Positions 1-43,040 of a stretch of DNA of 43,040 nt are shown here, one piece after another. The stretch comes from Polynucleobacter sp. Lineage in GTDB: Bacteria; Pseudomonadota; Gammaproteobacteria; Burkholderiales; Burkholderiaceae. Under the pieces are notes generated by a model that worked only from the letters and a program-made list of their open reading frames with translations, was not told where the DNA came from and searched no databases. The first letter of the stretch is position 1, and the number at the start of each line of letters is the position of its first letter. The DNA lies in the NCBI GenBank assembly GCA_030696845.1, contig JAUYRJ010000086.1, positions 1 to 43,040 of the forward strand, in the 5' to 3' direction. The position numbers were made by a program, and so were the translations under genes.

Positions 1-58
1 CAACCACCTGCCTAACTGCCTCTAACTTGAACTCTTCTGCAAAATGCTCCTTCCCCAT
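1..58 (-). CDS. Transposase OrfA N-terminus, IS3 family (partial)
   Basis: Only the first 19 codons are in the window. They begin MGKEHFAEEFKLEAVRQVV, the typical opening of the helix-turn-helix OrfA protein of IS3-family elements (F-x-x-E-F-K-x-E-A-V). A strong ribosome binding site (GGAGG) lies 5 bases before the ATG. This element differs from the one at 38428-39696, whose OrfA begins MAKGQRLKPEQ. Confidence 0.6.
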   Translation of the reverse strand, partial: MGKEHFAEEFKLEAVRQVV

Positions 59-118
59 TACCGCCTCCGTTTGGTTTAATTAAACTATAACGGTGTCTAT
101 TGGAATGTGGGTAGTCCA
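1..118 (-). mobile_element. End of an IS3-family insertion sequence (partial)
   Basis: The window opens inside an insertion sequence whose transposase reads leftwards and out of the window. Upstream of the transposase start, the sequence runs to about 117-118, where the outward end reads TGGACTAC. A TG start fits the TG...CA ends of IS3-family elements. The outer boundary is inferred because the other end is not visible. Immediately beyond it, a toxin reading frame resumes, which supports a boundary near 118. Confidence 0.5.
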
Positions 119-196
119 CGGGTTACCAGCAAGCAGGATAAAGAAATTGCCTCTCTTAGATATAAGGCGGTAATTAAAGAAAGGATGAAAAAATGA
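119..196 (+). pseudogene. C-terminal remnant of a RelE/HigB-type (Gp49-like) toxin
   Basis: An open frame of about 25 codons ends in a TGA that overlaps the start of the antitoxin gene (ATGA at 193-196). It reads R-V-T-S-K-Q-D-K-E-I-A-S-L-R-Y-K and ends in a lysine-rich tail. This resembles the C-terminus of phage Gp49-like/HigB toxins (KTSKQDKEIA-type motif), which are usually encoded just upstream of an HTH_37/XRE antitoxin. The frame runs back into the end of the IS at about 118, so the toxin has probably been cut by the insertion and has lost most of its length. The family call rests on this short tail and on gene position. Confidence 0.5.
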
Positions 197-525
197 CCCA
201 ACATACAAAATCAGGCCATATTACTGCTACCGGCAAAAATATTTATTCTGATCTTGGTTTTTCACCAAAAGAAGCCGCCGCTTTACAGGCTGAATCTAGG
301 CGAATTATCTCTGAAAAATTGGCAATCAAAGAGTCCTTAATGACAGAGTTATCGACATGGATAGATGAAAAGCAATTAAGACAACAGGATGCGGCGCTTA
401 TTCTTGGCGTGACGCGCCCAAGAGTCTCCGATGTCGTTCATAAAAAGACCGTTAAATTTACGATTGATGCGTTAGTGGATATGTTGGCCAGGGCCGGCAA
501 GCACGTTGAGTTTGCGGTTCGATAA
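193..525 (+). CDS. XRE-family (HTH_37) antitoxin
   Basis: The 110-residue protein has a C-terminal helix-turn-helix (about residues 57-95: D-E-K-Q-L-R-Q-Q-D-A-A-L-I-L-G-V-T-R-P-R-V-S-D-V). It matches the XRE/HigA2-like antitoxins encoded downstream of Gp49-like toxins. Such antitoxins bind their toxin through one domain and repress their own operon through the HTH. The ATG overlaps the stop of the toxin remnant (ATGA), the normal translational coupling of these pairs. The upstream toxin and presumably the native promoter are cut by the IS, so this is now probably an orphan antitoxin, perhaps read from the IS side or not expressed. Confidence 0.75.
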   Translation: MTQHTKSGHITATGKNIYSDLGFSPKEAAALQAESRRIISEKLAIKESLMTELSTWIDEKQLRQQDAALILGVTRPRVSDVVHKKTVKFTIDALVDMLARAGKHVEFAVR

Positions 526-707
526 AAAGACTAAGCGGCTAGTTAGGATAACTGCCGTCTAGCAGGCGACATCAACACCGCATTCATCGTGACTGGATTG
601 AATCAGAAATGACCCGAGCGCGGGTGTGCCATCCATACAGCCATCCTGTGGCTGCAATGGGACGTTGACCGCAGCTAGATTGACGTCCCAGCCTTACAAA
701 ACATTAT

Positions 708-1391
<684 letters not shown>

Positions 1392-1438
1392 TCATTGTCC
1401 CGTATTTTGTATATGTCTTTACGGGTATTTTCCTAGGA

Positions 1439-2206
1439 TTATCCCCGAGAAGCGAATGCGAGCCGAACTCGCTCTAAATCAGCCTCGGTATCGACCCCGG
1501 GAGGCGGTAAATCAGGTGTAATATGCACCTGAATGCGAAAGCCGTGCCACAGGGCGCGTAGCTGCTCTAGCGATTCAGAGCGTTCTAGCGGGGCAGGCTC
1601 CAGTCTTGCATAGGCTTCCAGAAAACTAGCTCGGTAGGCGTAAATACCTAAGTGACGCAGATATTGCGTACTGGCGCTGACCCCGTTTGCGGCATCGCGC
1701 GCAAAAGGAATTATCGAACGCGAAAAATACATCGCTTCGTGATGGCGGCTCAGTACTACTTTGACAACATTGGGATTAGTAATTTCTTCGGCATCCCCTA
1801 TTGGGGTCGCGACCGTCGAGATAGCGCATTCGGGATGTGTTGCCAATACTGATGCAACTTGATTAATTAACTCTAGCGGAATTAAAGGCTCGTCGCCTTG
1901 CACATTCACAATCAGGGCATCCGGGGGTAATTTGAGCAGTTGCGCGATTTCCGCGATGCGATCAGTGCCAGTGGGGTGATCCGCCTTGGTTAATAAGCAT
2001 TCGATGCGATGGGCATCGCACACCGCTTGAATTTCCGTCGAATCAGTGGCAACAATGACGCTGTGCGCTCCAGAGCGGCTAGCTTGCTCTGCAACTCGAA
2101 CCACCATAGGCTTACCAGCAATATCAGCCAAGGGCTTACGCGGTAGTCGCGTAGAGCCTAGGCGCGCTGGTATGACAACGCTAAATTCAGGTAGGGTGGC
2201 GGACAT
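1439..2206 (-). CDS. kdsB: 3-deoxy-manno-octulosonate cytidylyltransferase
   Basis: The enzyme activates KDO to CMP-KDO for the lipopolysaccharide inner core. It has the nucleotidyltransferase signature V-I-P-A-R-L-G-S-T-R-L-P-R-K-P-L near the N-terminus and N-V-Q-G-D-E-P-L-I in the middle. I chose the ATG at 2206 (MSATLPEF..., 255 residues). The open frame extends upstream to 2263, but that would overlap the Trm112-like gene and add a basic, non-homologous leader. The stop lies about 70 bases before adk, and the Trm112-like gene ends 13 bases upstream. Confidence 0.95.
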   Translation of the reverse strand: MSATLPEFSVVIPARLGSTRLPRKPLADIAGKPMVVRVAEQASRSGAHSVIVATDSTEIQAVCDAHRIECLLTKADHPTGTDRIAEIAQLLKLPPDALIVNVQGDEPLIPLELINQVASVLATHPECAISTVATPIGDAEEITNPNVVKVVLSRHHEAMYFSRSIIPFARDAANGVSASTQYLRHLGIYAYRASFLEAYARLEPAPLERSESLEQLRALWHGFRIQVHITPDLPPPGVDTEADLERVRLAFASRG

Positions 2207-2219
2207 AGGTAAGGGTAAT

Positions 2220-2405
2220 TTAGAGGGCTTGGATTTCGTCTGGGGTGAGGCCGCGCGCCTCATCCACGAGCATTACCGGAACGTCATCCCGAATTGGATA
2301 AGCCAGCTTGTCGATTTTACAAATCAACTCGGACCGTTTGCGGTCGACATGCAACGTGCTTTTACACAAAGGGCAAACCAAAATATCGAGTAAACGCTGA
2401 TCCAT
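2220..2405 (-). CDS. Trm112-like zinc-ribbon protein (YcaR type)
   Basis: A 61-residue protein of the UPF0434/Trm112 family: [15 protein letters not shown], then a short beta-hairpin and [11 protein letters not shown]. In bacteria it commonly lies between lpxK and kdsB, as here. The archaeal and eukaryotic relatives activate methyltransferases; the role of the bacterial protein is not settled. The CxxC zinc knuckle is present, but the second pair is reduced to a single Cys. Confidence 0.9.
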
Positions 2406-2438
2406 CTTTTTTCCTTTGGGCTTATAAATGGCTTGTAT

Positions 2439-3527
2439 TCAATAGGGATCGGGTCGCTTTAGGATCGATTCGATCAAGTCCATTACCGCTTGGGGCAGGG
2501 TAAGCAACATGGGCACTACCCAAACGCGCTCATCCTGTATCTCAGCGCATTTTACGGCATCCTTTTCCGTGATCAAAATGCATTCTGCATCGATCGCATT
2601 AAAAAAAGCGGCATCAAAGGTAGCGTGATCCGGCAGAGCGATGCCGGTGAGGCGCGTTTCTAAATTGGGTAAGTGCGGTTTGATGCTATCGAAAAAACGT
2701 TGCGGGTTGCCGATTGCCGCAACTGCGGTAATGCGGCCGTTGGCAAAGCGAGCCAAGAGCGAATCAAGCGTAGCGCTTGCCTCGCGCTGATGGAGTTGAT
2801 AAGGAATGCCGAGCTCCGGCTCCAATATAAACGCGGGTCGATCCGCAATATAGCGGGAGTTAGCCGGTATGTTTTTGCTAGCGCCGGTGGTGAGCGTGAG
2901 ATCGCGATCGCGATCGACGGGCTCTCTTAAGGGTCCGGCTGGTAATAAAAAACCATTGCCTTCACCGCGACCGTCGCGCACCACGATTTCAAGATCGCGA
3001 CCACCCTCACGAGCCGGCCACCGGATTAAATCCAAATGCTGCAGACCATCATCGCTGATGATGACATTCACATCCGGGTCTGCTTTAAGCAACGCCCGAA
3101 TACTTTTGCGGCGAGCGGGGCAAACCCAAATCGGTACTTGATTGCCGGTGCGCTGCGCCATCAGGACAGGCTCATCACCCACCACGCTAGGATCTGAGGC
3201 GCTGCTTACTGCCACCGGATGAGCGTGAGCATGGCTTGCGCCATAACCACGGCTGATGATGCCGGGCCGGTAACCCAGTGCGCGCAGTCGCTCCGCCAGC
3301 GCAATCACAATCGGTGTTTTGCCTGTACCGCCGACGCGCAGGTTACCCACAATGATGATGGGCACATCAAAGGGCTTGCCCTTGACCAATCCCAAATCGT
3401 GCAAGGCTTTTTTAGCGGCGACTATGGCGCCATAAATTTTAGAGAGGGGCCATAAGAGCCAACTGAGGATGCCGCGACGCTCCCAAAAGGCGGGCGCTGA
3501 TGGCAAGCGCATTGTTGATTTAGGCAC
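2439..3527 (-). CDS. lpxK: Tetraacyldisaccharide 4'-kinase
   Basis: The kinase phosphorylates lipid A disaccharide at the 4' position at the inner membrane. The 362-residue protein has an N-terminal hydrophobic segment (about residues 19-40) and a Walker A motif G-N-L-R-V-G-G-T-G-K-T-P at 61-72. The D-D-G-L-Q-H motif and the L-P-A-G-P-L-R-E-P segment follow. The first start is GTG at 3527, and an ATG five codons later (3512) is an equally good candidate. Neither has a clear ribosome binding site. It follows exbD by 15 bases and probably belongs to an exbB-exbD-lpxK-Trm112-kdsB-adk transcript. Confidence 0.95.
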   Translation of the reverse strand: MPKSTMRLPSAPAFWERRGILSWLLWPLSKIYGAIVAAKKALHDLGLVKGKPFDVPIIIVGNLRVGGTGKTPIVIALAERLRALGYRPGIISRGYGASHAHAHPVAVSSASDPSVVGDEPVLMAQRTGNQVPIWVCPARRKSIRALLKADPDVNVIISDDGLQHLDLIRWPAREGGRDLEIVVRDGRGEGNGFLLPAGPLREPVDRDRDLTLTTGASKNIPANSRYIADRPAFILEPELGIPYQLHQREASATLDSLLARFANGRITAVAAIGNPQRFFDSIKPHLPNLETRLTGIALPDHATFDAAFFNAIDAECILITEKDAVKCAEIQDERVWVVPMLLTLPQAVMDLIESILKRPDPY

Positions 3528-3542
3528 AGTCGCTGACCCGCA

Positions 3543-4022
3543 TTATTTTTTGCCTTGACTGCTGAATACGACATTCGGCATGTTGGCATCACGCGCCGCC
3601 TCTAATGCTCGCATCACAGCCTGATGGGGCGCGCGTGCATCGGCATCAATGGTGACCTGCGGAGCATCTTGAAGGGTGTTTGTAGGGCTCGATGGCCCAG
3701 TCAATTTAGTCAATGATGCGGCAAGCTGGCTTGGGTCGGTGACTTTGCCATTGAGGGCGTACCGCCCATCACGGCTGACGGTAACGGTGATGGACTGGGG
3801 TTTGCTGGGCGTATCCGCGCCGCTCGCAATCGGTAATGTAATGGCCAGTTCGTTATACCGCGTAAACGTAGTCGAGACCATGAGAAAAATTAATACGACT
3901 AAGAGCACATCGATAAACGCGATTAAATTGATTTCAGGATCAAGGCGTGCGAAGCGCTTCGAGGCCCGAGGGATCTGAGTGATACGCGCTTGATGCTCAA
4001 GGCGCCGATCAATCCAGTTCAT
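3543..4022 (-). CDS. exbD: Biopolymer transport protein ExbD/TolR family
   Basis: The 159-residue inner-membrane protein has one transmembrane helix (about residues 32-52: L-I-A-F-I-D-V-L-L-V-V-L-I-F-L-M-V) carrying the conserved membrane Asp of the proton channel. A periplasmic domain follows. It pairs with ExbB (the start of exbD overlaps the end of exbB by 4 bases) and passes proton-motive force to TonB-like or Tol systems. No TonB gene is in the window. The adjacent lpxK suggests an envelope role, and this pairing is common in betaproteobacteria. Confidence 0.92.
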   Translation of the reverse strand: MNWIDRRLEHQARITQIPRASKRFARLDPEINLIAFIDVLLVVLIFLMVSTTFTRYNELAITLPIASGADTPSKPQSITVTVSRDGRYALNGKVTDPSQLAASLTKLTGPSSPTNTLQDAPQVTIDADARAPHQAVMRALEAARDANMPNVVFSSQGKK

Positions 4023-4651
4023 CGCGTTTCGGGGTAGAGCTTTTTAAATAATTGCCTTGCGAATTCTTCGCACTCACGCTGACGTTGGTCGGCAAGCGCG
4101 CGAAACGCACGCCAACCTGCGTAGGCTGGAATCGCAATCAATAAACCAAATGCGGTGTTGTAAAGCGCAATGGAAATGCCGTTAGCCAATTGCTGCGGGT
4201 TGCCTCCGCTACCGGTCACAATGCCTTGGCTACCAAAGATTTCAATCATGCCAACGACAGTGCCAAATAAGCCGAGTAGGGGTGCGAGGGTCGCAATCGT
4301 GGCTAGAGCGCCCAGATAGCGATCCAATTTAATCGATGCGGCATCGGCGGTAGTGGCTAATTCTTCTAGCGCTGCCTGCGCGGTGCCGCCCGACTGTTTT
4401 TCAAGCAGAAGGCTAGCCAAGAGGGAGCCGGCAAGAGACGATTGCCCCAATGCGTGAATGGCATTGCTGGAGTTCGGCTTGCCTTGGGCTAGTGCATCGC
4501 CAAGACTAAATGCCGTTTCAAGATCGGTTTTGGGCAGAATGCGGCTTTGGCGTAAATACCAGCCTCGTTCCAGCAGAATGGCAAGGCCAAAGACAGAGAG
4601 TGCTAATAAGGGCCAAATGGGCCAGCCGGCGGACAGTAAGATGGTGTACAT
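4019..4651 (-). CDS. exbB: MotA/TolQ/ExbB proton channel family protein
   Basis: The 210-residue inner-membrane protein has three hydrophobic spans (about 10-28, 110-135, 155-178). The channel region L-A-P-L-L-G-L-F-G-T-V-V-G-M-I-E-I-F is typical of ExbB/TolQ. It is the first gene of the leftward block and overlaps exbD by 4 bases. A 7-bp hairpin lies 27 bases upstream of the ATG. I call it ExbB rather than TolQ because no tol-pal genes are adjacent. Confidence 0.92.
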   Translation of the reverse strand: MYTILLSAGWPIWPLLALSVFGLAILLERGWYLRQSRILPKTDLETAFSLGDALAQGKPNSSNAIHALGQSSLAGSLLASLLLEKQSGGTAQAALEELATTADAASIKLDRYLGALATIATLAPLLGLFGTVVGMIEIFGSQGIVTGSGGNPQQLANGISIALYNTAFGLLIAIPAYAGWRAFRALADQRQRECEEFARQLFKKLYPETR

Positions 4652-5031
4652 AAGATCAGTACTTTAGCTGAAATGAAATCCTCCCCGCGGAGGATAGCAA
4701 TAGCTAGATCCTTGATATTTTTCGTGAATTCAGGTTTTGGCTACGGATTGGCAGGCTGTGGATAACTCTGTGCAAAACTTTTGACCTTATGTTCTGTAAG
4801 TCCTTGATTGATCGTGAAATTAGGGGTTTTGGATAGGAATATGCTTGCCATTAAGCTAATTTTTATCTATATAAATCAATGGCTTATATGGACAGTGTCG
4901 GATTTATACTACATCTGGGGTCAGCAAATACTTACTTCCTAATTTAGCAAGGTATTGCCAAACGCAACTGTGGATATGTTTAGGCTCTACACTGGAATTG
5001 CTTGGTCATTTATCAAAACGAACATTACAAA
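4652..5031. other. Divergent intergenic region exbB / xseA
   Basis: There are 380 bases without a gene between two outward-reading genes. At 4678-4695 there is a perfect hairpin (7-bp arms ATCCTCC/GGAGGAT, 4-base loop) in what would be the exbB leader. A perfect DnaA-box 9-mer (TGTGGATAA) lies at 4757-4765 and a one-mismatch copy at 4979-4987. The rest is AT-rich and must hold both promoters. I see no RNA gene in it. Confidence 0.4.
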
Positions 5032-6240
5032 ATGCCTGAAATACCTCAAGAAATACTCTCAGTCGGCGATCTGAACCGCGCCATAGCCAATTCCCTGCAA
5101 GACCAATTTGGCTCGGTCTGGGTCAGCGGGGAGATATCGAACTTCAAAGCCTATGACAGTGGGCATTGGTATTTCTCGCTAAAAGACGAAGAGGGGCAGA
5201 TTCGTTGTGTGATGTTTCGGGGTAAAAACGCACAAGTCGGATTTATGCCTCAATCCGGCGACTTGGTTGAGGTGGGGGCGAGCTTGGGTTTGTATGTTCC
5301 GCGTGGGGATGTGCAACTGACGGTTCAAGCGATGCGTAGGGCCGGCATGGGAGGGCTCTATGAAGCCTTTTTAAAACTCAAAGCCAAACTCCTGAATGCC
5401 GGTTTATTCGACTCTGAACGCAAGCGCCCAATACCAAGCCATCCCCGTGCGATTGGGATTGTCACGTCGCCCCAGGCGGCGGCCCTAAAGGATGTGCTCA
5501 GCACCCTGGCGCGACGCGCTCCGCATATTCCGATTGTGGTTTATCCCACCCTCGTACAAGGTCCTGACGCGCCTGCTGGAATCATTGCGGCAATCGACAG
5601 CGCGAATCGCGAAGCGGCGGTGGATGTGCTCTTACTGGTGCGCGGCGGCGGCAGCATTGAGGATTTATGGGCCTTTAATAACGAGCAGTTAGCCTATGCG
5701 ATTGCGGATTCGTGTTTACCGATCGTGTGCGGCGTGGGCCATGAGACCGACACCACGATAGCCGATTACGTGGCTGACTTACGCTCTCCTACGCCAACGG
5801 GCGCGGCTGAGATGGCTGCGCCACGGCGCGATCAATTGCTCGCAGAATTGGGCAGCTTGCAGCAGAGCCTGTCGCAAAAAATCCAACAGCGCATGGAGCG
5901 CGAAGCCCAAACCCTCGATCAGTTCGCCTTGAGATTGAGTCACGCCTTGCCGAATCCCGATCGGATGCGCGAGCAAATTCAGAATCTCAAACAGCGTCTG
6001 GGGCAGTCATGGCGGGTGCGTACACAGAGCTGGCAGCGCCACCAAGGGCATTTGCATGCGCAACTGGAAGCGCTTAATCCGCAGCGCACCCTCGAGCGAG
6101 GGTATGCAGTCATTTTGCAGAGCGGTGAGCACGGCGTTAACGCTGTACGCAAGCCCGCACAACTAAGTCCCCATCATCACTACGCCGTGCATTTGGCCGA
6201 TGGCAGCGTCGAGATTACCTTAGCCGAGGTGAAGCGCTAG
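5032..6240 (+). CDS. xseA: Exodeoxyribonuclease VII large subunit
   Basis: The large subunit of the XseA-XseB exonuclease, which degrades single-stranded DNA. An N-terminal OB-fold (about residues 10-100: V-W-V-S-G-E-I-S-N-F ... F-S-L-K-D) is followed by the catalytic domain with I-G-I-V-T-S-P-Q-A-A and R-G-G-G-S-I-E-D-L-W-A-F-N. G-H-E-T-D-T-T-I-A-D follows, and then a long coiled-coil C-terminus. I chose the ATG at 5032 (402 residues); an upstream TTG at 5002 is in frame but has no support. The end overlaps murB by 3 bases, tail to tail. No xseB is in the window. Confidence 0.95.
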   Translation: MPEIPQEILSVGDLNRAIANSLQDQFGSVWVSGEISNFKAYDSGHWYFSLKDEEGQIRCVMFRGKNAQVGFMPQSGDLVEVGASLGLYVPRGDVQLTVQAMRRAGMGGLYEAFLKLKAKLLNAGLFDSERKRPIPSHPRAIGIVTSPQAAALKDVLSTLARRAPHIPIVVYPTLVQGPDAPAGIIAAIDSANREAAVDVLLLVRGGGSIEDLWAFNNEQLAYAIADSCLPIVCGVGHETDTTIADYVADLRSPTPTGAAEMAAPRRDQLLAELGSLQQSLSQKIQQRMEREAQTLDQFALRLSHALPNPDRMREQIQNLKQRLGQSWRVRTQSWQRHQGHLHAQLEALNPQRTLERGYAVILQSGEHGVNAVRKPAQLSPHHHYAVHLADGSVEITLAEVKR

Positions 6241-7319
6241 TAGCGAATCGGCTCGATGAGCAGGTCAATACCGAAGGTACGGTGAACTTCATCCTGAATG
6301 GTTTTTGCTAATTCCAAAACGGCCTTCGCATCGCCTTGGCCGTAATGAACAAGGACCAAGGCTTGGTTCTCATAAACGCCGACCGAGCCAGCACGCACCC
6401 CTTTGAAGCCGCAATGATCAATCATCCAGCCCGCAGCCAGTTTGCGCTGGCCACCCGCTTCCGGGTAAGAGACGAGGTTTGGAAATTGCTTTAAGAGTTG
6501 CTCATATTGCGCATGACTCACAATCGGATTCTGAAAAAAGCTGCCCGCATTGCCGATCAATTTCGGGTCAGGCAATTTGCGATTGCGAATTCTGCATACC
6601 GCGACAAAAATGGCTTCGGGGCTGGGTTGATCGACTTCCGAAAATGCCTGGGCTAAGTCGGCGTAGTGCAGGCGCGGACTCCATGCTTTAGGTAAAACAA
6701 AATCCACGCGGGTAATGATGTAGCGTTTGGGATTGGCTTTAAAAATACTGTCGCGGTATGCAAAGTGGCATTGACTTGCCGCCATCTCAACCATGGATTG
6801 GGTGGCGCAATCGAAGGCCTCTACCGCCTGAATGTATTCACCCACTTCAAGACCGTAAGCGCCAATGTTCTGAATCGGGGCGGCGCCCACCGTCCCTGGA
6901 ATGAGCGCGAGGTTTTCCAGGCCGGGCAAGTCGTGATCCAAAGTCCATGTCACAAACTCATGCCAGTTGACCCCGGCGCCTACACTAAGCAGTGTGCCAT
7001 CTGCGCTTTCCTCTTGGATGGCTTGGCCCGCAATATCCATGAGTAAGGTGATGCCTGGCAAAAAACTCGGCAAAATCACATTGCTACCGCCGCCCAGAAC
7101 GCGCCAAGGCCAGCCAGCCGCCAAGATGATGTCCATGGTCGCTTGCAATTGCGCGGCGCTGGTAATGGATAAAGCCCATTCCGCTTGAACATCAAACCCA
7201 AAGCTATTGCGCTTGAATAAGGGCGCGTTTGCTACTGCGCTGGGCAAGCGGCTCGCTACATCAATGCCGGTAAGAGCGGGGTTTTCAGGGGCAAGAGGCG
7301 CATTTGGGGCGGAGTTCAT
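6237..7319 (-). CDS. murB: UDP-N-acetylenolpyruvoylglucosamine reductase
   Basis: A flavoenzyme that reduces UDP-GlcNAc-enolpyruvate to UDP-MurNAc in peptidoglycan synthesis. The 360-residue length and the motifs V-L-G-G-G-S-N-V-I-L (FAD binding), L-I-P-G-T-V-G-A-A-P-I-Q-N-I-G-A-Y-G and G-N-A-G-S-F-F-Q-N-P fit type I MurB. The conserved Ser of that last motif is the proton donor. An N-terminal extension of about 25 residues rich in Ala/Pro precedes the conserved domain, so the true start could be slightly downstream of 7319. Confidence 0.95.
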   Translation of the reverse strand: MNSAPNAPLAPENPALTGIDVASRLPSAVANAPLFKRNSFGFDVQAEWALSITSAAQLQATMDIILAAGWPWRVLGGGSNVILPSFLPGITLLMDIAGQAIQEESADGTLLSVGAGVNWHEFVTWTLDHDLPGLENLALIPGTVGAAPIQNIGAYGLEVGEYIQAVEAFDCATQSMVEMAASQCHFAYRDSIFKANPKRYIITRVDFVLPKAWSPRLHYADLAQAFSEVDQPSPEAIFVAVCRIRNRKLPDPKLIGNAGSFFQNPIVSHAQYEQLLKQFPNLVSYPEAGGQRKLAAGWMIDHCGFKGVRAGSVGVYENQALVLVHYGQGDAKAVLELAKTIQDEVHRTFGIDLLIEPIRY

Positions 7320-7368
7320 GCCACAATCTTATTCGTCTTCCGTAATTTTGAGTAAATAGGAGCATTTG

Positions 7369-7854
7369 ATGCCAACATTTGACGTAGTTTGTGAGCCCAA
7401 TTTGGTTGAATTGAAAAACGCCATTGAGCAGGCTAATAAAGAAATTTCCACCCGCTTTGATTTCAAGGGATCGGATTCGCGAGTGGAGCTTAAGGAAGAG
7501 CAATTGATTTTATTCGCCGATGACGACTTTAAATTGGGTCAAGTGCGCGATGTGCTGATTAACAAAATGGCCAAGCGCAATGTCGATGTGCGTTATCTCA
7601 AAGACGATAAGCTGGAAACCATCGGCGGCGATAAGCGCAAGCAAACCATGAAGATTCAAAAGGGCGTGACATCCGACCTTTCTAAAAAGATTGTCCGCAT
7701 CATTAAAGACAGCAAGCTAAAGGTACAGGCCAGTATTCAGGGGGATGCAGTGCGCGTAACGGGCGGCAAGCGCGATGACCTACAAAGCGTCATGGCGCTC
7801 CTGCGCAAGGATGTGAGTGAAGCTCCTTTGGGCTTTGATAATTTTAGGGATTAA
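7369..7854 (+). CDS. yajQ: YajQ family nucleotide-binding protein
   Basis: A 161-residue cytosolic protein with the UPF0234/YajQ pattern: [15 protein letters not shown] near residues 27-34, [12 protein letters not shown] and [12 protein letters not shown]. Xanthomonas homologues bind cyclic di-GMP and others bind nucleotides or RNA; the role here is not shown. I chose ATG at 7369, preceded by AGGAG, over the in-frame TTG at 7366. It is divergent from murB, with 49 bases between starts. Confidence 0.93.
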
Positions 7855-7872
7855 GTCCTACTGGAGTGGATT

Positions 7873-7893
7873 GAATTGGCTTAAGTCCAATTC
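7873..7893. repeat. Inverted repeat between yajQ and xerD
   Basis: Perfect 7-bp arms GAATTGG / CCAATTC surround a 7-base centre containing CTTAAG. It lies 19 bases after the yajQ stop and 33 before the xerD start. No T-run follows, so it is a weak terminator at best; it may also be an operator or RNA hairpin. Confidence 0.35.
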
Positions 7894-7925
7894 ATTATTG
7901 ATGAGAGTGCGGAGCGCCTCCTTTC

Positions 7926-8870
7926 ATGCCTAAACCAATTCCATCCGATACAACGAAAAGCGAGCTCTTGCAATCGCCAACATCGGAGCAAGCCATCGAA
8001 CGCTTTTGCGATGCCTGTTGGCTTGAGGATGGATTAGCGCAAAACAGCCTCTCCGCCTATCGACGCGATCTGATCTTGCTCGCCCAGTGGCTGCAGCGCG
8101 AATGCGGTTTGGATTTGTATGGCGCTCAGGAAAAAGAACTCACCGCCTACATGGCGCATCGCCGCACTGATAAGGCAACAACAGCCAATCGGCGCTTAAC
8201 CGTATTTAAACGGTTTTATCGGCATGCTCTACGCCATCAATGGGTCGGGCGCGATCCCTGCATGGGCCTGCGGGCAGCAAAGCAAGCGCAACGTTTTCCG
8301 AAAACCTTAAGCGAAGATCAGGTAACGCGCCTAATTAATGCGCCAGATGTGACAACGCCACTGGGCTTGCGCGATCGCGCCATGTTGGAGCTGATGTATG
8401 CCAGTGGCTTGCGCGTCTCCGAAATCGTCAGCCTCAAAACCGTCGCGGTGGGCCTGAATGAAGGCGTGGTGCGGATTGTGAATGGCAAAGGCGGCAAGGA
8501 GCGCCTCGTTCCATTTGGCGGGGAGGCGGGGCAATGGTTAGGTCGATACTTAAGCGAGGCTAGAGCGGCCCTTCTCGCAGGAAAAACATCGGATGCGGTG
8601 TTTATCGGCAGGCACACTGGCGGCGCGCTGACGCGGCAAGCATTTTGGGCCTTGATTAAGCGCTACGCATTGATTGCGGACATTCCAGTGGCGCTGTCAC
8701 CGCACACGCTTCGCCATGCGTTTGCGACCCATTTACTGAATCACGGCGCTGATCTCAGGGTAGTGCAATTATTGCTAGGGCATGCTGATATCTCAACTAC
8801 GCAGATTTATACCCATGTTGCGCGCGAACGACTCAAATTAATTCATCAACACCATCATCCCAGGGGTTAA
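7926..8870 (+). CDS. xerD: Tyrosine recombinase XerD
   Basis: A site-specific recombinase that, with XerC, resolves chromosome dimers at dif near the terminus. The 314-residue protein has an N-terminal SAM-like core-binding domain (about 20-110) and a catalytic domain. The catalytic residues are visible: Arg in Y-A-S-G-L-R-V-S-E, the H-x-x-R of H-T-L-R-H-A-F-A-T-H, the second His in L-L-G-H-A-D-I-S-T-T, and the Tyr nucleophile in Q-I-Y-T-H. The D-I-S-T-T-Q-I-Y-T-H-V-A-R-E-R-L ending is more XerD than XerC. No dif-like site is evident nearby. Confidence 0.92.
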   Translation: MPKPIPSDTTKSELLQSPTSEQAIERFCDACWLEDGLAQNSLSAYRRDLILLAQWLQRECGLDLYGAQEKELTAYMAHRRTDKATTANRRLTVFKRFYRHALRHQWVGRDPCMGLRAAKQAQRFPKTLSEDQVTRLINAPDVTTPLGLRDRAMLELMYASGLRVSEIVSLKTVAVGLNEGVVRIVNGKGGKERLVPFGGEAGQWLGRYLSEARAALLAGKTSDAVFIGRHTGGALTRQAFWALIKRYALIADIPVALSPHTLRHAFATHLLNHGADLRVVQLLLGHADISTTQIYTHVARERLKLIHQHHHPRG

Positions 8871-8921
8871 TACTTTAGGGGCGTTTTAGGCCAATTCGCC
8901 ATAAATGATTAAGATAGCGAT

Positions 8922-9566
8922 ATGAATTGGTTACTTATTCCCTTGGCGTACCTCATTGGCTCAGTCTCATTTGCGGTGGTGGTCAGCAAGTGCATGCGTT
9001 TGCCTGATCCGCATTCGTATGGCTCTGGTAACCCGGGCGCGACCAATGTGCTGCGCACTGGCAATAAACGCGCGGCGGTATTTACCCTTTTGGGTGATGC
9101 GCTTAAAGGTTGGCTCGCAGTCATCATCGCGCGCACTGTCCTTGGTGATGTGGGGCTGAGTGGTGGCGAGGGCGCTTGGATTTTATGCGGCGTAGTGATT
9201 GCGGTTTTCTTGGGACATCTGTTTCCGCTCTTTCATGGATTTAAAGGCGGCAAAGGAGTGGCGACTGCCTGCGGCATTTTATTTGGCATCCATTGGATAT
9301 TAGGTATCGCCACCTTATCCACATGGTTGATCGTGGCCTTCTTCTTGCGCTACTCTTCTTTGGCGGCCTTGGCCGCCGCGGTCTTTGCCCCAATTTACTA
9401 TGTCTTTTTATTTGGCTTTCAACCGATGGCGATTGCGCTCTGGATCGTTTGCGTTCTATTGATTTGGCGTCACCGTAGCAACATTCGCCATTTAATGAAC
9501 GGGACGGAATCGCGGATTGGTGCCAAGAAGGCATCACCCCCTGCTACGGAAAGTCATACGCCATGA
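8922..9566 (+). CDS. plsY: Glycerol-3-phosphate acyltransferase PlsY
   Basis: An inner-membrane enzyme that transfers an acyl group from acyl-phosphate to glycerol-3-phosphate, the first step of phospholipid synthesis. The 214-residue protein has five or six hydrophobic segments. The three family motifs are visible: [11 protein letters not shown] at about 36-46, [18 protein letters not shown] near the middle, and the R-H-R-S-N-I-R-H segment near the C-terminus. The stop overlaps the next start (ATGA). Confidence 0.95.
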
Positions 9567-9934
9567 CCATTGCCTTTGCATGCGTCTTGATCGCTGGTTT
9601 ATTGCCCTATGTTGCCGCTGGGATCGCAAAGTATGGTTTTAAGGAGTTTGACAATAGCAACCCACGTCAGTGGCTTGCCCAGCAAACCGGTTTTCGGGCG
9701 CGCGCTAACGCGGCGCAAGCCAATACCTTTGAGTCTTTACCGTTTTTCTTTGTGGCAGTAGTCATTGCCGCGATTGCCCAAGCCCCGCAACATCGGATTG
9801 ACGCTTTGGCGATAACGTATTTGCTAGCGCGTATCGTATTTATTGCCTGCTATGTAGCTGATTGGCCCACAGCCCGGTCAATTGTTTGGCTGATTGGTGT
9901 CGCCTCCATTGTGGCGATTTTCTTTCAGATATAA
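9563..9934 (+). CDS. MAPEG family membrane protein
   Basis: A 123-residue protein with four hydrophobic segments. [19 protein letters not shown] near residues 49-67 matches the MAPEG family (the R-A-x-x-A-x-x-N-x-x-E-x-x-P pattern). Eukaryotic relatives use glutathione, but bacterial members in this group are mostly uncharacterised. The ATG overlaps the plsY stop, so the two are probably co-translated. No specific substrate can be inferred. Confidence 0.85.
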
Positions 9935-9965
9935 AACGCATCATTTACTGTAGTACATCAAACCA

Positions 9966-10718
9966 ATGCCAACGAAAAAACTGAGCAGCTCCAAGTTAAG
10001 TGCAAATCAATCGCCAGCGAAAAGAGTCGCCAAAGTAAAGGATGGCGTGCCTTTGTCTGTAGTGATTCGGCGCCGTATCCAAGCGCAAAAAGCGCGTTTT
10101 CATGCCAATGACAATATTGCGCAATTCATCGAACCAGGAGAATTAGAGGGTTTGGTTGATGAGGTTGCGGAGAAGATGCAAAGTGTGTTGGAAAGTTTGG
10201 TGATTGACACTGAGAGCGATCACAACACCAAAAATACGAGCCAGCGGGTGGCGAAGATGTTTGTGAAGGAGGTATTCAATGGACGTTACGTTGAGCAACC
10301 TGCCCTAACGAAGTTCCCGAATGTCAGTCACTTAAATGAGCTCATGATTATTGGGCCTATCACGGTGCGCAGTGCCTGCTCGCATCACCTTTGTCCCATC
10401 ATGGGCCGGGTCTGGATTGGGGTGCTACCCAGCAAGGAGTCCGCTTTAATTGGTTTATCGAAATATTCTCGATTGACGGAATGGGTGATGTGTCGCCCAC
10501 AAATTCAGGAAGAGGCGGTGGTGCATCTGGCGGACATGTTGGAGAAGAAAATCCGACCCATTGGTGTAGCGATTGTGATGGACGCCGATCACTTCTGTAT
10601 GCAATGGCGCGGCGTTAAAGATCGTGATTCGAAGATGGTGAACAGTGTGATGCGCGGCGCATTTTTAAAAGATGCCAACTTACGGCGGGAGTTTTTGGCG
10701 TTAATGGATCGCCGATAA
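9966..10718 (+). CDS. folE: GTP cyclohydrolase I
   Basis: Converts GTP to dihydroneopterin triphosphate, the first step of tetrahydrofolate and pterin synthesis. A basic, low-complexity N-terminus of about 60 residues precedes the catalytic domain. Zinc and substrate residues are visible in V-R-S-A-C-S-H-H-L-C-P-I-M-G and D-A-D-H-F-C-M-Q-W-R-G, with G-L-S-K-Y-S-R-L between. The 250-residue length is longer than E. coli FolE because of the N-terminal extension. It appears to be monocistronic: it starts 31 bases after the MAPEG gene. Confidence 0.92.
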   Translation: MPTKKLSSSKLSANQSPAKRVAKVKDGVPLSVVIRRRIQAQKARFHANDNIAQFIEPGELEGLVDEVAEKMQSVLESLVIDTESDHNTKNTSQRVAKMFVKEVFNGRYVEQPALTKFPNVSHLNELMIIGPITVRSACSHHLCPIMGRVWIGVLPSKESALIGLSKYSRLTEWVMCRPQIQEEAVVHLADMLEKKIRPIGVAIVMDADHFCMQWRGVKDRDSKMVNSVMRGAFLKDANLRREFLALMDRR

Positions 10719-10859
10719 GTAGCAATCTTCAAATTGAGAACCGTTCTCAATGAAATTAGCATATAAATCAATGGCTTGTGCGATACATCCGTATAGAGGC
10801 ACTTCTGTTTTATGATTCATTTCAGTAAACATTAAGTAGTTGAGATTAATGGTGTTCAT
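10701..10859 (-). CDS. Possible small protein of 52 residues, function unknown
   Basis: An open frame from ATG 10859 (MNTINLNYLMF...) fills the gap between folE and HiPIP on the opposite strand and overlaps the folE 3' end by 18 bases. Its composition is protein-like, with acidic, aromatic and two Cys residues, and no homologue comes to mind. Against it, the start is only 21 bases from the HiPIP start on the other strand, leaving little room for promoters. There is also no good ribosome binding site, and a perfect palindrome lies inside it. It may be a chance frame. Confidence 0.3.
   Translation of the reverse strand: MNTINLNYLMFTEMNHKTEVPLYGCIAQAIDLYANFIENGSQFEDCYLSAIH
10733..10751. promoter_or_regulatory. 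19-bp palindrome upstream of HiPIP, operator candidate
   Basis: Perfect 8-bp arms ATTGAGAA / TTCTCAAT flank a 3-base centre (CCG), about 130 bases before the HiPIP ATG and 14 after the folE stop. No T-run follows, so it is not a typical terminator. The 19-bp size and the TGAGAA...TTCTCA half-sites loosely resemble Fur-type boxes. An iron-responsive site would suit an iron-sulfur protein gene, but this is inference from shape only. Confidence 0.4.
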
Positions 10860-10880
10860 GTCCCACTTTTTGGAGAATGT

Positions 10881-11183
10881 ATGAAAAATAGCCGTCGCCA
10901 ATTTATGATTATGTCTGCAGCCGGCGCTTGCAGCATTGCGCTAAGCAATACCGTTCAGGCTCAAGCCATGGTTGCTGAAACCGATCCACAGGCAGCCGCC
11001 TTGGGTTACAAAGCCGACGCAACTAAAGTAGATAAAGCAAAGTATCCAAAGTATCAAGCTGGTCAAGTGTGCTCTAACTGCGCCCTTTACCAAGGTAGCG
11101 GCCCAACCGGTGGTTGCAGCCTGTTTGGTGCCAAGAAGGTAGCGGGTCCAGGCTGGTGTTCAGCATGGGCGAAGAAGGCTTAA
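10881..11183 (+). CDS. High-potential iron-sulfur protein (HiPIP), Tat-exported
   Basis: A small periplasmic electron carrier with one [4Fe-4S] cluster. The 100-residue precursor has a twin-arginine signal (S-R-R-Q-F-M) and a hydrophobic stretch, then a mature domain of about 70 residues. The four cluster cysteines follow the HiPIP pattern: C-S-N-C, then C in G-G-C-S-L-F-G, then C in G-W-C-S-A-W. Tat export fits cofactor loading before transport. In photosynthetic betaproteobacteria such as Rubrivivax, HiPIP can donate electrons to the reaction centre. A perfect terminator follows the gene. GGAG precedes the ATG. Confidence 0.93.
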   Translation: MKNSRRQFMIMSAAGACSIALSNTVQAQAMVAETDPQAAALGYKADATKVDKAKYPKYQAGQVCSNCALYQGSGPTGGCSLFGAKKVAGPGWCSAWAKKA

Positions 11184-11213
11184 TCCCGACTGAGGAATTT
11201 CCTTTTTAAACGG

Positions 11214-11246
11214 TATGGCCATCTTCGGATGGCCATATTTTTTTTT
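11214..11246 (+). terminator. Rho-independent terminator after HiPIP
   Basis: A perfect 10-bp stem (TATGGCCATC / GATGGCCATA) is closed by a TTCG tetraloop and followed by nine T. It lies 30 bases after the HiPIP stop. Confidence 0.93.
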
Positions 11247-11278
11247 GCGAAACCGGATTTACTTGGGCAAGGCGCAAT

Positions 11279-11305
11279 AAAAAAGGCTGCCGAGGCAGCC
11301 TTTTT
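11279..11305. terminator. Bidirectional terminator (HiPIP / rubrerythrin)
   Basis: GGCTGCC and GGCAGCC arms surround GA, with six A on the left and five T on the right, so a hairpin plus U-tract forms on either strand. It lies just downstream of the leftward rubrerythrin gene and probably serves it. Confidence 0.85.
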
Positions 11306-11323
11306 GTATTAGCAATCCGCAGA

Positions 11324-11761
11324 TTAGGCGTTTGCTAAGTGTGCTTCTAAAGTCTTGGTGAACTTGTTAGCGTGGCTACGCTCAGCCTTAGCTAAAGTCT
11401 CAAACCAGTCAGCGATTTCATCAAAGCCTTCGTCGCGTGCGGTTTTAGCCATACCGGGGTACATGTCGGTGTACTCGTGTGTCTCGCCAGCAATAGCGGA
11501 CTTGAGCGCATCTTCAACAGTCTTTGCTGGCAAGCCAGTCTCAGGATCGCCGCTACCACCAGCAATCAAGTACTCCATGTGACCATGGGCGTGACCTGTT
11601 TCACCTTCCGCTGTGGAGCGGAATACAGCTGCTACGTCGTTTGCGCCAGCAACGTCAGCCATGTTTGCGAAATACAAATAGCGACGGTTAGCTTTGGATT
11701 CACCAGCGAATGCGGCCTTCAAGGACTCTTCAGTCTTTGTGCCTTTTACGGTTTTGCTCAT
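11324..11761 (-). CDS. Rubrerythrin-type diiron protein without rubredoxin domain
   Basis: A 145-residue four-helix ferritin-like protein. Diiron ligand motifs are visible as two E-x-x-H-style pairs: [10 protein letters not shown] with E-G-E-T-G-H-A-H, and A-G-E-T-H-E-Y with [10 protein letters not shown]. Classical rubrerythrins carry a C-terminal rubredoxin domain with four Cys; this protein has none and no cysteine at all, like erythrin or sulerythrin-type proteins. The likely role is peroxide reduction. I chose ATG 11761, which has AGGAG 8 bases upstream; the open frame extends to 11902 without support. A cluster of palindromes lies 170-215 bases upstream. Confidence 0.9.
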
Positions 11762-11933
11762 ATTTGGGCTCCTAATAGTCAATACAAAAGAATTGAGGGC
11801 AAAAGGGACTTGGTAAAACAGTCCAATTGCCACTATGAAATTATGCTGATCTTTGCGAGCTAAATAATCGTATTTTTGTATTAGCGTGATAGCTAAAAAC
11901 AACCAGATTGCTCTTTGTGATTAACTTAATTAA

Positions 11934-11975
11934 ATAGTGCACTATAGTAGTTAGCGCTAACTAACTTTAAAGTTA
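11934..11975. promoter_or_regulatory. Cluster of three perfect palindromes in the rubrerythrin upstream region
   Basis: Within 42 bases there are three consecutive perfect palindromes: ATAGTGCACTAT (11934-11945), TAGTTAGCGCTAACTA (11948-11963) and TAACTTTAAAGTTA (11962-11975, overlapping the previous one by 2 bases). They sit in the AT-rich 325-base stretch (11762-12086) between the rubrerythrin start and a 48-residue ORF; both genes read leftwards. The middle one, with a central GC, resembles operators of LacI-type regulators, but no such regulator is in the window. No T-run follows, so a terminator is unlikely. The rest of the stretch holds only an AT-rich hairpin near 12003-12021. Confidence 0.5.
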
Positions 11976-12086
11976 TTAATGTAAGCTATTGATTATAAAG
12001 TATTTTCTTCAAATAAGAAAAATTTACCGCCATTTAGGCTTCAAATTTCACAGGAGCTTTGCTACTAAAAGGGGGCAGTCTCCACA

Positions 12087-12233
12087 TTATTTGGTTTTAA
12101 GGGCGGCAATCGACGCCATGCAGTCTTTGATGCTGTAGTTATGGTACTTGCCCACATTCTCTTTCTTAAGGGATTGGGCGCATTCGGTAACTGAATTGCG
12201 CAAGTTGATCTTAGGTGTATTGCTGGATGCCAT
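12087..12233 (-). CDS. Small protein of 48 residues, function unknown
   Basis: An open frame starts M-A-S-S-N-T-P-K-I-N-L-R and ends in a lysine-containing tail (A-A-L-K-T-K). It is rich in Lys and Asn, has two Cys about 21 residues apart, and has no membrane segment. A ribosome binding site (GGAG) lies 8 bases before the ATG at 12233; an in-frame ATG at 12245 would add four residues but lacks one. A longer frame on the same strand (12065-12310) has improbable composition and is rejected. I recognise no family. Confidence 0.55.
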   Translation of the reverse strand: MASSNTPKINLRNSVTECAQSLKKENVGKYHNYSIKDCMASIAALKTK

Positions 12234-12439
12234 GACAAACTCCATTTAGAGGTAAGAAATAAAAAACGAAAAATAGCAAAAAACGTCAAAGGAAGCAATA
12301 CCCCACCCAATTAAAGAAGGTTGCAATGCGAAAACTGTGCGCATAGGGGCGGTAAAAGCATAAAATCGTCACAAACACATACCCCCCCATTCACTAATGC
12401 ACTCGATCGAATGAAATCCCCTCAAGAAAAGCACACGAT

Positions 12440-13237
12440 ATGAATGACGCATTGCGACTGGAAATCTTTGAGAGCGGCTTACTGCCTTGGGTATTGATCT
12501 TCGTGATGGCAGTCATGCTGGAAGTAGGTTGGTGGGTTGGCAAGCATTGCCACTTAAAGCTGAATCAGACCCGACCAGACTCGACGGAAGCAATTGTGGG
12601 CTCCATTTTTGGATTACTCGCTTTGTTGGTGGCTTTTACTTTTTCCGGGGCATCCGATCGATTTGACCGCCATCGCCAACTTATTCAATCGGAGATGAGC
12701 GCAATTAGTACGGCCTACAGCACAGTGGATTTACTCAAGGCAGAGGATCAAGCGGTCTTGAGAAAAGCATTCATCGAATACTTAGATCACCGCATCGTGC
12801 TTTACAAAAAACCGCTCGAATTTAAAGAGCTGAGCGCACGCTTTGATAAGCAGGCTGAGTTGGGGAATACCATTTGGTTGGAGGCAATACGAGCCGTCAA
12901 CTCAATGAACGCTTTTGATCGTGAGGTATCTAAATTGATGCTACCAAAGGTTCTCGATATGCTTGATGCCTACGATAATCAGCGTTTATCGATGCGCTTT
13001 CATCCGCCGCCTATTATTTGGCTATCGCTTTTTACTTTAGCCATTATTGGCGCACTGGTTGCAGGGTACAACATGGGTATGGAGCAAAAGCGGGATTGGG
13101 TATTAACGATGGTTTTTGTTGCGCTCATGGCGGGGGCGATATTTGTGATTCTGAATTTAGAGTATCCCCGTGTGGGTTCGATTTCCTTGATTGAGTTTGA
13201 GCAAGAAATTGTCGAGTTACGTAACGCAATTAAGTGA
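12440..13237 (+). CDS. DUF4239-type (bestrophin-like) membrane protein
   Basis: A 265-residue protein with four predicted membrane spans: two near the N-terminus (about 14-32 and 54-70, around G-S-I-F-G-L-L-A-L-L-V-A-F-T-F) and two near the C-terminus (about 190-212 and 222-240). A soluble helical domain lies between. The pattern and the G-L-L-A-L-L-x-A-F-T-F motif fit the DUF4239 family, whose function is unknown. No partner is evident except the short basic protein 26 bases downstream. Confidence 0.75.
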   Translation: MNDALRLEIFESGLLPWVLIFVMAVMLEVGWWVGKHCHLKLNQTRPDSTEAIVGSIFGLLALLVAFTFSGASDRFDRHRQLIQSEMSAISTAYSTVDLLKAEDQAVLRKAFIEYLDHRIVLYKKPLEFKELSARFDKQAELGNTIWLEAIRAVNSMNAFDREVSKLMLPKVLDMLDAYDNQRLSMRFHPPPIIWLSLFTLAIIGALVAGYNMGMEQKRDWVLTMVFVALMAGAIFVILNLEYPRVGSISLIEFEQEIVELRNAIK

Positions 13238-13263
13238 TAGTGGATTAATTTGGAAGACTCAAA

Positions 13264-13455
13264 ATGAAAAAAACAGACTTATATAAAAACTTGGGTCTAT
13301 CGGTAGCGCATAAAATGAAAAACGCCGCCAAGGCAAAGGGGCCGGGATCCTCCAGTCAAGCAAAATCAAAGCAAGAGATTGCGGATGCCTTAGTCAAGGC
13401 GAATCCGCTTCTAGCCGCCTTTGCCGATAAAACAAAATCACCTCCATCAAACTAA
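13264..13455 (+). CDS. Small basic protein of 63 residues, function unknown
   Basis: The protein starts M-K-K-T-D-L-Y-K-N-L-G-L and is rich in Lys and Ala, with a short helix near the C-terminus (A-D-A-L-V-K-A-N-P-L-L-A-A-F). GGAAG lies 9 bases before the ATG. It starts 26 bases after the DUF4239 gene and is probably in the same transcript. I recognise no family. Confidence 0.6.
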   Translation: MKKTDLYKNLGLSVAHKMKNAAKAKGPGSSSQAKSKQEIADALVKANPLLAAFADKTKSPPSN

Positions 13456-13508
13456 TCCAATCATTCAACGCATTCATCTGATTCAGTCGATATGCGCAAG
13501 TTCAACTC

Positions 13509-14606
13509 ATGATGCAAGCATCGTCTCGTCAGATTGAGGCGCGTAGTCACTATTGCGCGATTGATTTTCTTAAGGTTTTCGCAGCGCAAATCATCATCCT
13601 GCATCACAGCGTGAGTTACGGGCAGCTCGCAGAGCAATTGAGGCTAGTCACGCCAGAATTGGTGGGGTTTTTATATGACTATGGGCGCTACGCCGTGCAA
13701 ATCTTTTTGGTAATGGCCGGGTATTTGGCGGCGCAATCGCTGGGTAAGATGGGTATTACGAATCCAAGTCAATCGCGCGCAATGCAGGTGATGCAGTTGG
13801 CGCTGCGACGGTATTTACGTTTGCTGGGCCCTTACCTTGTGGCTCTACTCATCACCATTCTATGTGCGGCGATCGCACGCCATTGGCTATCTGATGAGTA
13901 TGTTGGCCAGGCCGAGACGATCCCCCAATTATTGGCGCATGTCTTTTTATTGCATGGCTTATTGGGCTATGAATCGATTTCTGCGGGCGCATGGTACATC
14001 GCAATCGATTGGCAGCTGTATACCAGCCTAGCTATTTTGCTCGCAGCATTTCCGGGGAGGGGAAAGCAAATCACGATTTTGCTACTGCTGATGCTGCTGT
14101 CCTTGTTTTACTTCAACCGGAATACGGCGTTTGAAAACTATTTTATCTATTTCATCGGGTCGTATGGGCTTGGCGCTATCGCATATTGGGCTAGCGATCG
14201 CCGGATTCGTAAATTATTTCTGGTTGTAGGATTGGTAATTGCAGCATCCGCGATACATTCAGTATGGCTGCGTAATTACGTGGCGCTTGCGACCGCGATT
14301 ATGCTGTTGTATGCGGGGCAATGGACTTGCGCGGCGCAGGTTCATGGGGGTCACTTGATGCATGGCGTAATGCGGTGTCTACAGTGGGCGAGCGCACGGT
14401 CCTATTGCGCGTTTTTGATTCACTTCGCCTTGATCTTGCTCGCCAATACAGCCTGGGTCGCTCTGCACTTGCAAGGCTTTGTGGCGGCATTGGGCTTACT
14501 GGGTTTGGTTTCGCTACTGAGCTGGCTTGCTGCTGATGGTTTGTATTGCTGGGTTGAGTTGCCGGCGGGTCGATTCCGCCCGCGTATTTTATTTCCGTCA
14601 ACGTGA
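13509..14606 (+). CDS. Acyltransferase 3 family membrane protein
   Basis: A 365-residue inner-membrane protein with about ten hydrophobic spans. The N-terminus has the family pattern A-I-D-F-L-K-V-F-A-A-Q-I-I-I-L-H-H, in which the conserved His is catalytic. Later come Y-A-V-Q-I-F-L-V-M-A-G-Y and W-Y-I-A-I-D-W-Q-L-Y. Such proteins transfer acyl groups (often acetyl) to surface polysaccharides or lipids. The substrate cannot be read from context, as no polysaccharide genes are adjacent. It is convergent with apt. Confidence 0.85.
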   Translation: MMQASSRQIEARSHYCAIDFLKVFAAQIIILHHSVSYGQLAEQLRLVTPELVGFLYDYGRYAVQIFLVMAGYLAAQSLGKMGITNPSQSRAMQVMQLALRRYLRLLGPYLVALLITILCAAIARHWLSDEYVGQAETIPQLLAHVFLLHGLLGYESISAGAWYIAIDWQLYTSLAILLAAFPGRGKQITILLLLMLLSLFYFNRNTAFENYFIYFIGSYGLGAIAYWASDRRIRKLFLVVGLVIAASAIHSVWLRNYVALATAIMLLYAGQWTCAAQVHGGHLMHGVMRCLQWASARSYCAFLIHFALILLANTAWVALHLQGFVAALGLLGLVSLLSWLAADGLYCWVELPAGRFRPRILFPST

Positions 14607-14622
14607 AAGCGGTGATTCTAAG

Positions 14623-15144
14623 TTAATCCGTTTTCAATACGGCGCGCGCTTGAATTCCATGGTTCTCTAAAAAAGCAACTCCGCCCAGCGGTTGTATTTC
14701 TAATAAGCAAATTGCAGCGCTCACGCTAGCACCCACCTGAGTAATAAGTTTGGACGCCGCCAGAAGGGTTCCGCCAGTGGCAAGTACATCATCAATCAGG
14801 AGTACGTTGGAGCCTTTAGGCAGTGAAGTGCTTTGTATTTCGAGTGCGTCAGAGCCGTACTCGAGCCCATACGCCTCTTGATGGGTAGCCAATGGAAGCT
14901 TATTGGGTTTACGAATCAGTACTAGGCTTTTGTGAGTCGCCAAGGCCAGCGCCGCGGCAAATACAAAACCCCGTGATTCAATGCCGGCCAGATGGGAGAA
15001 CTGAAACTCGCGGGCGAGTTCAGCCATTTGCGCAATCGACTCCTGAAATGCGGCTGCATTACCTAGGAGCGGAGAAATATCCCGAAATAAAATTCCAGGC
15101 TTGGGAAAATCGGCAACGGTTGGCAGATAATCAAGGAGTTGCAT
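14623..15144 (-). CDS. apt: Adenine phosphoribosyltransferase
   Basis: A purine salvage enzyme: adenine + PRPP to AMP. The 173-residue length is standard. The PRPP-binding motif V-L-L-I-D-D-V-L-A-T-G-G-T is at about residues 114-126, and the I-E-S-R-G-F and F-P-K-P-G-I-L-F-R-D-I-S-P motifs are present. It is divergent from the nucleosidase gene (82 bases between chosen starts), which fits a shared purine-salvage theme. Confidence 0.96.
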   Translation of the reverse strand: MQLLDYLPTVADFPKPGILFRDISPLLGNAAAFQESIAQMAELAREFQFSHLAGIESRGFVFAAALALATHKSLVLIRKPNKLPLATHQEAYGLEYGSDALEIQSTSLPKGSNVLLIDDVLATGGTLLAASKLITQVGASVSAAICLLEIQPLGGVAFLENHGIQARAVLKTD

Positions 15145-15225
15145 TTTTAGCCGCTTTCGAGGAAGTTAACAAACCAATGGCGTGTTGTGGTCAATTCGCC
15201 GTTACTGAGTAAGGTTTATTGCGCC

Positions 15226-15792
15226 ATGAATCACCCCTTTGTCATTATCACCGCTCTAGAAAATGAGCTGGATCCTAAGACCCTCCCTGAGGGCGCGCAG
15301 ATTGTGTATTCCGGCATCGGCAAGGTGAATGCCGCCATCGCAACGCAAAAGGCAATCCAAAACTATCGCCCGCGTGAAATCATCAATTTTGGTACGGTTG
15401 GGCGAATTAATCCAAATCTGACGGGCTTAATAGACATTGGTAAAGTAATTCAGCGCGATGTGTTTGCGGAGCCGTTGGCTCCCCGAGGCGAGGTGCCGTT
15501 CTCAGTTCGGCCTAATAGTTACCTAGCAAGCGATGGAGTTCATGTTTGTGGGACCGGCGACAGTTTTGTGACGCAAACAGATCCGTGGCTGATCCAAAAT
15601 GGTATCGACGTGGTGGACATGGAGCTCTTTGCGATTGCGGCAGTAGCGCATGATGCCGGTATCCCTTGGAGATCCTTTAAATATATTACAGATGATGCCA
15701 ACGATGCCGCTGGATCCGATTGGCATTCTGGCGTGCAACTGGGTGAGGCGCTATTTTTAGATCAGCTTCGGCTGCACATGAAATTACTTTAA
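15226..15792 (+). CDS. Nucleosidase / nucleoside phosphorylase superfamily protein (MTA/SAH-type)
   Basis: A 188-residue protein with the PNP/UDP fold: Y-S-G-I-G-K-V-N-A-A-I-A near residues 25-36, N-F-G-T-V-G-R, and V-V-D-M-E-L-F-A-I-A, the nucleoside-binding M-E motif. A catalytic Asp follows in Y-I-T-D-D-A-N-D. It is shorter than E. coli MtnN (about 230 residues). The likely reaction is cleavage of adenine from a thionucleoside, which would feed the adjacent apt; the exact substrate is uncertain. I chose ATG 15226; an upstream GTG frame (15187) would add 13 residues. Confidence 0.8.
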   Translation: MNHPFVIITALENELDPKTLPEGAQIVYSGIGKVNAAIATQKAIQNYRPREIINFGTVGRINPNLTGLIDIGKVIQRDVFAEPLAPRGEVPFSVRPNSYLASDGVHVCGTGDSFVTQTDPWLIQNGIDVVDMELFAIAAVAHDAGIPWRSFKYITDDANDAAGSDWHSGVQLGEALFLDQLRLHMKLL

Positions 15793-15885
15793 ATGTTGCG
15801 CTGCATCGAGATCAAGCCAGGGGTTTCGATCATATTCTTGAGCTAAATCAGATCTCAAATTGGGTTGTTGGAATAGCATAGTCAT
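15784..15885 (-). CDS. Possible 33-residue small protein
   Basis: An open frame from ATG 15885 (MTMLFQQPNLRSDLAQEYD...) to a stop inside the last codons of the nucleosidase gene on the opposite strand. The composition is that of a soluble, acidic helical peptide. There is no good ribosome binding site and no family is recognised. It fills most of the 144-base gap before ppc and may be chance. Confidence 0.22.
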   Translation of the reverse strand: MTMLFQQPNLRSDLAQEYDRNPWLDLDAAQHLK

Positions 15886-15936
15886 AGCGTGCGTCAGCTT
15901 GCTTATTTAATCTATTCTATTTCTTAAACTCATAAA

Positions 15937-18771
15937 GTGTTGCCCGTGAAAAAATCCTTACCCAGCAAGCCATTGGTAGTTCAAGCCGATATCGATACAG
16001 AAAAACCATTGGTAGAAGATATTCGCTTATTAGGTCGTATTTTGGGTGACGTGATCCGGGAGCAGGAAGGTAAAGCCATTTATGAATTAGTCGAACAGGT
16101 ACGTCGACTCTCGGTTGGCTTTCATCGTGATCGCGATGAGTCCGCCGACAAGGCCTTAAAGAAATTGCTGAAGGGTCTGTCAAGCGATTTAGCCATGAAA
16201 GTGTTGCGCGCCTTTACCTACTTTAGTCATTTGGCAAATCTGGCAGAAGATCGTCACCACCTTCGCCGCCGCGCTGTTTATGAGCGGATAGGCAATGCCC
16301 AAGAAGGCAGCATTGAAGTGAGTTTTAAGCGGCTACGTTCAGCTGGAATTTCTAGTAAGCGGATTGCAAAGACCTTGGCAAGCAGTTATGTATCGCCCGT
16401 TTTAACAGCGCATCCAACCGAAGTTCAGCGCACTAGTATTTTGGATGCCGAGCGTGACATTGCGAATCTCTTGACTGCGCGCGATCAAATTAAAGCGCGG
16501 GCAGATGCCGCGCATCTCGTGATAGGCGGCAAGGATGCCTTGGCGGCGAAAGAGTTGCAACTCAATGAGGCGCAAATTCGGGCGCGCGTAATTCAGTTAT
16601 GGCATACCCGTTTACTGCGTTTTTCTAAGCTTACGGTTGCTGATGAGATTGAAAATGCCCTTAGTTATTACGAAGCTACTTTTTTGCGCGAGATTCCTAA
16701 AATTTATGCAGAACTGGAAGATCATTTAAAGGGTGAGGCGGTGGCCAACTTTTTCAGAATGGGGCAGTGGACCGGCGGGGATCGTGATGGTAATCCGAAT
16801 GTCACAGCCCCAACGCTGGAATATGCTCTAAAGCGTCAAGCTGAACTGATATTGCGCCATTATTTAACCGAGGTTCACTACCTTGGAAGCGAATTGTCGC
16901 TATCAGCGTTATTGGTAAAGACCACACCCAAAATGCAAGCCTTAGCGAAAGCCTCGCCCGATGCGAATGAGCACCGAGTGGACGAGCCCTATCGAAGGGC
17001 TCTGACGGGCATCTATGCGCGTTTAGCCGCCACCTTAAAAGAGTTGACTGGTGGCGATGCTGCGAGACATGCTGTTGCCCCTCAAAATCCATACCCTAAT
17101 GCGCACGCTTTTTTAGCCGACTTGCGTACCATCGAGGCATCCTTGCAAACGCATGCAGCGCAGTCATTGGCGGATCGGCGCCTGCGCCCCCTCATTCGTG
17201 CGGTAGACGTATTTGGATTTCATTTGGCCACGGTGGATTTGCGCCAGAGCTCCGACAAACACGAGGAGGTGGTGGCGGAACTGTTATCGGTAGCTCGCGT
17301 GCACCCGAATTACGCCACCCTTTCTGAGATAGAGAAGCGCACGCTTTTATTGAGTTTATTGAATGACGCTAGGCCATTGCGTGTGCCACAGGCAAGCTAC
17401 TCCGATCTGACTATTTCCGAAATGGCTATTTTTGAAGCCGCTAAAGTCATGCGGACTCGCTTTGGCGAGGATGCGATTCGGCATTACATCATTAGTCATA
17501 CGGAAACCGTGAGCGATTTATTAGAGGTGCTACTCCTCCAAAAAGAGGTGGGTCTAATGCGTGGCACCTTGGATGCCAAAGCCCTTAATGAATTAATCGT
17601 GGTCCCTCTGTTTGAAACCATCGATGATTTGCGTAATGCCGCGCCGATCATGCGCGAGTTTTATGCCTTACCCGGTATAGCGGGTCTAGTGAAGCGTTCG
17701 GGTGCCGAGCAGGACATCATGTTGGGCTACTCGGATAGTAATAAGGATGGCGGCATTTTTACCAGCAATTGGGAGTTGTATTGCGCCGAGATTGCCTTAG
17801 TGAAGCTCTTTGATGCCTTAGCCGAAAGCCATGGCATTCAGCTGCGCTTGTTTCATGGCCGCGGTGGTACGGTGGGGCGAGGCGGTGGTCCGAGCTATGA
17901 GGCGATTTTGGCGCAGCCACCCGGAACCGTTCGTGGGCAAATTCGTTTGACCGAACAAGGGGAAGTGATTGGCTCCAAATACGCTAACCCTGAAATCGGT
18001 CGGCGTAATTTAGAAACCTTGATTGCGGCTACTTTGGAGGCTACTTTATTACAACCCACCAAGCCAGCGACCCCTGTATTTTTGAAGGCCGCCGCTACTC
18101 TATCCGAAGCCAGCATGGCGGCATATCGCCACCTTGTCTATGAGACGCCCGGTTTTGCGGATTATTTTTTCAGCGCGACGCCCATTCGCGAGATTGCCAA
18201 GCTCAATATCGGTTCACGCCCAGCCTCGCGTAAGGCCAGTCAGCAAATTGAGGATTTGCGCGCCATTCCATGGGGATTTAGCTGGGGGCAGTGTCGTTTA
18301 ACCTTGCCCGGTTGGTATGGTTTTGGCTCGGCGGTGGAATCATTCTTAAGTGAGGGTAAGACGAATGGTTTGCAAACGCTACAAAAAATGTATCGCGAGT
18401 GGCCCTTTTTTCGTACGCTTTTATCCAATATGGACATGGCCTTAGCGAAAAGCGATTTGGCTTTAGGCGCACGCTATGGGGAGTTAGTGGCGGATGCGCG
18501 CTTGCGTAAGCGTATTTTTAGCGCGATTGAAGCCGAATGGCAAAAAACAGTGGGCGCATTGGCTCTTATTACAGGCGAGAAGCAGCGACTTGCGAATAAC
18601 CCAGGCCTGGCCCGTTCAATTCGGCACCGCTTTCCGTACATCGATCCCTTGCACCATTTGCAAATTGAGTTGGTACGTCGCTATCGAGAAGGTCAAACCG
18701 ATGAGCGAGTGCAGCGGGGTATTCATATCGCGATCAATGGGATTGCTGCGGGGCTTCGTAATACGGGCTAA
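15937..18771 (+). CDS. ppc: Phosphoenolpyruvate carboxylase
   Basis: An anaplerotic enzyme: PEP + bicarbonate to oxaloacetate + phosphate. The 944-residue protein has all signature motifs: [12 protein letters not shown] near residue 160, the glycine-rich [24 protein letters not shown], and the invariant C-terminus R-N-T-G. There is no ATG near the start: candidates are GTG 15937, TTG 15940 and GTG 15946, and none has a strong ribosome binding site. It is followed by convergent genes 8 bases away. Confidence 0.97.
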
Positions 18772-18779
18772 GACGGATG

Positions 18780-19370
18780 CTAGCGTAGAGCTGCGAGGAC
18801 GCGATGCGACAGGGGTTTACCTTTGGGATCAACTCGTACCAGAATCATTTCACCCGATCCTAAAACCACACCGGTATAGGCTTCAATATTGACGTGGTGG
18901 CTCACCATGATGATGGGGGTTTGGGGATGTCTTTTTAAGCTGGCTTGCACCAGCTGTCGCAGACCCTCGGTTTGTTGCTTGGCCAGACTCATATTGCCAA
19001 AAAATGAACCGAGCGATGGTTCGATGGTAACGGGCCCCTTATTTAACAAGCTTGCAGTATCAATGCAGCGGCACCACGGGCTACTGAAGACGATTGCCTG
19101 ACGGATGCCTTGTTCGGATAGCCATTGACCGGTTCTTACCGCCTGTGCTTTGCCAGCCTCGCCTAAATTGCGCTGGGTGCCGCACTGATCTAGTCGATAT
19201 CCTGCGGGGTCGCTAAATCCCGGTGCATCGGCATGTCGCATCAGCAAAACATGGCGGCCATCGCTGAGTTCATCTGCCAAACTTGCCAGTACCGGCGAAC
19301 TCAAAAATAGGGCAAGGAATACAGCGCAGCAGTTACGCCGCAGTGAATTGATAGTGGCATGCTTTACCAC
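18780..19370 (-). CDS. Histidine phosphatase family protein, exported
   Basis: A 196-residue protein with a signal peptide (about residues 1-30; hydrophobic core A-V-F-L-A-L-F-L-S-S-P-V-L-A). The phosphatase motif L-L-M-R-H-A-D-A-P-G carries the nucleophilic His. A second catalytic His is in M-V-S-H-H-V-N-I. R-N-L-G-E-A-G-K-A-Q-A and F-S-S-P-W-C-R-C-I-D-T-A also fit the family. It probably acts in the periplasm; the substrate is unknown. Its start overlaps the end of the SDR gene by 7 bases, so they are likely co-transcribed. Confidence 0.85.
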   Translation of the reverse strand: MVKHATINSLRRNCCAVFLALFLSSPVLASLADELSDGRHVLLMRHADAPGFSDPAGYRLDQCGTQRNLGEAGKAQAVRTGQWLSEQGIRQAIVFSSPWCRCIDTASLLNKGPVTIEPSLGSFFGNMSLAKQQTEGLRQLVQASLKRHPQTPIIMVSHHVNIEAYTGVVLGSGEMILVRVDPKGKPLSHRVLAALR

Positions 19371-20059
19371 GGTAGCTTTTCACCTGAGTAACTATAAAAA
19401 CTACCAGACTCGGATAGAGGAATGCCATCCAACACGGCCAGCATGTCCTTTGCCGCATCTTCCGCCGCCCTGCCAATCTGCTCACCTTTAAACGGCCTCG
19501 ATAGCTTGAAATTAACGGTTCCGGGGTGTAGCGCGATCAATTTGGTGTTGGGCTGCGTACGCCGCAGTTCGATCGATGCGGTTTTAAGCAGCATATTGAG
19601 CGCCGCCTTAGAGGCGCGGTAGCTATACCAGCCGCCTAGGCGATTGTCTTCAATGCTCCCTACTTTGGCGGAGAGCATGCCCATGATGGCACACTCTTTA
19701 TCAAGTAAAGGGGTGAACTTAGCGATTGTCATTGCAGGCCCGAACGCGTTGATTTTAAGTAGAGCCTCTAATTGCTCGTAACGCAGATCAGCTAGTTTTT
19801 TTTCAGGGCCCCAGTGTTCGGTATGAAGGACGCCAATGGTATTGATAATCAAATGAAAGGGGCCTGAAGAGCGGAGTACCTCTGCTGCGTTGGTAATCGA
19901 GGCCTCATCGGCATAATCCATCGCAGGGCTGGAATGCCGATGGATGCCAATCACTTCGCCGGCGCGCGGGTCTGCTCTCAATAGGTTTAAAAAAGCAGAA
20001 CCAATGGTGCCCGATGAGCCAATCACGAGGGCGCGGTAAGCTTCAGGAAGGGAGCGCAC
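19364..20059 (-). CDS. SDR family oxidoreductase (C-factor/CsgA-like)
   Basis: A 231-residue short-chain dehydrogenase/reductase. The nucleotide-binding motif is G-S-S-G-T-I-G near residues 14-20, and the catalytic Y-x-x-x-K is Y-S-Y-R-A-S-K-A-A-L-N near 148. N-T-I-G-V-L-H replaces the usual N-N-A-G. The sequence resembles the C-factor-like SDRs of aquatic bacteria; the substrate is unknown. It is downstream of a TIGR02450 gene (3-base gap) and upstream of the phosphatase. Confidence 0.85.
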   Translation of the reverse strand: MRSLPEAYRALVIGSSGTIGSAFLNLLRADPRAGEVIGIHRHSSPAMDYADEASITNAAEVLRSSGPFHLIINTIGVLHTEHWGPEKKLADLRYEQLEALLKINAFGPAMTIAKFTPLLDKECAIMGMLSAKVGSIEDNRLGGWYSYRASKAALNMLLKTASIELRRTQPNTKLIALHPGTVNFKLSRPFKGEQIGRAAEDAAKDMLAVLDGIPLSESGSFYSYSGEKLPW

Positions 20060-20062
20060 CGT

Positions 20063-20296
20063 TTACACCCAACCCTGTTTCCAAACATGCGGATCAGTCA
20101 GTTCACGCCATGGAATGCATTGCGCCTGTTTGGTCAATACCGCTTCAATCTCAACCAACTCAATCACGCCATCCGGTGGCTCTGGCAAGATGACTTTGCT
20201 GACTAAAAAATGCTTTTGTTTTTGAATCGGGTGAACCGCAGTCCACTTGCTCAGTAATAATTTTTTAGGGCTTAAGGAGTTTTTCCGCTGCATCAT
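20063..20296 (-). CDS. TIGR02450 family Trp-rich protein
   Basis: A 77-residue protein with K-K-L-L-L-S-K-W-T-A-V-H-P-I-Q-K-Q-K-H-F near the N-terminus, the hallmark of the TIGR02450 family (cyanobacteria and proteobacteria). The W-T-A and W-R-E-L-T-D-P-x-x-W-K segments are also conserved. The function is unknown. There are two tandem ATG codons at the start. It is 3 bases from the SDR gene. Confidence 0.8.
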   Translation of the reverse strand: MMQRKNSLSPKKLLLSKWTAVHPIQKQKHFLVSKVILPEPPDGVIELVEIEAVLTKQAQCIPWRELTDPHVWKQGWV

Positions 20297-20303
20297 GATG
20301 TGC

Positions 20304-20666
20304 TTAAAGCGCTACGCATTGGTAGGATGTTTTGCCCAGCAGAAGTGCGCCGGAGCTTGGTGTGAATCGGACCGCGGACGACCGCGTTTCTGGCGGGCAA
20401 CGTTTATCGAAGTAACTATCATGACCTAAGCTGCCGCAGTAATTGATTTGCGTTTGTGGGATCGCTTGTGCATCAAGTCCGATTGACTGAGCGGGGTCGA
20501 ATTTCATGGCGGATCGATCCAGTATGATCGTCATCTTTTGTGGAGATGCAGGATCGGTGGCGCTGCAGTTCCACGTCACATAATCCTGCTGATTACACCC
20601 CATGAGCATGCTAGATAGCCCAATGGCGATGCAATAACAGAGTGTGCGCTGGTGGGGTAAATTCAT
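20304..20666 (-). CDS. Small lipoprotein, function unknown
   Basis: A 120-residue protein with a lipoprotein signal peptide: basic start, hydrophobic core and the lipobox L-M-G-C. The mature domain has further cysteines (N-C-S-A, N-Y-C-G, R-C-P-P, Y-Q-C-V) that could form two disulfides in the periplasm. I chose ATG 20666 (M-N-L-P-H-Q-R) over an upstream in-frame ATG at 20693 because it gives a normal signal peptide length. No family is recognised. Confidence 0.65.
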   Translation of the reverse strand: MNLPHQRTLCYCIAIGLSSMLMGCNQQDYVTWNCSATDPASPQKMTIILDRSAMKFDPAQSIGLDAQAIPQTQINYCGSLGHDSYFDKRCPPETRSSAVRFTPSSGALLLGKTSYQCVAL

Positions 20667-20728
20667 AGACTTCAGTAAATAGTGACGTGTCAAGCCATTC
20701 TAGTGAATAAGCCTTACACTTGCTGGCA

Positions 20729-21025
20729 ATGAACCTCTTTTCTGAACCCGTCGTCGGCCATTTACCCAAGAAAGAGCTCGGTTTGGAGGATATTTCCCGG
20801 GTGATTGAGATGGCCTGGGAGGACCGCACCCCATTTGAGGCGATTCAATTCAGCTATGGTTTGAGCGAGTCCGATGTGATTCGCCTGATGCGATCACGAC
20901 TAAAAGCAGGCTCCTTTCGCCTATGGCGCAAGCGGGTGACGGGCCGCGTCACGAAACACCAAGCCTTGCGGAGCCCAGAAGTGATGCGCGCGTATTGCAA
21001 AACCCAATATAAGCAGTCCGCATGA
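20729..21025 (+). CDS. TIGR03643 family protein
   Basis: A 98-residue protein with the pattern V-I-E-M-A-W-E-D-R-T-P-F-E-A-I, L-S-E-S-D-V-I-R-L-M-R, and F-R-L-W-R-K-R-V-T-G-R-V-T-K-H, which fits TIGR03643. It has a helix-turn-helix-like middle and a basic C-terminus; its function is unknown. I chose ATG 20729 over the in-frame start at 20720. The stop overlaps the DCC gene start (ATGA), so the two are coupled. Confidence 0.8.
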   Translation: MNLFSEPVVGHLPKKELGLEDISRVIEMAWEDRTPFEAIQFSYGLSESDVIRLMRSRLKAGSFRLWRKRVTGRVTKHQALRSPEVMRAYCKTQYKQSA

Positions 21026-21450
21026 GCGCATCACCCACGAAGCCGTTTACTTTATTTTATGATGGCGCTTGTCCTTTATGTCAGGCCGAGATGGTTTTTT
21101 TACAGGCTCGCAATCAGGATGGCCTATTGCGTTTTGTAGACATTAATTCGTCGCAGTACGATGCCCAGCAGCTGGGTGTGTCCTGTGAGGCCGCCTTGGC
21201 GAGCATGTATGGCCAAGAGGAGGGTGGGGAACTGATTAATGGAGTGGCCGTTTTTGGAGAGGCATATCGACGCGCTAACCTCCCTATCTTGACTTGGATC
21301 TTTACCCGCAGCTGGATGATGCCGATTCTGAAGCCAAGCTATTCTTTCTTTGCTAAACACCGGCATGCGATTTCAAATTACTTCGGACCTCCCTTATTGC
21401 GCCTGGCCAAATTACGCTACCCAAACGCCCACAAAGATCAGATTCACTAA
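21022..21450 (+). CDS. DCC family thiol-disulfide oxidoreductase (DUF393)
   Basis: A 142-residue protein with the name-giving motif near the N-terminus: F-Y-D-G-A-C-P-L-C-Q-A-E. The CxxC and the D-I-N-S-S-Q-Y-D segment match the DUF393/DCC family, which has a thioredoxin-like fold and is predicted to be redox active. The start overlaps the TIGR03643 stop. Confidence 0.85.
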   Translation: MSASPTKPFTLFYDGACPLCQAEMVFLQARNQDGLLRFVDINSSQYDAQQLGVSCEAALASMYGQEEGGELINGVAVFGEAYRRANLPILTWIFTRSWMMPILKPSYSFFAKHRHAISNYFGPPLLRLAKLRYPNAHKDQIH

Positions 21451-21492
21451 TTTTTGTGGTGTGGAGAATGCATTTCCTTGTATCGTAGCGGT

Positions 21493-22002
21493 ATGAAATC
21501 GCTCTTACTCCGCTTGCTCTGGGTGGCCATTGGCTCCTCGATTGCAATTACAGCCGCCCTTTGGATTACGGGCAGCTCAACAACACCATTGGTATTGGCT
21601 TCGCTGGGTGGCTCCACCTTATTCTTATTTGGTTTAACTACCTTACCGCCCGCTCAGCCCAGAGCGCTATTTGGAGGTCATTTGATTGGAGCGGGGGTCG
21701 GCATTGCCTGCTATCAATTGGCAGGCGATGCAATGTGGGTGATGGTGCTGTCGGTTGTTATTACTATTTTATTGATGCTGCTAACAAAAACCGTGCATCC
21801 ACCGGCGGGCGCTAATCCACTCATCATGATCCAAGCGCATGCGGGACTCATGCATTTGGGTGGAGCGGTGATGTTGGGCGTATTAGCCATTTTCATTACG
21901 GCTGTAGTTTGGACTCATCTTGGGGTTGGTAAGCGTAAATACCCACTAGTGTGGAATCAGCCATCCCCGCCGACGAGCAACTGGAGTATTTGGACGGACT
22001 AA
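21493..22002 (+). CDS. HPP family membrane protein
   Basis: A 169-residue protein with four to five membrane spans and the family signature V-H-P-P-A-G-A-N-P-L. HPP proteins are integral membrane proteins; some are implicated in nitrite transport in plant plastids, but the bacterial role is not established. I chose ATG 21493 (M-K-S-L-L-L-R-L-L) because the 13 upstream codons add a non-conserved Cys/Trp-rich leader. It is 42 bases after the DCC gene. Confidence 0.8.
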   Translation: MKSLLLRLLWVAIGSSIAITAALWITGSSTTPLVLASLGGSTLFLFGLTTLPPAQPRALFGGHLIGAGVGIACYQLAGDAMWVMVLSVVITILLMLLTKTVHPPAGANPLIMIQAHAGLMHLGGAVMLGVLAIFITAVVWTHLGVGKRKYPLVWNQPSPPTSNWSIWTD

Positions 22003-22028
22003 TATGTTGATTTTTAATCCCTAATGCA

Positions 22029-22886
22029 ATGACCAGTCACTCAACAAACCCATCCCATCAGCGTGCGCATTCCCTGAAAGAGCGCCTATATGTTGTCATT
22101 TTCGAATCCGACACCAAGATGGGTTTGTTATTTGATCGGGTTTTAATTTACGCCATACTTCTTTCGGTATTAGCGGTAGTGCTTGATAGCGTCGAGTCGA
22201 TCTCTAAAAAATACCACCATCCGCTGGTAATTATCGAGTGGGTATTTACGGCGATTTTTAGTGTTGAATACGCCGCTCGCTTGTATTGCGCTAAATACCG
22301 CTGGCGCTATGCGACTAGTTTTTACGGCATCATCGATTTTCTGGCGGTAGTTCCAACCTACCTTGCACTTCTCTTCCCAGAGCTGCATGCTTTGATTGAT
22401 GTGCGTGTACTGCGTCTCATTCGGATGTTCCGTATTTTTAAGCTGACTGAGTACATGTCGGAATACCAGCATCTCGCTGAAGCCCTTTCAGCCAGTAGGA
22501 GAAAGATCATGGTCTTTCTCTCTGTAGTGCTAATGGTAGTGATGGTGATGGGCTCGCTCATGTATGTTGTTGAAGGGCCGAGAAACGGATTTACCAGCAT
22601 TCCGGTGTCCGTTTATTGGGCCATTACCACCATGACAACAGTCGGTTTTGGTGACATTACACCGCAAACCGATCTCGGCAAATTCATTGCTTCCGCCATG
22701 ATGTTGATGGGCTGGGGGACACTAGCCGTACCAACAGGAATTGTGACCGCGGAGATGGCGCATCATCGCAACCAATCCTTTATCTTGAAACGGTCCTGCG
22801 ATGCGTGCTGCACCAATGGGTACGAGGCAAGCGATCAGTACTGTCGCCATTGCGGAACGCGCTTTCCGGATCCGCAAACCGGCTAA
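22029..22886 (+). CDS. Voltage-gated potassium channel with C-terminal zinc ribbon
   Basis: A 285-residue inner-membrane protein. It has six hydrophobic spans, a charged S4-like segment (V-R-V-L-R-L-I-R-M-F-R-I-F-K-L), and the selectivity filter T-T-V-G-F-G-D before the last span. This is the Kv/KvAP-type ion transport family. After the pore there is a short cytosolic tail with C-x2-C-C ... C-x2-C-G (about residues 255-275) that looks like a zinc ribbon and could be a metal or redox sensor; that function is inferred. Confidence 0.88.
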   Translation: MTSHSTNPSHQRAHSLKERLYVVIFESDTKMGLLFDRVLIYAILLSVLAVVLDSVESISKKYHHPLVIIEWVFTAIFSVEYAARLYCAKYRWRYATSFYGIIDFLAVVPTYLALLFPELHALIDVRVLRLIRMFRIFKLTEYMSEYQHLAEALSASRRKIMVFLSVVLMVVMVMGSLMYVVEGPRNGFTSIPVSVYWAITTMTTVGFGDITPQTDLGKFIASAMMLMGWGTLAVPTGIVTAEMAHHRNQSFILKRSCDACCTNGYEASDQYCRHCGTRFPDPQTG

Positions 22887-22935
22887 ATCAATTTACTCAG
22901 AACATGAAATAACGCACATGATGGCCATGGTGGGT

Positions 22936-22968
22936 TGAATAAAAAAGCCTGCTATCGCTAGCAGGCTT
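22936..22968 (-). terminator. Rho-independent terminator after the FKBP gene
   Basis: A perfect 10-bp stem (AAGCCTGCTA / TAGCAGGCTT) has a 4-base TCGC loop. On the minus strand it is followed by a run of T (the plus-strand A-run at 22939-22946), so it best serves the leftward FKBP gene. It may also stop the potassium channel transcript. Confidence 0.85.
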
Positions 22969-22994
22969 CGAGTGGATTTGTTTTTTCGTATGAA

Positions 22995-23471
22995 TTAATT
23001 CACGCCAAGCAATTCCACGTCAAAAACTAGGGTGGCGTTGGGAGGAATGACTCCGCCTGCACCCCTAGCGCCGTAGCCCATCTCCGATGGAATAATTAAG
23101 GTGCGCTTGCCACCAATTTTCATGCCGGCAACACCTTCGTCCCAGCCTTTAATAACGCGTCCACCGCCCAATGGAAAATCAAATGCTTGGCCACGGTCGA
23201 CTGAGCTATCAAACTTCTTTCCTTTGAGGTCGCCGGCAGCAGGATCATAGAGCCAGCCGGTGTAATGGACGGATACATCTGATCCTGGGGTTGCCTCGGC
23301 GCCATTGCCGACAACGGTATCAATTTTTTGGAGTTCGCTCACAGTATTTGCCTTTATAGAAGGGTTGCTTGAAGGGGGTGCTTGGGTGTTGGTGTTGGTA
23401 TTTGGCCACCAGAATGCCACAGCCAAGATTGCTGGCGCGGCAATGAGGCCTAATTTCAGGTACGTATTCAT
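22995..23471 (-). CDS. FKBP-type peptidyl-prolyl cis-trans isomerase, membrane-anchored or exported
   Basis: A 158-residue protein. An N-terminal hydrophobic segment (about residues 7-21) and a Ser/Thr/Asn/Pro-rich linker are followed by one FKBP domain: [49 protein letters not shown]. It probably folds proline-containing segments in the periplasm. It is divergent from icd, with 256 bases between the starts. Confidence 0.93.
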
Positions 23472-23535
23472 GCGCTGATCATTCGAAGGTGGTGGGTGTA
23501 TGGAATTAATTACGCACTATTGTGGTGCATTTTAT

Positions 23536-23566
23536 GGGTTTATTGTCTTCACTAGGTAATAAACCC
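23536..23566. promoter_or_regulatory. Inverted repeat in the FKBP / icd divergent region
   Basis: Perfect 9-bp arms GGGTTTATT / AATAAACCC are separated by 13 bases, in the space between two outward-reading genes. A terminator would be out of place here, so an operator or transcript hairpin in the icd leader is more likely. No regulator can be named. Confidence 0.4.
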
Positions 23567-23727
23567 TTTCAGTATATAAAACCATTCACTAATGCGCTAG
23601 GTTGGTGATTTAAAATGCAAATAATTTCATTTTTCTCAATTGTGCACATGCAGCAAAAATTGAGATGAAATGTGAAAAGCGGACATCAGTCCGTACTTAA
23701 GCGGTCCACCCAAATTGAGGAATAGTC

Positions 23728-25962
23728 ATGGCATCAGCGAATTCAAAGATCATTTATACGCTTACAGACGAAGCACCCGCGCTAGCGACCTGCGCCTTTT
23801 TGCCTATTATCAGCGCCTTTGCAAAGCCAGCAGGAGTTGAAATTGTTCAAAGCGATATTTCTGTAGCGGCGCGGATCTTGGCGGAATTCTCCGACTACTT
23901 AACGGATGCGCAAAAAGTGCCCGACAATTTGGCTGAACTCGGCAAGATGACTTTGCTGCCAGATACCAACATCATCAAACTACCTAACATCAGCGCGTCG
24001 GTACCGCAATTGCAAGATGCAATCAAGGAGCTGCAGGAGAAGGGTTATAAGATCCCGAGCTTTCCGGATGAGCCCAAAACCGATGAGGAGAAAAGTATCC
24101 GCGCGCGCTATTCCAAGTGCTTAGGTAGCGCCGTTAACCCCGTATTGCGTGAAGGAAATTCAGATCGCAGGGCGCCTGCCGCGGTAAAGCGGTACGCACG
24201 CAATAATCCGCATTCGATGGGCGAGTGGAGCCAAGCGTCGCGTACCCACGTATCGCACATGCACGGCGGCGACTTCTATTCCAGTGAGAAGTCGATGACG
24301 ATGAGTAAGGCGTGCGATGTCAAGATGGATTTGGTGACTAAAAGTGGCAAGACCATCGTGCTCAAGCCTAAGGTTTCACTCCAAGAAGGTGAAATTATTG
24401 ACAGCATGTTCATGAGTAAAAAAGCCTTATGTGCTTTTTACGAAGAGCAGATGGAGGATGCCTATAAAACTGGACTAATGTTCTCATTGCATGTGAAAGC
24501 AACCATGATGAAGGTTTCGCATCCGATCGTCTTTGGTCACGCAGTGAAGATTTTTTATAAAGATGCGTTTGAAAAACATGCCAAACTATTTGCCGAATTG
24601 GGCGTCAATCCCAATAATGGTTTGAGCAGTGTGTACGACAAGATCGCGACGCTGCCAGATTCCAAGCGAGAAGAGATACTGAAAGACCTGCATGCTTGCC
24701 ATGAACATCGACCCGCATTGGCGATGGTGGATTCCGCCAAAGGCATTTCAAATCTGCACTCTCCGAGTGATGTGATTGTCGATGCGTCCATGCCGGCGAT
24801 GATTCGGATTGGAGGCAAGATGTGGGGCGCCGACGGCCGCCCGCAGGATACCAAGGCGGTTATTCCTGAAAGCACCTTTGCCCGCATCTACCAAGAAATC
24901 ATTAATTTCTGTAAAACCCACGGCAACTTTGACCCCAAAACCATGGGAACCGTACCCAATGTGGGCTTAATGGCGCAGCAAGCCGAAGAATACGGCTCGC
25001 ACGACAAGACCTTTGAAATCCCAGAAGATGGCCTTGCACGAATTGTTGCGGACGACGGCACGGTTCTAATTGAGCAGCAGGTGGAAGAGGGTGATATTTG
25101 GCGGATGTGCCAAGTGAAGGATGCTCCGATACGCGATTGGGTAAAACTCGCGGTTAATCGTGCTCGACTGTCCAATACGCCTGCTGTGTTTTGGCTTGAT
25201 GAATATCGCCCGCACGAAGCTGAGCTCACCAAGAAAGTGAAGAAGTATTTAAAGGACTATGACCTGACTGGGGTAGATATTCAAATCATGTCCCAGACAC
25301 GAGCCATGCGCTATACCTTAGAGCGCGTGATTCGCGGTAAAGATACGATTTCCGTCACGGGAAATATATTGCGCGACTATTTAACCGATTTATTCCCGAT
25401 TCTCGAATTGGGAACGAGCGCCAAGATGTTATCGATAGTCCCATTGATGGCAGGTGGCGGACTCTTTGAAACTGGCGCGGGCGGTTCCGCTCCAAAGCAC
25501 GTCAAGCAGTTGGTCGAAGAAAATCATTTGCGCTGGGATTCACTCGGTGAGTTTCTGGCTTTAGCGGTTTCGCTAGAGGACATTAGCGACAAGACTGGTA
25601 ATACCAAAGCCAAAATATTGGCGCGCACACTGGATGAGGCGACGGGTAAATTATTGGAAAATCGTAAATCGCCATCGACACGTACTGGCGAGTTGGATAA
25701 TCGCGGCAGCCAGTTTTACCTGTCGATGTATTGGGCCGAAGCCTTAGCGCAGCAAACCGAAGATAAGGCGTTGCAGGACTTCTTTGCGCCGATTGCAAAA
25801 GCCCTGCTCGAGAATGAGCAGAAGATTGTGGAAGAGCTCAATTCGGTTCAAGGCAAAGCAGTGGACATTGGCGGCTATTACTATGTCGATCCTAAAAAAT
25901 GCGAGGCGGTGATGCGCCCAAGCAAAACATTTAATGCCATTATTGAAGCAGCAAAAGCCTAG
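23728..25962 (+). CDS. icd: Isocitrate dehydrogenase, monomeric NADP-dependent type
   Basis: Oxidises isocitrate to 2-oxoglutarate with NADP in the TCA cycle. The 744-residue length is diagnostic of the monomeric Icd. Recognisable segments are [14 protein letters not shown] near the start, [28 protein letters not shown], and [14 protein letters not shown] near the C-terminus. There is a ribosome binding site (GAGG) before the ATG. It has its own long leader and is followed by a terminator about 150 bases downstream. Confidence 0.96.
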
Positions 25963-26107
25963 TGATGTATTTGCTTGGCACACATTGAGTAGCGTGGCGA
26001 GTGATTGGCGAAACCGGTCATTCGCTTATTGTGGGGTGGCGCTCTTTCTGCTGCGCAGGCAGATCGTATTGCCGTTCGCAGTAATCCCAATTTTTTTATG
26101 GGTATTA

Positions 26108-26141
26108 GGGTTTTTGTGCAAAGCCGCAAAACCCATTTTTT
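26108..26141 (+). terminator. Probable terminator downstream of icd
   Basis: GGGTTTT pairs with AAAACCC, extended by an imperfect G/C-containing inner stem, and is followed by a T-run (CATTTTTTT). It is about 145 bases after the icd stop. It lies in the 365-base stretch 25963-26327, which otherwise holds the nested inverted repeat at 26233-26278 and an open frame that I reject. Confidence 0.65.
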
Positions 26142-26232
26142 TATGTTTTAATTCTTTTAATGAAGCACTGGGGAGTAGCCTACTCAGCAATGTGTCCCGC
26201 ATATCGTCAATACGTCCAAGCCCTCATCAGGG

Positions 26233-26278
26233 TGGTCTTGGTCCGGTATGGGGTTGGAGTCAATCCAAGGCAAGACCA
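26233..26278. promoter_or_regulatory. Nested inverted repeat upstream of the metal efflux operon
   Basis: Outer 8-bp arms TGGTCTTG (26233-26240) and CAAGACCA (26271-26278) enclose inner arms TTGGA / TCCAA (26254-26258, 26264-26268). The repeat ends 49 bases before the start of the czcC-like gene, where a metal-responsive operator or a leader RNA structure could sit. No regulator gene is adjacent. Confidence 0.4.
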
Positions 26279-26327
26279 TTTCTTTTATTGAATGGTTTTA
26301 TTTTGAAGTTTATTTCTCAGGGTAAGT

Positions 26328-27671
26328 ATGCGTATTCGTAAATTCGGGCTGAGCGCATTTCAGCTAGTTTCCCAAGCGACTGCTTGGGTCTTATTAGCGG
26401 CTTCGCCATTTCAATCTACTTTTGCGCAAGCGCCAGATCAGAATCTTGGCAGGACACAAGCAAACCCCTCCGCGGGCGGTAAAGCATACACACTAGACGA
26501 ACTCATTCAGATTGCGCTTGAAGCCAATCCTAGGGTGCTGGCCGCACGAGACCAGGCCGCCGCCGCGGTTGGACAGCTCTCTGCGGCTAAAGCCATCCCA
26601 AACCCCCAGTTTGAGATCAACTCGGGGCAGCAGCGCTCTACAACGGGACCGCTAACAACGGGAAATGTATCCTCCTGGGCTGTTACTCAGCCGCTAGATA
26701 TGCCCTATACCCGCTTCCCTCGTGTGGATGCAGCTGAGGCCAATGCGCGGGCAGCGCAAGCAACGCGCATCGCATTTGAGGTGGAGGCGATTTCCAATGT
26801 GCAGTTACGCTTTTATGAATTACTTCGTAGAGAAGCGGAGGCGCGCGCTGCCAGCGAGGACTTAGACCTTACCAAACAGATTCGGGATCGGATGCAGCTT
26901 CGATACGATGTGGGTGAAACAGCCCGCTTCGAATTAATTCGTGCGCAAACTGAATTCTTAAACGCGCAAATCACGGCGGAGTCCAGTAAGTTGCGGATTG
27001 AGCAGGCACGCGGTTTGCTTCGCCAGACGGTCGGGCACCAGCTGCCAGCAGACTTTACCTTAGCAAAGTACGCTGAACGCAATCGCGAGTTACCTAGCCT
27101 TGAAATCCTGATGAGTGAAGTACGTAACCAAAGTCCTGAGCTACAACGCGCCAAGGCGCAAGTCGAGGCATCCGAGTCCAGGCTCAGTTTTGAAAAAAAT
27201 TCACGCCTACCGAATTTGTCCGTTAAAGCCCAGCAATACAATGACCCCAACTTTACCGATCGGCTCTACGGTTTGGTTGTCACTATTCCGATCTGGGATT
27301 TTCGGGGCGGTCAAATTGCCGAGGCAGAGGCTAATGCATCTAAAGCGCGTAATGAATTGAATGCCCAGACACAAAGCTTAGAGCAGCAAATGCAGTCGGC
27401 CTATAAGTTGTATTTAATGGCAAGTTACCAAGTCCAGATCTTGGATCAGGAAGTCGTTCAGCTCGCCGCAAGCGCCCGGCGTATCGCGGAAATTTCTTAT
27501 CGCTACGGTGAGCGAGGCATGCTGGAGTATCTCGATGCGCAAAGAACCTTCCGCGCCGCCCGAAATGATTTAATTAAAGCCCGTTTTGATCTTGCATCGA
27601 TCATCACGGAGATTCAGCGTTTACGCGCCAGCCCAGAATGGGTCGCTAAATTAGAAGGTGAGAAAAAATGA
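26328..27671 (+). CDS. czcC: TolC-family outer membrane channel of an RND metal efflux pump (CzcC-like)
   Basis: The outer membrane component of a tripartite efflux pump. The 447-residue protein has a signal peptide (about 1-34, ending near S-T-F-A-Q-A) and the repeated OEP halves: L-D-E-L-I-Q-I-A-L-E-A-N-P-R-V and a second repeat with E-I-L-M-S-E-V-R-N-Q-S-P-E-L. Long amphipathic helices form the periplasmic barrel. The stop overlaps the next start (ATGA). The gene symbol reflects gene order and similarity to the Czc type; the metal is not known. Confidence 0.85.
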   Translation: MRIRKFGLSAFQLVSQATAWVLLAASPFQSTFAQAPDQNLGRTQANPSAGGKAYTLDELIQIALEANPRVLAARDQAAAAVGQLSAAKAIPNPQFEINSGQQRSTTGPLTTGNVSSWAVTQPLDMPYTRFPRVDAAEANARAAQATRIAFEVEAISNVQLRFYELLRREAEARAASEDLDLTKQIRDRMQLRYDVGETARFELIRAQTEFLNAQITAESSKLRIEQARGLLRQTVGHQLPADFTLAKYAERNRELPSLEILMSEVRNQSPELQRAKAQVEASESRLSFEKNSRLPNLSVKAQQYNDPNFTDRLYGLVVTIPIWDFRGGQIAEAEANASKARNELNAQTQSLEQQMQSAYKLYLMASYQVQILDQEVVQLAASARRIAEISYRYGERGMLEYLDAQRTFRAARNDLIKARFDLASIITEIQRLRASPEWVAKLEGEKK

Positions 27672-29014
27672 ATCCCCAGTTACTGATCCTTCTCAAAAAA
27701 ATGAGAGACCAGTTGATTGTTTATAAAAATCAACTGCTGCAATTGGCGAAAGAGGGTTTAGAAAACATTCAAGCCACCCAGAAGCAGTTGTATGGTCAGG
27801 CTTTTGCTTGGTTATCGACCCGCGCGCCCACCTTAACCGACACCTATTTGCAGGCGCCGCAGTGGTTTAAAAAAGGATTATTTGTTCTACCTTGGCTCGT
27901 ACTATTTTTAGCTACGCTCAATTACTTTGATGTATTTGATCCCAGGCCCAGCATTAAGTCAGTGCAAGATCCCAATACCGTGTATGTGAATGAAGATCTG
28001 CGTAGTTTGATCAAAGATGGCAAGGTTGAAAAAGGCCAATTCACGGAAGAGGTTCGAGTTTCGGGCCGCATTGACTTTAATGAATCCTTTTTAGCGCGTA
28101 TTGGCGCTAACGTGACTGGGCGCGTATCAGAGATTTTGGGTTTTCCGGGGCAAATGGTCAAGCAAGGCGATTTATTGGCAAAAATCACCTCTACCGAGTT
28201 AACTCAATCTCAATTGGCGTATTTGCAAGCGAGAAGCGCAAGTCAACTTGCCGATCAAGCCGCCAATCGGGCGCGTATTTTGTACAAAGAGGATGTGATT
28301 GCGTTAGCTGAATTGCAGAGACGCGAAGCCGAAGCAAGCAGTGCTAAGGCCGAGTTTGGCGCTGCCAATGACCAATTACGTGTTCAGGGTATGGACCAAA
28401 AGAGTATCGATCGCCTAGCGAAAACAGGCGTGATTGAGTCGATTAATAATGTATTGGCAACCATTCCCGGAGAAATCGTTGAACGCAAAATTACCAAGGG
28501 TCAGGTAGTTCAACCGGCCGACGCCTTATTTACGATAGCAGATTTGGATGCCCTTTGGGCGGTAGCCGAGGTGCCAGAGAGCGCTGCGTACCTGATTCGC
28601 AAAGGACAAAAATCTTCCATCATCGTTCCTGCTTTGCGCAATCAAGCCATTGAAGGGGTGATCTCTCATGTGGACTCGATTGTTAATCCACAAACCCGTA
28701 CCGTGGTGGTGCGAATGGATGTATCCAATCAAAGTGGTCAAGTGAAGCCTGGGATGTTAGCAACCATGCTGATTGATAGTCAGCCCAGCGAAAAGTTGTT
28801 GGTACCGCTGGAAGCAATTGTTCGCGAGGATAACCATGATTATGTTTACGTTCGCGAGGATGAGGAGCGGTATCGCATGGTGATGGTTAAGTTAGGCCCT
28901 GAAGGTAAAGGGGTTAAGCCGGTAATTTCGGGCTTAAAAGAAGGGGATGAGATCGTGATTCAGGGCGCCTATCACCTTAATACTGAGCGCAAAAAACAGC
29001 TTGCCGGAGGTTAA
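27668..29014 (+). CDS. czcB: RND efflux periplasmic adaptor subunit (CzcB-like)
   Basis: The membrane fusion protein of the pump. Of 448 residues, about the first 75 form a charged, helical N-terminal extension, followed by a single membrane span (about 70-86: L-F-V-L-P-W-L-V-L-F-L). The adaptor core then follows: F-L-A-R-I-G-A-N-V-T-G-R-V-S-E-I near 128, a coiled-coil hairpin, I-P-G-E-I-V-E-R-K-I-T-K-G-Q-V, and the beta-barrel domain. Most adaptors start directly with a signal peptide or anchor, so the extension is odd. The start could be later than annotated, but the overlap with czcC supports it. Confidence 0.85.
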   Translation: MNPQLLILLKKMRDQLIVYKNQLLQLAKEGLENIQATQKQLYGQAFAWLSTRAPTLTDTYLQAPQWFKKGLFVLPWLVLFLATLNYFDVFDPRPSIKSVQDPNTVYVNEDLRSLIKDGKVEKGQFTEEVRVSGRIDFNESFLARIGANVTGRVSEILGFPGQMVKQGDLLAKITSTELTQSQLAYLQARSASQLADQAANRARILYKEDVIALAELQRREAEASSAKAEFGAANDQLRVQGMDQKSIDRLAKTGVIESINNVLATIPGEIVERKITKGQVVQPADALFTIADLDALWAVAEVPESAAYLIRKGQKSSIIVPALRNQAIEGVISHVDSIVNPQTRTVVVRMDVSNQSGQVKPGMLATMLIDSQPSEKLLVPLEAIVREDNHDYVYVREDEERYRMVMVKLGPEGKGVKPVISGLKEGDEIVIQGAYHLNTERKKQLAGG

Positions 29015-29067
29015 GGACCTCCTTAGCTCATCTATAACTCCTTGCTTGATCAAAATACACTCCAATC

Positions 29068-32000
29068 ATGATTGAAAAAGTCGTCCGCATTGCCCTACAG
29101 CAGCGTCTCCTAGTGCTGATCTTGGCGGTAGTCATGCTGATCGCGGGCCTGATTGCAACAAAACGACTCTCAGTGGATGCGTTTCCGGATGTAACGAATG
29201 TTCAGGTTCAAATTGCCAGCGAGGCGCCTGGGCGATCCCCTGAAGAGGTGGAGCGTTTTGTAACCATCCCCATTGAGCTGAGTATGACTGGCTTACCTGG
29301 TCTAGTGGAGATGCGTTCATTGAATCGAAATGGCATCTCGATTGTCACCTTGGTATTTACTGAAAAAACCGATGTGTTTTTCGCTAGGCAGTTGGTTTTG
29401 GAGCGTTTGATTGAGGCGGGCTCCAGAATGCCAATCGGCGTCACACCAGTATTGGCTCCGTTATCCACTGGACTCGGAGAGGTATATCAATACACCATTA
29501 ATCACCCGACCGATGGCAATAAAGAGCTCAGTGTTGGCGAATTGGAAGATCGGCGCACTATTCAGGATTGGATTGTGCGGCCGATGCTACGCTCAGTACC
29601 GGGCGTTGCTGAAATTAATACGCAGGGTGGCTATGCCAAGGAATACCAGGTCTTGGTTAACCCTGAGCGCTTGCGTCACTATCAAGTGAGTCTGCGAGAC
29701 GTATACGAAGCTTTAGCCCGCAATAATGCCAACACGGGCGGCGGACAGTTACCCACGTACTCCGAGCGTTACCTGATTCGGGGAGTTGGTTTGGTGGCTA
29801 AACCCGAGGATATTGAGAAAATTATTCTTAAGGAGGTCAAGGGTACGCCTGTATACGTTAAGAATGTGGCGGATGTCACGATTGGCAGCGAGGTACGTCA
29901 GGGTGCGGCGATTTTAAATGGCACTACCGAGAGCGTAGCTGGAATTATTCAGATGATTCGGGGGGGTAACGCCCGAGAGGTGGTGAGCCGAATTAAGCTC
30001 AAGGTGCGGCAAATCAACGAAGCCAAACTATTGCCGGATGGCCTGCAAATTATTCCGTTTTACGATCGAACTGATTTAATTGATGCCGCGATGTTTAATG
30101 TGGCCAAGGTTCTAATCGAAGGTATTATTTTGGTGATCGTATTGCTCTTCTTGTTCCTGGGGGATGTGCGATCTTCGATTATCGTAGTGGCAACGCTCAT
30201 ACTGACGCCACTGCTCACTTTTTTAGTGATGAACCGCTATGGCATCTCGGCAAACTTAATGTCCCTTGGCGGTCTAGCCATCGCGGTTGGCATCATGGTC
30301 GATGGCTCGGTCGTAGTGGTTGAGAATACCTTTGCCAAGCTGGGTGAGCGTCTCAAGTCCGGTGAATCCAAAAACCGGATTATCTTGGAGGCCGCAACCG
30401 AAGTCGGCAAGCCCGTCTTGTTTGGTGTTGGCATCATTATTTTGGTATTTATGCCTTTGTTGTCGCTCGAGGGAATGGAGGGCAAGATGTTTGCGCCCAT
30501 GGCCATCACCATTGCGATCGCGTTGACCATCTCCTTAATCTTATCCTTTACGCTTTCGCCAGTGCTGTGCTCCTACATTCTCAAGGGAGGTGGCGAAGAA
30601 GATACGCGTATCGTCAAGACCTTGAGAACGCCCTATACCAAATGGCTTCACTGGTGTTTAGAAAATCCCAAATTGGTTGTAAAGCGCGCGATTATTTTAT
30701 TGTTATCGAGCTTTGTCGCGTTTGCGATGCTCGGTAAATCCTTTATTCCCGTTATGCAAGAAGGCTCCATTACGCCATTGATTGCGAAGTCGCCGAATAT
30801 CTCCTTAGATGAATCAATTAAGCTCGAGTTTGAGGCGATGAAGCGCATCATGACTGTGCCGGGGGTTGAGCGGGTAGTTTCACGTTTAGGTCGCGGAGAG
30901 TCGCCAGCCGATCCGGGGCAGCCATTTGAATCCGATCCGATTGTGACCTTGAAGCCTTTGGGGGATCGTGACCTGAGTCAAGAGGAAATTGCGAATCAAA
31001 TTCGAGAGAAATTGAAAACATTACCCGGAGTAGAGCTCTCGATTTCGCAGCCGATTGCGGCGCGCGTGGATGAGATGGTCTCGGGCGTGCGTTCTCAAGT
31101 GGCGATTAAGATTTTTGGAGAAGAGCTAACTGAGCTGAAAAAAATCGGCGGTCAGATTAGTCAAGTTTTAAGTAATATGAAAGGCAGTACCGACTTGCGG
31201 GTGGAGCAGGCTTCCGGTCAGAACTATTTAAACATCAAGATTGATCGCGATGCGATTGCTCGCTATGGCATCAATGTATCGGATGTCAATGAAGTCATTG
31301 AAACAGCGATTGGCGGCAAGCAGGCTTCGATTGTCTATGAGGGCGAGCGGCGTTTCCCCTTGATGCTGCGTTACCCTGCGCCATATCGAGATAATGTTCA
31401 AGCCATTTCAGAAATCATTTTGCATTCTCCCAACGGGGCTCAAGTATTGCTGCGCGACTTAGCTGATATTAGCTTGATCGATGGCCCCGCCCAAATCTCC
31501 CGGGAAAGCGGTAAGCGCCGATTAGTTATTGGTGTCAACGTAGAGGGACGCGACTTGGGTGGTTTTGTAAAAGAGGCTCAAGAACAAATCGCCAAAAAAG
31601 TGGATTTACCGGAAGGGTACACCTTGCAGTGGGGTGGTCAGTTTGAGAACATGGAGCGTGCAATGGCGCGTTTGATGATCATCATTCCAATTACCATTGC
31701 CGCTATTTTCTTCCTCTTGTTTATGCTGTTTAACTCGATTCGTTTGGCTGGACTGATTATTTTAGTTTTACCATTCGCTTCGATTGGGGGGATCTTTGGA
31801 CTTCTCATCAGCGGCGAATACCTCTCGGTGCCAGCAGCGGTTGGGTTTATTAACCTGTGGGGTATCGCGGTCTTAAATGGTGTTGTGTTGATTTCCTTTA
31901 TTAAGCAATTGCGGGAAGAGGGGTATTCCATGCAAGAGGCTTTGGTCGAGGGTTGTGGCCACCGCTTTAGGCCTGTCATGATGACAGCTTCTGTGGCGAT

Positions 32001-32163
32001 GCTTGCCTTGGTGCCCATGTTATTTTCCGGTGGACCGGGTTCGGAAGTGACCAGACCACTTGCTATTGTGGTAATTTCAGGTTTAATTACCTCTACCGCA
32101 CTCACCTTGTTGGTGTTGCCGGTGCTGTACCGTTCATTTGAAGAAAAAGAGATTGAAGCATGA
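29068..32163 (+). CDS. czcA: Heavy-metal efflux RND permease (CzcA/HME type)
   Basis: The inner-membrane proton-driven pump of the tripartite system. The 1031 residues have the RND topology: two groups of membrane spans and two large periplasmic loops. The TM4 motif G-I-M-V-D-G-S-V-V-V-V-E-N (about residues 409-421) carries the proton-relay acidic residues of the HME subgroup. The metal (Co, Zn, Cd, Ni or Cu/Ag) cannot be assigned from sequence alone. The last codon overlaps the PII-like gene start by ATGA. Confidence 0.9.
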   Translation: MIEKVVRIALQQRLLVLILAVVMLIAGLIATKRLSVDAFPDVTNVQVQIASEAPGRSPEEVERFVTIPIELSMTGLPGLVEMRSLNRNGISIVTLVFTEKTDVFFARQLVLERLIEAGSRMPIGVTPVLAPLSTGLGEVYQYTINHPTDGNKELSVGELEDRRTIQDWIVRPMLRSVPGVAEINTQGGYAKEYQVLVNPERLRHYQVSLRDVYEALARNNANTGGGQLPTYSERYLIRGVGLVAKPEDIEKIILKEVKGTPVYVKNVADVTIGSEVRQGAAILNGTTESVAGIIQMIRGGNAREVVSRIKLKVRQINEAKLLPDGLQIIPFYDRTDLIDAAMFNVAKVLIEGIILVIVLLFLFLGDVRSSIIVVATLILTPLLTFLVMNRYGISANLMSLGGLAIAVGIMVDGSVVVVENTFAKLGERLKSGESKNRIILEAATEVGKPVLFGVGIIILVFMPLLSLEGMEGKMFAPMAITIAIALTISLILSFTLSPVLCSYILKGGGEEDTRIVKTLRTPYTKWLHWCLENPKLVVKRAIILLLSSFVAFAMLGKSFIPVMQEGSITPLIAKSPNISLDESIKLEFEAMKRIMTVPGVERVVSRLGRGESPADPGQPFESDPIVTLKPLGDRDLSQEEIANQIREKLKTLPGVELSISQPIAARVDEMVSGVRSQVAIKIFGEELTELKKIGGQISQVLSNMKGSTDLRVEQASGQNYLNIKIDRDAIARYGINVSDVNEVIETAIGGKQASIVYEGERRFPLMLRYPAPYRDNVQAISEIILHSPNGAQVLLRDLADISLIDGPAQISRESGKRRLVIGVNVEGRDLGGFVKEAQEQIAKKVDLPEGYTLQWGGQFENMERAMARLMIIIPITIAAIFFLLFMLFNSIRLAGLIILVLPFASIGGIFGLLISGEYLSVPAAVGFINLWGIAVLNGVVLISFIKQLREEGYSMQEALVEGCGHRFRPVMMTASVAMLALVPMLFSGGPGSEVTRPLAIVVISGLITSTALTLLVLPVLYRSFEEKEIEA

Positions 32164-32489
32164 CCGAAATTAAAGCCGTTTTTCGTCCAGGCAGATTGCC
32201 TGCCTTACGCAATGCGCTAATGGATACACCCGGCTTTCCTGGCATGACCGTCACCAAGGTGGAGGGTTGTAGTGCTCCGGGAACTACAGGTAAGTCAACT
32301 ATTAAGGAAGAATTAACCGATTATTCGGCTAAAGTGCGTATCGAGATCGTATGTAGCGATGATGTTGCTGATCGACTAATGGACCGGATCGTGGAGGTAT
32401 GCCAGACTGGTCAGGTAGGCGATGGGGTCGTCTGGAAAACCGACGTCGATAAAGTATTCTTTATTGCCAAAAACTACGGAGCCAAGTAG
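32160..32489 (+). CDS. PII-like protein linked to metal efflux (PII-NG type)
   Basis: A 109-residue ferredoxin-like fold protein of the PII superfamily: I-K-A-V-F-R-P-G-R-L-P-A-L-R-N-A-L near the start and Q-T-G-Q-V-G-D-G-V-V-W later. The T-loop is short and lacks the usual uridylylated Tyr. PII-like proteins of this type (called PII-NG) are found beside CusABC/CzcABC pumps. It may sense a small ligand and modulate the pump or its synthesis; that is not shown. Its start overlaps czcA (ATGA), and a strong terminator follows. Confidence 0.82.
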   Translation: MTEIKAVFRPGRLPALRNALMDTPGFPGMTVTKVEGCSAPGTTGKSTIKEELTDYSAKVRIEIVCSDDVADRLMDRIVEVCQTGQVGDGVVWKTDVDKVFFIAKNYGAK

Positions 32490-32517
32490 GCATTCGTAGT
32501 GATTTTGAAAGAAAAAA

Positions 32518-32541
32518 GCCTCGCTGTTGCGAGGCTTTTTT
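32518..32541 (+). terminator. Rho-independent terminator of the efflux operon
   Basis: A perfect 7-bp stem GCCTCGC / GCGAGGC with a TGTT loop and six T, 29 bases after the PII-like gene. An A-run on the left gives the reverse strand a T-run too, so it can also serve the leftward universal stress gene. Confidence 0.9.
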
Positions 32542-32571
32542 ATGCGGCGCGAACCGCTTTGCAGCTTAAGA

Positions 32572-32997
32572 TTACTTCACGAGAACTACAGGCTGCTTTG
32601 CGCCAGAAACGATTTTCTGCGCTATCGAACCCATGATCATATCCACGAACCCACTGCGACCTTTGGAGCCCATCACAATCATGTCGAACTTCTCTTTATT
32701 GGCCAAATCAATAATTTCTTGTGCGACATTACCACGTTTAATCACCATGGAATGCTTGATGCCAGCTGTGTCCAATGCTTTTTGCGCTGGCTTTAATTCT
32801 TTTTCACTGATTTCGCGTAAATAGTCGTCAACAACACTTTTGGCAACAAATTGCTTTACATGATTCAGGCCCACATCGTCATGCACATTAATTAAGGTAA
32901 CCGAGCACTTGCTTTTCATCTCCGCAGATAGCTTGGCAACGTATTTGCAAGCGTTAATGGAGGATTTTGATCCGTCTACTGGTAACAATATTTTCAT
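32572..32997 (-). CDS. Universal stress protein (UspA family)
   Basis: A 141-residue cytosolic protein. K-I-L-L-P-V-D-G-S-K-S-S near the N-terminus and the ATP-binding loop G-S-K-G-R-S-G-F-V-D-M-I-M-G-S near residues 110-124 (G-x2-G-x9-G-S pattern) put it in the nucleotide-binding Usp group. It probably acts in stress adaptation; the trigger is unknown. A clear ribosome binding site (AAGGAG) precedes the ATG. Confidence 0.9.
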   Translation of the reverse strand: MKILLPVDGSKSSINACKYVAKLSAEMKSKCSVTLINVHDDVGLNHVKQFVAKSVVDDYLREISEKELKPAQKALDTAGIKHSMVIKRGNVAQEIIDLANKEKFDMIVMGSKGRSGFVDMIMGSIAQKIVSGAKQPVVLVK

Positions 32998-33153
32998 ACT
33001 TTCTCCTTAGGAATTATCGTTTGTTGTATTTATAGTAAAAGCGTATTAATAGAGTTTAGCATCCCACGACACTAGCATTTTTAATGAAAATGACCGGCTT
33101 GCGATTGATATGAATCAAAAAAAGACCTAATTTAATGAATTTATTGGGTGGGC

Positions 33154-33684
33154 TTATTTCACTAAAGCCAACACCGTTTTAAATGCCGGATGCTGGCAGC
33201 TTTTTAGCCATTCAAACGCTAGCATTTCGACGGTTTTAAGGCTGGCACCCGCGTCTTTCAGGCGCAGGCTTCCGATGGTTTTATCGAGCGGCTGACGTGA
33301 GCCAACCGCATCAAGAGCGATGTGAACGGCATAACCATGATCTATTAGGCCTAGCGCAGTTTGCATTAAGCAGACATGCGCCTCACAACCGACCAAGATT
33401 AATTGCTTACGATCTTTGGGGATATACCGTATCAGATCATCGCTGCAGGCATCAAAGTGCTGCTTAATTAAGGTTGAGCTGCAAAGGGCTTTTAGGTCGG
33501 GGTGATTTTCACCAAGGCCGGCCGGATTTTGTTCGGTGCCTAAAATGGGGATTTCCAAGGCCTGGGCGATTCGAGCTAAGCGCACGCATTGATTGAGTAC
33601 CGTAATATGGTCGTCAATGGCCGGCATTAGTTTGGATTGCATATCCACGATGATGAGTACAGACTGATCGGGTGAAATGAGCAT
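33154..33684 (-). CDS. Isochorismatase-like cysteine hydrolase
   Basis: A 176-residue hydrolase with V-L-I-I-V-D-M-Q near residue 9 (catalytic Asp) and V-G-C-E-A-H-V-C-L-M-Q-T-A near residue 100, which contains the nucleophilic Cys of the family. The substrate class (amide or related) is not determined. It is monocistronic and divergent from the dienelactone hydrolase gene. Confidence 0.88.
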   Translation of the reverse strand: MLISPDQSVLIIVDMQSKLMPAIDDHITVLNQCVRLARIAQALEIPILGTEQNPAGLGENHPDLKALCSSTLIKQHFDACSDDLIRYIPKDRKQLILVGCEAHVCLMQTALGLIDHGYAVHIALDAVGSRQPLDKTIGSLRLKDAGASLKTVEMLAFEWLKSCQHPAFKTVLALVK

Positions 33685-33762
33685 GGAGACGGTGCCTGGT
33701 TATGGTAATTTAATACGGACGCTTTCATTCTATCGCTACAAATACATAAGAGGTATATCGAA

Positions 33763-34455
33763 ATGGGTTCAATGATTCAATATGTACGGCCAGATGATCA
33801 ATCCGTCAATGCCTACTTGGCCGAGCCGCAGGCTGGATCCGGCGCTCCAGGGCTTGTCGTGATTCAGGAATGGTGGGGGCTTGATCAGCAAATTAAAGAC
33901 GTAGCCGATCAGTTGGCCCAATCGGGTTACCGCGCTTTAGTGCCGGATTTATACCGTGGCAAACTCGCCTTGGAAGCCAAAGAGGCGGAGCATTTGATGG
34001 GCGACCTCAATTTCGGCGAGGTGGCGGGCCAGGATATTCGGGGTGCGGTTTTGCACCTCAAGAAAACCGGTAGTCCCGCAGTCGGGGTGACCGGGTTTTG
34101 TATGGGCGGCGCTCTCACTCTATTATCGGCAGTGCACGTACCCGAAGCCGATGCCAGTGTGGTTTGGTATGGATATCCGCCGCTTGAATACATAGATGCG
34201 ACAGCGATTAAAAAACCCATCATGGGGCACTGGGCATTGCACGATGCATTTTTCCCGATTGCCGGGGTTGATCAGTTAGAGGCGAGTTTTACAGCGGCGC
34301 ATGTGCCGTTTGAGTTTCATCGTTACGATGCTAAACACGCGTTTACTAATCCCGAGTCTGATAGCAGGCATATGCCGCCATTGCAATATAACCCTGAGGC
34401 GAGCAAAAAAGCATGGCAACGCACCCATGCGTTTTTAAAGATGCACCTCGGTTAG
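33763..34455 (+). CDS. Dienelactone hydrolase family protein
   Basis: A 230-residue alpha/beta hydrolase. The nucleophile motif is G-F-C-M-G-G near residue 111; the catalytic Asp and His lie in W-A-L-H-D-A-F-F and the D-A-K-H-A-F segment. This Cys-Asp-His triad is typical of dienelactone hydrolases. The substrate here is unknown, and there is no aromatic degradation pathway nearby. The end overlaps the end of the LrgB gene by 4 bases, tail to tail. Confidence 0.88.
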   Translation: MGSMIQYVRPDDQSVNAYLAEPQAGSGAPGLVVIQEWWGLDQQIKDVADQLAQSGYRALVPDLYRGKLALEAKEAEHLMGDLNFGEVAGQDIRGAVLHLKKTGSPAVGVTGFCMGGALTLLSAVHVPEADASVVWYGYPPLEYIDATAIKKPIMGHWALHDAFFPIAGVDQLEASFTAAHVPFEFHRYDAKHAFTNPESDSRHMPPLQYNPEASKKAWQRTHAFLKMHLG

Positions 34456-35180
34456 CGGTTGATCAGGTGAAAGATCCAGGGGATGGCAATGGCGCCTAAT
34501 ATGCCGTGCATCCCCATCGCCAAGCTAGCGTAGGCTCCTGCTTCTGGACTAACGCTAAACGCCCGCGATGCGCCAATGCCATGGGAGGCAACACCAATCG
34601 CGAAGCCGCGCTGCCACCAGGATTTCATGCCGAGAAAATCCAAAATAAAACGCGCCAGAATAGCGCCTAAGATGCCGGTAACTACGGCAAATACCGCAGT
34701 CAGTGTGGGTGAAATTCCGATTTGCTCCGCAATACCCATTGCAATTGGGGCGGTAACCGACTTGGAATACAGGCCGCCTACCAGCATCTTATCCACCCCC
34801 AAGAGGGTGGCGATTCCAACAGCGCTAGCAATGGAAACGAGGCCGCCACATACCAGTGAAATGAGCAGAGGCAATGCACGACTTTGCAGGTGCTGAATGC
34901 CGCGGTAAATTGGAATAGCCAAGGAAACGGTAGCAGAGCCCAGTAAAAAATGCACAAATTGCGCACCCTCAAAATAAGTTGCGTAGGGCATTTGGATCAC
35001 CTCAATGATCACGGAAACTAAAATTACTGCGATCGCAACGGGATTGGCCAATGGATTTTGCGCACTGCGCTGATAAAGCCAAAGGCCGATTTGATAGGCT
35101 GCCAAGGTAATAAATAAGGCAATCAGCGGGCTACCAGAGAGGTAGACCCAAATCTCGACGATGGAGTGTTCCTTATTCAT
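34452..35180 (-). CDS. LrgB/CidB family membrane protein
   Basis: A 242-residue protein with about seven hydrophobic spans and the LrgB signature A-P-I-A-M-G-I-A-E-Q-I-G and A-S-H-G-I-G-A-S-R-A. In Staphylococcus, LrgA/LrgB and CidA/CidB modulate cell lysis; in other bacteria homologues take part in glycolate or pyruvate export. The role here is unknown. Its start overlaps the LrgA gene by 8 bases. Confidence 0.88.
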   Translation of the reverse strand: MNKEHSIVEIWVYLSGSPLIALFITLAAYQIGLWLYQRSAQNPLANPVAIAVILVSVIIEVIQMPYATYFEGAQFVHFLLGSATVSLAIPIYRGIQHLQSRALPLLISLVCGGLVSIASAVGIATLLGVDKMLVGGLYSKSVTAPIAMGIAEQIGISPTLTAVFAVVTGILGAILARFILDFLGMKSWWQRGFAIGVASHGIGASRAFSVSPEAGAYASLAMGMHGILGAIAIPWIFHLINR

Positions 35181-35523
35181 CCGCTTTGCGATTGCCGCTC
35201 AGGATTTTCAGAATGATCGCGCTGCTTGCGATCGTGAGAACAACACTAATCACGAGCGCGGCAATGAGCGCGCCAGCATGCTCCTTTAATTGCGGCAGAA
35301 AAAGCACCACACCCACTGCTGCGGGGACAAACAATAAACCCAGGTACTGACTAAAGCCATCGGCCACCAACGCCAAGGAGGGGTTTAAATTGCCGCGCAA
35401 CATCAGCCAAGCCAGCAGAAGGACTAGACCAATCACCGGGCCAGGCAATCCAGTTAGCACGAACTTGGAGATCAGCTCACCTAGGCCTTGAAATAGCAGT
35501 ATTTGAACTAATCCAGCGATCAT
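35173..35523 (-). CDS. LrgA/CidA family membrane protein
   Basis: A 116-residue holin-like protein with four membrane spans and the motif L-P-G-P-V-I-G-L-V-L-L near residues 27-37. It is the first gene of an LrgA-LrgB pair, overlapping LrgB by 8 bases, and divergent from the SOUL gene. No LytR- or LysR-type regulator is next to it. Confidence 0.85.
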   Translation of the reverse strand: MIAGLVQILLFQGLGELISKFVLTGLPGPVIGLVLLLAWLMLRGNLNPSLALVADGFSQYLGLLFVPAAVGVVLFLPQLKEHAGALIAALVISVVLTIASSAIILKILSGNRKADE

Positions 35524-35681
35524 TTATGAAGTTTAAGGGGAATTACGCCATGACATAAAATAAAACCAAGGTATTGGGTCGGACTCTGTTCATAATGAAC
35601 TACTCATTACCGCTAATACCAATGCATCTGATCAAGATTACGGGGCTATGGCGGGAGGCGCAAACGGGAGGCGGTATTCAC

Positions 35682-36311
35682 TTGGATCAAAAAACCTGTA
35701 GCAGCTTTTTGCTTGGCTTACTTTTATTTGGACTCTCTTTATTTGGGATTCAATTTGCAATGGCAACAGAAGAACCCAGTTATCGCATACTAGAACAATC
35801 CGAGCCATTTGAGATTCGGCAATATGATCCTTTGATTGTGGCGCAGGTCGAGGTCAGTGGCGATTTGAGTGAAGCCTCAAGCGCTGGCTTTCGATTGATT
35901 GCCGACTATATTTTTGGTAACAATATTTCGGTACAAAAAGGCAGTCCGAGTATTACGGAACCGGTACCCGAAAAAATTGCGATGACGATTCCCGTGATCG
36001 CGGAAAGCAAAACAGATCAGGCAAGTTGGTTTATTCAGTTTGTGATGCCAAAGCAATATCGATTGGACACCCTGCCAAAACCCAATAATCCGCAAGTCAA
36101 GCTCGTGCAGGTGGGCGCCCAAAAAATGGCAGTGATTCGGTTTTCTGGTTTTGTGGGCGAAGATAAATTACAAGAAAAAACGCAGGCATTAACGGAATGG
36201 ATTAAATCGAAAAATGGAGTGATGGTGGGCAGCGCACGCCTGGCGCGCTATAACCCGCCATGGAGCCTGCCATGGACTCGGCGTAATGAAATTCTGATTC
36301 CCGTTCAGTAA
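35682..36311 (+). CDS. SOUL-type haem-binding protein, exported
   Basis: A 209-residue protein with a signal peptide (hydrophobic core F-L-L-G-L-L-L-F-G-L-S-L-F-G, cleavage near A-M-A) and a SOUL/HBP domain: Y-R-I-L-E-Q-S-E-P-F-E-I-R-Q-Y-D-P near the mature start, A-M-T-I-P-V and the C-terminal R-Y-N-P-P-W. SOUL proteins bind haem or tetrapyrroles. It directly precedes bchI, which may hint at a tetrapyrrole role. The start is uncertain: I chose TTG 35682, behind GGAGG, because upstream starts (TTG 35574, ATG 35595 and 35622) give an unlikely leader. Confidence 0.7.
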   Translation: MDQKTCSSFLLGLLLFGLSLFGIQFAMATEEPSYRILEQSEPFEIRQYDPLIVAQVEVSGDLSEASSAGFRLIADYIFGNNISVQKGSPSITEPVPEKIAMTIPVIAESKTDQASWFIQFVMPKQYRLDTLPKPNNPQVKLVQVGAQKMAVIRFSGFVGEDKLQEKTQALTEWIKSKNGVMVGSARLARYNPPWSLPWTRRNEILIPVQ

Positions 36312-36395
36312 GCGCTTAGCTTAGGATTGATGCTAATAAGCGATTCACCTTATTCGTAGTATGCTTTTAGTGTCTATTTAACCAATCCCCCTCAA

Positions 36396-37415
36396 ATGGC
36401 TTTGAACTTTCCTTTTACCGCAATCGTTGCTCAAGACGAAATGAAGTTGGCTATTGCCATCTCCACAATTGATTCCACTATCGGTGGCGTTCTAATCTTT
36501 GGCGATAGGGGAACGGGCAAGTCGACCACGATTCGGTCTCTGGCCGCCCTATTGCCGCCCATGAAGGTGGTGGCTGCTTGCCCTTATCACTGCGACCCTG
36601 CGGGTCCAGCATTGTGTTTTGAATGCCAAGACCGTATAGCGCGCGGTGAGAAATTAAAGACGGAATTGGCGCCAGTGCCGGTGGTGGATATGCCGCTCGG
36701 TGCGAGCGAAGACCGTGTTGTCGGAGCGCTTGATATTGAAAAAGCCCTCTCACAAGGCATCAAAGTATTTGAGCCGGGCTTGTTAGCAAAAGCGAATCGG
36801 GGTTACTTATACATTGATGAGGTTAATTTACTGGAAGATCACCTGGTTGATTTACTCATTGATGTGGCCGCCTCGGGGGAGAATGTGGTGGAGCGTGAGG
36901 GTCTAAGCATTCGTCATCCGGCGCGCTTTGTTCTCATTGGCAGCGGTAACCCGGAAGAGGGCGAGCTACGCCCGCAAATGCTCGATCGATTCGGTTTATC
37001 GGTCGAAGTCAGAACCCCGCACGATTTAACTCAGCGCGTTGAGATTATCAAACGCCGCGATGCCTTCGAGCGCGATCCAGTAGGATTTCTGAGGCAGTAT
37101 GAGGCGAGTGAAGCGGAATTCAAAGACAGCGTTCTCAGTGCCCGCAAGCGCTTGCCAAAGGTCACGGTAGGGGATGACATATTAATGAAAGCCACTCAAC
37201 TTTGCGCTCAACTCGGCACAGACGGTTTGCGCGGTGAATTAACCTTGATGCGCGGCGTCAGGGCCTTGGCGGCTTATGAGGGGGCTCGTAAGGCTACACT
37301 GACGCACCTGAAGCAATTAGCGCCATTGGCGCTGCGTCACCGTTTGCGCCGCAACCCCTTGGATGACAGCAGTTCCACAACGCGGGTCGAGCGCGTATTG
37401 GCTGAGTTTTTCTGA
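36396..37415 (+). CDS. bchI: Magnesium chelatase ATPase subunit I
   Basis: The AAA+ subunit of the BchHID complex, which inserts Mg into protoporphyrin IX at the start of bacteriochlorophyll synthesis. The 339-residue protein has Walker A G-D-R-G-T-G-K-S-T near residue 31, the L-Y-I-D-E-V-N-L-L Walker B segment, and S-G-N-P-E-E-G-E-L-R-P-Q-M-L-D-R-F. A four-Cys insertion (C-x3-C-x8-C-x2-C, about residues 62-78) is unlike the R. capsulatus protein and could bind zinc or be redox-active. The gene appears intact; bchD follows after 6 bases. Confidence 0.95.
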   Translation: MALNFPFTAIVAQDEMKLAIAISTIDSTIGGVLIFGDRGTGKSTTIRSLAALLPPMKVVAACPYHCDPAGPALCFECQDRIARGEKLKTELAPVPVVDMPLGASEDRVVGALDIEKALSQGIKVFEPGLLAKANRGYLYIDEVNLLEDHLVDLLIDVAASGENVVEREGLSIRHPARFVLIGSGNPEEGELRPQMLDRFGLSVEVRTPHDLTQRVEIIKRRDAFERDPVGFLRQYEASEAEFKDSVLSARKRLPKVTVGDDILMKATQLCAQLGTDGLRGELTLMRGVRALAAYEGARKATLTHLKQLAPLALRHRLRRNPLDDSSSTTRVERVLAEFF

Positions 37416-37421
37416 GTCAAT

Positions 37422-38427
37422 ATGCTTTCTGACGGCGGCCAGTCGATTTGGCATGATGCGCAACTTGCTGCAGCGCTAGTCGCTATTGATTCGCATGGTC
37501 TGGGCGGTATATGCGTTAAGAGTCAGTACGGACCAGTTCGAGATGCATGGTGGCAATTTGTGCAGAGCATGCTGCCGTGTTCCCCTGTTCAGAAAATCCC
37601 CCCTAATACATCAGACGAGCAGCTTCTGGGCGGACTCGATTTAGAGGCGACCCTGGATCAAGGTAAGCCGATTTATAACAGCGGGGTTCTCGCAAGATGT
37701 GATGGTGGATTGGCGCTTCTCCCGATGGCGGAGCGGATGCCATTTTCCACGGTGGCGCTGCTATCGCAAGCGATGGATCGGGGTCGGATTGACTCTGATA
37801 GTCAAGCTGAGCAAAGCGTACGCTGTTTATTTGGTATTGTGGCCTTTGATGAGGGCTTGGGGCCGGATGAGGCAATTCATCCCCGTTTGGCGGAGCGGCT
37901 GGCTTTTCAGATTCACTTAGATCCACTGGGTTTGAATGACTCTCAATCCATATTAGAAATTACTCCTACACTAATCGCTGAGGCAAAAAAAGCACTACCG
38001 CACATTGATTGCGATGCGCGTTTGGTGGAGTCGATCATGCAATCCGCCGCCACCTTTGGGATTGACTCGATTCGGGCTGGCTTATTTGCGATTCGGGCGG
38101 CAAAAGCGTTGGCAGCCTTGCGTAGTCAATCTGCCGTGAGTGAAGATGAGGTAGTGGATGCGGCCCGATTGGTTTTTTCACGCCGTGCGACCCGTATGCC
38201 TACCGCGCATCAGCAAGACCATGAAGAGCAAGAGCCCGCTGATCATTCATCAACACAAGAGGACAGTTCAGATCGCGTGGACCAGGAGCGGCAAGCGGAT
38301 TCGGATCACCAATCGGAGCATGACAAAACTCCGCCCAAAGCAGATCCACCTAGCAGTGATACGCTAGACGAGATGGTGGTCGAGGCCATCCAGGCTGGTA
38401 TTCCTGCGAATCTATTGGCGCAGCTCA
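37422..38427 (+). pseudogene. bchD: Truncated magnesium chelatase subunit D
   Basis: About 335 codons of bchD remain. The N-terminal AAA-like domain (with a degenerate P-loop, as in the family) and most of the acidic, His/Gln-rich linker are present. The C-terminal VWA (integrin-I) domain, which should follow the L-L-A-Q-L segment and carries the MIDAS metal site, is absent. Normal BchD is about 550-600 residues. The frame runs on 24 codons into the IS. Without the VWA domain the subunit should not support Mg chelation. Confidence 0.88.
38424..38427. repeat. Left target-site duplication of the IS (CTCA)
   Basis: CTCA directly precedes the terminal TGAACTG of the IS, and CTCA also directly follows its other end (39697-39700). 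A 4-bp duplication is typical of IS407-group elements. Confidence 0.75.
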
Positions 38428-38479
38428 TGAACTGCCGTCAATTTAGGTCCACGACCAAAGAGAGTTTTTCTATAGTAAA

Positions 38480-39310
38480 TCATTGCAGCAAAATGGGTTG
38501 ATTCTGCAATAGTTTGGGTATTTGGGTTTGGGGTGCTGGTGGTCTGTATCCTAATGCACTATGGGGCCTGACATGGTTATAGTGCTTGACCCATTCCCCG
38601 ACGATGATCTGGGCTTCTTTCAGGCTATAGAAGATCTCACCATCCAAAAGGTTATCTCTGAAGGTGCCATTAAAGCTTTCACAAAAGCCGTTCTCCCAAG
38701 GAGATCCTGGGGTGATGTAAGCGGTTTTGACTCCCATGCCAGATAACCAACTACGCAGTTCCTTGGCAATAAATTCTGGGCCATTATCACTACGGATGTA
38801 CTCCGGGATGCCGTGCATGATCATGGCGTTCGCTAGTTGTTCAATCACTTGAACCGATCCAATCCTTCTAGCGCAGTGGATCGTTAAGCATTTCCTGGTG
38901 AACTCATCAATCATGGTGAGCATCCGGATCTTGCCACCATAAGCATCTCTGATAAAGACAAAATCGTAGCTCCACACATGGTTGGGGTGAGTCGCTCGCA
39001 GGCGCATGCAGCTTCCATCGTTTAGCCAGAGCCTGCCTCTAGGGGGTTGCTTTTGTGGGATCTTCAGGCCTTCCTCTCGCCAGATGCGAGCGACCTTGCT
39101 TGTCGTAGCTTGTCCCCAACCGCTATTACGCATCATGCCTGCAATAAATCGATAACCATATCGGCCATAGGTGCCGGCCATCCGAATCACTTCAGCTCTG
39201 AGCGGCTCTTCATCACTTCTTGGCAATGGCATATAGCGATACGCGGTTCTTGATAGCCCTACTAATTCACAAGCTAAGCGCTCCGATGCTGAGTATTTCT
39301 GTATCAACAC
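38480..39310 (-). CDS. IS3-family transposase OrfB (DDE integrase core)
   Basis: A 276-residue frame with the rve integrase core: S-Y-D-F-V-F (first Asp), R-S-D-N-G-P-E-F (second Asp), and W-E-N-G-F-C-E-S-F-N-G (catalytic Glu). G-R-Y-G-Y-R near the N-terminus is the IS3-family HTH_21-type segment. Its own GTG start at 39310 is doubtful, because the frame is open upstream to the frameshift site, so the active transposase is probably the OrfAB fusion. Confidence 0.93.
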   Translation of the reverse strand: MLIQKYSASERLACELVGLSRTAYRYMPLPRSDEEPLRAEVIRMAGTYGRYGYRFIAGMMRNSGWGQATTSKVARIWREEGLKIPQKQPPRGRLWLNDGSCMRLRATHPNHVWSYDFVFIRDAYGGKIRMLTMIDEFTRKCLTIHCARRIGSVQVIEQLANAMIMHGIPEYIRSDNGPEFIAKELRSWLSGMGVKTAYITPGSPWENGFCESFNGTFRDNLLDGEIFYSLKEAQIIVGEWVKHYNHVRPHSALGYRPPAPQTQIPKLLQNQPILLQ

Positions 39311-39339
39311 CTGAGCAGCTGTCTTGCGTTTAGCAGGGC

Positions 39340-39621
39340 TTAGAAGTTTCCCTTAATGACTTCCTTAAGCATGACTTCGCGTAGCGATAAGTCCGCTACG
39401 AGTTTCTTAAGCCGGGTATTTTCCAGCTCCAGATCTTTGTACTTTTTAGCTTGATCGACCTTCATGCCGCCGTACATTTTTCTCCAGCGATAGTAGCTTT
39501 GCTCAACAGTACCCACTTCTTTGCAAGCCTGGGCGAGGGTTTTGCCATTGGTAGTTAACACATCGATTTGACGCAATAAGGTGACGATTTGCTCGGGTTT
39601 AAGACGTTGGCCTTTTGCCAT
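39340..39621 (-). CDS. IS3-family transposase OrfA
   Basis: A 93-residue protein with an N-terminal helix-turn-helix (M-A-K-G-Q-R-L-K-P-E-Q-I-V-T-L-L-R-Q) and a C-terminal leucine-zipper-like coiled coil. It binds the IS ends and forms the first part of the OrfAB transposase. AGGAGCG lies 6 bases before the ATG. Confidence 0.92.
   Translation of the reverse strand: MAKGQRLKPEQIVTLLRQIDVLTTNGKTLAQACKEVGTVEQSYYRWRKMYGGMKVDQAKKYKDLELENTRLKKLVADLSLREVMLKEVIKGNF
39346..39352 (-). other. Programmed -1 frameshift site GGGAAAC
   Basis: In the orfA frame, codons GGA and AAC form the slippery heptamer G-GGA-AAC (X-XXY-YYZ), two codons before the orfA stop. Slipping back one base continues into the open orfB frame, giving a fused OrfAB transposase. 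Confidence 0.75.
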
Positions 39622-39696
39622 ATGTAGCGCTCCTTTAAGTGAGAGATTATCAAAAATCCTCTCTTTTGGAGTGGTGCTAAAAATTAGGTCAGTTCA

Positions 39697-39700
39697 CTCA
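39697..39700. repeat. Right target-site duplication of the IS (CTCA)
   Basis: Identical to the four bases at 38424-38427 on the other side of the element, directly after the terminal CA of the IS. Confidence 0.75.
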
Positions 39701-39972
39701 CGAGTGTGCTTCAGGTAGGACTGAATCAGTTCCGATTCATGACGAAATCGCTGCGCATTGACCTCGTTATCAAAGACGCAAAATAAACCCTGCTTATGCA
39801 AGCTAGGTTTAGTGCTGAATCCGCCGCCATGACCTGAGCCGAGGACTTTAAAAAATTGTAAACCGGGTACGCCATACAAAGGAAAGCGACCAATCACGTA
39901 GCGCGATAAGCCCCACCAGAAAGAGTCTGGAGCAATGTCGACGAGTACTAATACTGCGGTCTGATTGCTCAT
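39697..39972 (-). pseudogene. crtA: Truncated spheroidene monooxygenase
   Basis: The first 92 codons match the N-terminal part of CrtA: W-G-L-S-R-Y-V-I-G-R-F-P-L, P-G-L-Q-F-F-K-V-L-G-S-G-H-G-G-G-F and the following alpha/beta segment. CrtA is about 240 residues and makes spheroidenone-type keto-carotenoids. About 150 residues are missing. The stop codon is provided by the terminal TGA of the IS. It lies 11 bases downstream of ppsR on the same strand, so the original order was aerR-ppsR-crtA. Confidence 0.82.
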
Positions 39973-39983
39973 CTAGGCATGAC

Positions 39984-41405
39984 CTAAGAGTCGTTATCTT
40001 CGGATGCGCTATTCTCAATGATGCCAAAGCGACGCATTTTAATGTAAAGACCCTGACGCGATAAGCCAAGCAATTCAGCGGCGGAGGCGCGATTAGACAT
40101 CGTCAGCTCCAACGCAGAAATGATGCACAGCTTTTCAATAATATCGGTGGTTTCGGTGACAATTTCTTTGAGCGGCACTTTGCCAACCAATTCGGTTAGG
40201 TGACGAGCATTCTTTTCGATATTGCTTGGTGTAGGCCCGGCTTGTGTAACTCGCTTTGAAATACTTCGAATGCTAAAGGCAAAGGCAGGGGGATTATGGG
40301 AACGAATATCCACTCCTGAAATCTCCGCTTCGAGCGGCGAGCCGCCATCATCTGAGGTGATCGTGGTGGCGTAATTTTTAATCGATCCGTGTTCACGTAG
40401 TGTGTTGAGAATAATCCGCAGATCAATGGTAGAGCGCCCGAGCCACTGCTCTAAGGATTTTCCGATAACGTATTCTGCCTGTGCGGAATGGGTCATCTGC
40501 ACAAATGCTTTGTTCGATGAGATTATTAAACCTTGGAGATTAGTGATCACAAAGGCATCATTTGATTCATCGATTGCTTTAAGGAGTAAGGAGCTATGCT
40601 CCCCTTGATTAATCGACGTTGGATTAATTGATAGGGGATTTAGGCTGATCAGGTAAACACTCTGTCGACCTTCTCGGAGTAGGGCGCTCGAGATTTCCAC
40701 TTCATCGTTGGAGTTTTGGAGGTGGGCTGTCCGATTCTGCTGGAGATTGCCGATCTTAAATTCGGCAAAATAGTCATGAATCGATTCTTGATCCGCTTTT
40801 GAAAAGAGATCTACAACCAGCTTACCAATGAGTTTTTTTGAGTCGCCAAGTAAGTTTCCAGACGCTTTATTGGCTTCCAAAATTTTTAAGGTTTGACTAT
40901 CAATCAATAAATAGGCTTGATCGGTGATGTTAAAGAGTTGTGAATATCGATTTTCAATGGCGTGCAAGCGGGTGTAATCGCGCTCGATTTCTTGTTGGGC
41001 GTCGACGAGGCGTTGCTGAAGCGTAGAAATACTCCGCAAATCCCTTCCAATGGCTAATATTTTTTGTTGCTTTGGAAGATGAAGCGTGCTGAATAAGATA
41101 GGTAAAGACTTTCCGTCGGAAAGTAGTTGATTAATTTGCCGCCACTTTTGTGCGCCTTCTGTTATTTCTGAGTCCAATAAGGCATGCACTTTTGGATGAC
41201 TGTCGATTGCAATCGTGTCCATCCACTTTTTGCCGATTAAATCCGAGCCATCGTCAATACCGATTTTTTCACCATGAATAACGTCATGAATTTTTCCGCT
41301 GGTATCGAGAACAAAAACCACATCAGCCGCATACGAAACGAGTGAGATGGCGGCCTTAATATCGACCGAATCTAAAAGATCTTTTGGGTAATCGGTTGGT
41401 GCCAT
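39984..41405 (-). CDS. ppsR: PpsR/CrtJ transcriptional regulator
   Basis: A repressor of photosynthesis genes under oxygen and light control. The 473-residue protein has three PAS-like regions (about 20-125, 155-250, 275-385) joined by a Q-rich helix (L-Q-Q-R-L-V-D-A-Q-Q-E-I-E-R), and a C-terminal Fis-type helix-turn-helix N-R-A-S-A-A-E-L-L-G-L-S-R-Q-G-L-Y. The redox Cys before the HTH is present (near residue 427), but it is the only Cys; Rhodobacter PpsR has a second one for an internal disulfide. I chose ATG 41405 (M-A-P-T-D-Y-P), 25 bases after the aerR stop; the open frame extends into aerR. It appears intact. Confidence 0.93.
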   Translation of the reverse strand: MAPTDYPKDLLDSVDIKAAISLVSYAADVVFVLDTSGKIHDVIHGEKIGIDDGSDLIGKKWMDTIAIDSHPKVHALLDSEITEGAQKWRQINQLLSDGKSLPILFSTLHLPKQQKILAIGRDLRSISTLQQRLVDAQQEIERDYTRLHAIENRYSQLFNITDQAYLLIDSQTLKILEANKASGNLLGDSKKLIGKLVVDLFSKADQESIHDYFAEFKIGNLQQNRTAHLQNSNDEVEISSALLREGRQSVYLISLNPLSINPTSINQGEHSSLLLKAIDESNDAFVITNLQGLIISSNKAFVQMTHSAQAEYVIGKSLEQWLGRSTIDLRIILNTLREHGSIKNYATTITSDDGGSPLEAEISGVDIRSHNPPAFAFSIRSISKRVTQAGPTPSNIEKNARHLTELVGKVPLKEIVTETTDIIEKLCIISALELTMSNRASAAELLGLSRQGLYIKMRRFGIIENSASEDNDS

Positions 41406-41430
41406 TAGGTAGACTTTTTTAATTATTATT

Positions 41431-42315
41431 TTAGGCTGAAGAAGGGGCACCCACTTCGGTCGTTACGTTTAAAATACGATTTAGCTGATGCAGGGCTTCT
41501 TCAGGTGTACTTGATTTGATATCTGCTTTGATATGACCAAAACATGTAGCGTCGTTATTATAAAGAGATCCACCGACCAGAACAATAATTTCGGGGTTTA
41601 GCGACCGTTTTCGTATGATCTGAATCAATTCAGGCAGTTGATCGAGTTGCTCATAGTCTGCGATGGATAGGGCAACTGCGGTTAATAGCTTGGAGGCGAT
41701 TGTTTTCTTAATGTATTCAATGCTGGGAACGCTTTCATTGAACACGCTCCAACCAGCCCAAGTGAAAAAATTAGCCAAAATTAATGGGCCTAATGTGTGG
41801 TGTGAACCGGGCGAGGCGCTAATTAATATTCGCTTCGTTAGCGTAGAGTCAACCTTGGTTTCTTGAAATAAATGATCAAGGCTATAGATCATTTTTTGTA
41901 ATCGCCCTGTGGCAATCGTCACCTCTGTAAAACTTAAGCTGTCGCTTACCCATTGCTCGCCGAGTTTGCGCGCGATGCGTGGTATTAGATCGAGCACGAT
42001 GGAATCTACACTCACTCCTAAATTTAATAACTCGGCTATAAACTGTTCCGTTTGCTGTGGACCTTCGTTTGTAATAAGCGAAACAAACCGATTCGCGTGG
42101 TCTTCAATGATTTGCCAAGTCAGATGAGCAGAAGAATGGGGCCGCAAGTTCAGCTCACCCGACTCCAAAATGGTGTTGAGTAGTCGGTCCTCAATCCAAT
42201 CGCGGTTACCCACTTGATTTACTCGACCAACCCCTTTCACCATGGCTAGCACCTTGCCCGTATCTAAGGTGGCGGGGTCAACCGACGGTGTTTGGTTTTC
42301 TTTCTTCGCCAGCAT
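41431..42315 (-). CDS. aerR: AerR/PpaA-type antirepressor with B12-binding domain
   Basis: A 294-residue regulator that in other phototrophs binds PpsR/CrtJ and, with cobalamin, relieves repression. The C-terminal half has a Rossmann-like B12-binding fold with S-P-G-S-H-H-T-L-G, in place of the classical D-x-H-x-x-G, and V-L-V-G-G-S-L later. The N-terminal half contains a helical domain (L-D-L-I-P-R-I-A-R-K-L-G-E-Q-W near residue 107). It is full length and divergent from bchF, upstream of ppsR, the usual order in PpsR loci. Confidence 0.9.
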   Translation of the reverse strand: MLAKKENQTPSVDPATLDTGKVLAMVKGVGRVNQVGNRDWIEDRLLNTILESGELNLRPHSSAHLTWQIIEDHANRFVSLITNEGPQQTEQFIAELLNLGVSVDSIVLDLIPRIARKLGEQWVSDSLSFTEVTIATGRLQKMIYSLDHLFQETKVDSTLTKRILISASPGSHHTLGPLILANFFTWAGWSVFNESVPSIEYIKKTIASKLLTAVALSIADYEQLDQLPELIQIIRKRSLNPEIIVLVGGSLYNNDATCFGHIKADIKSSTPEEALHQLNRILNVTTEVGAPSSA

Positions 42316-42363
42316 AGATAGCTTCTATTTTCGTAGGGTGTAAAAAAATAAACTTGGTTAGAA

Positions 42364-42381
42364 TGTAAAGCAATTATTACA
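42364..42381. promoter_or_regulatory. PpsR binding site, perfect TGT-N12-ACA
   Basis: TGTAAAGCAATTATTACA matches the PpsR/CrtJ consensus exactly. It lies 49 bases before the aerR start and 140 before the bchF start, so it may serve both divergent promoters. Confidence 0.7.
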
Positions 42382-42421
42382 GTTGCAATCTAACACGGGT
42401 AATAAAAACATGAAATATTGG

Positions 42422-42439
42422 GGTAAACCCTGTATTACA
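42422..42439. promoter_or_regulatory. PpsR-like site, one mismatch
   Basis: GGT-N12-ACA (GTAA...TTAC core) differs from the consensus by the first base only. It starts 58 bases after the first site. Confidence 0.45.
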
Positions 42440-42474
42440 TAGGGTAAATACGGTATTTTGTAAAGTAAATTAGT

Positions 42475-42492
42475 CGTAAAGTTTTGTTTACA
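42475..42492. promoter_or_regulatory. PpsR-like site, one mismatch, near bchF
   Basis: CGT-N12-ACA with core GTAAA...TTTAC differs from the consensus by the first base only. It ends 28 bases before the bchF start, where it could block the promoter. Confidence 0.5.
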
Positions 42493-42520
42493 TAGTACGC
42501 ACAAAACGGAGCAGTTCATC

Positions 42521-42909
42521 GTGAGCAAGTTTAGTAAACCCCTTTACACAGAAGAGCAGCGCAAACGGCGCAATGCATCTGTGTGGACGCTCGTGCAAGG
42601 CATTCTTGCTCCCGTTCAATTTCTGGTCTTTGTGATCAGTTTTTGTTTAGTGGTGCGCTATCTCTTTACAGGTAATGGCTATGAAGCGGCAACGGTATCA
42701 ATCGTGATCAAAACGGTTCTGCTGTACCTCATCATGATTACCGGCTCCATTTGGGAAAAGGTGGTCTTTGGAAAATATTTATTTGCCAAGAGCTTCTTTT
42801 GGGAGGATGTCTTCAGCATGCTCGTCTTGGCATTGCATACGGCCTATTTGTATTGTTTGTGGACTGGAAAGCTAAATTCAATCGAGCTAATTTATTTGGC
42901 ACTTGCGGC
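42521..42909 (+). pseudogene. bchF: 2-vinyl bacteriochlorophyllide hydratase, truncated by IS
   Basis: BchF hydrates the 3-vinyl group in bacteriochlorophyll synthesis. About 130 codons are left: GTG start (GGAG 9 bases upstream), Y-T-E-E-Q-R-K-R-R-N-A-S-V-W near the start, three hydrophobic spans, and W-E-D-V-F-S-M-L-V-L-A-L-H-T near residue 105. Family length is about 160-175, so the last span is missing. The IS begins at 42910 and the frame stops a few codons inside it. Confidence 0.85.
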
Positions 42910-43040
42910 TGAACTGCCGTCAATTTAGGTCCACGACCAAAGAGAGTTTTTCTATAGTAAATCATTGCAGCAAAATGGGTTGATTCTGCAATAGTTTGGG
43001 TATTTGGGTTTGGGGTGCTGGTGGTCTGTATCCTAATGCA
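42910..43040 (-). mobile_element. Second copy of the same IS (partial, at window end)
   Basis: 131 bases identical to the beginning of the element at 38428, in the same orientation, starting TGAACTGCCG right after bchF sequence. The flanking four bases (CGGC) differ from those of the first copy, so this is an independent insertion. The far side lies beyond the window. Confidence 0.9.

Follow-up and report, generated by a model that had tools for sequence, protein, structure and literature searches.

Phototrophy is scattered across the Proteobacteria, and the loss of the photosynthesis gene cluster (PGC) is often inferred from its bare absence. In the portion of the Citromicrobium JLT1363 report available to us (PMC3338782), the whole PGC of this close relative of a phototroph has been replaced at a conserved chromosomal site by a single hypothetical gene, and the mechanism is only proposed. 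The genome described here, from a bacterium akin to freshwater Polynucleobacter, is likewise that of a close relative of phototrophs whose cluster was lost at a conserved chromosomal site, but it differs from JLT1363 in that the joins still carry an insertion sequence (IS) and gene fragments remain. The nearest systems are the full-length PGCs of three relatives (G010, G045 and G066), with which our locus shares the order bchI-bchD...crtA-ppsR-aerR-bchF...aerR2 and the neighbouring genes; further Polynucleobacter PGCs are those of MAGs that carry the label Polynucleobacter meluiroseus or Polynucleobacter sp. and, in the accessible sections of PMC5018217, that of P. duraquae. In contrast to the three intact clusters, our locus has lost about 41.8 of 47.5 kb, roughly seven-eighths, carries an IS at the joins and has no reaction centre. 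Cluster loss is already known; the present example is a new one, and a clear one because IS copies still stand at its breakpoints.

We analysed a stretch of 43,040 nucleotides (contig JAUYRJ010000086.1 of assembly GCA_030696845.1, hereafter the window), in which the remnant begins with two bch genes on the forward strand. bchI (36396..37415), for the Mg-chelatase ATPase subunit I, is complete, its product having 339 aa as does that of G010, scores 501 bits against TIGR02030 (cutoff 467) and has 86-87% full-length identity to G066, G045 and G010. bchD (37422..38427) retains only its 5' part of 335 codons, matching the first part only of the profiles NF009943 and TIGR02031; the G010 protein has 626 aa, and the VWA part is missing here, as the earlier note had read it. 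On the reverse strand, the spheroidene monooxygenase gene crtA (39697..39972) keeps the first 92 of about 228 codons, the rest being deleted; this piece is 77-79% identical to the first 92 codons of six relatives and matches NF045923 partially, with 41 bits, under the cutoff of 300. Next to it lies ppsR (crtJ; 39984..41405, reverse strand), a complete photosystem repressor gene of 473 aa, whose product contains PAS and Fis-type HTH (HTH_8) domains, passes the equivalog cutoff of TIGR02040 (394 bits; cutoff 275.4) and is 83-86% identical to those of six relatives, with no stops in the aligned part. We placed its start at the ATG at 41405, since the relatives align only from about there and the start of the 488-aa open reading frame is too early. 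The adjacent gene (41431..42315, reverse strand), complete with 294 aa, is of the aerR/ppaA type and encodes a predicted B12-binding regulator, identified by a PF02310 match (33.0 bits; cutoff 32.1) and by its place beside ppsR as in the relatives; it is 73-77% identical to its counterparts in six relatives, where it also lies between ppsR and bchF, and no NCBIfam model matched its product at cutoff. Finally, bchF (42521..42909, forward strand; Pfam BCHF, TIGR02020) keeps about 130 of 171 codons, the remainder being deleted and the final codon completed by IS sequence, and is 82-84% identical to six relatives. The earlier note had thus described the lengths of the crtA and bchF pieces and the completeness of bchI, ppsR and aerR correctly. 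An Rfam scan of the window at gathering thresholds gave no matches.

All breaks coincide with the ends of one IS3-family element. A whole copy of 1269 bp (38428..39696, reverse strand), with ends TGAACTG...CAGTTCA, links bchD codon 335 to crtA codon 92. It was recognized by its transposase families, its ends and homologous copies in congeners, and encodes orfB (38480-39310, reverse strand; NF033516, 208.8 bits against a cutoff of 160; rve and rve_3) and orfA (39340-39621, reverse strand; HTH_Tnp_1). The orfA/orfB transposase pair, the length of 1.27 kb, the imperfect terminal inverted repeats (38428-38444 and 39680-39696, 76% complementary) and the congener copies are all features of IS3-family elements; what sets this IS apart is that we found it no more than twice in the genome, each time at a PGC deletion join. 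The second copy is represented by its left end (42910..43040, reverse strand), 131 bp with 100% identity, which cuts bchF near codon 130 and runs into the contig end, and by a matching right end at the terminus of another contig, C6 (18823-18940), where it adjoins the remaining 3' portion of another aerR-like gene, aerR2. The earlier note had counted three broken genes; these breaks are real, but those of bchD and crtA are a single IS site, and the 5'-truncated aerR2 on C6 is a fourth broken gene. Genome-wide we found just four IS ends, with no copy beyond the PGC joins: two left ends lie at bchD and bchF, and two right ends at crtA and aerR2, so that each of the four breakpoints is at an IS end, in the orientations that two IS copies require.

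Comparison with the intact clusters of relatives, proposed in the earlier note, showed what the breakpoints enclose. With coordinates exact to a few bases, those of bchD and crtA bound blocks of 18,543, 18,543 and 18,528 bp in G010, G045 and G066, respectively, and those of bchF and aerR2 blocks of 23,279, 23,283 and 23,282 bp, with the order unchanged; the reaction-centre genes lie in these two blocks, as do most of those for bacteriochlorophyll and carotenoids. The upstream flank of the window is collinear with all three relatives, the C6 neighbour of aerR2 adjoins the cluster in all three, and longer collinearity of C6, with gaps, is seen in G045 only. The locus is therefore the remnant of a Polynucleobacter PGC, given its collinear pieces and the neighbours shared on both sides. 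We consider it about 90% probable that two IS-associated deletions wrecked this PGC, that phototrophy by the PGC route was lost with it, and that the regulators are left over from a recent loss. The element would have mediated deletions of about 18.5 kb (bchD-crtA) and about 23.3 kb (bchF-aerR2), each leaving a single IS copy at the join, most likely by recombination between copies in the same direction or by IS-adjacent deletions. The order that remained would be bchI - bchD' - IS - crtA' - ppsR - aerR - bchF' - IS - aerR2', where the last junction probably spans a contig gap, both contigs ending inside the IS.

As to the route, target duplications of IS3-family elements are short, 3-5 bp. 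The whole copy is flanked by CTCA on both sides, which resembles the duplication left by one simple insertion and counts against recombination between two copies, a route in which matching 4-bp flanks would be a coincidence with odds of about 1 in 256; the flanks of the second copy are CGGC and AGTT. Among full congener copies with readable flanks, 3 of 16 show a match of 3-4 bp, as judged by eye.

The two contig ends bear on a different explanation, namely that the cluster is whole or merely interrupted by the IS, and that about 42 kb was lost in assembly or binning as contigs broke at IS copies. The contigs of the window and of C6 do end inside the IS, leaving bchF and C6 unjoined. However, four simple insertions would leave the 3' halves of bchD, crtA and bchF and the 5' half of aerR2 elsewhere with IS ends, and a DNA search with both whole missing G010 blocks found no such reciprocal halves; together with the number of IS ends given above and an estimated completeness of 99%, this makes an artefact very improbable. 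Same-direction IS sequence on both sides of the 3.2-kb crtA'-ppsR-aerR-bchF' segment could also mark a mobile composite that was inserted from elsewhere, an idea that we regard as exceedingly far-fetched, because the segment is arranged and oriented as in the relatives' cluster and a mobile insert is not expected to be collinear between former neighbours.

The missing genes were sought in the rest of the genome, a draft of 86 contigs and 1.95 Mb with 99.01% estimated completeness, of which a small part could be missing. Used as DNA queries, the two lost G010 blocks matched only the retained edges and homologues of dxs and hemA, the latter two assigned by tblastn and lying on C85 and C49, respectively; the remainders of bchD, bchF and crtA were not found elsewhere by this search, which would miss strongly diverged copies and was complemented at the protein level by three Pfam families. 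Zero matches were obtained in our genome for PF00124 (PufLM), PF02514 (BchH) and PF00148 (BchNBYZ, the protochlorophyllide/chlorophyllide reductases), which match 1 (Synechococcus), 5 and 4 of 14 control genomes, respectively. Accordingly, the draft assembly contains neither pufLM nor BchH and the reductases, nor a complete bchD, bchF or crtA. The intact second copy that the earlier note had allowed for did not turn up in the G010 block searches or the three family scans, and its suggestion that phototrophy is being lost is supported by these absences, which warrant a stronger wording: lacking a reaction centre and the majority of the cluster's genes for bacteriochlorophyll and carotenoids, the living cell would not be phototrophic by the PGC route. 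As to replacement by a rhodopsin, PF01036 had no match in this genome and equally none in the control genomes, so that its absence here carries no weight. The C85 piece also encodes a prenyl synthase, 40% identical to that of the G010 cluster. Re-use of BchI and BchD' in a cobalt chelatase, an idea taken from the accessible part of PMC9227772, was dropped, as PF02514, which includes CobN, had no match.

The fragments of bchD, crtA and bchF contain no stops and are as undecayed as bchI, ppsR and aerR. Since dS against our genome is saturated in most comparisons, and throughout for crtA and aerR, we added relative-rate tests with G106 as the outgroup. No significant rate difference was detected (chi2 < 3.84 in 14 of 14 tests), with some tests resting on few changes (3 vs 5 in the crtA piece) or on part of the gene (184 of 294 sites in aerR), and with the C6 aerR piece nearly accelerated (chi2 of 2.27 and 3.77). 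Where calculable, dN/dS against our genome was at or slightly above the range among relatives; it is low for ppsR (0.03-0.04) and not calculable for aerR, and the dN/dS table leaves out the row 'soul' (35575-36308). As the broken pieces are as undecayed as the intact genes, the loss looks recent from these sequence comparisons, and the integrity of the regulators does not point to a new role; ppsR, aerR and bchI would be intact because of the recent loss and their chance position outside the deleted blocks.

It might nevertheless be supposed that the ppsR-aerR pair, possibly with bchI, is under selection and now exerts light or redox control over non-photosynthetic genes. Both regulator genes are complete, ppsR has a low dN/dS, and a putative PpsR/CrtJ box of the form TGT-N12-ACA, the motif given in the available part of PMC6199135, is kept in the aerR-bchF intergenic region (42364..42381, no strand assigned), at the matching position in all 7 sequences compared, ours included. 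This motif occurs 5 times within the window and is, unless conserved, too short to be meaningful across 1.95 Mb. In Rhodobacter capsulatus, AerR is reported to bind cobalamin and to modulate PpsR/CrtJ in a light-dependent manner (PMC6199135 and PMC5362033, as far as the accessible text goes), and its long form to affect genes beyond the photosystem (PMC6199135, same portion). However, the broken bchD, crtA and bchF are equally undecayed and unaccelerated, so that conservation is no signal of present use, and the aerR paralogue aerR2, a third regulator gene of the cluster, is itself broken. We therefore find selection on the pair unlikely, and still more so that PpsR-AerR was retained as an independent light/redox switch that acts on other genes, leaving BchI available for another role; if true, this would be a photosynthesis regulator caught changing jobs after loss of the photosystem. 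The action of the repressor pair on other targets, raised in the earlier note, is not needed to explain intact ppsR and aerR, which recent loss predicts. Under the reading of two IS-associated deletions, the likely mechanism of loss is still visible, with the same IS at two large deletion joins, undecayed fragments and full-cluster relatives, which suggests that a phototroph can become a heterotroph through a few IS events; ppsR, aerR or bchI alone would be no proof of phototrophy or of a new regulatory role.

Retention of ppsR without a photosystem is also rare in the genus, which again speaks against a new role. We scanned 151 of 186 Polynucleobacter genomes, ours included, and compared the two match lists by reading: PpsR was matched in 60 genomes and PF00124 in 62, in 61 of these above the cutoff, and only 3 of the 151 have PpsR without PF00124. 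These are our genome, G070, an 81% complete draft with an ordinary crt-ppsR-aerR-bchF stretch on a 7.8 kb contig, and G085, whose PpsR match is weak and partial (18 bits). We thus rejected the idea that ppsR recurrently persists as an orphan in the genus. Conversely, PF00124 occurs without PpsR in G025, G028, G101 and G125, and below the cutoff in G072. Of the good-quality genomes of the genus, 45 carry ppsR, and among these pufLM is missing from ours alone. Separately, an exact scan of a contig collection with the IS end gave no match; a PpsR scan of contigs gave 8 loci, seven of them in Polynucleobacter/Burkholderiaceae MAGs and one a weak match in Oceanospirillum.

The loss of the photosynthesis gene cluster (PGC) from this genome is real and clean, with insertion sequence (IS) still standing at the joins. 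The remnant lies at the right end of contig 36 in a draft of 86 contigs and 1.95 Mb (estimated completeness 99.01%, contamination 0.15%). ORF and family scans bore out the earlier note's reading that bchI, ppsR and aerR are complete and that bchD, crtA and bchF are cut; the breaks it described exist, but it overlooked their cause, an IS3-family element at the breaks. This element of 1269 bp (38428-39696; orfA and orfB are both read from the minus strand), which ends in imperfect terminal inverted repeats, sits between bchD and crtA, and bchF meets the left end of the same IS at 42910, where 131 identical bases run up to the contig end. Elsewhere in the genome, a genome-wide search recovered as its only trace the right end, at the terminus of contig C6 (18823-18940), adjoining a B12-binding aerR/ppaA-like gene (aerR2, locus L005, 18377-18820 of C6) that belongs to the far end of the PGC and has lost its 5' part to the IS. 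Genes of the aerR and aerR2 types are about 28-31% alike, and a counterpart of aerR2 is present besides aerR in the congeneric genomes G010 (where it is whole), G045 and G066.

A PpsR search returned six congeners with 83-86% identity, whose loci we compared. Read ORF by ORF, the PGC of the single-contig genome G010 appears to be whole. Its spacing recurs in G045 and G066, both of which carry pufLM, and the more distant G106 shares its gene order. The window flank upstream of the PGC is collinear with G010, G045 and G066, and the C6 gene adjoining aerR2 is common to these three on the far side, where a longer, gapped collinearity of C6 is found only with G045. With coordinates good to a few bases, the bchD-crtA block missing from the window measures 18,543, 18,543 and 18,528 bp, and the missing bchF-aerR2 block 23,279, 23,283 and 23,282 bp, in G010, G045 and G066, respectively. 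The first block in G010 holds the remaining bchD, bchO, a prenyl synthase, a methyltransferase, bchC, bchX, bchY, bchZ, pufL, pufM, pufC, a crtI-family gene, crtB, crtC, crtD and most of crtA, the crtE-, crtF-, crtB- and crtC-like names in G010 being best matches under the curated cutoff. The second holds the bchF end, bchN, bchB, bchH, bchL, bchM, puhA, puhB, puhC, acsF, puhE, bchG, bchP, hemA, dxs and the 5' half of aerR2, together with two ORFs that have no NCBIfam match, one with weak hydrogenase-subunit-like matches only, and two more ORFs. In the distant congener G070 (locus L093, contig C67), bchF is followed by bchM rather than by bchN as in G010, which suggests either a differently arranged PGC or an assembly join. 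Separately, the window carries at 15937-18771 a 944-aa ORF, which we take to be a phosphoenolpyruvate carboxylase-like sequence, at a place where G010 and G045 have only ~70-80 bp between the collinear neighbours.

The earlier note had also considered an intact second copy elsewhere in the genome, and our searches found no such copy. At the DNA level, the first block of G010 matched the retained bchD edge and nothing more, and the matches of the second were confined to the edges at bchF and C6 and to stretches of contigs C85 and C49, which tblastn identified as dxs and hemA. PF00124 (PufLM), PF02514 (BchH) and PF00148 (BchNBYZ) gave no match in this genome (controls were positive in 1, 5 and 4 of 14 genomes, respectively), and these DNA and three-family searches are blind to strongly diverged carotenoid genes. 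In the 151 of the 186 genomes of the genus that were scanned, PpsR was matched in 60 and PF00124 in 62. Among the 117 with completeness of at least 90% and contamination of at most 5%, 45 have PpsR and 44 of these have PF00124; comparison of the lists showed this genome to be the sole exception.

All four breakpoints coincide with IS ends, with a polarity fitting two IS copies, and no further copy was found in the genome. The simplest history is that the IS inserted into the PGC, and that deletions would then have followed by recombination between IS copies or by events beside one copy. The flanks differ at the second site (CGGC/AGTT), in agreement with the prediction of recombination. At the first site they match, with CTCA at both 38424-38427 and 39697-39700, although the flanking genes bchD and crtA lie 18.5 kb apart in the relatives. 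This match may have arisen by chance (a probability of about 1 in 256 for four bases) or may be a clue to another deletion route, for example an IS insertion whose duplicated target site later joined in a deletion. Judged by eye, a flank match of 3-4 bp occurs in 3 of the 16 full-length homologous IS copies with readable flanks in congeners (of 20 rows, the copy of this genome and three whose flanks were missing or could not be read were set aside).

PGC loss is already known as a phenomenon, and the Polynucleobacter case adds another example. Citromicrobium JLT1363 is reported to have lost its whole PGC at a conserved site, a loss for which its authors name phages and insertion sequences as candidate agents but leave the precise mechanism undecided (PMC3338782). 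The P. duraquae type strain is described as having a complete PGC and no visible pigment (PMC5018217), and a study of Rhodobacteraceae balances transfer against loss, its main text using neither 'remnant' nor 'pseudogene' (PMC6052148). At the level of titles and the openings of abstracts, with few subscription journals covered, a search on Polynucleobacter PGCs, IS-mediated loss and remnants returned no description of this case.

No internal stops occur in the broken pieces. Taken only where dS is unsaturated, which leaves crtA and aerR without a value, dN/dS between this genome and its relatives is 0.04-0.08 for the bchF piece (0.04-0.07 among the relatives, here and below for the pairs printed), 0.16 for the bchD piece (0.12-0.14), 0.03 for the C6 aerR piece (0.005-0.03), 0.03-0.04 for ppsR (0.02-0.03) and 0.03 for bchI (0.02-0.04). 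In broken and intact genes alike, the values of this genome thus fall at, or a little above, those seen among the relatives. Relative-rate tests against G066 or G010, with G106 as outgroup, gave no significant excess of changes in this lineage for any gene (chi2 < 3.84 in 14 of 14 tests, the highest being 3.77 for the C6 aerR piece), with low power on short pieces and with aerR represented by 184 of 294 sites. Since broken and intact genes look alike, the intact ppsR, aerR and bchI fit what a recent loss leaves, and the conservation of ppsR and aerR here cannot show that they are still in use. The suggestion that the regulator pair could act on other targets draws on the intactness of both genes; the broken pieces are equally undecayed, and such an orphan-regulator role is possible but unlikely.

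The pair could still control its own promoter, since a putative TGT-N12-ACA box at 42364 in the aerR-bchF intergenic region is kept in all seven sequences, that of this genome among them, and lies close to a block of strong conservation. While this region overall has ~73% DNA identity, a block of ~50 bp on the bchF side (42441-42493, GGTAAATACGGTATTTTGTAAA..TTTGTTTACA) is almost invariant in the seven aligned sequences, and is probably the promoter of bchF together with additional sites for regulators.
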